Source: Caulobacteraceae bacterium (lineage in GTDB: Bacteria > Pseudomonadota > Alphaproteobacteria > Caulobacterales > Caulobacteraceae). Taken from it: a DNA stretch of 43,456 nucleotides. A model generated the notes under the pieces. That model made no database searches. It was not told where the DNA came from and saw only the letters and a list, made by a program, of their open reading frames with translations. The stretch lies in contig JANXUA010000153.1 of assembly GCA_025352085.1 (NCBI GenBank), forward strand, positions 1 to 43,456. Direction: 5' to 3'. A program made the translations under genes and the position numbers. Within the stretch, counting starts at the first letter, position 1. Each line of letters begins with the position of its first letter. Below, in pieces: positions 1 through 43,456 of the stretch.

Positions 1-116
1 CGCTCCGGTGGGTCATCATGATCAGGGACGGTTGATATTAAGGGTTCGCCGCGGTTGGAATGCCGGCGTTCGCGAAAGGGATGGTCAGCGACGGCCCGGC
101 ATGCCTTATGCCCGTC

Positions 117-365
117 ATGTCGCGCGAAACCGTCTATATCCTGCAAGCCTATGTCGCCGGGCGCGGCAAGGCGCTGAAGGCGGAGCCGCAAGTCGGCTGC
201 AAGACGGCCGAGGAAGCCCGGCGCAAGGCCGAGCGCCTGGCCCCGCTGCGCCTTGGCGTCGTCGCCTTCGCGGCGTCGGCCGACATCGAGATGGGCGACT
301 ACGACGAGAACCCCGTCATCCTGTTCAAGGCGGGCCAGCTCCCGCCGCCCTGGAACGAGGATTGA
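117..365 (+). CDS. Small conserved-looking hypothetical protein (82 aa)
   Basis: Unrecognised small soluble protein. The ATG at 117 begins MSRETVYILQAY; an in-frame ATG at 60 would add 19 residues of a different, shadow-like composition, so 117 is preferred. The middle is Lys/Arg/Ala-rich (around residues 18-45), followed by a hydrophobic stretch containing LGVVAFAAS and an acidic MGDYDENP segment before a short C-terminus. There is no signal peptide or membrane helix. It has the look of a cytoplasmic housekeeping small protein, but no family can be named. It stands alone: the next gene starts about 140 bases downstream, after a perfect GC-rich palindrome. Coding status rests on coherent composition and length only. 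Confidence 0.6.
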   Translation: MSRETVYILQAYVAGRGKALKAEPQVGCKTAEEARRKAERLAPLRLGVVAFAASADIEMGDYDENPVILFKAGQLPPPWNED

Positions 366-411
366 GCGCCCGTTAGGGGACACTGTTTCCGCCCCGGGAA
401 GCGGACGTTTG

Positions 412-427
412 GAGGCGCGCGCGCCTC
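412..427. repeat. Perfect 16-bp GC-rich palindrome
   Basis: GAGGCGCG is followed directly by its reverse complement CGCGCCTC, giving an uninterrupted 16-base palindrome between the small gene ending at 365 and the ACT-domain gene. There is no T-tract on either side, so it is not a classical intrinsic terminator. It could be a protein-binding site or a processing hairpin. Confidence 0.5.
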
Positions 428-508
428 TATGGCGTCATGAACCCCGTCGTAATAACAATGGCCCCGGATCTCGCCGGCCAAAGCCTAGGCCCATTTCGAA
501 AGTCACCG

Positions 509-1027
509 ATGGCGTTGTTCGTCTTAAGCGTGGTCGGCAGCGACCGGCCCGGGCTGACCGCGGCGCTCGCCGCCGCGGTCCTCTCGGCCGGGGGCAATTG
601 GCTGGAGAGTCATCTCAGCCGGCTAGGCGGCCTGTACGTCGGATCGGTGCTTGTCGAGCTGGAGGCGAACGGCGTTGACGCCTTGCGGTCGGCCGTGCGC
701 ACGGTGGACGCCCACGGCCTCGAGGTGCGGATCGCCCCGGCCGTCGAAGCCCCCGGACCGGATGGCGAAACGCTGCATTTCCGCCTGATCGGCCAGGACC
801 GCTCGGGGATCGTCAACCAGGTGACCGCCGTCCTGAGCGGCCTGGGCGCCAATATCGAGACGTTCAGTTCCTGGATCAGCGCCGAGCCCCATTCGGGCGT
901 CCCGCTGTTCAACATGGCGGCGTCGGTTCGGCTTCCGCCCGAACTGCACGTGGACAGGGTTCAGGCGGCGCTGGAGGACATCTCCGCCGAGGTCATGGTC
1001 GACATTTCGCTCACACCGGCGCCGTAG
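509..1027 (+). CDS. Two-ACT-domain protein, GcvR-like
   Basis: A 172-residue protein made of two tandem ACT domains (about 1-80 and 88-170). The first opens with LSVVGSDRPGLTAAL and the second with FRLIGQDRSGIVNQVTAVL; these G-x-D-R-x-G turns are the ligand-binding loops of ACT domains. The arrangement matches the glycine cleavage system repressor GcvR and related amino-acid-sensing proteins, which act through partner regulators rather than binding DNA themselves. The start at 509 is chosen because it begins directly at the first ACT strand; an upstream ATG at 437 adds 24 residues without domain character. The amino acid sensed cannot be told from the sequence, and no gcv gene lies nearby. 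Confidence 0.8.
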   Translation: MALFVLSVVGSDRPGLTAALAAAVLSAGGNWLESHLSRLGGLYVGSVLVELEANGVDALRSAVRTVDAHGLEVRIAPAVEAPGPDGETLHFRLIGQDRSGIVNQVTAVLSGLGANIETFSSWISAEPHSGVPLFNMAASVRLPPELHVDRVQAALEDISAEVMVDISLTPAP

Positions 1028-1084
1028 CGCCATAAGCCGAGGTTGGGCCTCTGACCGGAGGTTTGCGGTCGGTGACGGTGGGTG

Positions 1085-1111
1085 GGCGCGACCGGCGCCG
1101 AGCCTTTTTTT
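1085..1111 (+). terminator. Candidate intrinsic terminator after the ACT-domain gene
   Basis: GGCGC (1085-1089) pairs with GCGCC (1095-1099) around a 5-base loop. After five bases comes a run of seven T residues (1105-1111). The stem is short, so the call is tentative, but a T7 run is rare in this GC-rich window and it lies 60-80 bases after the stop codon. The rest of 1028-1315 holds nothing else I can support. Confidence 0.42.
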
Positions 1112-1315
1112 CCAACATGCGGCAGCGGGGCTCATTGGCTCGCTTCCGGGAACACGACATTTCAGCCGGTGGAATCAGCGACAAGCCAAAGACAACGATC
1201 ACGGCGGCTCAAGGGGCGAGCATAGCCCGCCACCGGTTGGCCTTGCAGTTGGCGCCTGTCGTGGCATTGTCGGTCTTCGCACCACGACTTCCTCTTAAAG
1301 ACGAGCGACGCTTCC

Positions 1316-1765
1316 ATGCGCCACGCCCTGATCGTCCTTTGCGCCCTGATCCTCAACGCCTCGCTTGTGGAGCGGGCGTGGGCCGCGCAGGCCTGTGCAT
1401 GGATCGTCGAGTCGGTCGAGGACGACGGCGCGCACATGTTCAAACTGAACCTCAGCGTCGATGCGCCGACATCGGTGGCGGTGCGGTTCCAGGGGCCTGG
1501 CTTCACCTCGGCCTCCATGGGCGGGGACGTGATCCAGCTGGGCCCGGGCGATGCGAAGGACGTCGACAGCGAAGGTTTCGATGTCAGCGCCGGAGATGAT
1601 CTCCACTTCGACGTGCGGCTGTTCGATCACCCGTTGGCGTCTCTGGACGAGGCGAAGAACCCCACTCGAAAACCGCTGGCGACGTTCGCCTTTCATGGGA
1701 AGGTGGGCCAGGATGGACGCGCGTCGCCGGCCGACCTCGCCAAGCAGTGCAGACCCATAGGCTAA
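1316..1765 (+). CDS. Secreted protein of unknown function (149 aa)
   Basis: The N-terminus (RHALIVLCALILNASLVERAWA) is a Sec-type signal peptide with likely cleavage after AWA at about residue 23. The mature part has two cysteines (near the start, AQACAW, and at the C-terminus, KQCRP) that could form a disulfide in the periplasm, and a regular alternation of hydrophobic and polar residues typical of a small beta-rich domain. No family is recognised. It stands alone: about 290 bases separate it from the upstream gene, and the downstream GMC gene has its own ribosome-binding site. A weak hairpin (1768-1784) follows the stop without a T-tract. Confidence 0.68.
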   Translation: MRHALIVLCALILNASLVERAWAAQACAWIVESVEDDGAHMFKLNLSVDAPTSVAVRFQGPGFTSASMGGDVIQLGPGDAKDVDSEGFDVSAGDDLHFDVRLFDHPLASLDEAKNPTRKPLATFAFHGKVGQDGRASPADLAKQCRPIG

Positions 1766-1983
1766 GAAAGGACCGCCGCTCCTTCTCGATGGGAGGGGCC
1801 GGAATCAGGTATTTGATCGGCAAGATACCGATTGACCCATCGGGCCGGTACTTCAGTTAATCGGTGTCATGTCGCCCGAATTCCCGAATTCTTCTCACGG
1901 AAAAGAGGGGGTCTTCCTTGCCAGGTCGTTGGGCTTCCTACATGATCCCCACAACGGTCGAAGCCGCCCCTGGGGAGATCGCC

Positions 1984-3822
1984 ATGCCTGACGCTTTCGA
2001 CTACGTCATCGTTGGCGGCGGCTCTGCCGGCGCGGTGATCGCCTCTCGGCTCAGCGAAGATCCCGCCTGCCGCGTCGCCCTTATCGAGGCCGGCGGTCGC
2101 CCGCCCGAGCATGAGCTGATACCGGTCGCCTGCGCCAGTCTGCAGCTCGATCCGCAGACAGACTGGATGTACACAGCCGACCCCGGCAAGGCCGGACGCG
2201 GACTGCATGGAAACCGCATGCCCGTGCCGCGCGGCAAGATGCTCGGCGGCTCCTCGGGCATCAACTACATGGCCTATGTGCGCGGCCATCCCGGCGACTT
2301 CGACGCCTGGGCGCAGCGCGGGGCGAGTGGCTGGTCCTACGCCGAGGTGCTACCGTACTTCCAGAAGATCGAGGATTTCCACCCCAGTAACGAGATAACG
2401 AGCGACCAGGACGCCCACGGCCACGGCGGTCCGGTCAGCGTCGGCGTGCGCTCACCTGTCATTCCCGCCTCGCGTGGCTTCGTGCAGGCGAGCGAGAACG
2501 CCGGCATCCCCCGCGGCGACTACAATGGTCGCGATCGCGGCGGGCCGACAGGCGTCGTCTCGCTGATGCAGACCAACACCCGTAAGGGCAAGCGCGCCAG
2601 CACCTACCGCGCCTATCTCGAGGGTGCGCCCGAACAGCGCCCCAACCTGACGATCGTCACTGGTGCACTCGTCACCCGCGTCCTGCTGCAGGGCGAAGGC
2701 GAAACCCTGGCCGCCGTCGGCGTCGAATACCGCGATCAGACCGGCAAAACGCGCACCCCGCACGCCGCCTGCGAGGTGATCCTCAGCGCCGGCGCCGTCG
2801 GCTCGCCGCACATCCTGATGCTTTCGGGCATTGGTCCACGCCGCGAGTTGGAGGCCGCCGACGTCGTCTGCCGCCACGAAATGCCCCACGTCGGCAAGCA
2901 CCTCAAGGACCACATACAGTGCGCCATGTTCTTCCCGGCCCCGGGCGTCGGCCTGCCGATGAGCGAGGTCAGGATTTCGCTTGGCCCCGACGCCCTGCGT
3001 GGATCTGACGGCCTCCTGCCCGTCGATCCGGTCGACGACGACAAGCTGACACCCGAACAGGCCGGGCTAAAGGCCGAGGCTTCGCGCCGCGTGGAGGAAT
3101 GGCATGAGACGGGCAGCAGCCTGATCGCTTCATCTCTCTATGATGCCGTCGCTTTCACCTCGACGGGTCTCGGCGATCATCACAGCCACGACGCGCAGAT
3201 CGCGTTCATTCCCTGCGGCTACAACGAGGACTTGTTCTCGGCCCGCCTCAATATCGACACCAGCCGCTATTTCGAGGACGCCGCCGCCACCCTGGCCCCG
3301 GACAACGAGAACATCATCGTGCTCGCCAACCCGGTCCTGCCGCACAGCGAGGGCGAGATCGTGCTGCAGAGCGCCGACCCGACCGTCCCGCCGTCCATCC
3401 ACATGAACTATTTCGCCGACCCCCATGACCTTAAGGTGATGGTCGCGGTGATGCGCCGCGCCCTCGACATCGTCGAGCATTGGCCGGGCCCGGTTAAGCC
3501 CGGCCCGCTCGCTATCCCGCCGTTCCTGGCGCGCAAGCACGGCTACGTCCCCGGCCAGCCGCCAAGCGACGCCTTGCTGGAGAATATGGCCCTGCACTTC
3601 TCCACCACCGTCTACCACCTCTCATGCACCTGTCGGATCGGCGATGTCGTCGATGCGCGACTGCGCGTGCTGGGGGTCAAGAACCTACGTGTCGCCGACG
3701 CGAGCGTCATGCCGGAGATTGTGAGCGGCAATACCAACGCCGCCTCGATCATGATCGGCGAAAAGGCGGCCGAGATCGTAGCCCGGGATCGCGGGGTGAG
3801 GTTGGCGAGGTTTGTGGGGTAG
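1984..3822 (+). CDS. GMC-family FAD-dependent oxidoreductase (choline dehydrogenase-like)
   Basis: A 612-residue glucose-methanol-choline oxidoreductase that should oxidise a primary alcohol using FAD. The ADP-binding motif G11-x-G13-x-x-G16 opens the protein and is followed by an IEAGG strand end near residue 37. The GMC signature region PRGKMLGGSSGINYMAY lies around residues 80-96. The catalytic histidine is H545 in VYHLSCTCRIG and the partner residue is an asparagine in SGNTNAASIMIGEKAA (N583/N585). It is longer than the usual 530-560 residues, with extra sequence around 320-410 in the substrate cap. The motif around H545 is also unusual: SC replaces the common VG. The start at 1984 follows GGGGAG and begins right at the Rossmann fold; ATGs at 1864 and 1942 are rejected. 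No electron acceptor or aldehyde dehydrogenase is adjacent, so the substrate is unknown. Confidence 0.92.
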   Translation: MPDAFDYVIVGGGSAGAVIASRLSEDPACRVALIEAGGRPPEHELIPVACASLQLDPQTDWMYTADPGKAGRGLHGNRMPVPRGKMLGGSSGINYMAYVRGHPGDFDAWAQRGASGWSYAEVLPYFQKIEDFHPSNEITSDQDAHGHGGPVSVGVRSPVIPASRGFVQASENAGIPRGDYNGRDRGGPTGVVSLMQTNTRKGKRASTYRAYLEGAPEQRPNLTIVTGALVTRVLLQGEGETLAAVGVEYRDQTGKTRTPHAACEVILSAGAVGSPHILMLSGIGPRRELEAADVVCRHEMPHVGKHLKDHIQCAMFFPAPGVGLPMSEVRISLGPDALRGSDGLLPVDPVDDDKLTPEQAGLKAEASRRVEEWHETGSSLIASSLYDAVAFTSTGLGDHHSHDAQIAFIPCGYNEDLFSARLNIDTSRYFEDAAATLAPDNENIIVLANPVLPHSEGEIVLQSADPTVPPSIHMNYFADPHDLKVMVAVMRRALDIVEHWPGPVKPGPLAIPPFLARKHGYVPGQPPSDALLENMALHFSTTVYHLSCTCRIGDVVDARLRVLGVKNLRVADASVMPEIVSGNTNAASIMIGEKAAEIVARDRGVRLARFVG

Positions 3823-3943
3823 GGAGGGAGGCCAGAGGTTTGCTCGGACTTTTAGCGTCTCAAGAGGCTCGATATTCACCGTTGGCTTCCGTACGAATAG
3901 CGGACCTTGCCAATACCGATCCCCTAACCGGCGAAGACTGGGT

Positions 3944-3957
3944 CCCGCCTTTGCGGG
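3944..3957. terminator. Small hairpin between convergent GMC and atp genes
   Basis: CCCGC-CTTT-GCGGG forms a compact 5-bp stem with a 4-base loop in the space between the convergent GMC and ATP synthase genes. There is no U-tract, so termination by this hairpin alone is uncertain. Confidence 0.35.
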
Positions 3958-3970
3958 TAGTACGGATTGA

Positions 3971-3997
3971 GGCGGGCCCGGGGTCTTGCCGCCCGCC
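3971..3997 (-). terminator. GC hairpin immediately after the ATP synthase b gene
   Basis: GGCGGGC (3971-3977) is the reverse complement of GCCCGCC (3991-3997), giving a 7-bp all-GC stem with a 13-base loop. It sits one base beyond the stop of the last F0 gene (TAA at 3999-4001). It is the most plausible 3' end structure of the F0 transcript, although no T-run follows. Confidence 0.45.
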
Positions 3998-3998
3998 C

Positions 3999-4502
3999 TT
4001 AAGCCGCGAACCGTTTGCCCAAACCGGCCAGGCCGGCGTCGATCAGGGGATCGGACTTGGCGGCGGCGAGGCGGGCGGTCAGCACCGCTTCGGCGGCCTG
4101 GGCGGCGAGATCGGCGGCGGCGGCCTTCACTTCGGCGGCGGCCTGGGCTTCGGCGATGGCGATCTTGCGCTCCGCCAGATCGGCGCGGCGCTTGATGTCT
4201 TCTTCGAGCTTCTCGGCGGCTTCGGCGCGCAGGCGGTCGGCGTCGGCCTGGGCGGCCTTGAGCATTTCGGCGGAGGCTTTTTCGATCTCCGCGTGCCGCG
4301 TCTTGACCTGGGTGAGGAGGGATTGCGCCTCGGCGTTCAGGCGGGCCGCTTCGTCGAGCTGGGCCTGAACCTTAGCCCCCGCGGCATCCAAAGCCTTGCC
4401 GATCATGCCGTGTGCGCCGACGCGCCACAGAACGAAGCCGAACACCAGCAGGCCGATGAACACCCAGAAGTGGGGATCGTTGAGGTTGTAGAATACGGAC
4501 AC
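3999..4502 (-). CDS. atpF: F0F1 ATP synthase subunit b
   Basis: A 167-residue peripheral-stalk subunit linking the F0 membrane sector to F1. It starts with a single hydrophobic segment containing HFWVFIGLLVFGFVLW (about residues 11-26) and continues as a long Ala/Glu/Lys-rich helix suited to a right-handed coiled coil, ending SDPLIDAGLAGLGKRFAA. The start is taken as the GTG at 4502 (VSVFYNLNDP): the reading frame continues further upstream, but only as sequence overlapping the end of the b' gene, whose stop is at 4525. With b' it forms the b/b' heterodimer usual in alphaproteobacteria. It is the last gene of the five-gene F0 operon. Confidence 0.93.
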   Translation of the reverse strand: MSVFYNLNDPHFWVFIGLLVFGFVLWRVGAHGMIGKALDAAGAKVQAQLDEAARLNAEAQSLLTQVKTRHAEIEKASAEMLKAAQADADRLRAEAAEKLEEDIKRRADLAERKIAIAEAQAAAEVKAAAADLAAQAAEAVLTARLAAAKSDPLIDAGLAGLGKRFAA

Positions 4503-4524
4503 GTCTAGGTTCTCGTCATTGGTT

Positions 4525-5055
4525 CTAGGCTTGCGCGGGCTTGGCGGCGGCGAGCGCGCGTTCGACCTCGGACGCATCGGCGGCGACGCCGGTCAGGCGG
4601 GCGATCATGGCCTGGGCGGTGTCGACGGCGATGGCCTTGACGTGGACCATGGCCGCGGCGCGCGCCGCGGCGATGCGCGCCTCGGCGGCGTTCATGGCGA
4701 CGGCCAGCTTGGCGTCCTCCTCGGCCTGACGGGCGGCGGCGGCGGCCTTGGCCTCGCCCTGCGCGTCGATAGCCAGTTTCTGAGCGCGAGCACGCGCCAG
4801 CGCCATCTCGCCGGCCGCCGCGTCCGCGTCGGCCTGGGCGGCGTCACGCAGACGACGCGCTTCGCCGATATCGCCGGCGATCTTGTCTTCCCGCCCATCA
4901 ATGGTCCCGCCCACGCGCGGCACGAACACCTTGGCGAACAGGAGATAGAGCACGACGAAGATGACAAGCATCCACACCATCTGGCCAGGCCATTGGGCCA
5001 TGTCCAACTGGGGCAGACCGCCGCTATGCGCGGCGGCGGATACGGGCTCAGCCAC
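4525..5055 (-). CDS. atpF2: F0F1 ATP synthase subunit b'
   Basis: A 176-residue second stalk subunit. After a polar N-terminus comes one transmembrane helix, MVWMLVIFVVLYLLFAKVF (about residues 26-44), then the PRVGGTIDGREDKI segment characteristic of b' and a long Ala-rich coiled coil. Photosynthetic bacteria and most alphaproteobacteria carry this diverged b' copy next to b, and the two assemble as a heterodimer. It lies 10 bases after the c-subunit stop and 22 bases before the GTG of b. It is distinguished from b by the GGTIDGR motif and the longer N-terminal leader. Confidence 0.93.
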   Translation of the reverse strand: MAEPVSAAAHSGGLPQLDMAQWPGQMVWMLVIFVVLYLLFAKVFVPRVGGTIDGREDKIAGDIGEARRLRDAAQADADAAAGEMALARARAQKLAIDAQGEAKAAAAARQAEEDAKLAVAMNAAEARIAAARAAAMVHVKAIAVDTAQAMIARLTGVAADASEVERALAAAKPAQA

Positions 5056-5065
5056 GACGATCAGC

Positions 5066-5290
5066 CTATTTGAACAGGATCAGCAGGCCGACCACGAGGC
5101 CGAACAGGCCCATGGTTTCGGTCAGGGCCATGCCGAGGAAGAGATAGGTGCGCTCACTGGCGGCGGCGGCGGGGTTGCGGATCGCCGCTTGCAGATAGTT
5201 GCCGAACAGGATGCCGAGGCCCGCGCCGGCGCCGATCAGGCCGGTCATCGCCAGGCCCGCGCCGATGAATTTGGCTGCTTCAGGATTCAT
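5066..5290 (-). CDS. atpE: F0F1 ATP synthase subunit c
   Basis: A 74-residue proteolipid that forms the rotating c-ring. It is a two-helix hairpin: helix 1 around residues 8-32 (Gly/Ala-rich, GLIGAGAGLGILFG), the polar loop with RNP at 38-40, and helix 2 around 47-73. The proton-carrying carboxylate is E58 in GMALTETMGLFGL, a glutamate as in other alphaproteobacteria. The ATG at 5290 is set by the family N-terminus (MNPEAAKFIGAG) and an AAGGAACT ribosome-binding site just upstream. The reading frame stays open further upstream, but only as an out-of-frame shadow of subunit a. Confidence 0.96.
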   Translation of the reverse strand: MNPEAAKFIGAGLAMTGLIGAGAGLGILFGNYLQAAIRNPAAAASERTYLFLGMALTETMGLFGLVVGLLILFK

Positions 5291-5325
5291 GATGGGGAGT
5301 TCCTTATGGAGGTGGGGTTGGATGG

Positions 5326-6123
5326 TTAATGGCCGTGATCGAGATTCACGACCTCGTTGAGATAGACGCAGGCCAACGCCGACCAGACGAAGGCCTGAAT
5401 GATGGCGATGACGAAATCGAGCGCGGTCAGCGCCACGACCATGGCGAAGGACATGCCCGAACCGATCAGGCCCAGATTGTTGACGCCTATGCCGCTGAGG
5501 CCATAGGCGCCCAAGCCGATCACGAAGCTGGCGAAAATGTATACCACCACGTGGCCGCCCAGCATGTTGCCGAACAGTCGCAGGGCCAGGGTGAAGGGGC
5601 GGATCAGGAAGGACAGCATTTCGATCGGCATCAGGAAGAGCGCCATGCCCCAGTGCATGCCCGACGGCCAGAACAGCTTGAAGAAGCCCAGGCCATTGCG
5701 CGCGAAGCCGACCACCAGCACCGTGCCGAAGGTCAGGGCCGCCAGCAGGCCGGTCACCGCCAGCTGCGATGTCACGGTAAAACCGCCCGGCGCCAGACCG
5801 ATCAGATTGAGGATGGCTATGAGCATAAAGAGGGTGAAGATGAACGGCAAGAACGGCCGCCCACGGTCGCCGATAATGCCGCCGGTGAGCACCTCGTCGA
5901 TCATATTGTAGAGCATTTCGACCAAGGCCTGGGCGCGCCCCGGCACCAGAGCGCGTTTGGCTGAAAACATGAAGAACGCGCTGACCAACGCCGCGCCGAT
6001 CATCATGCACAGAACCGAGTTGGTGATCGACAGATCGACGGCGCCCAGACCCGGAATCGTCACGGGGGACAGATCCACAACCCTGTGGATCAGGAATTGC
6101 TCCATGGGTTCAATGGCTGCCAT
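5326..6123 (-). CDS. atpB: F0F1 ATP synthase subunit a
   Basis: A 265-residue membrane stator subunit that provides the two proton half-channels against the c-ring. Five or six hydrophobic helices are visible. The essential arginine is R182 in FTLALRLFGNMLGGH, followed by the conserved NMLGGH motif and a C-terminal helix with FVIAIIQAFVWSALACVYLNE. The N-terminus (MEQFLIHRVVDL) is typical of alphaproteobacteria. It is encoded between the small AtpI protein and subunit c. A start at the internal methionine of MEQFL would also suit the family. Confidence 0.96.
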   Translation of the reverse strand: MAAIEPMEQFLIHRVVDLSPVTIPGLGAVDLSITNSVLCMMIGAALVSAFFMFSAKRALVPGRAQALVEMLYNMIDEVLTGGIIGDRGRPFLPFIFTLFMLIAILNLIGLAPGGFTVTSQLAVTGLLAALTFGTVLVVGFARNGLGFFKLFWPSGMHWGMALFLMPIEMLSFLIRPFTLALRLFGNMLGGHVVVYIFASFVIGLGAYGLSGIGVNNLGLIGSGMSFAMVVALTALDFVIAIIQAFVWSALACVYLNEVVNLDHGH

Positions 6124-6155
6124 CGGTCGTCTATTCAGTCCTTCACGCCTAAAGC

Positions 6156-6512
6156 CTAGGCCTCTGCATCATCATCGTCCGGGACCGCCTGCGGCGGACC
6201 CCGTTTCGCCTGTTCCGCGGCGCTCATGCGCGCCGCGACGCGGACCGTCGCGAAGATCGACCATCCCGTTCCGATCAACAACCCGCACACCAGACCCCAC
6301 GGGTTGGTGTGCAAAACGCGATCGAACAACCACCCCAGGCCAAGCCCGCCCAGCATGCCACTGAGCATTTGACCAACGAGGCGATAACCGCCCGAGGCCT
6401 CGCCGCCGACAATCGCGGGGGCAGGTTTTCTCGCGCGACCGGCCTCGAACGCGTCCAAATCTCTATCGAGACGCCCGAGCGGGTCCTGGCGGCTATCCTG
6501 GGGTGTCGGCAT
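6156..6512 (-). CDS. atpI: AtpI-type F0 assembly protein
   Basis: A 118-residue protein with a charged, Pro/Asp-rich N-terminus (about 1-40), two transmembrane segments (about 47-63, MLSGMLGGLGLGWLFDRV, and 71-90, WGLVCGLLIGTGWSIF) and an acidic C-terminal tail ending DDDDAEA. This is the pattern of the AtpI/AtpZ family at the head of F0 operons, implicated in c-ring assembly and possibly in divalent cation handling. It opens the operon, 32 bases ahead of atpB. The stretch 6513-6667 upstream is the likely promoter region. Confidence 0.88.
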   Translation of the reverse strand: MPTPQDSRQDPLGRLDRDLDAFEAGRARKPAPAIVGGEASGGYRLVGQMLSGMLGGLGLGWLFDRVLHTNPWGLVCGLLIGTGWSIFATVRVAARMSAAEQAKRGPPQAVPDDDDAEA

Positions 6513-6649
6513 CGACCTTGAGGCAACCCTTGCAAGTCGACCCTCCGCGTCCCCATCACGGCCCGGCCAAGTCGCGGCGGAACCTACAGAGACGGGTGCG
6601 GTGCGTCAAGGCTCGGAACGGACTCCCCAGATACCAATTAACATATTGA

Positions 6650-6665
6650 AAATACATAGGTATTT
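6650..6665. promoter_or_regulatory. AT-rich inverted repeat between atpI and the SRAP gene
   Basis: AAATAC-ATAG-GTATTT is a perfect 6-bp inverted repeat two bases beyond the SRAP stop codon, inside an AT-rich patch (about 6631-6670) that stands out in this GC-rich DNA. It may be part of the F0 operon promoter or operator, or a weak terminator for the SRAP gene. Confidence 0.4.
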
Positions 6666-6667
6666 AA

Positions 6668-7261
6668 CTATCCGCCGCGCGGCGCGGCCATAACGGTGAA
6701 GGTCCCGGCCGGAGATGGCGCCAGTTGGTCGTTCACGGCGGCGGCGCCGTCCAGCCAAGCGGCCCAGTCACGGCGTTCCAAAACCACGATCTGGCGGTTG
6801 TGGATCGGCGCGATGTCCGGCCCCGGCGCGACCGTCAGCATGCTGAAGGCGTGGACGGCTTGGCCCTTATCGTCGCCGACGCCGACCACGCCGGCGATGC
6901 AGAACCAGTCCTCGCCGGTCTTGTTGAAGCGCCAGCGGGTTTTGGGGCTGGTCGATCCGGTGAACTCGTAGAAATGCGCGGCGGGAATCAGACACCGGTC
7001 GTGATTGAACCGGCGCCCCTCGGCGCGCAGATTGATGATCGGCGGCCCCTTGGGGCGCGGCGAACGCAGCCCCCAGCGCAGCATGTCCATCCGCGCGCCG
7101 GCGGGGCCGCGCCGGATCACCGGCGCGCGTTCGGTCGGCCATATCTCATCGCGCGGCTCGATGTTCAGGCGATCGCCCTCGGCGTCGACGGCGATTTCCA
7201 ACGCCTCGAAGGCCTCGACAAACAGCCGAAACGGAAGATCGACGCCGTAATCATTGCACAT
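6668..7261 (-). CDS. SOS response-associated peptidase family protein (SRAP, YedK/HMCES-like)
   Basis: A 197-residue SRAP protein, which protects abasic sites in single-stranded DNA by forming a thiazolidine crosslink with its N-terminal cysteine. Cys2 follows the initiator methionine, which must be removed. The other active-site positions are N77 in NLRAEG, E99 in AAHFYEF and H154 in IHNRQIVVL, in the same order as C2/N75/E105/H160 of E. coli YedK. The N-terminus MCNDYG departs from the common MCGR form, and HNRQ replaces the usual H-x-RMP, so this is a divergent subfamily seen in alphaproteobacteria. It ends near an AT-rich inverted repeat. No SOS box could be identified by eye. Confidence 0.87.
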   Translation of the reverse strand: MCNDYGVDLPFRLFVEAFEALEIAVDAEGDRLNIEPRDEIWPTERAPVIRRGPAGARMDMLRWGLRSPRPKGPPIINLRAEGRRFNHDRCLIPAAHFYEFTGSTSPKTRWRFNKTGEDWFCIAGVVGVGDDKGQAVHAFSMLTVAPGPDIAPIHNRQIVVLERRDWAAWLDGAAAVNDQLAPSPAGTFTVMAAPRGG

Positions 7262-7285
7262 GGGCTGGAGTCTCGATGTCGCCGA

Positions 7286-7894
7286 CTAGCCGGTCCGCCG
7301 CGCGTTGATGATCGTCACGGACGGCTCAAGAATCTGCCCCTTCATCACCCCTTCGCCCTTGGTCGGCGAGGTTGGGGCTTTCAGGATGGCGCGGACGACA
7401 TCCATGCCGCCCGTCACCTTGCCAAAGGCGGCGAAGCCCAGTTTGTCGCCCGCCGCCTTGGGATCGGCGTCGAGATAGGTCTGGTCGCCGATGCAGATGA
7501 AGAACTCCGACGCCGCGCTGCCGGGCGCATATCTGGCCATGGAGATGACGCCATCGGTATGGGAAAGGCCGGTTTGCGTAGTACTTTCGTGGGCGATCGG
7601 TGGAAAGGGTTGGGCGGGGGCGTTCTGCAGACCGCCCTGGATCAGTCCCAGAAGCGGCGCATCGCTGGTCTTCGACGCGCGGTAGAAGCTCGCGCCATCG
7701 AGGCGACCGGCATCCAGGTACCGCAGAAAATTACCGCTGGTGATCGGCGCCGCCATCGCGAGTTCAAGCGTAATGGCCCCGAGCGCCGTCTGTAGAACGA
7801 CACGGACAGTCGCTGTCGGTGTCTGGGCCGTCGCGCCGGCGGCGACGAGCGCGCCGGCGCCGGTCAGAAAGGCGCGTTTGTCGATTCCTCGCAC
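7286..7894 (-). CDS. Exported cyclophilin-type peptidyl-prolyl isomerase
   Basis: A 202-residue cyclophilin (PpiA/PpiB type) that catalyses prolyl cis-trans isomerisation. The N-terminus (RGIDKRAFLTGAGALVAAGATA) is an export signal; its KR followed by a moderately hydrophobic stretch resembles a Tat signal but lacks the full twin arginine. The domain shows VRVVLQTALGAITLEL, TSGNFLRYLD, a substrate-binding HTDGVISMAR segment and SEFFICIGDQ, ending with FGKVTGGMDVVRAIL. The usual FH-R-I motif is degenerate (ASFYRA, with a tyrosine for the common histidine), so isomerase activity is likely but not certain. It lies 13 bases downstream of the ABC permease gene start region's opposite end and may be co-transcribed with the exporter genes. 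Confidence 0.86.
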   Translation of the reverse strand: MRGIDKRAFLTGAGALVAAGATAQTPTATVRVVLQTALGAITLELAMAAPITSGNFLRYLDAGRLDGASFYRASKTSDAPLLGLIQGGLQNAPAQPFPPIAHESTTQTGLSHTDGVISMARYAPGSAASEFFICIGDQTYLDADPKAAGDKLGFAAFGKVTGGMDVVRAILKAPTSPTKGEGVMKGQILEPSVTIINARRTG

Positions 7895-7907
7895 CTCAAA
7901 TCCTCCG

Positions 7908-8665
7908 TCACGTCTTGAGTTTGTAGCCGGTCTTGAAGATCCACCACACGCCGGTGAGACAAATAGCCGTAAAGCCGAGGGTCATGGCCAGACTCAGGCC
8001 AACGCCAACGTCCGACACGCCATAGAAGCTCCAGCGAAAGCCGCTGACCAGATAGACCACCGGATTAAAGAGCGTGATCTTGCGCCACAGCGGCGGCAAC
8101 ATGGCGATCGAATAAAAGCTGCCGCCCAGGAAGGTCAGCGGGGTGATGATCAGGGCCGGCACAATCTGCAACCGCTCCCAGCCCTCGGCCCACACCCCGA
8201 TGATGAAGCCGAACAAGCTGAAGGTGACGGCGGTGAGGATCAGGAACGCGGCCATCCAGAGCGGATGGGCGATGTGATACGGTACGAACAGCCGCGCCGT
8301 CGCCAGAATCACCAGGCCCAGGAGGCACGATTTGGTCGCCGACGCGCCGACGTAGGCGATCACCGCCTCGGCCCAGGACACCGGCGCGGACAGCAATTCG
8401 TAGATCGTTCCCGACCACTTGGGCATGTGGATGGCGAACGCGCCATTGCCGACGCTCTCGGTCAACAGCGACAGCATGGTCAGGCCCGGCACGATGAAGG
8501 CGGCGTAGGTCACCCCGTCGATGGCGGTCATCCGCGATCCGATCGCCGAGCCGAACACCACGAAGTACAGCGAGGTGGAAATAACCGGCGAGAGGAGGCT
8601 CTGCGTCAGGGTGCGAAACCAGCGCGACAGTTCAAACAGATAGATGGCGCGGACGGCATGGAGGT

Positions 8666-8669
<4 letters not shown>
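7908..8669 (-). CDS. ABC-2 type transporter permease
   Basis: A 253-residue integral membrane subunit with six predicted transmembrane segments, the first around residues 23-43 ([21 protein letters not shown]). It carries the ABC-2 fold features: a first cytoplasmic amphipathic stretch ([12 protein letters not shown]) and the late [17 protein letters not shown] loop before the fifth helix. It resembles the E. coli YadH group. Its ATG overlaps the stop of the ATPase gene by 4 bases (8666-8669), so the two are translationally coupled and should form one exporter. The substrate cannot be deduced. Confidence 0.92.
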
Positions 8670-9592
<923 letters not shown>

Positions 9593-9601
9593 GCGATCCT
9601 A

Positions 9602-9611
9602 TTGTGCACAA
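9602..9611. promoter_or_regulatory. 10-bp palindrome upstream of the ABC exporter
   Basis: TTGTGCACAA is a perfect palindrome ten bases upstream of the ATPase start codon. Its position would let a bound protein block transcription or translation of the exporter operon. Short palindromes also arise by chance, so this is only a candidate operator. Confidence 0.3.
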
Positions 9612-9655
9612 GGTCGGAGCGGGCGGTCAACCAAACCCGCCGACAATCGGTGACG

Positions 9656-9832
9656 TCAGGCGGCGCGAACCCGTAGGCCCCCCCGCCGCTTGGCCTCTCG
9701 ACCCTTGCGCCGCTCGCCGACCCGGCGACGTTCGGCGCGATCGGCCGTCTCGTCGATCAATCCGTCGGCCACGGCGGCGATGGCGACAATCGCCTTGATG
9801 GCTCTAACCCAGCTACGATCCCTGCGGCCCAT
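9656..9832 (-). CDS. Possible small basic protein (58 aa)
   Basis: A small frame beginning MGRRDRSWVRAIKAI. The second of two nearby ATGs (9832) is preferred because GGGGA lies at a good spacing ahead of it. The N-terminal third has an Ala/Ile-rich helix (AIKAIVAIAAVADGLI) and the rest is strongly basic, rich in Arg/Lys with a KGREAKRRGG segment. It resembles no family I know. Frames this short and Arg-rich arise easily in GC-rich DNA, and the opposite strand has an open frame too, so it is listed as possible only. Confidence 0.33.
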   Translation of the reverse strand: MGRRDRSWVRAIKAIVAIAAVADGLIDETADRAERRRVGERRKGREAKRRGGLRVRAA

Positions 9833-10029
9833 GCTCATCCCCCGATGCGTGTCAAAACGTGGTGCTTCTTAACGAGGCGGGCGCCGCGCGAGTAGCTGCA
9901 TCGGCATGCGCGACGATGCGTTTCGATGCGTATTGCCTGTGACCGAATTCATCGGCGGACGCACTGGCGCGCCGCCCGGCGCCATACTAGATTCAAGCGC
10001 GCCGCCAATCCGCGCGGCGCTGGGAGTTC

Positions 10030-10701
10030 ATGTCCGTGAGCAACACCCCTCGTCATTGGAAACGCCTGGCCGTCGCGGCCGTTCTGCCGCTGGCCCTGGC
10101 CGGCTGCGGCATCAACGCCATCCCGACCAAGCAGGAAGCCGCCAGGGCAAAGTGGGCGGACGTGCAGAACGACTATCAACGCCGCTCCGACCTCATTCCC
10201 AATCTCGTGGCGACGGTCAAAGGCTTCGCGGCCCAGGAAAAAAGCGTGCTGGTTGAGGTGACCCAGGCCCGCGCCAGCGCCACCCAGGTCAAGGTCGACG
10301 CCTCGACGCTCACCGATCCGGCGGCCTTCCAGAAATATGAACAGGCCCAGAACCAGCTTTCCGGCGTGCTCGGCCGGCTGATGATGATCCAGGAAAAATA
10401 TCCCGACCTGAAATCCAACGAGAATTTCATGGCCCTGCAGTCGCAGCTGGAAGGCACCGAAAACCGCATCACCGTGGCGCGCAGCGACTACAACGCCGCG
10501 GTCCAGGACTACAACACCACCTTGCGGGTTTTCCCGACCTCGATCTGGGCGAGCACTTTCTACAGCAGCGAAAAGCCTATGGCGCTGTTCTCCGCCACGG
10601 CGGCCGCGCAATCGGCCCCGACGGTCAGCTTTGACGCCCCCGCACCGGCCGCCGTTCCCGGCGCGGTGCCCGGTTCGCCCCCGCCCGCGGCCAAGCCGTG
10701 A
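10030..10701 (+). CDS. LemA family lipoprotein
   Basis: A 223-residue LemA protein. A lipoprotein signal peptide ends in LALAGC with C26 as the lipidated residue. The LemA core follows: WADVQNDYQRRSDLIPNLVATVKGF is the hallmark, then long helices rich in Gln/Glu, and the conserved NENFMALQSQLEGTENRI and RVFPTSIWA motifs. After about residue 185 there is a low-complexity Ala/Pro tail (GAVPGSPPPAAKP). LemA proteins are membrane-anchored helical bundles of uncertain function that are repeatedly encoded next to TPM-domain proteins. Here the downstream TPM gene overlaps its stop by 4 bases, and GGGAG precedes the ATG. Confidence 0.93.
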   Translation: MSVSNTPRHWKRLAVAAVLPLALAGCGINAIPTKQEAARAKWADVQNDYQRRSDLIPNLVATVKGFAAQEKSVLVEVTQARASATQVKVDASTLTDPAAFQKYEQAQNQLSGVLGRLMMIQEKYPDLKSNENFMALQSQLEGTENRITVARSDYNAAVQDYNTTLRVFPTSIWASTFYSSEKPMALFSATAAAQSAPTVSFDAPAPAAVPGAVPGSPPPAAKP

Positions 10702-11444
10702 TCCGCATTCTGGGAGCGCTGGCGTTGTGGCTGGCGCTCCTCGTCGCGCCGGCGTGGGCGGCGCCGCAATTTCCGCCCTTAACCGGGCGCGTCGTCGACG
10801 ACGCCCACGTCCTCGACGCGGCAACCCAGGCGGATCTGACGACCAAACTGGCCACGCTCGAGCAGCAAACTCAGCGGCAACTGGTCGTGGTCACCCTGCC
10901 CTCGCTGGGCGGCGATGACATAGCCGACTACGGCTATCAGCTCGGCCGCGCCTGGGGGATCGGTCAGAAGGGCAAGAACACCGGCGCCCTGTTCATCATT
11001 GTCCCCAGTGAACACAAGGTGCGCATCGAAGCCGGTTATGGCCTGGAGGAGGTGCTGACCGACGGACTCTCCAGCGTCATCCTGCAACGCGCCGTCCTGC
11101 CGCATTTCCGCGCCGGCGACGTCCAGGGCGGCATTGTCGACGGGACCGTCGAGATCATCAGCCAACTGGGCGCCGATCCGCGGGCGGCGCAGGCCCAGGC
11201 GGCGGCGGCCGAGCAGGCGCCGATCCGGCATCACATCCCCCGCGGCTTCCTGTTCCCGCTCATCATTCTGTTCTTTTTGGCCAACTCGCTGTTTCGTGGT
11301 CGGCGCCGCGGCGGCCTCGGATTTCTGTTGCCGATGATGATCCTCGGCGGCTCGCGCGGTGGCGGCGACTGGGGCGGCGGTGGAGGCGGCTTTAGCGGCG
11401 GCGGCGGATCGTTCGGCGGCGGCGGCGCCTCGGGGAGTTGGTGA
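10698..11444 (+). CDS. TPM-domain membrane protein (YgcG-like)
   Basis: A 248-residue protein with a signal peptide cleaved after AWA (about residue 21), a periplasmic TPM domain (about 28-155) beginning LTGRVVDDAHVLD and containing RQLVVVTLPSLGG and the HKVRIEAGYGLEEVLTD motif, then one membrane helix (about 186-202, GFLFPLIILFFLANSLF). A glycine-rich tail of GGGG and FSGGGGSFGGGG units ends in GASGSW, the usual end of this family. TPM proteins have been linked to photosystem repair phosphatases in plants; the bacterial function is unsettled. It is translationally coupled to LemA and one base from the next TPM gene, so the three probably act together at the envelope. Confidence 0.92.
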   Translation: MIRILGALALWLALLVAPAWAAPQFPPLTGRVVDDAHVLDAATQADLTTKLATLEQQTQRQLVVVTLPSLGGDDIADYGYQLGRAWGIGQKGKNTGALFIIVPSEHKVRIEAGYGLEEVLTDGLSSVILQRAVLPHFRAGDVQGGIVDGTVEIISQLGADPRAAQAQAAAAEQAPIRHHIPRGFLFPLIILFFLANSLFRGRRRGGLGFLLPMMILGGSRGGGDWGGGGGGFSGGGGSFGGGGASGSW

Positions 11445-11445
11445 C

Positions 11446-12132
11446 ATGTTGAGCGCGATCGACAAGGACCGCATTGAAGCGGCCGTGCAAACGGCCGAAG
11501 CCGGAACCAGCGGCGAGATCATCTGTCTGCTGGCCCAGGAGGTTTCCAACTATCGAGAGGTTCCTTTGGCCTGGGCCGCGGCCGCGGCCCTGGCCGCGCC
11601 GCCCCTGGCCATTGCTCTGGGACTTCGGCCCCTGGCGGCGGCCGCGAAGGCGGGCGTGTGGGTGGCGGCGCAAACCGGCGCCTTGGAGAGTCAGTTCGCC
11701 CTGGCCCTGGTCCTCTACGCCGCGGTTCAGACCGCCCTGTTCATCCTGGTCTATCTGATCACCCACATTCCGGCGGTGCGCCGGCGCCTGACGCCCGGCG
11801 TGCTCAAGCGCCACCGCGTCGCCCGCGCCGCCCACCACCAGTTCGCCGCCTTCGCCGCCCGCGCGGCGGGCAGCGCCACCGGCGTGCTGATCTTCGTGGC
11901 CCTCGACGACCGGCAGGTGCAGGTCCTGGCCGACGGGGCCATCCACGACAAGGTCGGCGACGGCGTATGGACCTCGGCAGCCAACGCCGTCGGCGCGGCC
12001 ATGAAAGCTGGCGACGATCCGACGTCGGGAATCATCCAGGCGGTGGAGATCTGCGGCGGGGCTCTGCGCGAACATTTCCCGACCGACGGGCCGCACGCCC
12101 AGGTGTTTTCCGCGCGGCCGGTGGAACTGTAA
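11446..12132 (+). CDS. Second TPM-domain membrane protein
   Basis: A 228-residue protein starting MLSAIDKDRIEAAVQ, one base after the preceding stop. It begins with the TPM N-terminal strand and helix (TAEAGTSGEIICLLAQE), then carries two membrane helices (about 42-62, WAAAAALAAPPLAIALGL, and 84-105, FALALVLYAAVQTALFILVYL) inserted into the domain, and the rest of the TPM fold (GVLIFVALDDRQVQVLADGAI and VWTSAANAVGAAMKAGD). This split-TPM layout is typical of the second TPM protein in LemA-TPM-TPM clusters. An ATG further upstream in the glycine-rich tail of the previous gene is rejected. Confidence 0.9.
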   Translation: MLSAIDKDRIEAAVQTAEAGTSGEIICLLAQEVSNYREVPLAWAAAAALAAPPLAIALGLRPLAAAAKAGVWVAAQTGALESQFALALVLYAAVQTALFILVYLITHIPAVRRRLTPGVLKRHRVARAAHHQFAAFAARAAGSATGVLIFVALDDRQVQVLADGAIHDKVGDGVWTSAANAVGAAMKAGDDPTSGIIQAVEICGGALREHFPTDGPHAQVFSARPVEL

Positions 12133-12153
12133 ATCCGGCGGCGGGCGGCAGTC

Positions 12154-13530
12154 ATGATATCGCTCGCAGATGCGGAGGAGACATTTGGCCTTGAGCGCCG
12201 GATCCTGCCCTGGCGCGATCCCGTTTCCGTGTTGGCGCCGTTCGCCGACGAGCCCTACGCGGTCCTGCTGTTGTCGCGCGGACCCGGCGCGCGGTGGTCT
12301 TATTTCGCCCGGCGACCGACGCGGGTGGAGACCGTTGGCCCGGACGATCGTGACCGCGACTTTACGCGCCTGCGCCGATTGCTCGGGCGGCGCGTCGCTC
12401 ACGACGACGACGCGCCGCCGTTCCCGGGTGGTGTGATCGGCCTGATCGCCTATGAGTTCGCCGATCGGCTGGAATCGCTCGGCCTGCCGCGCGATCCCGA
12501 TTGGCCGGACCTGATCCTGGCCGACTATCCGGCCGTGCTGGCGTTCGATCATCGCGCCCGGCGCATCATCGCCGTCGGCCGGGGCCATGACGCCGCCTGC
12601 GCGAAGACGGCCGCGCGGCGAGCCGCCGACTGGATGACGCGTTCGCCGCCTCCTGAGCGCTATCGCGTCGATCAACCGACCGCGCACGGCTTCGCGCGGG
12701 CGACGGCGGCGGACGCCTACGAGGCCTCGGTCGCCGATGTCATCGCGCGTATCGCCGCCGGCGAAATCTTCCAGGCCAATATCGCCGCCGCCTGGACCGG
12801 GATCCTCACCGCCGACGCCTCGCCGTTCGCGGTGTTCGAGCGGCTGCAGGCGCAGAGCCCGGCGCCGCACTGCGCCTATTGGCGTCTGCCCGGCCGGGCG
12901 CTGGTTTCGCACTCGCCCGAACGCTTCGTCTCCCTAAGCGTCAGGGGTGAGGTCGAGACCCGGCCGATCAAGGGCACGAGGGCACGCGGCGCCGACGCCG
13001 TTCAGGACAATCGGATGCGGGCCGAGCTCATCGCCAGCGACAAGGACCGGGCGGAAAATCTGATGATCGTCGACCTGATGCGAAATGACATTTCGCGGGT
13101 GTGCGCGCCCGGAACGGTCAAGGCGCCAAGTCTGTTCGCGGTCGAGAGCTATCCATCGGTGCATCATCTCGTCTCCACCGTGACCGGGACGCTGGCGCCG
13201 GGGTGCGACGCCGCCGACCTGCTCGGCGCCACGTTTCCGCCCGGCTCGATCACCGGCGCGCCCAAGATCCAGGCCATGCGGGTAATCGCCCGGCACGAGC
13301 CGCCGCGCGGGCCGTGGTGCGGGTCGCTGTTCTGGGCGGGGGCGGACGGCGCCCTGGATTCCAGCGTCCTCATTCGCACCGCCGGCTTTGTCGAAACGCC
13401 GGGCGGATGGCAGTTTCGCGCCTGCGCCGGCGCCGGCATCGTCGCCGACAGCGACCCGGTCGCCGAACGGCGCGAGACCGAGGTCAAGGTGTCCGGCCTC
13501 GCGCGCGCGCTGACGGAGTCCGGTCAATGA
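12154..13530 (+). CDS. pabB: Aminodeoxychorismate synthase component I
   Basis: A 458-residue chorismate-binding enzyme that aminates chorismate to 4-amino-4-deoxychorismate for p-aminobenzoate and folate. The defining PIKGT motif is at 271-275 with the nucleophilic K273, which separates PabB from anthranilate synthase. Other landmarks are IAAGEIFQANIA near 205-216, ENLMIVDLMRNDISRV near 305-320, FPPGSITGAPK near 365-375 and a C-terminal GAGIVADSDP. The N-terminal domain is shorter than in some PabB proteins. Its stop overlaps the start of pabC by 3 bases (ATGA). No pabA glutaminase subunit is in the window, so ammonia must come from a partner encoded elsewhere. Confidence 0.94.
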   Translation: MISLADAEETFGLERRILPWRDPVSVLAPFADEPYAVLLLSRGPGARWSYFARRPTRVETVGPDDRDRDFTRLRRLLGRRVAHDDDAPPFPGGVIGLIAYEFADRLESLGLPRDPDWPDLILADYPAVLAFDHRARRIIAVGRGHDAACAKTAARRAADWMTRSPPPERYRVDQPTAHGFARATAADAYEASVADVIARIAAGEIFQANIAAAWTGILTADASPFAVFERLQAQSPAPHCAYWRLPGRALVSHSPERFVSLSVRGEVETRPIKGTRARGADAVQDNRMRAELIASDKDRAENLMIVDLMRNDISRVCAPGTVKAPSLFAVESYPSVHHLVSTVTGTLAPGCDAADLLGATFPPGSITGAPKIQAMRVIARHEPPRGPWCGSLFWAGADGALDSSVLIRTAGFVETPGGWQFRACAGAGIVADSDPVAERRETEVKVSGLARALTESGQ

Positions 13531-14336
13531 TCGAAGCGGATGATCGTGGCCTCCTGCTCGGCGACGGCCTGTTTGAGACCGTTCTGTGGGAAAACGGCGC
13601 TCTGGCGGCCTTCGAGGCGCATACCCAGCGCCTGATCGCCGGCTGCGCGACCCTCGGCCTGCCGTCGCCGGATGGCGAAGCGCTGAAGTCCGCCGCCATG
13701 GCCGCGATCGCCGACGCCGGACTGGAAAACACCCGCGCGGCCGTGCGGCTGACCTGGACGGCCGGATCGGGCGGGCGCGGGCTGGATCGACCGGCGCCGG
13801 TCAGGCCGCGTCTGATCGCCACCGCCGCCGCTGCGCCCAAACCAACGACGCCGGCCCGGCTGATCGTCAGCACGATCCGCCGCAACGAAGGTTCGCCCGC
13901 CGCGCGCCTCAAGACCCTCGCCTATCTCGACAACATACTCGCCCGCCGCGAGGCGCGCGCCGCCGGCGCCGACGAGGCCTTAATGCTCAACAATCGCAGC
14001 GAGATCGCCGGCGCCGCCGCCGCCAATGTGTTCTGGTTCGAGGGCGACTCCCTGGTCACACCCGCGTTGAAATGCGGGGTTCTGGCCGGGATCATGCGCG
14101 CCGCCGTGATTGAACGGGCCCGAGGCTTGGGGTGGACCGTGCGCGAAGACCGCGCGCCCGTTCCAGTTTTGACCGGCGCGAGGGGAATGTTCCTAACCAA
14201 CAGTCTGATCGAATTGCGCGCGGTGGCGACGCTGGGCGGGCGCACCGTCCAGCCTCATCCGCATTTCCAGGCCTTGCGCCAAAAAGCCCTTGCCTTCCCT
14301 CGCGTGACGGTTGGTGCCGGTCCTGCGCTGGGCTAG
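13527..14336 (+). CDS. pabC: Aminodeoxychorismate lyase / class IV aminotransferase
   Basis: A 269-residue PLP enzyme of fold type IV that converts aminodeoxychorismate to p-aminobenzoate and pyruvate. The PLP lysine is K129 in RLKTLAYLDN. Other family motifs are GDGLFETV at 12-19, NNRSEIAGAAAANVFW (about 152-167) and LTGARGMFLTNSL near 215-227. The ATG at 13527 overlaps the pabB stop and is the only sensible start; upstream sequence in this frame is a shadow of pabB. A branched-chain or D-amino acid aminotransferase is the alternative for this fold, but coupling to pabB makes the lyase call strong. Confidence 0.9.
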   Translation: MIEADDRGLLLGDGLFETVLWENGALAAFEAHTQRLIAGCATLGLPSPDGEALKSAAMAAIADAGLENTRAAVRLTWTAGSGGRGLDRPAPVRPRLIATAAAAPKPTTPARLIVSTIRRNEGSPAARLKTLAYLDNILARREARAAGADEALMLNNRSEIAGAAAANVFWFEGDSLVTPALKCGVLAGIMRAAVIERARGLGWTVREDRAPVPVLTGARGMFLTNSLIELRAVATLGGRTVQPHPHFQALRQKALAFPRVTVGAGPALG

Positions 14337-14389
14337 GTTCGCCCGCGAGCAAAGGATTAAGGGAGACCAAAAGTGGCGGTGGCGGGATC

Positions 14390-15367
14390 ATGAACGCGCT
14401 TGATGAGCCCCTCGACATCCTGGCGCGCCGTCGTCTGGGCGGGCGGGCCGCCGCATGCGTCGAACGCCTGTCGGCGGGCGCCACGCAGGAGATCTGGCGC
14501 TTTGATCTGCTGAAAGGCGGCGGCGCGACCCCGCTCATTCTGCGCCGGGCGCCCGGCGGCGACCGGATCACCGAAACCGCCGTCGGTCTGGAGACCGAAG
14601 CGCGGCTCATGGCCGCCGCCGCCGTCGTCGGCGTGCCCGTCCCGCCGGTGCGCTGGGTGCTGGAGCCCGAGGACCACCTCGGCCACGGCTTCATCATGGA
14701 CTTTGTCGAGGGCGAAACCCTGGGCGGCCGGATCGCTCGCGGCGAGCCCCTGGCTCAGGCCCGCATCTTTCTGGCCCGGCAATGCGGCGAGATCCTCGCC
14801 CGCATCCACACCATCAACCCGGACGACTTTCCGACCCTGGCGCGGGTTACGCCGGCCGAGAACGTGGCGCGTTATCGAGAGATTTACGACGCGACCGCCT
14901 GGCCGCGCCCGGTGTTTGAGCTGGCGTTCCGCTGGCTCACCGACCATTGCCCACCGCCGCCGGAGCATCCGCGCCTGGTGCACGGCGACTTTCGCAACGG
15001 CAATCTGATGATCGGGCCCGAGGGCGTGCGCGCCGTCTTGGACTGGGAAATCGCCCACGTCGCCGATCCGATGGAGGATCTGGGCTGGATCTGCGTCAAT
15101 TCCTGGCGGTTCGGCGTCGAGGGCAAACCCGTCGGCGGCTTTGGCCTGCGCGAGGATCTGTGGGCCGGTTACGAGGCCGCCGGCGGCGCGCCGGTCAACC
15201 GCGACCACGCCCTGTTCTGGGAAGTGTTCGGCTCCCTGCGCTGGGGCGTGATGTGCAGCGGCATGGCCACGACCTTCCGCACCACCGACCCCAATGTCGA
15301 GCGGGCGGTGATCGCGCGCCGCACCTCCGAAACCGAGGTTGATCTGTTGCGTTTGCTGGCGGCTTGA
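14390..15367 (+). CDS. Phosphotransferase, LvaA-like hydroxyacyl-CoA kinase candidate
   Basis: A 325-residue protein with the aminoglycoside phosphotransferase/choline kinase fold. Brenner's motif LVHGDFRNGN places the catalytic D200 after H198, and the metal-binding aspartate is D218 in VLDWEIAHVADPMEDLGW. A substrate-pocket segment GFIMDFVEGETLGGR lies around 102-116. Kinases of this type beside acyl-CoA dehydrogenases include LvaA of the Pseudomonas levulinate pathway, which phosphorylates the 4-hydroxyl of 4-hydroxyvaleryl-CoA, and the N-terminal half of ACAD10/ACAD11. Here the next gene is one base away and encodes a small DUF6285-like protein, followed by an acyl-CoA dehydrogenase, the same order as lvaA-lvaB-lvaC. 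Antibiotic resistance is an unlikely role. The exact acyl-CoA is inference. Confidence 0.85.
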   Translation: MNALDEPLDILARRRLGGRAAACVERLSAGATQEIWRFDLLKGGGATPLILRRAPGGDRITETAVGLETEARLMAAAAVVGVPVPPVRWVLEPEDHLGHGFIMDFVEGETLGGRIARGEPLAQARIFLARQCGEILARIHTINPDDFPTLARVTPAENVARYREIYDATAWPRPVFELAFRWLTDHCPPPPEHPRLVHGDFRNGNLMIGPEGVRAVLDWEIAHVADPMEDLGWICVNSWRFGVEGKPVGGFGLREDLWAGYEAAGGAPVNRDHALFWEVFGSLRWGVMCSGMATTFRTTDPNVERAVIARRTSETEVDLLRLLAA

Positions 15368-15368
15368 C

Positions 15369-15758
15369 ATGCAGGATGAACCCAAACCCGTCGAAGTCCT
15401 CTCCGCCGTGGCGCGTTTCCTCAAAGAGACCGTCGCCGCCGAGACCACCGGCCACACGTCGTTCAACGCCCGCGTCGCGGCCAATGCGCTGGAGATGATG
15501 CGCCGCCAGCTGGAGCTGGCGCCGGCGGCTGAAACCGCCGAGCACGCCCGGCTCAAGACCTTGCTGAATTCGGACGGCGATCTGGCCGCGCTCAACGCCG
15601 AGCTGTGCCGGCGCCTCAAGGCGGGCGAACTCAATCTGCAATCGCCGGGCCTGGCCGAGCATTTGTGGGAAACCACCCTGGCCAAACTCAGCGTCGATCA
15701 GCCGACCTATTGGGGTTACCGCGCCGCCCTCGCCCACGGCGCACAAACCAACGACTAG
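15369..15758 (+). CDS. DUF6285-like small protein, LvaB-like partner
   Basis: A 129-residue protein starting MQDEPKPVEVLSAVARFLKETV, all helical in appearance, with GHTSFNARVAANALEMMRR (about 30-48) as its most conserved-looking region and WETTLAKLSVDQPTYWGY near the C-terminus. From memory this is the DUF6285 pattern. It lies one base after the kinase stop and 12 bases before the acyl-CoA dehydrogenase. In Pseudomonas putida the small protein LvaB, in the same position, is needed for LvaA kinase activity, so a kinase-partner role is inferred here. There is no signal peptide or membrane helix. Confidence 0.8.
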   Translation: MQDEPKPVEVLSAVARFLKETVAAETTGHTSFNARVAANALEMMRRQLELAPAAETAEHARLKTLLNSDGDLAALNAELCRRLKAGELNLQSPGLAEHLWETTLAKLSVDQPTYWGYRAALAHGAQTND

Positions 15759-15770
15759 AAAGAAACCGCC

Positions 15771-17096
15771 ATGGACTTCGCCCTTTCCAATGACCTCACC
15801 GGCTATCTGGCCGAGCTTGACGCCTTCATCGACAGCGACATCAAGCCGCTGGAGAACCAGGACGATAATATCCGCTTTTTCGACCACCGGCGCGAACACG
15901 CCCGCACCGATTGGGATAACCAGGGTCTGCCCAGGCACGATTGGGAATTGCTGCTGGCTGAGGCGAAGAAGCGGGCGGACGCCGCCGGACACCTGCGCTA
16001 CGCCTGGCCCAAGGACATGGGCGGCAAGGGCGGCTCGAACCTCGACATGGCGGTAATCCGCGAGCACCTCGCCGCCAAGGGCCTGGGCCTGCACAACGAT
16101 CTGCAGACCGAGCACTCGATCGTCGGCAACAACCCATTCATCCTTATGTTTAAGGAATTCGCCACCAACGCCCAGCACGAGCGCTATGGCGACGATCTGC
16201 GGGCCGGCAAGATCCGCACCGGCTTTGGCCTGACCGAGCCGGACCATGGTTCGGACGCCACCCACATGGAGACCCGCGCCGTGCGCGAGACCCGCGACGG
16301 CGTCGACGGCTGGCTGATCAACGGCGAGAAGATGTGGACCACCGGCATGCATGTGGCGACCCACGTGATGACCTTTGCCCGCACCAGCGGCGAGGCCGGC
16401 GACGCCGGCGGCATCACCGTCTTTCTGGTGCCCGCCGACCACGCTGGCGTGAAGATCGAGGAATATCTGTGGACCTTCAACATGCCCACCGATCACCCGC
16501 GCGTCAGCCTCACCAACGTCTGGGTTCCCGACGACGCCATCTGGGGCGTTGAGGGTCGCGGCCTGGGCCTGGGGCAAAGCTTCGTGCACCAGAACCGCAT
16601 CCGCCAGGCCGCTTCGAGCCTGGGCGCGGCGGTATTCTGCGTCGAGGAAAGCGTCAAATACGCCCTGATGCGCAAGCCGTTCGGCAAGCCCCTGGCCGAC
16701 AATCAGGCCATCCAGTGGCCGCTGGTCGAGCTGGCCACCCAGTGCGAAATGCTGCGCCTGCTGATCCGCAAGACCGCCTGGGAAATGGACCACATGGAGC
16801 ACAAGCAGGTCGAGCGCGAGATCTCCGACAAGGTCTCGATGTGCAACTACTGGGCCAACCGCCTGGTCTGCGACGCCGCCGACCGGGCCATGCAGGTGCA
16901 CGGCGGCATCGGCTATTCGCGCCACAAGCCCTTCGAACACATCCTGCGCCACCACCGCCGCTATCGCATCACCGAAGGCGCCGAGGAAATCCAGATCCGC
17001 AAGGTCGCCGCCTTCCTGTTCGGTTATCTGGGCCCGAGGAAAAAGACGTTCGCAAACCTGACGTGGGACGACGTAGACTATCGCAAGGGCAGATAA
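15771..17096 (+). CDS. Acyl-CoA dehydrogenase, LvaC/ACAD11-like
   Basis: A 441-residue flavoprotein of the acyl-CoA dehydrogenase fold: N-terminal helices to about residue 130, a beta domain containing GFGLTEPDHGSDATHM and WLINGEKMWTTGM (about 151-190), and a C-terminal helical domain with VHGGIGYSRHKPFEH and the probable catalytic base E402 in RITEGAEEIQIRKVA. The longer N-terminus and the alanine in EGAEE place it with the LvaC/ACAD10-11 group rather than classical beta-oxidation dehydrogenases. In that pathway it would remove phosphate from a 4-phosphoacyl-CoA and help shift the oxygen to C3. AAGAAA precedes the ATG, 12 bases after the previous stop. Confidence 0.9.
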   Translation: MDFALSNDLTGYLAELDAFIDSDIKPLENQDDNIRFFDHRREHARTDWDNQGLPRHDWELLLAEAKKRADAAGHLRYAWPKDMGGKGGSNLDMAVIREHLAAKGLGLHNDLQTEHSIVGNNPFILMFKEFATNAQHERYGDDLRAGKIRTGFGLTEPDHGSDATHMETRAVRETRDGVDGWLINGEKMWTTGMHVATHVMTFARTSGEAGDAGGITVFLVPADHAGVKIEEYLWTFNMPTDHPRVSLTNVWVPDDAIWGVEGRGLGLGQSFVHQNRIRQAASSLGAAVFCVEESVKYALMRKPFGKPLADNQAIQWPLVELATQCEMLRLLIRKTAWEMDHMEHKQVEREISDKVSMCNYWANRLVCDAADRAMQVHGGIGYSRHKPFEHILRHHRRYRITEGAEEIQIRKVAAFLFGYLGPRKKTFANLTWDDVDYRKGR

Positions 17097-17109
17097 CGGA
17101 GAAACCGCC

Positions 17110-17658
17110 ATGTCCGCATTCAAAGACGCCATGCGCCGGGTGATCACCGGCGACAACGCGGTGGGTCAGTCGGTGGTGATCATCGACGGCGGCCCGTCGT
17201 CGATCGTCGGCGATCCGGACGTGGGGGGCCTATTCGAGATCTGGGAGGACTCCGCGACCGGTCCGCTGGACCCCAAAGCGCATGACGACCTCGGCGCCAA
17301 GGAGCCTGTTCTGGGCCCCCGCCCCGGCAATGCGCAAGTGCGCTGGTTCGTGGTCTCGCCGACGCCGGAGGGGGCGCCGCGAGACCAACTGAACGCCGCC
17401 GTCCGGGCTCGGTTCGCGGGGTTCCACGGCGACCATCACATCATCGACCAGTCGCGCCACCCGGCGATGCACAAGACCCATTCGATCGATGTGATCTGCC
17501 TGCTGCAAGGCGATGTCTCCCTGATCCTCGAAGACGGCGAGACCCGTATCAAGCCCGGCCAGGTGGTGATCCAGCGCGGCACGAACCACGCCTGGGAGGC
17601 GCATGGCGGCCCGGCCCTGCTGATGGGCGTGCTGATCGATCGGCCGCTGGGTCCCTGA
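17110..17658 (+). CDS. Cupin-domain protein at the end of the Lva-like operon
   Basis: A 182-residue protein whose C-terminal half is a cupin barrel: HKTHSIDVICLLQGDVSLIL (about 120-139) is cupin motif 1 with its glycine turn, and GQVVIQRGTNHAWEAHG (about 150-166) is motif 2. The N-terminal half (1-110) has its own beta strands, VVIIDGGPSS and LFEIWEDS, and a WFVVSPT segment, suggesting a degenerate first barrel. Candidate metal ligands are histidines 120/123 and H161; the usual His-x-His of motif 1 is spaced differently. It starts 13 bases after the dehydrogenase stop with GGAGAAA ahead of the ATG, so it is probably co-transcribed. No reaction can be assigned. Confidence 0.8.
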   Translation: MSAFKDAMRRVITGDNAVGQSVVIIDGGPSSIVGDPDVGGLFEIWEDSATGPLDPKAHDDLGAKEPVLGPRPGNAQVRWFVVSPTPEGAPRDQLNAAVRARFAGFHGDHHIIDQSRHPAMHKTHSIDVICLLQGDVSLILEDGETRIKPGQVVIQRGTNHAWEAHGGPALLMGVLIDRPLGP

Positions 17659-17768
17659 GCGGCTTCGTGGACTATCGCATCAAGCGGTGCGGGAACTTCA
17701 GCCGGGCGCGGCCGTATTAGGGTCAAGCGCTGGTCCATCCCGGTCAGCGCGCCTGGAAGGTAATCACC

Positions 17769-18107
17769 ATGTCGCTCTGCAAATATCTGGCGAGCGCCGC
17801 CATCGCGGCGGCGTTCACAATTCCCGCTTCGGCCTATAGCCACCCTGCCCCCGCGCCGACGATGAATTCCGTCTTCGCGCAGGCCGTCATGACGCCCGTC
17901 GCCTCGGTCCCGACGACCCAGGTCGACGCGAAGGTCCAGGAAATCCCCCACGCCGCCCCGGCGCAGGCCGATCCGGTGGGCGCGCCTTCGGCGGCCATGT
18001 CGACCACCGTCACCAACGGTCCGGTTCCCGACAATGCCGAAAACCGCGCTAAATACGGCGGGCCGATGAGTCACGCCGGTCGCCACACCGCCGCCGCGGG
18101 CAACTAG
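17769..18107 (+). CDS. Small secreted protein of unknown function (112 aa)
   Basis: A Sec signal peptide (KYLASAAIAAAFTIPASA, likely cleavage after ASA at residue 22) leads into a low-complexity mature chain rich in Ala, Pro, Val, Thr and His, with no cysteine after the signal. The C-terminus contains PDNAENRAKYGGPMSHAGRH, a segment reminiscent of short periplasmic proteins in Caulobacterales, but no named family is recognised. GGAAGG precedes the ATG at good spacing. The gene ends 12 bases before a LysR remnant in the same frame. Confidence 0.62.
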   Translation: MSLCKYLASAAIAAAFTIPASAYSHPAPAPTMNSVFAQAVMTPVASVPTTQVDAKVQEIPHAAPAQADPVGAPSAAMSTTVTNGPVPDNAENRAKYGGPMSHAGRHTAAAGN

Positions 18108-18119
18108 CCCTCGGCGACC

Positions 18120-18332
18120 TTGATTCGCGCGACGGCAGGCTTCGGTCTGACCTATGTGATGGAAGACCAGGCGGAGCGCCCTCTCGCCGACGGTCGTCTG
18201 GTGCGCGTGCTGACCGACTGGCGGCCGCCATTTTCCGGCTGCCACCTCTACTATCCCAGCCGCCGCCAACTCTCCCCCGCCGTCGCGGTCCTGCTGGAGG
18301 CGCTGCGCTATCACGGACCGAGGTCGGCCTAA
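18120..18332 (+). pseudogene. C-terminal remnant of a LysR-type regulator
   Basis: The frame opens at a TTG (18120) and encodes about 70 residues that match only the end of a LysR substrate-binding domain: GFGLTYVMEDQAERPLADG, then LVRVLTDWRPPFSGCHLYYP, then SRRQLSPAVAVLLEALR. In intact LysR proteins this occupies the last quarter of roughly 300 residues. No helix-turn-helix or ligand-binding first half is present upstream, where instead the small secreted gene ends 12 bases away. The remnant has no obvious ribosome-binding site. It is best read as the 3' end of a gene lost by deletion or replacement. Expression as a free fragment is possible but unsupported. Confidence 0.78.
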
Positions 18333-18348
18333 GACAACAAACTAAACC

Positions 18349-19671
18349 TCACCCCGTCTGCACGTCCGTCAGCAGGGTCTTGAGCCGGTTGGGGCCTTGG
18401 TCGCGGGCGGTCAGGACGGCGCGGTTGTGTTCGCGGATGTTGGAGGGCGGCGCGAGGCGCGGACCGGCGGGGGCTGCGGATTTCGCAAGACTCGATGTGC
18501 GCACATAGCCCGATACCTTGGCGGTCCGGATCATGCTCCAGCCGGCGGGGGCGCCGGCGCCTTCGACCACCTCGACCGGGGCGCCGCCGGCCACGGAGCC
18601 CACCGACCGCGAACTGGTGTCGGCCATCGAGCGCACGGTAAGCGCGCGCGCCGCCGTCCACGTCGGCGAGGGCGGGGCGGCCGGCGTCGGCGCCAGGGTC
18701 CCGCCGCCGCGCTTGAGCGGCGCGCCGGTGTTGGCTGCCGTGGTTGTTCTCGACAACGGCGTCGCGCCTTTCGGCGGCGGCAATTTCAGCGTCGTCGTCG
18801 ACGCGGTCTGGGCGTAAGCGGGCGCCTGGCCCCCCAGCACGTCGGCCTCGGACTTGTTTTCCGACATCGCCCGGCTCTGCGTGTAGGTCTTGGCGAGGGC
18901 GGCCTGTTGATCGACCACCGCGCCGGTCAGGTCCACGTCGCTCTTGATGGCCGTCGCCAGGACGGTGCGGTCGCGCGCGGCGACGTGGCGATCCTGATCG
19001 TTGCTGGCGCTGGAGAGCTTGACCTTGTAGTCGCTGACCTGCCGTGCGCGGCAAGCGTCGAGGGCGGCTTCTTCGGCGGCTATGGCGAGGCTGACATCGA
19101 CCTGGCGGCGGGCGTCGTCGTCGATGGAGGTGGCCAGACGGATGGTGTCGCCGCCGGACTCTTCCTCCTTGAGCTGGGCGTAGGCCTCGACGGTGCTAAC
19201 CACGGCGACCACGACGGCGATGGCCGCCATGGCGCGGACGTCGCCCGAACCGAGATTGCCGCCGCCGAAGACCCCAGCACCGGCCGCCGTCGTCACGCCG
19301 GGTATGTTCAAGGCGCCCGCTTCGGAGAGATTGGCCGGGTTGAAGAAGCTGAAACCGCCGCCCCCGCCACCGCCATGACCGAACGGTACGGCCCCGGGCA
19401 GATAGTGACCGAGCAACTGACCGGCGGCAAAGGTCGCGCCCACCTTCAACCCCGCCGTCAGGGCCGCCCCGAGATGGGAGTGGTGGATGGCCTGGTATTG
19501 TTTCTGGCGCTCAAGGATCGGCGCGCGCTCGGCCGCGCAGGCGTCGGCCTGCTTTGAGCCGCCGCCCGGAAGCCCGAGCGCGGCGACGTTCTGCATCTGC
19601 CCGGCCAGAACCGCGACCGCTCCGGCCGTGAGAATCACGGTGCGCAAAGAGTGATTCAGGCGGCGCCTCAT
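18349..19671 (-). CDS. SH3-domain envelope protein, partner of the caspase-like gene
   Basis: A 440-residue protein. An N-terminal signal or anchor helix (TVILTAGAVAVLAG, about 10-25) is followed by a Gly-rich hydrophobic region (about 70-185, with GHGGGGGGGFSFF and the probable helix VRAMAAIAVVVAVVSTVEAYA). Next comes a helical, Gln/Asp-rich middle (190-275), a Thr/Pro linker, and a bacterial SH3 domain (about 333-392) with LTVRSMADTSSRSVGSV and GWSMIRTAKVSGYVRTSSL. Bacterial SH3 domains usually bind peptidoglycan or proteins. The start codon overlaps the stop of the caspase-Sel1 gene by 4 bases, so the two proteins are made in a linked ratio. The function of the pair is unknown. Confidence 0.82.
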   Translation of the reverse strand: MRRRLNHSLRTVILTAGAVAVLAGQMQNVAALGLPGGGSKQADACAAERAPILERQKQYQAIHHSHLGAALTAGLKVGATFAAGQLLGHYLPGAVPFGHGGGGGGGFSFFNPANLSEAGALNIPGVTTAAGAGVFGGGNLGSGDVRAMAAIAVVVAVVSTVEAYAQLKEEESGGDTIRLATSIDDDARRQVDVSLAIAAEEAALDACRARQVSDYKVKLSSASNDQDRHVAARDRTVLATAIKSDVDLTGAVVDQQAALAKTYTQSRAMSENKSEADVLGGQAPAYAQTASTTTLKLPPPKGATPLSRTTTAANTGAPLKRGGGTLAPTPAAPPSPTWTAARALTVRSMADTSSRSVGSVAGGAPVEVVEGAGAPAGWSMIRTAKVSGYVRTSSLAKSAAPAGPRLAPPSNIREHNRAVLTARDQGPNRLKTLLTDVQTG

Positions 19672-21689
19672 CGCCGGCTGACCCGCGCCAGATCGGCCGC
19701 CGCGTCGGCATCGCCGGCGGCAGCGGCCTTGCGATAGAGGTCGGCGGCCTTGGCGAGATCGCGCGGCGCCCCGCGCCCGGCCTCATACATCACCCCAAGA
19801 TTGCGCAGGGCCGCAACGCTGCCGGCGTCCACGGCCCTTTGGAAGAACGAAACAGCAGTGACGTCGTCCTGGGTGACCCCCTCGCCCTGCGCATAGAGGG
19901 CGCCCAGACCCAGGAGGCCGCGCGCGTCGCCGCGATTGGCCGCCTGGCGATAGGAGTCGGCGGCTCTGGCGAAATCCTGCGGCAGGCCGCGTCCGCCTTC
20001 CAGCATGACACCCAGCGCCGACATGCCCTCGCCGTCGCCGGCCTCGGCGGCGCGCTGATACCAGGTGGCGGCCTGCACCAAATCGCGGTCGACGCCGACG
20101 CCGTCCTCATAGGCATAGCCCAGACGAACCATGGCCGCGCCTTGGCCCGCAGCGGCGGCGCGCTGATAGGCGCCGAGCGCCGCCTTGTGATCAACCCGCA
20201 CGCCGTTACCCCGCTCATAGAGATCGGCGAGGTCGAGCATTGAAGGTTCGTCGCCGGCGTCGGCGGCCTTTTGCAGCCAAGCGGCGCCCTGGCGCGGGTC
20301 GCGCGGCACGCCCTGACCCTGGAGATAGAGCTGGCCGACCAGACCCATGGCCGACGGCAGGCCTGCGGCGGCGGCGGCGCGCAGCCAATGCACGCCTTGG
20401 ACCTGATCGGCCGCCACGCCGTAACCGTTCAGCAGGCTCAGGCCATAATTGACCATGCCGCCGGGATGGCCCGCCTTGGCCGCCTGGGCGAACCACCGCG
20501 TCGCCTGGGCCTGATCCTTGACCTCGCCGCGGCCGGTGAAGGCCATGACGCCGAGGTTATAGGCCGCCGCCGGATCGCCCTGATTGGCCGCCGTCCTCCA
20601 GGCGTTGATGGCGCCGGGATAGTCGGCCCGCTCGAAGGCGGCGCGGGCCTGCGTCAGGGCGTTCGCGGCCGGCCCGCCGGGAGGCGGCGTAGCGTGGACC
20701 GACATGGTTCGGCTCTGATCGGCCAGGACCCGCACGCGGTTGAGGGCCAGAGGGCGATACAGGCCGGAAAACTCGCCCCGATCGCTCTGGTCGAGATAGG
20801 CTTGAAAATCCGCCGGATCGGTCGAGTTGCGGATGGTTTGCCAGAAGGCCTGCTCGCGCTTGCCCCGCGCCTGGGCGTCTACGTCGGCCTGGGCCCGCCC
20901 ACGATCGGGCGCCTTGCCGTCGAAACTCCAGTAGATATCGACCCAGATGCCCTGCAGATCCGGCGACTGACGATCATTGGTCTGGCGCTGCACCTCACTC
21001 TGAACAAAGCGCGGCAGCTCGCCGGTAGTGAGGCGCGGGCGTTTCAGGGCCTGAATCAGCGCCAGGGCGAACGGGCTGTTGTCGCCGGCGCCGTCCAAGG
21101 CCGCCTGGCCCGGCGCGGCCGCCATCAAGGTGACCACCTGGGTGGTCAGTCCCCCGGTCTCCCGCGCAAGGCCGCCCTTCAGGCTGATGGTCTGGCCTTG
21201 AGCAGGATTGTCACGGCAGGCGTCCAGGATCACCAGGCGCACCGCCTTGGCCTGGAGCACCGCTTCGCGCACTCTCGAGGCCTCAAACCCGCTGGCGATC
21301 ATCTTGTCCATCGACGCATTGCTGGCGTCGCGGGGGAAGAGGTAGTTGACGCCGGCGACCTCGGCGCCATGGCCGGAGAAATAGATCACCGCCGCGTCGG
21401 CGCCTTGCGCCTGTTGGGCGAAGGCGGCGATGGCGGCGGCTAGGTCCTTGCGTTCAGGATCGATCAGCGGCGTGACGGTGAAGCCCAGGCGTTTCAGCGC
21501 CGCGCCGACAAGCTGCGCGTCCGACACGGTGTTCTTGAGCGGATTGACCGTCTCGTAGTGCGCCACCCCCACTACCAGCGCCACGCGGTTGGGCTTGGCG
21601 AGCGCCGGTGACGCGGCGAGCAGGCTCGCGGCCGCCAGCACCCCAAGGAGCGCGACTGGAGGGACGCCTCGTCGACCCGGCTTCGGCAT
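19668..21689 (-). CDS. Caspase-like (peptidase C14) protein with Sel1 repeats
   Basis: A 673-residue exported protein. A signal peptide (VALLGVLAAASLLAASPALA, cleavage near residue 31) is followed by a C14 caspase-like domain (about 34-270) with the catalytic dyad H107 in VIYFSGHGAE and C158 in RLVILDACRDNP, then a linker, then eight full Sel1-type repeats and a partial ninth (about 365-673), each about 36 residues with the A-x-x-LG-x-x-Y-x-x-G-x-G pattern. Both catalytic residues are present, so it may be an active cysteine protease in the periplasm, with Sel1 repeats as a protein-binding scaffold. The ATG at 21689 is chosen over one 27 bases upstream because GGAGAGG precedes it. It is followed by the coupled SH3 gene. 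Confidence 0.92.
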   Translation of the reverse strand: MPKPGRRGVPPVALLGVLAAASLLAASPALAKPNRVALVVGVAHYETVNPLKNTVSDAQLVGAALKRLGFTVTPLIDPERKDLAAAIAAFAQQAQGADAAVIYFSGHGAEVAGVNYLFPRDASNASMDKMIASGFEASRVREAVLQAKAVRLVILDACRDNPAQGQTISLKGGLARETGGLTTQVVTLMAAAPGQAALDGAGDNSPFALALIQALKRPRLTTGELPRFVQSEVQRQTNDRQSPDLQGIWVDIYWSFDGKAPDRGRAQADVDAQARGKREQAFWQTIRNSTDPADFQAYLDQSDRGEFSGLYRPLALNRVRVLADQSRTMSVHATPPPGGPAANALTQARAAFERADYPGAINAWRTAANQGDPAAAYNLGVMAFTGRGEVKDQAQATRWFAQAAKAGHPGGMVNYGLSLLNGYGVAADQVQGVHWLRAAAAAGLPSAMGLVGQLYLQGQGVPRDPRQGAAWLQKAADAGDEPSMLDLADLYERGNGVRVDHKAALGAYQRAAAAGQGAAMVRLGYAYEDGVGVDRDLVQAATWYQRAAEAGDGEGMSALGVMLEGGRGLPQDFARAADSYRQAANRGDARGLLGLGALYAQGEGVTQDDVTAVSFFQRAVDAGSVAALRNLGVMYEAGRGAPRDLAKAADLYRKAAAAGDADAAADLARVSRR

Positions 21690-21828
21690 CACGCCTCTCC
21701 GCTCCCAACGCCTCATACATCGATCTGTTCACACTGACGGTATCGCGGCGGCGAATCAACTCTCCCCGAGGCGGTGAACGGTCGCGGCTGCTTGTTTCGT
21801 CATATTTCGCCCTTATTTACCCCAGATT

Positions 21829-21857
21829 TTGCTTGATTTAGGACACCGGTCTATTTA
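21829..21857 (+). promoter_or_regulatory. Candidate sigma-70 promoter for the PEPxxW protein
   Basis: TTGCTT (21829-21834) and TATTTA (21852-21857) are separated by exactly 17 bases, in an AT-rich patch 60-90 bases upstream of the start at 21918. Each box matches the consensus only partly, so this is a suggestion. The region 21690-21917 also serves the divergent caspase gene. Confidence 0.35.
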
Positions 21858-21917
21858 ACGTGACCTGAGATCAATCTACGCTGGGCGACCGGCGCCATCA
21901 CACAAGGGGATTTGGTG

Positions 21918-22700
21918 ATGAGTGATTGCGCTTTCCGGATGCAAGCGGCGCTTACCGTCGGCGTTACGGCTCTGGCCGGGGCGATCGCCCTGCCGGCGTC
22001 CGCCACCACGCTGGTCAGCGACGGGGGCAACGTCCTCGCCAATTCGACTCTGGCCGGAAAGACGGTCACCGACCTGCACACCGGTTCCTGGGCCGCCGCG
22101 CCCGCGACCTTGGTTGAGCAAGCCAACGCACTGGCACTGGCGGACAGTGATCACGTGAGCACTACTGGCCTCACGACCCCCTTCTGGACATCGGCGGACA
22201 GCGGACGTGTCCAATTCACCAGCTACGGCTGGGACTTCCTGGTCGGCGATCCGGCCAACGCGCCGGTCGCGTCTGACCTGACCCAGGGCCGCGGCGGCGG
22301 CGACTGGACCCATACCTTCACCACCACCCAGAACGGCCAGTTCAACATGGCCTACAATGTCGCTCCCGTAGCCGGCGGCAATCCGTTTGGCCTGTGGGGC
22401 TGGTCGATCGACTGGAGCGGCGCCGGCGGCGGCCTGCCGGTTTCAAACGCCTTTAATCCCACCGCGTCGGGCGTATTCACCCGTTCCCTCGTTTCCGGAC
22501 AGACCTATACCATCGGCCTCAACGGCAATCCGAACATCGGCTTCAACGGAGCTCCCGGCGCCTATTCCGGTTATATGGATGGGGTCTTCAACTGGTCGAT
22601 CACCGGCGTGCCCGAGCCGGGCGCCTGGACTTTGATGATCACCGGTTTCGGCTTGGCGGGCGCGGCGTTGCGGCGCCGTCGAGCGCTCGCCGCCGCCTGA
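21918..22700 (+). CDS. PEPxxW-type C-terminal sorting-signal protein
   Basis: A 260-residue secreted protein. A signal peptide ends near ALPASA (about residue 31). The mature domain is rich in Gly, Thr, Asn and aromatic residues, as in extracellular beta-rich proteins. The C-terminus is a sorting signal: VPEPGAWTLMITGFGLAGAALRRRR has the PEP-x-x-W motif, a hydrophobic helix and a basic tail. The usual PEPxxWA form has Ala after Trp; here it is Thr. Such signals are processed by exosortase-type enzymes in proteobacteria and mark surface or matrix proteins. GGGG precedes the ATG; an upstream in-frame TTG and GTG are rejected. It converges with the enoyl-CoA hydratase gene, 14 bases away. Confidence 0.85.
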   Translation: MSDCAFRMQAALTVGVTALAGAIALPASATTLVSDGGNVLANSTLAGKTVTDLHTGSWAAAPATLVEQANALALADSDHVSTTGLTTPFWTSADSGRVQFTSYGWDFLVGDPANAPVASDLTQGRGGGDWTHTFTTTQNGQFNMAYNVAPVAGGNPFGLWGWSIDWSGAGGGLPVSNAFNPTASGVFTRSLVSGQTYTIGLNGNPNIGFNGAPGAYSGYMDGVFNWSITGVPEPGAWTLMITGFGLAGAALRRRRALAAA

Positions 22701-22714
22701 CCTAAAATAAGCGT

Positions 22715-23488
22715 CTATCGCCCGGTGAACACGCCCTGGCGTTTTTCGATGAACGCCGCCATGCCCTCTTTCTGGTCGGCCGTGCCGAACAGGCCGTGGA
22801 ACAGCCGTCGCTCGAAGGCGACGCCTTGATCGAGCGTGGTTTCGAACGCGGCGTTGACCATTTCCTTGCACGCCATCGCCGCCAGCGGGGCCATGCCGGC
22901 GATGGTTTCGGCGGCTTTCAGGGCCTCGGCGCCAAGGTCGGTGAGCGGCACGACGCGCGCGACCAGCCCGGCGGCCTCCGCCTCGCGCGCGTTCATATTG
23001 CGGCCGGTGAGGCACATCTCCATGGCTTTCGCCTTGCCGACGGCGCGGGTGAGCCTCTGTGAGCCGCCCATGCCGGGCGTCACCGCCAGCTTAATTTCCG
23101 GCTGGCCGAATTGCGCATTTTCGGCGGCGATGATGAAATCAGCCATCATCGCCAATTCGCAGCCACCGCCCAGGGCATAACCCGCCACCGCCGCGATCCA
23201 CGGCTTGCGGGTCTTGGTCAGATCGCCGTAGCCGGCGAAGAAATTGGCGCTGTACATGTCGGCGAAAGATTGCTCCGACATCTCCTTGATATCGGCGCCC
23301 GCCGCGAAGGCGCGGTCGGAGCCGGCAAGAACCGCGCAGCGCTGGCCGGGATCGGCGTCGAATTTGGCGAAGGCGTCCAGCAGATCGGCCAGCACCTGGC
23401 TGTTGAGGGCGTTGAGCGCCTGCGGCCGGTTCAGGGTGACCACGGTCACCGCGCCCTTTTGCTCCACCAGGATCGTTTCATAACTCAT
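22715..23488 (-). CDS. Enoyl-CoA hydratase (methacrylyl-CoA hydration candidate)
   Basis: A 257-residue crotonase-fold enzyme. The oxyanion-hole strands are AAGADIKEM (about 62-70) and [12 protein letters not shown] (103-114). The two catalytic glutamates are E111 and E131 ([15 protein letters not shown]), as in classical enoyl-CoA hydratase. In this operon it most likely hydrates methacrylyl-CoA to 3-hydroxyisobutyryl-CoA, the substrate of the hydrolase encoded just upstream. The start at 23488 overlaps the hydrolase stop as ATGA and gives the family N-terminus MSYETILVE; an ATG at 23500 would add four residues and cannot be excluded. It is the last gene of the operon. Confidence 0.93.
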
Positions 23489-24531
23489 AGGGGCGTCCAT
23501 TCTTCGTTTGCGGCCAGCGGCGCGAACACGGCGTCCAGCATGGCGTCGGTGACGCCTTCGAGCGTGTCAGGCGACCAAACCGGCGCATTGTCCTTCTCGA
23601 CGATCACCGCGCGCACGCCCTCGCTGAAATCGCGGCCCATGACCAGGCGGGCGGCGATGCGGTTCTCCATCGCCATGACCTGAGCAAAATCGGTCATGGC
23701 GGCGCCGGATTTGAGCTGGCGCAGGGCGACCTTGAGGCTGAGCGGCGATTTAGCGCTCAGGATCGTCAGCTGAGCGGTCGCCCAGTCCGATCCGTCCGCC
23801 GCCAGGGCCGCGACGATCGCCTCGAGCGTCGCGCCGCCGAACAATCGGTCGATGTGATCGTGATGCTCGATCATCTGCGAGCGACCGGGGTCGACCTCCA
23901 GTTCGGTCAACACCGTCTCGACCGCCTCCGGATCGGCGACCAACCGGGCCTTGAGGTCGGGCAGGCTCGCCGACGGGACGACATCGGTGGCTATGCCCAA
24001 TATCTCGCAGCCCGCGGCCTTGAGGCGCGCGCCGGTCAGGGCCATCCACACGCCCGTCGCGCCATGCAGCCGAGGCAAGAACCAGCCGCCGCCGACGTCC
24101 GGGAAAAGTCCGATTCCGGTTTCGGGCATGGCGAAGGTCGTGCGCTCGGTGGCGACGCGATAGCGCGCCGGCAGGGTTATCCCGACCCCGCCGCCCATGG
24201 TGATTCCGTCCATGACGGTGATGATCGGCTTGGGGTAGACTTTCATCAGATGGTTGAGCTGGTATTCGGTGAAAAAGAACCTGCGCGCCGCCTCGCCGCC
24301 CACGGCCACGCTGTCGGCGAGATAGCGGATGTCGCCACCAGCGCAGAAGCCCCGCTCGCCGGCGTGATCGATGAGGAGGGCCTTGACCGCGTCGTCATCC
24401 CGCCAGGACAGCAGGGCGTCGGTTATCAGTCGCACCATGCCCGCGGTCAGGGCCCCCAGCGCCTGCGGGCGGTTGAGTGTGAGACGCCCGAGCGCGCCCT
24501 CAACCTGGATTACGACCTCCGGCTCGCTCAT
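23485..24531 (-). CDS. 3-hydroxyisobutyryl-CoA hydrolase
   Basis: A 348-residue crotonase-superfamily thioesterase that releases 3-hydroxyisobutyrate from its CoA ester in valine breakdown. Length and motifs fit the hydrolase rather than hydratases: [14 protein letters not shown] (57-71), [11 protein letters not shown] (109-119), and the catalytic region [20 protein letters not shown] with E137 and D145. The C-terminal [20 protein letters not shown] is also typical. It overlaps both neighbours by 4 bases (24528-24531 and 23485-23488), so translation of the three genes is coupled. Confidence 0.95.
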
Positions 24532-25667
24532 GGCCGAAGCAATTCGCGGGCGATGATCACGCGCATGATCTCATTGGTTCCTTCCAGGATCTGGTGCACG
24601 CGCAAATCTCGCACAATCCGCTCCAAAGGATAGTCCTTGAGATAACCATAGCCGCCATGAAGTTGTAGAGCCTGGTTGGCGACGTCAAAGCCGACGTCAG
24701 TGGCGAAGCGCTTGGCCATGGCGGCGAGACGGGTGGCGGCCGGATCGCCGGCGTCCAGCGCAGCGGCGGCCTGGCGGACCATCAGCCGGGCGGCCTCCAG
24801 CTCCGTCGCCATGTCGGCGAGCTTGAATTGCAGGCCCTGGAAGTCGCTGAGCGCCCGACCAAACTGTTTGCGCGTGGTAAGGTGCTCTTTGGCGGTTTCG
24901 AGGGCGAAGCCGGCGCCGCCGAGCGAGCAGGAGGCGATGTTGATCCGCCCGCCGTCCAGACCCTTCATGGCGATGCGAAAGCCCTGGCCTTCCTCGCCGA
25001 CCCGGTTCTCTTCGGGGATGACGCAATTGTCGAAATGCACCATGGCGGTGGGCTGGTTGGCCCAGCCCATCTTGCGCTCCTGCGCGCCGAAGGTCAGGCC
25101 GGGCGTTCCCTTCTCCACCACGAATGTCGAGACGCCGCCGGCGCCGTCACCGCCAGACCTGGCCATCACGACATAGATGTCCGACACCCCGGCCCCGGAA
25201 ATGAACGCCTTGGCGCCGTTGAGCACATAGCTCTCGCCGTCGCGGCGGGCGGTGGTGCGTAAGGACGCCGCGTCCGAACCCGCCCCGGGCTCAGTCAGGC
25301 AATAGGAGCCGATCAGCTCCATGGTTGTCAGGCGCGGCAGATATTTGCGGCGCAGAGCGTCGGAGCCAAACACGTCGATCATCCACGAGGCCATGTTGTG
25401 GATGGATAAGAACGCCGCCGAGGATACGTCGCCCGCCGCGAGGGCTTCGAAGACCAGGGACGCGTCGAGCCGCGAAAGGCCGGAGCCGCCGACATCCTCG
25501 TTGATGTAAATCCCGCCAAACCCCAGCGCGGCGGCCTCTCGCAACATGTCCACCGGAAAGTGCTTGTCCTCATCCCAGCGCGCGGCATGCGGGGCCATCT
25601 CCGCCTGGGCGAAGCTGCGCGCCGCGTCCTGGATCGCGCGCTGGTCCTCGGAGAGACTAAAATCCAT
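24528..25667 (-). CDS. Acyl-CoA dehydrogenase (isobutyryl-CoA dehydrogenase candidate)
   Basis: A 379-residue four-domain acyl-CoA dehydrogenase. It shows [18 protein letters not shown] (about 125-142), the [11 protein letters not shown] and KMGWANQPT segments, the [15 protein letters not shown] motif and the catalytic base E362 in [19 protein letters not shown]. This C-terminal base and the operon context point to isobutyryl-CoA or another short branched acyl-CoA, oxidised to methacrylyl-CoA with electrons passed to ETF. The start at 25667 ([12 protein letters not shown]) is preferred; the frame stays open another 180 bases upstream only because it runs through the hairpin-rich repeat in the gap after mmsA. 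Confidence 0.94.
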
Positions 25668-25680
25668 GGCAAAAAACCCT

Positions 25681-25819
25681 CTCTTCCCCCTCTGGGGGAA
25701 GTGGATCGGCGCCCGTTTGCGCCGAGACGATGGGGGCAGCGGCGCCCGCCGGGGCAAAACTGCGATGGGGTTGGCCCCCTCCCCCGGCTTCGCCGGTAAT
25801 TCCCCCAAGGGGGGTAGAG
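25681..25819. repeat. Hairpin-rich intergenic repeat-like element with terminal inverted repeats
   Basis: This 139-base element fills the gap between mmsA and the acyl-CoA dehydrogenase gene. Its ends are imperfect inverted repeats (CTCTTCCCCCTCTGGGGGAA at the left; the right end reads CTCTACCCCCCTTGGGGGAA on the other strand). It holds at least four hairpins: TTCCCCC-TCT-GGGGGAA (25684-25700), CGGCGC-CCGTTT-GCGCCG (25707-25724), CCGGC-TTC-GCCGG (25784-25796) and a CCCCC-AA-GGGGG near 25802-25813. It has the look of a non-autonomous palindromic repeat of the kind dispersed in alphaproteobacterial intergenic regions. No second copy is present in this window. Confidence 0.68.
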
Positions 25820-25843
25820 AAAATAATCGCCATCGGCCCGCCC

Positions 25844-27340
25844 TCACCCCATCGTCGGGATCACGAAGGCGGAGTCCTCGGTGGCGCCTTCGGGCCAGCG
25901 GGCGGTGATGGTCTTGACCTTGGTGTAGAACTTCACCCCTTCCATGCCGTGCTGGTTGGTGTCGCCAAAGGCGCTGCGCTTCCAGCCGCCGAAGGTGTGA
26001 TAGGCCACCGGCACCGGTATCGGCACATTGATCCCGACCATGCCGACATTGACGCGCGAGGCGAACTCCCGCGCGGCGCGGCCGTTGCGGGTGTAGATGG
26101 CGACGCCATTGCCGTAGGGATGCTCGGACGGCAGGCGCAGGGCGTCCTCGAACGTCTCGGCGCGGACGATCTGGAGCACCGGCCCGAAAATTTCCTCCTG
26201 ATAGGTCTTCATGGTCGGCTTGACGTGGTCGAACAGGGTCGGGCCGACGAAGAAGCCGTTTTCATAGCCCTGGAGGGTAAAGCCGCGGCCATCGACCACC
26301 AGTTCGGCGCCCTCGTCGACGCCCATCTGGATATAGCTTTCGATCTTCTCGCGGTGCGCCGCCGACACCACCGGCCCGTATTGCGCGGCCGGATCGGAGG
26401 ATATGCCGACCTTCAGGGCTTCGATCTCGGCGAGAACCTTTTCGCGCAGGGCGTCGGCGGTCTTGGCGCCGACCGGCACGACGACCGGCAGGGCCATGCA
26501 CCGTTCGCCCGCCGAGCCATAGGCGGCGCCGATCAAATCCTTCACCGCCTGATCCAGATCGGCGTCGGGCAGGATGATGCCGTGGTTCTTGGCCCCGCCC
26601 ATGGCCTGGACGCGCTTTCCGTGCGCCGCGCCGGTCGAATAGACATAGGATGCAATATCCGACGAGCCGACAAAGCTCACCGCGCGGATCAAGGGGTGGG
26701 TCAGGATCGCATCCACCGCGACCTTGTCGCCGTGCATCACATTCAGCACGCCGGCCGGCGCGCCGGCCTCCATGAACAGCTCCGCCAGACGCACCGGCAG
26801 GCTGGGGTCTTTCTCGGAGGGCTTGAGAATGAAGCTGTTGCCGACGGCGGTGGAAATGCCGAACATCCACATCGGAATCATGGCGGGAAAGTTGAACGGG
26901 GTGATGCCGGCGCAGACGCCGAGAGGCTGGCGCATGGAATAGACGTCGATGCCGGGGCCCGCGCCCTCGGTGTATTCACCCTTAAGCACATGCGGGATGC
27001 CGCAGGCGAACTCGATCACCTCCAGGCCGCGTTGAATGTCGCCCCGGCTGTCGGCGATGACCTTGCCGTGCTCGCTGGACAGCAAGTCCGCCAGTTCGTC
27101 CATGCGCGCCTCGACCAGGCGTTTGAATTCGAACAGCACCCGCGCCCGGCGCTGCGGATTGGTCGCCGCCCAGCCGATCTGGGCGCGGGCCGCGGCCTGG
27201 ATGGCTGTGTCCATGTCGGCGACCGTGGCCAGAGCCACCCGCGCCTGGACCTCGCCGGTATTGGGATTGAAGACGTCGCCAAAGCGTGTCCCCGTTCCAG
27301 CCCAGGCCTTGCCGCCCACTAGATGTTGAACCTGCCGCAT
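25844..27340 (-). CDS. mmsA: CoA-acylating methylmalonate-semialdehyde dehydrogenase
   Basis: A 498-residue aldehyde dehydrogenase that turns methylmalonate semialdehyde into propionyl-CoA with NAD+ and CoA. The catalytic cysteine is C281 in [12 protein letters not shown]. The family-specific [21 protein letters not shown] segment, in two parts near 136-155, and the conserved [20 protein letters not shown] (246-265) identify MmsA rather than other aldehyde dehydrogenases. It heads the valine operon on the minus strand and is divergent from a LysR regulator. GAGGAGA precedes the ATG. A relic of a second copy of its 5' end lies beyond the LysR gene at 28362-28397. Confidence 0.97.
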
Positions 27341-27401
27341 GGCCGTCTCCTCTTGCTATTGCGTCTGCTAGCACTCGCGAGCGACTTGGGGTAATGCAAA
27401 C

Positions 27402-27421
27402 TTGCGGGTCTTTAGCCGCAA
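27402..27421. promoter_or_regulatory. Inverted repeat in the mmsA/LysR divergent promoter
   Basis: TTGCGG and CCGCAA flank an 8-base spacer, a perfect interrupted palindrome 14 bases ahead of the LysR start. It overlaps a second arrangement, GCAA-AC-TTGC at 27396-27405. Divergent regulators of the LysR type usually bind such sites between the two promoters, so this is the best candidate operator for the valine operon. Confidence 0.5.
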
Positions 27422-27434
27422 AAATGCGGCGCCG

Positions 27435-28316
27435 ATGCAGAATTGGGACGATCTCAGATATTTCATTGTGGCGGCGCGCGCTGGATCGCTCACCGCAGCC
27501 GCTCGGCAGTTGGGCATCGACGCGGCGACGGTGGGCCGCCGGATAAGCCGTCTGGAGAGTGAGCTCAAAAGCACGCTGATCGTGCGCTCGCGCAGCGGTC
27601 TCGAACTGACCGCCGCTGGCGCCCGGCTGCTTGAGGCCGGCATCGTCGCCGAATCGGCCATGATCGCCACCGCCCGCGTGGGAGAGCCCGATGTCGTCGG
27701 CGGCACCGTGCGGATCAGCGCCGCCGAGGGCTTCGGAACAGTCGTTCTGGCGCCGGCCCTGCCGGACCTGAGACGCCAGCGGCCGAATCTGCGGATCGAA
27801 CTGGCGGCTCATGCCGGCTTCCTGTCACCCACGCGGCGAGAAGTCGACATTGCGATCACCCTGAGCGCGCCGACCGACCGCAGGCTGGTCGTCGAATCGC
27901 TGACCGACTATCAGCTGGCGATATACGGCTCGCCCGCCTACCTAGAGCGCGCCTGCCGTCCCGCCAGGCTGGCCGACCTGCATCGGCACGAACTCGTCGG
28001 CTACATCGACGACATGATCTTCGCCTCGGAACTGCGCTACCTCGACGAACTCGACCCGATGCTCCGTACTGGTCTCGCAAGTTCGTCCATCGGCGCCCAG
28101 AGGTCGATCATCGCTGCCGGCGGAGGCCTCGGCGTCCTGCCCTGCTTCATGGCCGTCGGGCTCGAAAGGGTTCTGCCCGAAATACTGGTGACCCGGCGCT
28201 TCTGGATGAGCACGCATCACGACGTCAGCGACACGGCGCGACTGAGAGCCCTGCGCGAATGGATAAGGCTGGTGGTCCAAAGCCGGGCGGGTGCGCTGTG
28301 TCCGTTTGAAGCCTAA
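27435..28316 (+). CDS. LysR-type transcriptional regulator of the valine operon
   Basis: A 293-residue regulator. Residues 1-60 form the winged helix-turn-helix (WDDLRYFIVAARAGSLTAAA, then QLGIDAATVGRRISRLES), followed by a type 2 periplasmic-binding fold with VRISAAEGFGTVVLAPAL and a late IAAGGGLGVLPCFMA segment. The ATG at 27435 is chosen because it begins at the DNA-binding domain; a frame start at 27402 lies inside the operator. Divergence from mmsA suggests it controls that operon, probably with a valine-pathway intermediate as effector; this is inference. The gene sits between mmsA and a relic mmsA start, so it may have been inserted there. Confidence 0.9.
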   Translation: MQNWDDLRYFIVAARAGSLTAAARQLGIDAATVGRRISRLESELKSTLIVRSRSGLELTAAGARLLEAGIVAESAMIATARVGEPDVVGGTVRISAAEGFGTVVLAPALPDLRRQRPNLRIELAAHAGFLSPTRREVDIAITLSAPTDRRLVVESLTDYQLAIYGSPAYLERACRPARLADLHRHELVGYIDDMIFASELRYLDELDPMLRTGLASSSIGAQRSIIAAGGGLGVLPCFMAVGLERVLPEILVTRRFWMSTHHDVSDTARLRALREWIRLVVQSRAGALCPFEA

Positions 28317-28334
28317 GCGGCTGTATATCGTCAA

Positions 28335-28394
28335 TTAAATATAGGGTCCCCGGGTATCCATCTTGCCGCCCACAAAATGCTGGGTCTGCCGCAT
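28335..28394 (-). pseudogene. Relic of a second mmsA 5' end
   Basis: On the minus strand an ATG at 28394 opens a 19-codon frame reading MRQTQHFVGGK followed by unrelated residues and a TAA at 28335-28337. The first 11 codons copy the start of the intact MmsA ([11 protein letters not shown]). Over 28362-28397, 30 of 36 bases match the mmsA start region, including 12-base exact blocks at both ends. A GGGGAG ribosome-binding site still precedes the ATG. Similarity stops after codon 11. It is most simply a truncated duplicate of mmsA, or the original mmsA start separated from its body by insertion of the LysR gene. Confidence 0.75.
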
Positions 28395-28475
28395 GGCTCT
28401 CAACTCCCCTTGAACCGGTCGGGCGGCGCTCCTTTTAGCGTTTTCAGCCGCCGTCGCGTTAATAGTGAGCTAGTT

Positions 28476-28488
28476 TATTATCATAATA
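28476..28488. promoter_or_regulatory. AT-rich inverted repeat upstream of purE
   Basis: TATTAT-C-ATAATA is a perfect 6-bp inverted repeat in the only AT-rich stretch of the region (about 28460-28490), some 145 bases ahead of purE and 80 bases upstream of the relic mmsA start. It could contain a minus-10 element or a regulator site. Confidence 0.38.
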
Positions 28489-28631
28489 GAGTCGCACGGT
28501 CGCGAATGCAAATTCACGCCGCCCGTCAACGGCGATATTGACCAACCCACGTCATAGGCGTTGCGGGTTGGGGCGCCTCGCCTGTAGTTTGAAGCGATGT
28601 CGGCGGCATTCGCCATTTCGGGGACAGCTTC

Positions 28632-29120
28632 ATGCCTAATCGCCCGCGCGTGGCCATCATCATGGGCAGCCGATCCGATTGGCCGACCATGAAGGCCGCC
28701 GCCGCCAGTCTCGACGCGCTCGGGATCGCCTACGAGGCCAAGGTGATTTCCGCCCACCGCACGCCAGACCGGTTGTACGCCTTCGCCAAGGGGGCGTCGG
28801 CCGCGGGCTTCAAGGTGATCATCGCCGGCGCCGGCGGCGCGGCCCATCTGCCGGGCATGGCCGCCTCGATGACCGATCTGCCGGTGCTGGGCGTGCCGGT
28901 TCAGTCCAAGGCGTTGAACGGCCTCGATTCCCTGCTGTCGATCGTGCAGATGCCGGGCGGAATACCTGTGGCGACCCTCGCCGTGGGCGAAGCGGGCGCG
29001 CGCAACGCCGGCCTGCTGGCCGGGCAGATCCTGGCCCTGTCCGATGAGGCCTTGGCCGGGAGGATCGCCGAATTTCGCGCCGCCCAGACCGCCGCGGTGC
29101 CCGAAAGCGTCGAGGACTAG
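28632..29120 (+). CDS. purE: N5-carboxyaminoimidazole ribonucleotide mutase
   Basis: A 162-residue class I PurE, which moves the carboxylate of N5-CAIR to give CAIR in purine synthesis. The nucleotide-binding loop [10 protein letters not shown] (11-20) and the catalytic histidine H42 in [10 protein letters not shown] are clear, as are the [14 protein letters not shown] stretch (about 75-88) and [21 protein letters not shown] in two parts further on. It is followed after 9 bases by purK, the usual pair. The ATG at 28632 begins at the family N-terminus. Confidence 0.97.
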
Positions 29121-29129
29121 GGGCCTCGC

Positions 29130-30215
29130 ATGGCGACATTTCCCCTTCCTCCCGGCTCGATGATCGGCATTCTGGGCGGCGGCCAGCTGGGCCGGATGCT
29201 CGCGCTGGCCGCCGCGCGCCTGGGGCTCGGCGTCACCATTCTGACGCCGGAAGCCGGAGCACCCGCCGCCGCAGTTTCGGCGCGAACCATTGTCGCCCCC
29301 TACAATGACGCCGCCGCGCTGAACGACATGGCCGCGACCTGCCAGGTCATCACCTTCGAGTTTGAAAATATCCCCGCCAACGCGCTCGATGCGCTCGCGC
29401 GGATGGGCGCCGCCCTGGCGCCCGGCCCGCGCGCCTTGGCGGTCGCCCAGGACCGGTTTGACGAAAAGACCTTCCTCAACGGCGCCGGCGCGCCGACGGT
29501 CGCCTTCGCCGCCGTGGATTCGATCGACGATCTCAGGGACGCCCTGCAGACCCTGGGCGCCCCACTGCTGCTCAAAACCCGCCGGGGCGGCTACGACGGC
29601 AAGGGGCAGGTGTGGGTCTCCCGCGCCGACGACGTCGAGGTGGCCATGGCTCAGCTTGGCCATCGTCCGTGCATCGCCGAGGCGCCGGCGGATTTTCGGC
29701 GCGAGCTGGCGATCATCGCGGCGCGGGCGCGCGACGGCGAGATCGCCGTCTATCCCTTGACCGAGAGCCACCATGAGAACGGCATATTGCGCCGCACCAG
29801 CGCGCCGGCGCGCGCCGCGCCTCCCGTGATCGCCTCGGTGGAACGGATCGCCGCGACCATCCTTTCGACCCTCGACTATGTCGGGGTGATGGGCATTGAA
29901 CTGTTCGAGCGCGACGACGGCGCGCTCTTGGTCAACGAATTCGCGCCGCGCGTGCACAACACCGGCCACTGGACCCTGGACGGCTGCGAGGTCGATCAGT
30001 TCGAACAGCACATCCGCGCCGTGGCCGGCTGGCCGCTGGGGCCCACCGCCGCGACCCACCATGTGGAAATGACCAACCTGCTGGGCGATGAGGCCAACGA
30101 TTGGGAAAAACTCGCCCGCGAGCCCGAAACCCGGCTCTGGCTGTACGGCAAGGGCGAGGCGCGTCGCGGCCGCAAGATGGGCCACGTCAACCGCTTGCGG
30201 GCGCTGGACCGTTAA
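29130..30215 (+). CDS. purK: N5-carboxyaminoimidazole ribonucleotide synthase
   Basis: A 361-residue ATP-grasp enzyme that carboxylates AIR with bicarbonate and ATP. The N-terminal domain carries IGILGGGQLGRMLALAAARLG (in two pieces, about 11-31). The ATP-grasp core has LLKTRRGGYDGKGQ (about 148-161), an ELFERDDGALLVNEFAPRVHN region near 256-276 with the metal-binding glutamate and Asn, and NTGHWTLDGCEVDQFEQH, all PurK hallmarks. It is co-transcribed with purE and converges with the COQ9 gene 12 bases beyond its stop, which leaves no room for a terminator. Confidence 0.97.
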   Translation: MATFPLPPGSMIGILGGGQLGRMLALAAARLGLGVTILTPEAGAPAAAVSARTIVAPYNDAAALNDMAATCQVITFEFENIPANALDALARMGAALAPGPRALAVAQDRFDEKTFLNGAGAPTVAFAAVDSIDDLRDALQTLGAPLLLKTRRGGYDGKGQVWVSRADDVEVAMAQLGHRPCIAEAPADFRRELAIIAARARDGEIAVYPLTESHHENGILRRTSAPARAAPPVIASVERIAATILSTLDYVGVMGIELFERDDGALLVNEFAPRVHNTGHWTLDGCEVDQFEQHIRAVAGWPLGPTAATHHVEMTNLLGDEANDWEKLAREPETRLWLYGKGEARRGRKMGHVNRLRALDR

Positions 30216-30227
30216 CGAAACCCGGCG

Positions 30228-30872
30228 TCAAGCCGATCCGTAACGCCAACGCCCCAGGGTCCCGGCCAACCGGCTGGCGACATCGCCGGGTTTGATCCCA
30301 GCTTTCCACTTCTCGAACCGCATCACCGCCTCGATCCGCCCGTCGAGGTGGGCGGCGGAGGCGTTGGCGCCCATCGCCTGATGCACCGCCAGGGTCGAGA
30401 TCAATATCTCCGCCAGCAGGGCGCGCTTGGAGTAGTGATTTTCGTCCGTCGCCGTATCCCCGGCCCAGCGCCACAGACCATCGGCGCTCGCCCAGGCCAG
30501 CCGCAGGCCCAGCGGCGCGTTGAGCGGCAGGGCGAGGAAGCCCGACCAGCGACGAACCGCTTCGCCGTCGGCCATCGCCGCTTCGCAGCGGGCGAGCACG
30601 CCATTGCGGATCCGCTCGCGCACCTTCAGGATCTTTGGATCGATCCTGGCAAGAGCGGTCAACGCGGCGGCGTCATGGCGACGGGCGAGCAGGGCGGCCA
30701 GGTCGCGCGGGCCGCCGGGCAGGAGCAGTTCGGCTTCGGCGGCGCTTAAGCCCGCATCCTTCGCCGCGGCCGCGATCAGGCGACGCGTCCAGCCCAGTGT
30801 GGGCGCGTGCGGCAGGGCGGCGCTGAGCAAGCGCGCCTCGGTCTCGTTAGCCCAGTTGTTGATTGCGGTCAT
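30228..30872 (-). CDS. COQ9 family protein
   Basis: A 214-residue protein with the COQ9 C-terminal domain: [20 protein letters not shown] (about 118-138), [19 protein letters not shown] (about 148-166) and the terminal [13 protein letters not shown]. The N-terminal part has the TetR-like helix bundle seen in mitochondrial COQ9 ([22 protein letters not shown]). COQ9 binds lipids and supports the COQ7 hydroxylation step in ubiquinone synthesis; alphaproteobacterial members are thought to do the same. It is divergent from rpsU over about 130 bases and convergent with purK. Confidence 0.9.
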
Positions 30873-30940
30873 GGCAAACGCCTATACGCCCGGGACGCCA
30901 TGGACAAAAGCGGCGACCTCTGCTATCTGCCGCGCCTCGT

Positions 30941-30986
30941 TCCGGAGGGGTCCTTCCGGATTGGCAATCCCGCGATCCGCGCGGGA
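30941..30986 (+). promoter_or_regulatory. Two-hairpin leader of rpsU
   Basis: Two adjacent stem-loops lie just ahead of the rpsU ribosome-binding site. The first pairs TCCGGA (30941-30946) with TCCGGA (30955-30960), and can extend inward by a G-U and a G-C pair. The second pairs TCCCGCG (30968-30974) with CGCGGGA (30980-30986). The AGGAG sequence follows at 30993. Such a leader could be an autoregulatory or RNA-stability element; no known riboswitch class was recognised. Confidence 0.5.
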
Positions 30987-31002
30987 ACCGACAGGAGCAC
31001 CG

Positions 31003-31239
31003 GTGGTTCAGATTTTCGTCCGCGACAATAATGTCGATCAAGCGCTCAAGGCGCTGAAGAAGAAGATGCAACGCGAAGGCTCGTTCCGCGAAATGAAGCG
31101 GCACGTTCACTACGAAAAGCCGTCTGAAAAACGCGCCCGCCAAAAGGCCGAGGCCGTCCGCCGCGCCCGCAAGATGGCCCGCAAGCGCATGCAGCGCGAA
31201 GGCCTGATCGCCGCGCCGAAGAAAGTCGTCCGCGCCTAA
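31003..31239 (+). CDS. rpsU: 30S ribosomal protein S21
   Basis: A 78-residue S21. The sequence after the start, [20 protein letters not shown], and the basic helices with [20 protein letters not shown] and a long Arg/Lys tail are diagnostic. The start is a GTG at 31003, five bases after AGGAG (30993-30997); no ATG is available at the right place. Alphaproteobacterial S21 carries a longer C-terminal extension than the E. coli protein, as here ([16 protein letters not shown]). S21 sits near the anti-Shine-Dalgarno region of 16S rRNA. The stop codon overlaps the stop of the convergent hydrolase gene. Confidence 0.96.
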
Positions 31240-32132
31240 ACAAGGGCGCTGTGCGCCGCGGCGCATACGTGCTCGACGCCCCGCACAATCGCCGGCGCAT
31301 AGGTGGCGTTGAGCATGGTCGCGTGGCTCGCGCCGGCCACATATTCGATTGAGCCCGCGCGGGATGCGCGGGCCGGCGCCACTTGCAGGGCCTTCAACGG
31401 ATTGGCGCTTTCCGCCGCGCCCGCCAAAATCACCGCCACCGGCCAATCGGGATCAAGCACGCCGGCCTCGCGCGCCTCGCGCGACGTTTCCGACCACTGC
31501 GTCACCTCCTCGGCCGCCCAGCGATTGTGCTCGGTGTCGCCAAAGGCCCAGCGCTTTTCCTCCTTCGCCGCGCCGGTCAGACCAATCTGGTCGCCAAGGG
31601 CGGTGGCGGCGAGGGGCTTGAACAGGCCCGTGCCCGCCCCCCAGGCAAAGGCGCGCGCCACGTGGCCGAACTGTCCGATGCCGACGCTGATCAGATTTGA
31701 ATCCATGGCTTCGGGCGTAACCGCGTCCACCAACACGAGACCGACAATCCGCGCTGGGTTGCGCCGCGCGAACAGGCGCGTGTGCAGACCGGCCATGGAG
31801 TGGCCGCACACGATGAGCGGCCCGACCTCGCCCGTCACGACGAGCAGACGCTCCAGATCGGCGACGATGGCCAAGCCGTCGCGCGGCGCGGCGCCCGGAT
31901 CGGACCGACCGAGCCCGGCGCGATCATAGGCCAACGAGCGATAGTTCGCCGCCCCAAGCGCGTCCTGCACCGCCGCCCAGTCCGCCGAAAACCCAAACGC
32001 CCCGGCCTCGAGAAGAACCAGGGGATAGGGCGAATCGACCGGTCCGCCGAAAATAGCGTGCAGAGCGCGGCCATCGCCGATCGGCGCCATCCGGCCCCGT
32101 AGCGGGGGCGTCGTAATGTCAGAGACCATCAC
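31236..32132 (-). CDS. Alpha/beta hydrolase, last gene of the transhydrogenase operon
   Basis: A 298-residue alpha/beta hydrolase. The nucleophile elbow is CGHSMAG with S112, the acid is probably the Asp in [10 protein letters not shown], and the catalytic histidine lies in AGASHATML near the C-terminus. An [10 protein letters not shown] segment replaces the common HG oxyanion loop. It has no signal peptide, and the long cap between residues 140 and 230 suits a carboxylesterase or similar enzyme on a small ester; the substrate is unknown. It begins 8 bases after the pntB stop, so it should be co-transcribed. Initiation at the second methionine is possible. Its stop overlaps that of rpsU on the other strand. 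Confidence 0.85.
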
Positions 32133-32140
32133 ACCTCGCG

Positions 32141-33553
32141 CTACAACGCCTTAACGATCCCCTCGACCATCTTCTTGGCGTCAGAGAACAGCATCATGGT
32201 GTTGTCGCGGAAGAAGAGCTCGTTCTCCACACCGGCGTAGCCGGAGCCCATACCGCGCTTGATGAAGAGCACCGTGCGAGCCTTTTCCACGTCCAGGATC
32301 GGCATGCCGAAGATCGGGCTCTTGGGATCGGTCTTGGCGGCGGGATTGGTGACGTCGTTGGCCCCGATCACGAAGGCGACGTCGGCGGTGGCGAATTCGG
32401 AATTGATGTCCTCAAGCTCGAACACTTCGTCGTAGGGGACATTGGCCTCGGCCAGCAAAACGTTCATGTGTCCGGGCATACGGCCAGCGACCGGATGGAT
32501 AGCGTATTTCACCTCCACGCCCTCCGCCTTCAGGCGATCGGCCATTTCGCGCAGGGCGTGCTGGGCCTGGGCGACGGCCATGCCATAGCCAGGGACGATG
32601 ATCACCTTAGACGCGTTCTTCATGATGAAGGCGGCGTCGTCGGCCGAGCCCTGCTTCACGGGGCGGGTCTCGACCGCACCGCCCGCCGCCGCGCCGGTTT
32701 CGCCGCCGAAGCCGCCCAGAATCACCGAGATGAAGGAGCGATTCATGCCCTTGCACATGATGTAGGAAAGGATGGCGCCGGACGAGCCGACGAGGGCGCC
32801 GGTGATGATCAGGGTGATGTTGGCCAGGGTGAATCCGAGCGCCGCCGCCGCCCAGCCCGAATAGCTGTTGAGCATGGAGACCACCACCGGCATGTCGGCG
32901 CCGCCGATGGGAATGATCAGCGTGATCCCGGCCAAGAGGGCCAAGGCGAAGATCGCCCAGAACGCCCACAAGGCGTGGCCGCCGCTCAGCACCAAGACGA
33001 CGACCAGAACGACGACCGCCGCGGCGATGGCGAGATTGAGCAAATGTCGGACCGGCAGCATGATAGGCGCGCCGGACATATTGCCGTTGAGCTTGGCGAA
33101 AGCGATCAGCGAACCGGTGAAGGTGATGGCCCCGATGGCGAGACCAGCGGAAAGCTCGATCAGGCTTTCCAGCTTGATGCCGGCGCCCTCGTTGATGCCG
33201 TAGGCGGCGGGCGTATAGATCGCCGCTACGGCGACCAGGCAGGCGGCCAGGCCGACCAGGGAGTGAAACGCCGCCACCAGCTGCGGCATGGCGGTCATGG
33301 CCACGCGCCGAGCAATCACCGCGCCGACCGTGCCGCCGATGGCGACGCCCACGCCGATCAGGCCGAGGGTGACGGTGTCCAGCGCGCCGTTCCGCCACAG
33401 CGTGGCCAGGGTGACGGCGACCGCGATGGCCATGCCGATCATGCCCATCTGATTGCCCCGCCGGCTGGTCACCGGACTGGACAGACCCCGTAGCGCCAGA
33501 ATGAACAGGACGCCGCAGAGGAGATAAGCGAGGGACGCGAGGTTGGCGTTCAT
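32141..33553 (-). CDS. pntB: NAD(P) transhydrogenase subunit beta
   Basis: A 470-residue subunit with nine or so membrane helices (about 1-260) and the cytoplasmic NADP(H)-binding domain III (about 290-470). Domain III shows VIIVPGYGMAVAQAQHAL, VKYAIHPVAGRMPGHMNVLL, an EFATADVAFVIGANDVTNP region and a terminal KRGMGSGYAGVENELF. The enzyme couples proton entry to hydride transfer from NADH to NADP+. The ATG at 33553 overlaps the stop of the small membrane-protein gene by 4 bases, an unusual neighbour between the alpha and beta genes. A perfect 10-bp hairpin lies about 20 bases upstream of the start. Confidence 0.96.
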   Translation of the reverse strand: MNANLASLAYLLCGVLFILALRGLSSPVTSRRGNQMGMIGMAIAVAVTLATLWRNGALDTVTLGLIGVGVAIGGTVGAVIARRVAMTAMPQLVAAFHSLVGLAACLVAVAAIYTPAAYGINEGAGIKLESLIELSAGLAIGAITFTGSLIAFAKLNGNMSGAPIMLPVRHLLNLAIAAAVVVLVVVLVLSGGHALWAFWAIFALALLAGITLIIPIGGADMPVVVSMLNSYSGWAAAALGFTLANITLIITGALVGSSGAILSYIMCKGMNRSFISVILGGFGGETGAAAGGAVETRPVKQGSADDAAFIMKNASKVIIVPGYGMAVAQAQHALREMADRLKAEGVEVKYAIHPVAGRMPGHMNVLLAEANVPYDEVFELEDINSEFATADVAFVIGANDVTNPAAKTDPKSPIFGMPILDVEKARTVLFIKRGMGSGYAGVENELFFRDNTMMLFSDAKKMVEGIVKAL

Positions 33554-33879
33554 GGCGCTTTTCCAATCCCGCCAACGCTCTCAACAGTCAGCTGAGAGCG
33601 TTTCTTTTGCAAAAAACGCGGAACTAGAACCCACTGAACCATGCCGCCCACAAGAAAGATGGCTGCAACCCACCAGTGATCACTCCAAACCTCAAAGACC
33701 ACGAGCGCGACCCATAGCAACATAAGTCCCGGCTTGAGGATGAAACGTTCGACCCACCGTCTGGATGTTGGTTTCAAAAATGAGCCAAAAATTCCTATTC
33801 CGACCGGCAAACCGCCCAACAGCAGCAACCCTGCGGCGGCGGTGAATATATTGAGTAAGGATGGAGAAGCCGCGTTCAC
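33550..33879 (-). CDS. Unrecognised three-helix membrane protein inside the pnt operon (109 aa)
   Basis: A 109-residue protein starting with GTG at 33879, whose initiation overlaps the pntAB stop (GTGA), while its own stop overlaps the pntB start (ATGA). AGGAGAAGG inside the end of pntAB is a strong ribosome-binding site for it. Three hydrophobic segments are seen: IFTAAAGLLLLGGLPVGIGI (about 11-30), ILKPGLMLLWVALVVFEVW (about 48-66) and WWVAAIFLVGGMVQWVLVP (about 71-89), with a basic tail QKKRSQ. It is Trp-rich and matches no family I know. Base composition is unlike its surroundings: about 52% GC over 33601-33840 by hand count, against 75-80% in sampled lines of pntB. This suggests recent arrival. 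Function is unknown; an accessory transhydrogenase subunit is possible. Confidence 0.72.
   Translation of the reverse strand: MNAASPSLLNIFTAAAGLLLLGGLPVGIGIFGSFLKPTSRRWVERFILKPGLMLLWVALVVFEVWSDHWWVAAIFLVGGMVQWVLVPRFLQKKRSQLTVESVGGIGKAP
33574..33602. promoter_or_regulatory. Perfect 10-bp hairpin ahead of pntB
   Basis: AACGCTCTCA (33574-33583) and TGAGAGCGTT (33593-33602) are exact reverse complements around a 9-base loop, inside the 3' end of the small membrane-protein gene and about 20 bases from the pntB ATG. On the plus strand a T-rich run (TTTCTTTT) follows, making a textbook intrinsic terminator for transcripts in the opposite direction. On the coding strand it is a strong stem without a U-tract. 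Confidence 0.6.
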
Positions 33880-34202
33880 TTCGCCTTCTCCTTCTTGCGG
33901 TACATGGCCAGCATGCGTTGGGTGACCAGGAAGCCGCCGAAGATGTTCACCGCCACGAGGCCGGCGGCCACCGCCCCGGTGCCCTTGGAGATCCACACCG
34001 TGGCGGTGCTCGCCGCGCCGAGATCCTGGCGGGCCGCCGCCGCCAGCAAGGCGCCAACGATGATCACCGAGGAGATCGCGTTGGTCACCGCCATCAGGGG
34101 CGTGTGCAGAGCCGGCGTCACGCTCCACACCACGTAATAGCCGACGAAAATGGCCAGGACGAAGATCGCCAGGCGAAAGACGGTAGGATCGACGGCGTCC
34201 AT
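33876..34202 (-). CDS. pntAB: NAD(P) transhydrogenase subunit alpha, membrane part
   Basis: A 108-residue membrane subunit carrying the C-terminal part of the alpha chain, which is a separate gene in alphaproteobacteria. It has about three helices: FRLAIFVLAIFVGYYVVW (about 9-26), a middle helix with SSVIIVGALLAAAA (about 44-57) and AVAAGLVAVNIFGGFLV (about 75-92). The motif WSVTPALHTPLMAVTNAIS (26-44) is the family hallmark. It lies 15 bases after pntAA. Its last codons (KKEKAK) contain the ribosome-binding site for the next, unrecognised gene. Confidence 0.94.
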   Translation of the reverse strand: MDAVDPTVFRLAIFVLAIFVGYYVVWSVTPALHTPLMAVTNAISSVIIVGALLAAAARQDLGAASTATVWISKGTGAVAAGLVAVNIFGGFLVTQRMLAMYRKKEKAK

Positions 34203-34217
34203 GAGCGTCTCCTGGCC

Positions 34218-35354
34218 TTAAGCCGACTGCAGGGAGGGGTGGCTGACGGCGCCGCCCTGCGTCACCCGCGCGGCCGTGAGAATTTCGTCGTCGGGCGCCG
34301 CGATCAGGGCACCCTCCTTGTCGACCAGCAGGCCGACAAAGGCGATCAGATTGCGCGCGTAGAGGGCCGAGGCGTCGGCGGCGATGCGGCCGGGCATATT
34401 GGCTATGCCGACGATCTTCACGCCGCTCGCGACCAGAACGGTCTCGTCGGAGCGGGCGCCGGCGACATTGCCGCCCTGCTCGACGGCGAGGTCGACGATC
34501 ACCGATCCGGCCTTCATCGACGCCACCTGATCTTCGCTGACCAGGCGCGGCGCGGCGCGGCCGGGAATCAGCGCGGTGGTGATAACGATATCCTGTTTCT
34601 TGATGTGTTCGGTGACCAGGGCGGCCTGTTTGGCCTGATATTCGGCGCTCATCGGCTTGGCGTAGCCGGCGGCGGTTTCGGCGGCCTTGAATTCCTCGTC
34701 TTCGACGGCGACGAATTTGGCGCCGAGGGATTCGACCTGCTCCTTGGCGGCGGGCCGCACGTCGGTCGCCGAGACCACCGCGCCGAGGCGGCGGGCGGTG
34801 GCGATGGCCTGCAGACCGGCGACGCCGGCGCCCATGACGAATACTTTGGCCGGCGCGATGGTGCCGGCCGCCGTCATCATCATCGGCATGGCGCGGCCAT
34901 AGGCCTGCGACGCCTCGATCACCGCGCGATAACCAGCCAGATTGGCTTGGCTGGAGAGGGCGTCCATAACTTGGGCGCGGGTGATGCGCGGCACGAACTC
35001 CATGGCGTAGGCGGTGACGCCGCGCGCTGCCAGGGCGTCCAGCTCGGCGCGCTCCAGATGCGGGTTGAGCAGGCCGACCACGATGGCGGCCGCCGGCAGG
35101 GCGGCGATTTCCTCTGGCGAAGGCCCGCGCACCTTGATCAGGATATCGGCGCCGGAAAGCGTGGCGGCCAGATCGGCCGTGACCTCGGCCCCGGCGGCGG
35201 CGTAATCGGCGTCAACGACCGCGGCGGTCAGGCCGGCGCCGGCTTCGATCCGCACGGTCAGACCCAAGGCGATCAATCTTTTCACCGCGTCGGCCGTCGC
35301 GGCGACGCGCGTCTCGCCGTCGCGACGTTCGCGGGTGACGGCGAGGATGGTCAC
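34218..35354 (-). CDS. pntAA: NAD(P) transhydrogenase subunit alpha, NAD-binding part
   Basis: A 378-residue soluble domain I that binds NAD(H). The dinucleotide fold carries VFVMGAGVAGLQAIATARRL with GAGVAG at 175-180, and the conserved KQDIVITTALIPGRAAPRL and SVIVDLAVEQGGN motifs follow (about 270-310). It is related to alanine dehydrogenase, but the pnt context and split gene arrangement settle the identity. It starts 12 bases after the small cytochrome oxidase subunit IV gene and is followed by pntAB. Confidence 0.96.
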   Translation of the reverse strand: MTILAVTRERRDGETRVAATADAVKRLIALGLTVRIEAGAGLTAAVVDADYAAAGAEVTADLAATLSGADILIKVRGPSPEEIAALPAAAIVVGLLNPHLERAELDALAARGVTAYAMEFVPRITRAQVMDALSSQANLAGYRAVIEASQAYGRAMPMMMTAAGTIAPAKVFVMGAGVAGLQAIATARRLGAVVSATDVRPAAKEQVESLGAKFVAVEDEEFKAAETAAGYAKPMSAEYQAKQAALVTEHIKKQDIVITTALIPGRAAPRLVSEDQVASMKAGSVIVDLAVEQGGNVAGARSDETVLVASGVKIVGIANMPGRIAADASALYARNLIAFVGLLVDKEGALIAAPDDEILTAARVTQGGAVSHPSLQSA

Positions 35355-35366
35355 GGCGATCGTGCT

Positions 35367-35606
35367 CTAATGGCCGTCGGAGGGCTTGGACCGCAGGAAG
35401 TAAATCCCCGCCGTCAGCACCACCACCGCCGGGACCACCGATCCCAGAAAGCCGGCGCTCGTGCAGAACATCAATCCGAACATCAAAATGCCGGTTGCGA
35501 TCACCAAGGCCGCCCACTTGGACATGGCGCCGAACCGTTGATAGGTCGCCGTCTGTTCGGCGATGTTCATATCACCGTGGTGATAGTCGGACGGCGCATG
35601 ATCCAT
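35367..35606 (-). CDS. aa3-type cytochrome c oxidase subunit IV-like protein
   Basis: A 79-residue protein. The N-terminus SDYHHGDMNIAEQTATYQRF is the signature of the small bacterial aa3 oxidase subunit IV family (COX4_pro_2), followed by two hydrophobic segments (KWAALVIATGILMFGLMFC, about 30-48, and AGFLGSVVPAVVVLTAGIYF, about 51-70). In oxidase structures this subunit is a single helix packed at the core of the complex; this version is longer, with a second hydrophobic stretch. It heads the pnt operon, 12 bases before pntAA, with no other oxidase gene nearby. It may function in the oxidase or as a membrane partner elsewhere. Confidence 0.87.
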   Translation of the reverse strand: MDHAPSDYHHGDMNIAEQTATYQRFGAMSKWAALVIATGILMFGLMFCTSAGFLGSVVPAVVVLTAGIYFLRSKPSDGH

Positions 35607-35678
35607 GGATTTGGGAATCCCAAGTTGCAGGCCGGCGGCCCGGTGTCGAGGCGTTGCTACACCAGCGCGGCGTAACGC

Positions 35679-36689
35679 TCAAGCGGGCCAAACGGCCAAT
35701 AGCGCGCGCAGAGCGGCGACGAGAGCCAGCGGCTGATCGATCATCACGTGGTGAGCGCTGTCGGGAATGACGATGCGCCGCAGCTTGGGCGCGAGGTCCG
35801 GCGTGCCGCGAGCCGCCATCCACTCGGCGGAGGTCAGCAGCGAGCGGTCGCCGACGATATGGACGAGCGGCGGTCTCGGCTCTCCGGCGGGCGTGAAAAT
35901 CTGCTCCGGATCGATCTTCGCCATAAGGGTGGGATCGAACTTCCACGTCCACCCGTCCTGCCCATCAGGCAAGGCCGCGGCTTTCAGCGAATGCCTGGCG
36001 ATATGGTCGGCGATGAAGAGATTGCCCGGGACCTGAGGCGGCATGAGGCGAAAGCGCGACAAAGCCTCCGCGAACGTGGGGTAAATCCGGTTCGGCTCGG
36101 TCGTTCTGGGATCGCGCCATTTGCTGGGCGCGCCTCCGGCCGCGACGCGCGCGGCGTCGATGCGGGCGAACTCCTCGGCGGTCGGCGGACCGCCAAATCC
36201 GGTGTCGATCACCACGCCCGCGCGCATGCGGTCCGGATAACGGGCAGTCGCATGGTAGACGAGCGCGCCGCCGAAGGAGTGGCCAATATAGATCGGCGGC
36301 GCGCCGCTGTCATAAAGGCCCGCCACCCGCGCGCAGGCGTCCATCTCCTCGGCGAAGATTTCAAATCCGTACGCGTCGCGCCAGTCCGACCCGCCCATGC
36401 CGGACAGGGAAAAGGCGGCGATACGGAAGTCGTCGGCGAAAAAAGGCGCGATGAAGCTCCACCAATCGGAATGAGCGCTGTTGCCGTGCACCAGCAACAG
36501 CCCCGGCTTGCCGCGCTCGCCCCAGGTCAGGAGCTCGATGTCGGCCCCCGCCGCCGAAACGACCGACCGTTCGGGTTCGCGGGCGAGGGCCTCGCCAAAC
36601 CAGGCCGGGCTCGCCGGTTTCGCGCCCGCGAATGGCGCGAGCGGCGACATCGCCAGAGGCGAAGATCGTGGGTCCAGATCGTCGGCCAT
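35679..36689 (-). CDS. Alpha/beta hydrolase at the end of the RND efflux operon
   Basis: A 336-residue alpha/beta hydrolase. The oxyanion loop is LLVHGNSAHSDWW (66-78), the nucleophile is S138 in YIGHSFGGALVYH and the catalytic histidine lies in IPDSAHHVMIDQP near residue 315. A DRSLLTSAEW segment follows a likely acidic residue in VGDRS. The fold matches the esterase/haloalkane-dehalogenase-like clan; no signal peptide is visible, so it should be cytoplasmic. It starts 6 bases after the pump gene stop and is probably co-transcribed with it, perhaps modifying a compound that the pump exports. That link is inference. Confidence 0.88.
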   Translation of the reverse strand: MADDLDPRSSPLAMSPLAPFAGAKPASPAWFGEALAREPERSVVSAAGADIELLTWGERGKPGLLLVHGNSAHSDWWSFIAPFFADDFRIAAFSLSGMGGSDWRDAYGFEIFAEEMDACARVAGLYDSGAPPIYIGHSFGGALVYHATARYPDRMRAGVVIDTGFGGPPTAEEFARIDAARVAAGGAPSKWRDPRTTEPNRIYPTFAEALSRFRLMPPQVPGNLFIADHIARHSLKAAALPDGQDGWTWKFDPTLMAKIDPEQIFTPAGEPRPPLVHIVGDRSLLTSAEWMAARGTPDLAPKLRRIVIPDSAHHVMIDQPLALVAALRALLAVWPA

Positions 36690-36695
36690 GGCGCC

Positions 36696-39600
36696 CTATT
36701 CTGCGGCGGATTTGATCGGCGCCCGTCGGACGGCCTTGACCGGCGCCTCTCGCGGCGTGACGAGACGGCCGAACCGCGGGGCCATCCAGTTTTCGATCAT
36801 GTCGACAAACTCGTAAACCACCGGCACGAGCAGGAGGGAGAGGGTGGTCGAGGTGATCAGCCCGCCGATCACCGCCACCGCCATGGGCTGGCGGAATTCC
36901 GAACCCTGACCGAGCGCCAGGGCCGTCGGCAGCATGCCCGCGCCCATGGCCAGGCTGGTCATGACGATCGGCCTGGCGCGTTCGCGGCAGGCTTCGATCA
37001 GGGCGTCGCGGCGACCCATGCCCTCGCGCTGGCGCTCGATGGCGTATTCGACCAGCAGGATCGAGTTCTTCGCCGCCAAACCCATCAGCATGAGAAAGCC
37101 GATCAGGGACGGGATCGACAGCGACAGATCGAAGATCAGCAGGAAGAAGAAGGCGCCGCCGATGGCCGTGGGCAGGGCCGAGAGGATGACGAACGGCTTG
37201 AAGAAGCTGCGGAACAACAACACCATCACCGCATAGACAAGGCCAATCCCGGACAGGATCGCCAAGCCGAAGCCGGAGAACATCTGGGCGTAGACCTTTT
37301 CCTGACCCTGATCGATCTTGGCGACGCCGAGCGGCAGGTGTTTCATGATCGGCAGGGCGTTGACCTTCGCCTGCGCGTCGCCGACCTGGGTGTCGCCCGT
37401 GGTGTCGGCAATGGTGGTCAAGATACGTTTGCGCGCCGCCCGGTCGATCTGCGCCGGTCCGGCTTGAAAATACACGTCGGCGACGCTGTCGAGGGTGGTG
37501 ACTCCGCCGCTCACGGTCGGCAGGCGCAGGTTCTTGATCACCGACAGATCGGTGCGGTCGGTCAGCGGCAGGCGTACACGGACGGGAATGCGCCGCTCGC
37601 CCTGATCGAGTTTGGCGACATTGGCGTCGATGTCGCCCGATGTCGCGACCCGCGCGGCCTCGGCGATGGCGACGGCCGACACACCCAGTCGCGCCGCCTC
37701 TTCGGGCCGGGGCCGGACGACCAGCTCGGCGCTACTGAGCGGGGTGACGGGCCTGGGATCGGCCAGACCGGGGACCCCGCGCATCTGCCGCTGCAACGCC
37801 AGCGTCGCGCTCTCGAGCCCGTCGCCCGACTCGCTGCCCAGGATAACCTGCACGTCGGCCGCGCCGAAATCGGAGGTGTCGAACGACAGGCGCGTATCGG
37901 GGATTTCGCGCAGCAGCGGGCGCAACCGGTCGCGGATCTCGCCGATCTTGGCTTTGCGGTCGGCGTTGAGGACCACCACCACCGAGCCGCGGTTCACACC
38001 CGCCGAACTGGAAAACGAACCCGGGCCGCCATAGGCCCCGCCACCGCCCACGGAAGTGAACACCTGGGCGGTCTCCGGCTGAGCCATCAGCAGTTTTTCC
38101 AGCCGACCGACCACAATGCGCATATCGGCAAGCGTCGCGCCCGGAGGACCCTCGATGTTGATGTCCATATAATTGGGGTTGCCCTCGGGCTGGACGCCCT
38201 TTTTGATCGGGATCGCCAACAGCATCGAGCCAATGAAGAACAGCGTGCCGATCCCCAGGGCGACCCACATGTGATCGAGGGCCCAGGCCAGGGATCGGGT
38301 ATAGTAATGCGGGAGCGGCTTACGCTCACGCGCCGCCTTCGGCTTGAGAAAATAGGCGGCCAGCAGGGGCGTCAGCAATCGGGCGACAACCAGGGATATC
38401 AGCACGGCCACCGAGACGGTGATGCCGAATTCGCGGAAAAACTGGCCGGTGATGCCGGCCATCAGACCGACCGGGAAGAACACCGCGACGATCGCGAAGG
38501 TGGTCGCGACCACCGCCAAGCCGATCTGGTCGGCTCCCTCCATCGCCGCCTGATACGGCCGCATGCCGGTGTAGACGCGCTTTTCGATATTCTCGATCTC
38601 GACGATGGCGTCATCGACGAGGATGCCGATCACCAGGGTGAGGCCCAGCAGGGTCACGATATTAAGGCTGAAGCCGATCAGCTCCATGAATACGAACACC
38701 GGAATCAGCGACGCGGGCATGGCCACCGCCGTCACCGCCGTCGCGCGCCAGTCGCGCAGGAACAGCCAGACCACCAGGGCGGCCAGGGCCATGCCTTCCA
38801 GCAGCGTGTGCCAGGTTGCGGTGAAACTCTTGCGTGTGGATTCGACCCGCGAGGCGATCTTGTTGATGGTGACGCCGGGATTGGCCTTCTCGATATCCTT
38901 GATCGCCGCATCGACGCCGTTTTCGACGGTAATTTCGCTGGCGTTCTTGACCTTGGTGATCTGGAACCCGACGACCGGATGGCCTTTGCGGTCCCCCGCG
39001 CGAACACTGAGAAGGGCAAGGGTTCTGAGTTCGGCGGCGCCGTCGCCGACATCGGCGACGTCGCCCAATTTGACGAACCGCCCGCCGCCAGCGGCAATGC
39101 TCAAATTGCGGATCGCGTCGACATTGGCGACGGATCCCAGAATCCGCACGGTCTGTTCGCGCCCGCCGATGGTCACGCTGCCGCCGGGGGCGTCGACCTC
39201 GGCTTGCGACAGGGCGACATTGACCTGCGAGGCGGTCAGGCCGTTGGCGGCAAGACGATCGGGATCGATCAGGACATTGATCTCTCGATCAACCCCGCCC
39301 ACGCGGTAGATCTTGCCGACGCCCGGCTGGGCTTGCAGGGTGCGCGACAGGCTGTCGTCGATGAACCATGACAGATCCGCCTCCGACATGGCCGGCGCCG
39401 AAACGGCGTAGGTGACCAGTGGCTGGGCGTCAAAATCCGAGCGCTGCACAACCGGGGGGTCGATCTCGCGCGGCAGGATGTTGCGCGTCTGATCGACCTT
39501 GGAGCGCACGTCGTCGGTCGCTTTCTGCAGATCCTGACCCAGTTCGAACTGGATCGACGTCGACGAAACGCCTTGGGTGATCGTCGAATTAATGCTCTCG

Positions 39601-39848
39601 ACGTTGGTGAGGCTGGCCAGGGCGTTTTCGATCGGCCGCGTAACCTGACTTTCCATCTCCGCCGGCGCGGCGCCGCTGCGCGTCACAGTGATGAACACCG
39701 CCGGAAATTCGATGTTCGGATAGTTCTTAACCGGCAGCGCTAGATAGGACAGCACGCCGGCGATCACCGCGACGACGAACATCAGGACGACCGGCGTGGG
39801 GTTGCGGATCGCCCAGGATGAAATTCGCAGTTGGCGTTCGTCGCTCAT
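36696..39848 (-). CDS. RND multidrug efflux pump, inner membrane transporter
   Basis: A 1050-residue RND transporter of the hydrophobe/amphiphile exporter class (MexF/MdtB-like). The proton-relay aspartates are D412 and D413 in [16 protein letters not shown], matching D407/D408 of AcrB. The first helix follows a short N-terminus ([20 protein letters not shown]), and the two large periplasmic loops, the [15 protein letters not shown] helix end and the C-terminal [16 protein letters not shown] repeat are all present. It uses the proton gradient to expel drugs or lipophilic molecules through the partner adaptor and outer membrane channel. It starts 10 bases after the adaptor gene stop. Full length indicates an intact pump. 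Confidence 0.97.
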
Positions 39849-39858
39849 GGCCGCACGC

Positions 39859-40950
39859 TCACTGCGCCAGCACCGGCTTGACGAAGTCGCCCGGCGTCAG
39901 CATGGACGCGGCGCGCTCGACAACCCGCGCGCCGTCGGCGGGCCCGGTCAACAATTCCACGAAGCCGCCGCCGCGCTGACCGGTGGTCACGGCCACGCGC
40001 GCCACCTTGCTGTCGGCGCCGACCGCCAGCACCGAAGCGCCGTCGGCGTCATAGCGGACCGCGGTTTCCGGCACCGCCACGGCCGACCGCGTGACCCCCA
40101 GAAAGCTGGCCCGGGCGAAGCCGCCGGCGCGCACATTGGCCTGAACCGGCAGAGATATGCGCACCCGGCCCAGCTTGGTGGCGGCGTCGATCCGCGGACT
40201 GACCAGGCGCACGACCCCCTGCACCCGCGAGCCGTCCACGAGCGTCACCACCGCCCGTCCGCCGGGATGAATCGCGTTCAAATTGCTCTCGCTGACGTCG
40301 GCGGCCAATTCGACCTGGCCGTCGCGGGCCAGCCGGTACCAGGGATTGGCGCTGCTGCTCATATCGCCGATGCGAATATTGCGCTCGATCACCAGGCCCG
40401 AGAACGGCGCGCGCACGGTCATCAGCGCCTCGCGCGTGCGGACGTCGGTCGCCGCGGCCTCGGCCGCGTTCGCCTGGGCTCTAGCGGACCGCGCGGCGTA
40501 TCGGCGGCCGTCGATCTGTTCCTGCGATAGCAGGCCGTCGGCCAAGGCCCCCTTCACCCGCGCGGCCTGGGCGTCGGCCTGATCGGCGAGGATTTTCTGC
40601 TGGCTGGCCTGAGCGTTCTGCTGCGCCACCTGCGCTCGCAGCAGCACATCGTCCATCACAGCCAGCGGCTGGCCGGCCCGGACCCACATGCCCTCGTCCG
40701 CCAGCACGCGGGCCACGCGATAGCCGGAGATTTGCGGGAAAACGGCCACGTCCTCGCGCGGAACCAGAGAGCCGGACGCCACCAGCCCGCCCTCGATCGA
40801 GCGCGGCGAGACCGTCACCACGGTGACCGTGCGCGCCTGGGCCTTGGCGTCCTCACCGGCCTTTTTGGCGCAGCCGGTCAGGCCCGACGCGAAACCCGCG
40901 GCCAAGGCGACGGCGATCAAGACTTTGGCTTTGGGCAAGGAGGGTCTCAT
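39859..40950 (-). CDS. RND efflux periplasmic adaptor lipoprotein
   Basis: A 363-residue membrane fusion protein. The signal peptide ends in GLTGC with lipidated C27. It shows the lipoyl half-motifs VAVFPQISGYRVARVLADEG (68-87) and LMTVRAPFSGLVIERNIRIG (175-194), separated by a helical hairpin rich in Gln/Ala (about 105-165), then beta-barrel and membrane-proximal domains ending in TPGDFVKPVLAQ. It bridges the pump and the outer membrane channel. Its ATG overlaps the outer membrane factor stop by 4 bases, so the operon reads channel, adaptor, pump. Confidence 0.94.
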   Translation of the reverse strand: MRPSLPKAKVLIAVALAAGFASGLTGCAKKAGEDAKAQARTVTVVTVSPRSIEGGLVASGSLVPREDVAVFPQISGYRVARVLADEGMWVRAGQPLAVMDDVLLRAQVAQQNAQASQQKILADQADAQAARVKGALADGLLSQEQIDGRRYAARSARAQANAAEAAATDVRTREALMTVRAPFSGLVIERNIRIGDMSSSANPWYRLARDGQVELAADVSESNLNAIHPGGRAVVTLVDGSRVQGVVRLVSPRIDAATKLGRVRISLPVQANVRAGGFARASFLGVTRSAVAVPETAVRYDADGASVLAVGADSKVARVAVTTGQRGGGFVELLTGPADGARVVERAASMLTPGDFVKPVLAQ

Positions 40951-42404
40951 GGGTTATTTTTGCTCATGGACGCGTAGGCCCAACCGCCGCCCAGCGCCTT
41001 ATAGGTCTGCACCGCGCGCCGCAACGTCTGCACCTGGGTGTTGGTGAGGGCGCTACGCGTGTCGCGCCACGATTGCTCGGCGGTCAGCGCCGCGGTGATG
41101 TCGTCCAGGCCCATGCCGTAGCGCGTCTTGGCGGCGTCGGCGGCGCGCTTGGCGCGCACTTCGCCGTCGCGCAGTGTCGCGACCGAGCGCTCGCCGGCGC
41201 TCAAGCTGACCAGATCGTTCTCGGCCTCGCCATAGGCGGTCTGAACGATTTTTTCATAGGCGATCACCGCCTGTTCGGTGCGCGCATCCTCGGCCTTGGC
41301 GTCAGAGAGAAGACGCGGGATATCGAGAAGAGGCATGCTCCCGCCGACGCCGAAGTACCAGAAACCCAGATCCGTCGTCTGCTTGTCCGGCGCCAGGGTC
41401 GCCGGAGGAATGAACGACACGCCCGGCGACACGGTGTGCGACGCGCCCAGGCCCGGCAGCAGGGTGAAGGTCGGCAAGATCGCCAGATGCCTGATGCGCG
41501 ACGTCGCCGCCTGCACCCGCACCTTCGCCTCGGCCTCGCGGACGTCCGGCCGCCGCGCCAACAGTTCGCCGGGAACGGCGGCGGGTATCGGCGGCGCCTC
41601 GTCCAGCGACGACGTCAACGACAGGCCGGCGGTGGGCGCGGTCCCCCGGCCGATCAGGATCAGAAGTTGGCGCTGGGCGGCGTGGGTCTGGGCCTCCAGA
41701 TCGTCGACCTGGGCGTGCGATTGCGCCAGGCTCCCGGCCAGGCGGTCGGCGTCGGAGAGGAGGCCAAGCCCCAGATCCACTTTTCGCTGCGACACGCCGG
41801 CCAGATCGCCTTGAATGCGTAAATTCTCGCGCGCATCGTCGAGTTGGACCGTCAGACCCTTGGCCTGAAAATAGGTGTCGGCGACATTGGCCGCCAAGCT
41901 GGCGCGGCTGCCCTCGATGTTGAATCTCTGCTGGGCGAGACTGGCGTTGGCGCCCTTCCGGGCCACGGCGAGGCGACCGAACAGGTCCAGCTCCCACGAC
42001 ACGTCAAAGCCGCCGTTGAGCGTGTCGGTGGTCCCGCCGATCGGGATCAGCGACTGCGACGCGGCGCCGATGTTGGACGACACCTGATGGTTCACTTTTC
42101 CCGACAGTTTGCCGGTCGGCAGGGTCTGGGCGATCTGGCTGCCGCGGGTCGCGCGCGCCTCCAGAATCCGCGCCGCCACCGTCCTGGCGTCCGGGCTGTG
42201 CGCGAAGGCTTCGTCCTCAAGCGCGTTGAGCTGGGGATCCTTGAACAGCAGCCACCAGCTATCAAGCTGCGCCGGCGTCAGCGCGCTCGCCGCGTCCGGC
42301 GCTTCATAGCGGGCCGGCAGGCGCACGTCGGGTGTACGATGGGGGGTGGAGGCGCAACCGCTCAAGGCGGCGGCGAACAAAATGGCGGGCGCGAGGCGTC
42401 TCAT
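40947..42404 (-). CDS. Outer membrane efflux factor, NodT/OprM family lipoprotein
   Basis: A 485-residue TolC-like channel lipoprotein. The signal peptide ends in AAALSGC with lipidated C17. Two repeats of the long helical and beta-strand region are present: the first around ELDLFGRLAVARKGANASLA (about 142-161) and the second near GVGGSMPLLDIPRLLSDAKA (about 357-376). The family segment ELLARRPDVREAEAKVRVQ lies between them. It gives the RND system its exit duct. It is the first gene of the efflux operon and is divergent from a DUF72 gene across a palindrome-rich gap. No TetR or MarR regulator is adjacent in this window. Confidence 0.93.
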   Translation of the reverse strand: MRRLAPAILFAAALSGCASTPHRTPDVRLPARYEAPDAASALTPAQLDSWWLLFKDPQLNALEDEAFAHSPDARTVAARILEARATRGSQIAQTLPTGKLSGKVNHQVSSNIGAASQSLIPIGGTTDTLNGGFDVSWELDLFGRLAVARKGANASLAQQRFNIEGSRASLAANVADTYFQAKGLTVQLDDARENLRIQGDLAGVSQRKVDLGLGLLSDADRLAGSLAQSHAQVDDLEAQTHAAQRQLLILIGRGTAPTAGLSLTSSLDEAPPIPAAVPGELLARRPDVREAEAKVRVQAATSRIRHLAILPTFTLLPGLGASHTVSPGVSFIPPATLAPDKQTTDLGFWYFGVGGSMPLLDIPRLLSDAKAEDARTEQAVIAYEKIVQTAYGEAENDLVSLSAGERSVATLRDGEVRAKRAADAAKTRYGMGLDDITAALTAEQSWRDTRSALTNTQVQTLRRAVQTYKALGGGWAYASMSKNNP

Positions 42405-42470
42405 CGATTCATTCGTCTCGCGGCTTCCCCAGACACAAGAACGCTCTTAGCGCTCACCGGGCGATGCGGT

Positions 42471-42497
42471 CATCTTAACATGGTTTAATTTAAGATG
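42471..42497. promoter_or_regulatory. Perfect 8-bp inverted repeat upstream of the efflux operon
   Basis: CATCTTAA (42471-42478) and TTAAGATG (42490-42497) are exact reverse complements with an 11-base spacer that itself holds further TTAA-like steps. It lies about 70-90 bases upstream of the outer membrane factor start. The size and AT-rich centre suit a TetR- or MarR-type repressor site for the efflux operon. Confidence 0.55.
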
Positions 42498-42525
42498 GGT
42501 AGACCCCGCCCGCCTCCTAGATAGG

Positions 42526-42550
42526 ATGGAATTCCATAAACGCACGTGCG
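42526..42550. promoter_or_regulatory. Two perfect palindromes ahead of the DUF72 gene
   Basis: ATGGAATTCCAT (12-base palindrome, 42526-42537) and CGCACGTGCG (10-base palindrome, 42541-42550) lie back to back, 22-47 bases before the DUF72 start codon. They may form operator sites for the DUF72 gene or for the divergent efflux promoter. Individually each could occur by chance. Confidence 0.4.
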
Positions 42551-42572
42551 GACGACGAATAGGGCGAGGTTC

Positions 42573-43316
42573 ATGGCAGGGACGATCCGTACGGGCATAG
42601 GGGGGTGGACGTTTCCACCCTGGCGCGGCGTCTTTTATCCGGAGGGCGTGCGCCAGGCCGACGAACTGGCCTATGCGGCCGCGCAGCTGGGCGCGATCGA
42701 GATCAACGGCACCTATTACTCCAGCTTCAAGCCGGAAACTTTCGAAAAGTGGGCGGCGCAGACCCCCGAGGGGTTTGTGTTTTCCGTCAAAGCGTCGCGG
42801 TTCTGCACCAACCGCCGCGTGCTCGCCGAAGCGGGACCGTCGATCGGGAAATTCATCGGCCAGGGTCTGGCGAGGCTCGGCGACCGGCTGGGCCCGATCC
42901 TGTGGCAATTCATGGGCACCAAGAAATTCGACCCGGTGGACTTCGCCGCCTTCCTCGATCTCCTGCCGCGGGAATTGGAGGGCCGGCCCCTGCGCCATTG
43001 CGTCGAGATTCGCCACGCGAGCTTTGCCGACGAGGGCTTCACCGATCTTTGCCGCGCCCGCGGCGTGGCCATTTGCCTGGCCGATCACGACGTCTTTCCC
43101 TTTATCGAGGCCGATACGGCCGATTTCGTCTACGCTCGATTGATGCGCGGGTCCGACGACATCCAGGCCGGATACCCGGACGCGGGCTTGGACGCCTGGG
43201 CGGAGCAGTTCACGGCCAAGGCGGCCGAGGGACGCGACGTGTTCGCCTTCTTCATCAGCGCGGGCAAGGTCCGCGCGCCCGCCGCCGCCATGGCCTTGGC
43301 GAAGCGGCTCAAATGA
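42573..43316 (+). CDS. DUF72 family protein
   Basis: A 247-residue DUF72 (YecE-like) protein with a TIM-barrel-type fold. It starts MAGTIRTGIGGWTFPPWRG, followed by FYPEGVRQADELAYAA and the EINGTYYSSFKPETFEKWA motif (about 48-66), then VFSVKASRFCTN. Near the centre LGPILWQFMGTKKFDP carries the family Q-F motif, and VCRARGVAICLADHD-like sequence follows. The biochemical role of DUF72 is not established. The ATG at 42573 follows AGGGCGAGG and matches family N-termini; an upstream frame start at 42546 is rejected. Confidence 0.92.
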   Translation: MAGTIRTGIGGWTFPPWRGVFYPEGVRQADELAYAAAQLGAIEINGTYYSSFKPETFEKWAAQTPEGFVFSVKASRFCTNRRVLAEAGPSIGKFIGQGLARLGDRLGPILWQFMGTKKFDPVDFAAFLDLLPRELEGRPLRHCVEIRHASFADEGFTDLCRARGVAICLADHDVFPFIEADTADFVYARLMRGSDDIQAGYPDAGLDAWAEQFTAKAAEGRDVFAFFISAGKVRAPAAAMALAKRLK

Positions 43317-43374
43317 GGCTTGACCTGCCCTGGCGGCACACGCGGAATTTATCTACACACACAAGGAAACGCCG

Positions 43375-43456
43375 ATGACCCCCGACGACCTGATGTTCAA
43401 GCCCGGCCTGATGAAGGGGGAACGCATTCTGATCACCGGCGGCGGCACGGGCCTGG
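43375..43456 (+). CDS. Short-chain dehydrogenase/reductase, 5' part only
   Basis: The first 27 codons of a gene cut by the window end. The sequence MFKPGLMKGERILITGGGTGL shows the start of a Rossmann fold with the T-G-G-G-T-G-L form of the TGxxxGxG motif, as in SDR enzymes such as 2,4-dienoyl-CoA reductases. AAGGA at 43363-43367 precedes the ATG at 43375; a second in-frame ATG at 43393 could be used instead. The substrate and full length cannot be judged. Confidence 0.78.
   Translation, partial: MTPDDLMFKPGLMKGERILITGGGTGL

Follow-up and report, generated by a model that had tools for sequence, protein, structure and literature searches.

Three genes on the + strand form the locus described here, which lies in a window of 43,456 nucleotides (the whole stretch of DNA analysed, contig JANXUA010000153.1 of a Caulobacteraceae bacterium). 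They are tightly packed, with intergenic gaps of 1 and 12 bases in both the ORF list and the sequence (Table 1). The first product matches the APH family (PF01636) at 114 bits, above the cut-off, and carries the HGD motif at residues 198–200 and D218; the second matches DUF6285 (PF19802), also at 114 bits and above the cut-off; and the third is an acyl-CoA dehydrogenase (ACAD) with Acyl-CoA_dh domains, scoring 139 bits against Acyl-CoA_dh_1, again above the cut-off. A preliminary description of this DNA had reported the same packing, the same kinase motifs and a small DUF6285-like protein, all of which stand. None of four proteins (the kinase, the DUF6285 protein, the dehydrogenase and the product of a cupin-like ORF that follows them) scored as high as the cut-off of an NCBIfam model.

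Table 1. Features of the locus, with positions counted from the first base of the window
Feature	Position	Strand	Basis
APH-fold kinase, LvaA-like, 325 aa, ATG start	14390..15367	+	PF01636; HGD and D218 motifs
DUF6285 protein, LvaB family, 129 aa, ATG at 15369	15369..15758	+	PF19802
E-type acyl-CoA dehydrogenase, 441 aa, catalytic Glu402, without HCMR motif	15771..17096	+	Acyl-CoA_dh domains; residue comparison
Codons 271–282 (FVHQNRIRQAAS), the helix that holds R626, H634 and R637 in ACAD11; here F271, Q279, S282	16581..16616	+	Residue comparison; ACAD11 residues from the excerpted text of PMC12440821
Glu402 codon, aligned with the canonical base of ACADs (Asp753 of ACAD11)	16974..16976	+	Alignment with 1ukw, 4n5f and three others
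Cupin-like ORF, possible fourth operon gene	17110..17658	+	PF07883 (Cupin_2), 17.4 bits, below the cut-off of 27.2

A Pfam scan of ten neighbouring genes found two TPM proteins, a chorismate-binding enzyme and a class IV aminotransferase upstream, and a weak SH3_3 match, a caspase-Sel1 protein and a beta-oxidation block on the opposite strand downstream. Genes of the lvaD, lvaE and lvaR kinds, already noted as missing, were not found among these ten neighbours, the ORFs at 17769 and 21912 lying outside the scan.

The three genes resemble lvaA, lvaB and lvaC of the Pseudomonas putida KT2440 levulinate operon in their kinase superfamily, their DUF6285 partner and an ACAD in third place. In all comparisons with LvaABC, KT2440 was represented by a stand-in from another genome, an lvaRABCDE-like operon (locus L059) identified from gene order and translations as an opposite-strand regulator with genes for a kinase, a DUF6285 protein, a dehydrogenase, a short-chain dehydrogenase and a CoA ligase. 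The order of the kinase, DUF6285 and dehydrogenase genes is the same in L059 as in the window, in agreement with the earlier reading of the order. Because the lvaB place of L059 holds a DUF6285 protein (PF19802, 72.4 bits), we assign DUF6285 to the LvaB family on sequence grounds, which upholds the relation on which the preliminary description had staked its comparison. Identity between the window and L059 is 36% over 293 residues for the kinase, 25% over 109 residues for the DUF6285 protein and 31% over 380 residues for the dehydrogenase.

Mutants of P. putida in lvaA, lvaB or lvaC do not grow on levulinate, and LvaB binds LvaA in a pulldown (excerpted text of PMC6692424, quoting Rand 2017). 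Kinase and DUF6285 are joined in a single chain in 25 ORFs from other loci among 125 sources (the window, L059–L102 and L177–L256, with duplicates possible), and these fusions occur in both of the kinase clades described below, L066, L067 and L069 belonging to the LvaA clade. Together, the natural fusions and the pulldown fit a lasting partnership between the two proteins, as far as sequence can suggest one. A literature search on DUF6285 found no paper. In the PDB, the window kinase matched 3dxp, 9o56 and the ACAD11 structures 8v3v and 8v3u.

Membership of the dehydrogenase in the ACAD superfamily is evident from its N-terminal, middle and C-terminal Pfam domains and from its AF2 model (pLDDT 88.2), for which all 50 PDB matches listed by Foldseek are ACAD-family proteins. 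In mouse ACAD11 the key residues are R626, H634, R637 and the catalytic D753, and they are common to ACAD10/11 and LvaC (according to the excerpt of PMC12440821); the window dehydrogenase has F271, Q279, S282 and E402 in their places. Among 99 ORFs of this lineage, which we call E-type and which were picked by score alone from overlapping locus sets (e.g. L177/L096) so that duplicates are possible, F, Q and E were found at the corresponding places in 99/99, and S in 93/99 with G in 6/99. Proteins of the HCMR type have R, H, R and D in 10/10, these rows having been picked by the HCMR motif, so that the choice of rows itself guarantees the His and its Arg but neither the upstream Arg nor the Asp. 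Glu402 falls at the ordinary ACAD base position when the protein is aligned to five others, among them 1ukw and 4n5f. Residues D110, Q112, E114, H273, N275 and R278 are invariant in all 99 E-type ORFs, and N120 is also among the invariant polar residues.

The E-type proteins stand apart from the HCMR clade in both ACAD trees that were built, of 54 and 39 rows. In the larger, they form their own clade (support 100/100) and the HCMR type a separate one (97/92). Their deeper placement differs between the two, being with the HCMR clade in the 54-row tree (97/91) and with ordinary ACADs in the 39-row tree (90/80). The substituted residues, with an ordinary catalytic Glu, and the separate clade lead us to reject the label ‘ACAD11-type’ given earlier to this enzyme. 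The comparison with LvaA, LvaB and LvaC that had been suggested thus holds for the kinase, which is LvaA-like, and for the DUF6285 protein, but not for the dehydrogenase, which is not of the LvaC/ACAD10/11 type. The nearest NCBIfam models are acryloyl-CoA reductase, 3-sulfinopropanoyl-CoA desulfinase (an enzyme that eliminates a charged group) and glutaryl-CoA dehydrogenase. These have the ACAD family in common with the E-type enzyme, and scores of 146–158 bits, far below cut-offs of 470–640, exclude membership in any of the three.

The distribution of the E-type dehydrogenase was compared with that of DUF6285 in two genome samples, with thresholds that we set at E ≤ 1e-110 for the E-type and at 1e-75 and 1e-105 for HCMR-like proteins. 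The phylum sample (398 genomes, including the window's own) contains 29 genomes with both, 10 with DUF6285 only, 1 with the E-type only and 358 with neither (totals of 39 for DUF6285 and 30 for the E-type), and the family sample (149 genomes) contains 71, 2, 1 and 75 respectively (totals of 73 and 72). Fisher p values are 2e-34 for the phylum and 5e-39 for the family, with genomes treated as independent and relatedness uncorrected. Within genus g3 of the family sample, G102 alone has both genes and G002, G024 and G037 have neither. The E-type dehydrogenase tracks DUF6285 and belongs with the module. Read by eye, the genes lie side by side in 19 of the 29 co-occurring phylum genomes and apart in 10 (in 4 on the same contig but distant, in 6 on separate contigs). 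Since kinase, DUF6285 and E-type dehydrogenase are found together again in other genomes, their grouping is not due to chance. Seven of the 10 phylum genomes with DUF6285 and no E-type enzyme (G156, G164, G193, G217, G319, G493 and G525) have an HCMR ACAD adjoining the kinase; G284 shows a partial ACAD match in a short locus, and in G423 and G455 no ACAD was found within 16 kb.

A scan for relatives of the dehydrogenase matched at least 597 stretches, 584 of the matches listed encoding some relative, and the best 80 loci of the matches listed, 72–93% identical to the dehydrogenase, were kept. Phenylobacterium, Sphingopyxis, Novosphingobium, Erythrobacter and Chelatococcus are represented among them, as are three MAGs labelled Pseudomonadales or Gammaproteobacteria. 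In these loci, which reach no further than 6 kb to either side, tblastn found a kinase match above 80 bits in 57/80 and a DUF6285 match in 56/80, whereas a rough gene caller gave no kinase ORF in 33/80. CoA ligases, enoyl-CoA hydratases, thiolase or FadJ adjoin several copies (L065, L077, L090, L099), and no neighbour gene common to most loci was found for E-type ACADs located away from a kinase.

In the kinase tree, the window kinase lies outside the LvaA clade (10 rows, support 99/99) and within an adjoining clade of 33 rows (98/91). The LvaA clade consists of nine genomes without a detected E-type ACAD and one plasmid row, and, one plasmid row aside, the window clade is made up solely of sources in which an E-type ACAD is present; for the plasmid rows, L100 and L102, an E-type ACAD elsewhere in the source was left out of the check. 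The kinase adjoins an HCMR ACAD in seven genomes and two plasmid records without an E-type ACAD at the locus, and the E-type is the usual kinase neighbour in the window clade. Kinase phylogeny therefore tracks ACAD type. The exceptions are L076, from an E-type genome (G285), and the Thermus kinase L101, both of which fall outside the two clades, and the tree does not settle how these two kinases and the two clades branch relative to one another. No ACAD adjoins the kinase at two loci of the LvaA clade, L068 and L069.

We conclude that the gene set is probably a relative of the LvaABC pathway and not another copy of it. In the reading that we favour, tentatively and with somewhat less than even confidence, a hydroxyacyl-CoA is phosphorylated by the kinase together with the DUF6285 protein, and the phosphorylated product is what the E-type enzyme takes; we infer both substrates. 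The kinase, with its DUF6285 partner bound, would use ATP to phosphorylate the hydroxyl of the hydroxyacyl-CoA. The E-type flavoprotein would then act on the phosphoacyl-CoA, with Glu402 predicted to take the C2 proton, hydride passing to FAD and phosphate being lost, and the enoyl-CoA product would enter beta-oxidation. A related sequence has been proposed for ACAD10/11, in which C2 deprotonation, hydride transfer to FAD and phosphate loss give a dienoyl-CoA to which hydride is returned (excerpted text of PMC11342911). By analogy, Glu402 would serve as the E-type base, and an acyl group that is charged or bears a hydroxyl would be well matched by the invariant D110, Q112, E114, N120, H273, N275 and R278. 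LvaC and ACAD11 have other phosphate-binding residues and another catalytic base, and for this reason we expect a different substrate class, with another hydroxyl position, another stereochemistry or a branched or cyclic chain, in place of levulinate or plain 4-hydroxyvalerate. The 4-hydroxyacyl-CoA substrate suggested earlier is not established, because the dehydrogenase lacks R626, H634, R637 and the catalytic Asp. Beta-oxidation-type neighbour genes fit entry into that pathway and do not name the substrate.

Phosphorylation by the kinase–DUF6285 pair followed by an E-type step is supported by the homology of kinase and DUF6285 to the lvaRABCDE-like operon, the fusions, the co-occurrence, the kinase phylogeny, the neighbours and the invariant residues. 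It is weakened by the position of the L076 kinase, by the LvaA-clade loci with no ACAD adjoining the kinase and by the loci in which the gene caller gave no kinase ORF. Normal dehydrogenation would be equally compatible with Glu402 and with the way the enzyme aligns to ordinary ACADs. HCMR-like ACADs with intact motifs in E-type genomes weaken it further, in that they could take the kinase product. The window genome itself (G000) encodes a separate HCMR/Asp ACAD with the full motif at C172:3964-5244, and two more Asp-type proteins with altered motifs on C163 and C105. A profile search found an HCMR-like ACAD in 40/40 E-type genomes examined, none of the 40 being without one, and the HCMR and Asp motifs were present in 30/30 of the HCMR-like loci read in E-type genomes. 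In genus g35 the HCMR ACAD lies 3.5–7.7 kb from DUF6285 in 9/9 E-type genomes, and a Sulfitobacter cluster (L099) holds both ACAD types within 11 kb.

These observations, with Glu402 at the ordinary base position, speak for a route in which an ACAD11/LvaC-type enzyme encoded elsewhere takes the kinase product and the E-type enzyme performs an ordinary dehydrogenation at a different step of that route, a possibility to be taken seriously, if somewhat doubtful. HCMR-like ACADs are, however, found in 20/33 genomes that have neither DUF6285 nor an E-type ACAD and are therefore independent of the module, whereas the E-type tracks DUF6285. The kinase, moreover, adjoins an HCMR ACAD where the E-type is missing at the locus, and its usual neighbour in the window clade is the E-type.

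That the module is a true equivalent of LvaABC/ACAD11, moving 4-hydroxyacyl-CoA into beta-oxidation as the preliminary description had it, would agree with the gene order and DUF6285 as in the lva-like operon and with the homology of the kinase to the ACAD11 kinase domain. We consider this unlikely given the F, Q, S and E at places reported as needed in ACAD11 (F, Q and E without exception), the separate E-type clade and the ten scanned neighbours, among which no gene of the lvaD, lvaE or lvaR kind was found. It is very improbable that the kinase acts on something other than an acyl-CoA, such as a hydroxylated terpenoid, a steroid or a drug in free form, with its link to the dehydrogenase incidental. 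This might be suggested by 25-hydroxysteroid kinase structures, from an enzyme acting on a free sterol (PMC8449060, in excerpt), which Foldseek ranked second to fourth for the AF2 model of one kinase–DUF6285 fusion (mean pLDDT 84.8). Against it stand the tie with an acyl-CoA dehydrogenase, the genes for CoA ligases and beta-oxidation enzymes that adjoin several copies, and LvaA-type and ACAD11-type kinases among the sequence relatives.

The 25-hydroxysteroid kinase of Sterolibacterium is alike in being an APH-like kinase that makes an alcohol a leaving group in catabolism. It differs in taking free sterols, and its likeness, seen with the fusion model, is structural only. The excerpted text of this 2021 paper (PMC8449060) calls the putative 25-phosphosteroid lyase unknown and mentions no DUF6285 or ACAD partner of the kinase. 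The animal kinase–ACAD proteins ACAD10 and ACAD11, with bacterial ACAD11-like proteins, share with the module the ACAD fold and the coupling of phosphorylation to an ACAD. They differ in all four 4-phosphoacyl determinants, and the window genome has its ACAD11-like protein as a separate ACAD. To our knowledge, ACAD10/11 are without DUF6285.

In the literature consulted, a single ACAD family, LvaC/ACAD10/11, is linked to the route by which hydroxy acids enter beta-oxidation after activation with phosphate. Titles and the starts of abstracts, with partial coverage, contained nothing about an E-type module in other bacteria; PMC12543098, looked through for kinase and DUF content, held nothing on the module; and we found no published description of the E-type lineage in the literature searched. 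If a second ACAD lineage is tied to kinase–DUF6285 across several alphaproteobacterial orders, naming such enzymes ‘LvaC-like’ by gene order would be wrong there, DUF6285 would gain a testable role as a kinase partner, and hydroxy-acid substrates of a class so far unrecognised could be tested in laboratory Caulobacter vibrioides, which has DUF6285. More speculatively, and with real doubt, the E-type ACADs may be a second family of flavoproteins that carry out elimination from phosphoacyl-CoAs, with a canonical Glu base, invariant polar residues and a kinase–DUF6285 clade of their own, and would open beta-oxidation to hydroxyacyl-CoAs not handled by LvaABC or ACAD10/11.

The cupin-like ORF, which the preliminary description did not include in the module, starts 13 bases downstream of the dehydrogenase gene. 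We rejected it as a core part of the module on its presence in 1/80 of the best loci among the dehydrogenase matches listed. It also occurs in two further loci, L093 and L096.

At several loci, the kinase and DUF6285 (LvaB-family) genes lie near an acyl-CoA dehydrogenase carrying the HCMR motif, the type found in ACAD11 and LvaC. The Thermus (L101) and Azospirillum (L102) loci have a histidine phosphatase gene immediately after the kinase-DUF6285 pair, alongside the HCMR-type dehydrogenase, and an excerpt of PMC6692424 places a histidine phosphatase in the lva cluster of P. citronellolis as well. At L078, at the Sulfitobacter locus L099 and in genus g35, both an HCMR/Asp dehydrogenase and one of the window's E-type, with a catalytic Glu, are positioned near a single kinase-DUF6285 pair. 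At L092 (the place of L005), one kinase gene is followed by two DUF6285 ORFs in tandem.

The cupin-like ORF, which probably shares the operon of the module in the window, is retained in L096 and L177, possibly duplicates of one contig, and is found 0.6 kb away from the module in L093; its frequency among the named loci is only 1/80.

The window's genome encodes a second kinase (locus L116). The ORF after it is close to LvaB in length, but a DUF6285 search of this genome gave no match there. By eye, the ORF preceding the kinase looks like the Rv3169-family protein (NF053593, 388 bits) located after the module in L088.

DUF7064/DUF7065 proteins are encoded next to kinase genes at two loci, L075 and the plasmid-borne L100. 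The gene for 25-phosphosteroid lyase was called unknown in 2021, according to an excerpt of PMC8449060, and as an idea only, these neighbours could be candidates for it.

Elsewhere in the window, a block of ECH and dehydrogenase genes reads like valine degradation, an inferred pathway name, and a single protein combines a caspase domain with Sel1 repeats.

Coordinates of the second kinase, module neighbours and other window genes
Feature	Location	Strand	Remark
Second kinase (L116 adds the flanks)	C23:3005-3862		
Cupin-like ORF	window 17110-17658	+	
Caspase domain (Peptidase_C14, 113 bits), then six Sel1 repeats	window 19668-21716	-	Pfam
ECH_1, ECH_2, acyl-CoA dehydrogenase, aldehyde dehydrogenase	window 22715-27340	-	Pfam
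DUF7064/DUF7065 protein	L075:9309-10361		adjoins kinase gene
DUF7064/DUF7065 protein	L100:12583-13620		adjoins kinase gene
Two tandem DUF6285 ORFs	L092:7246-8059
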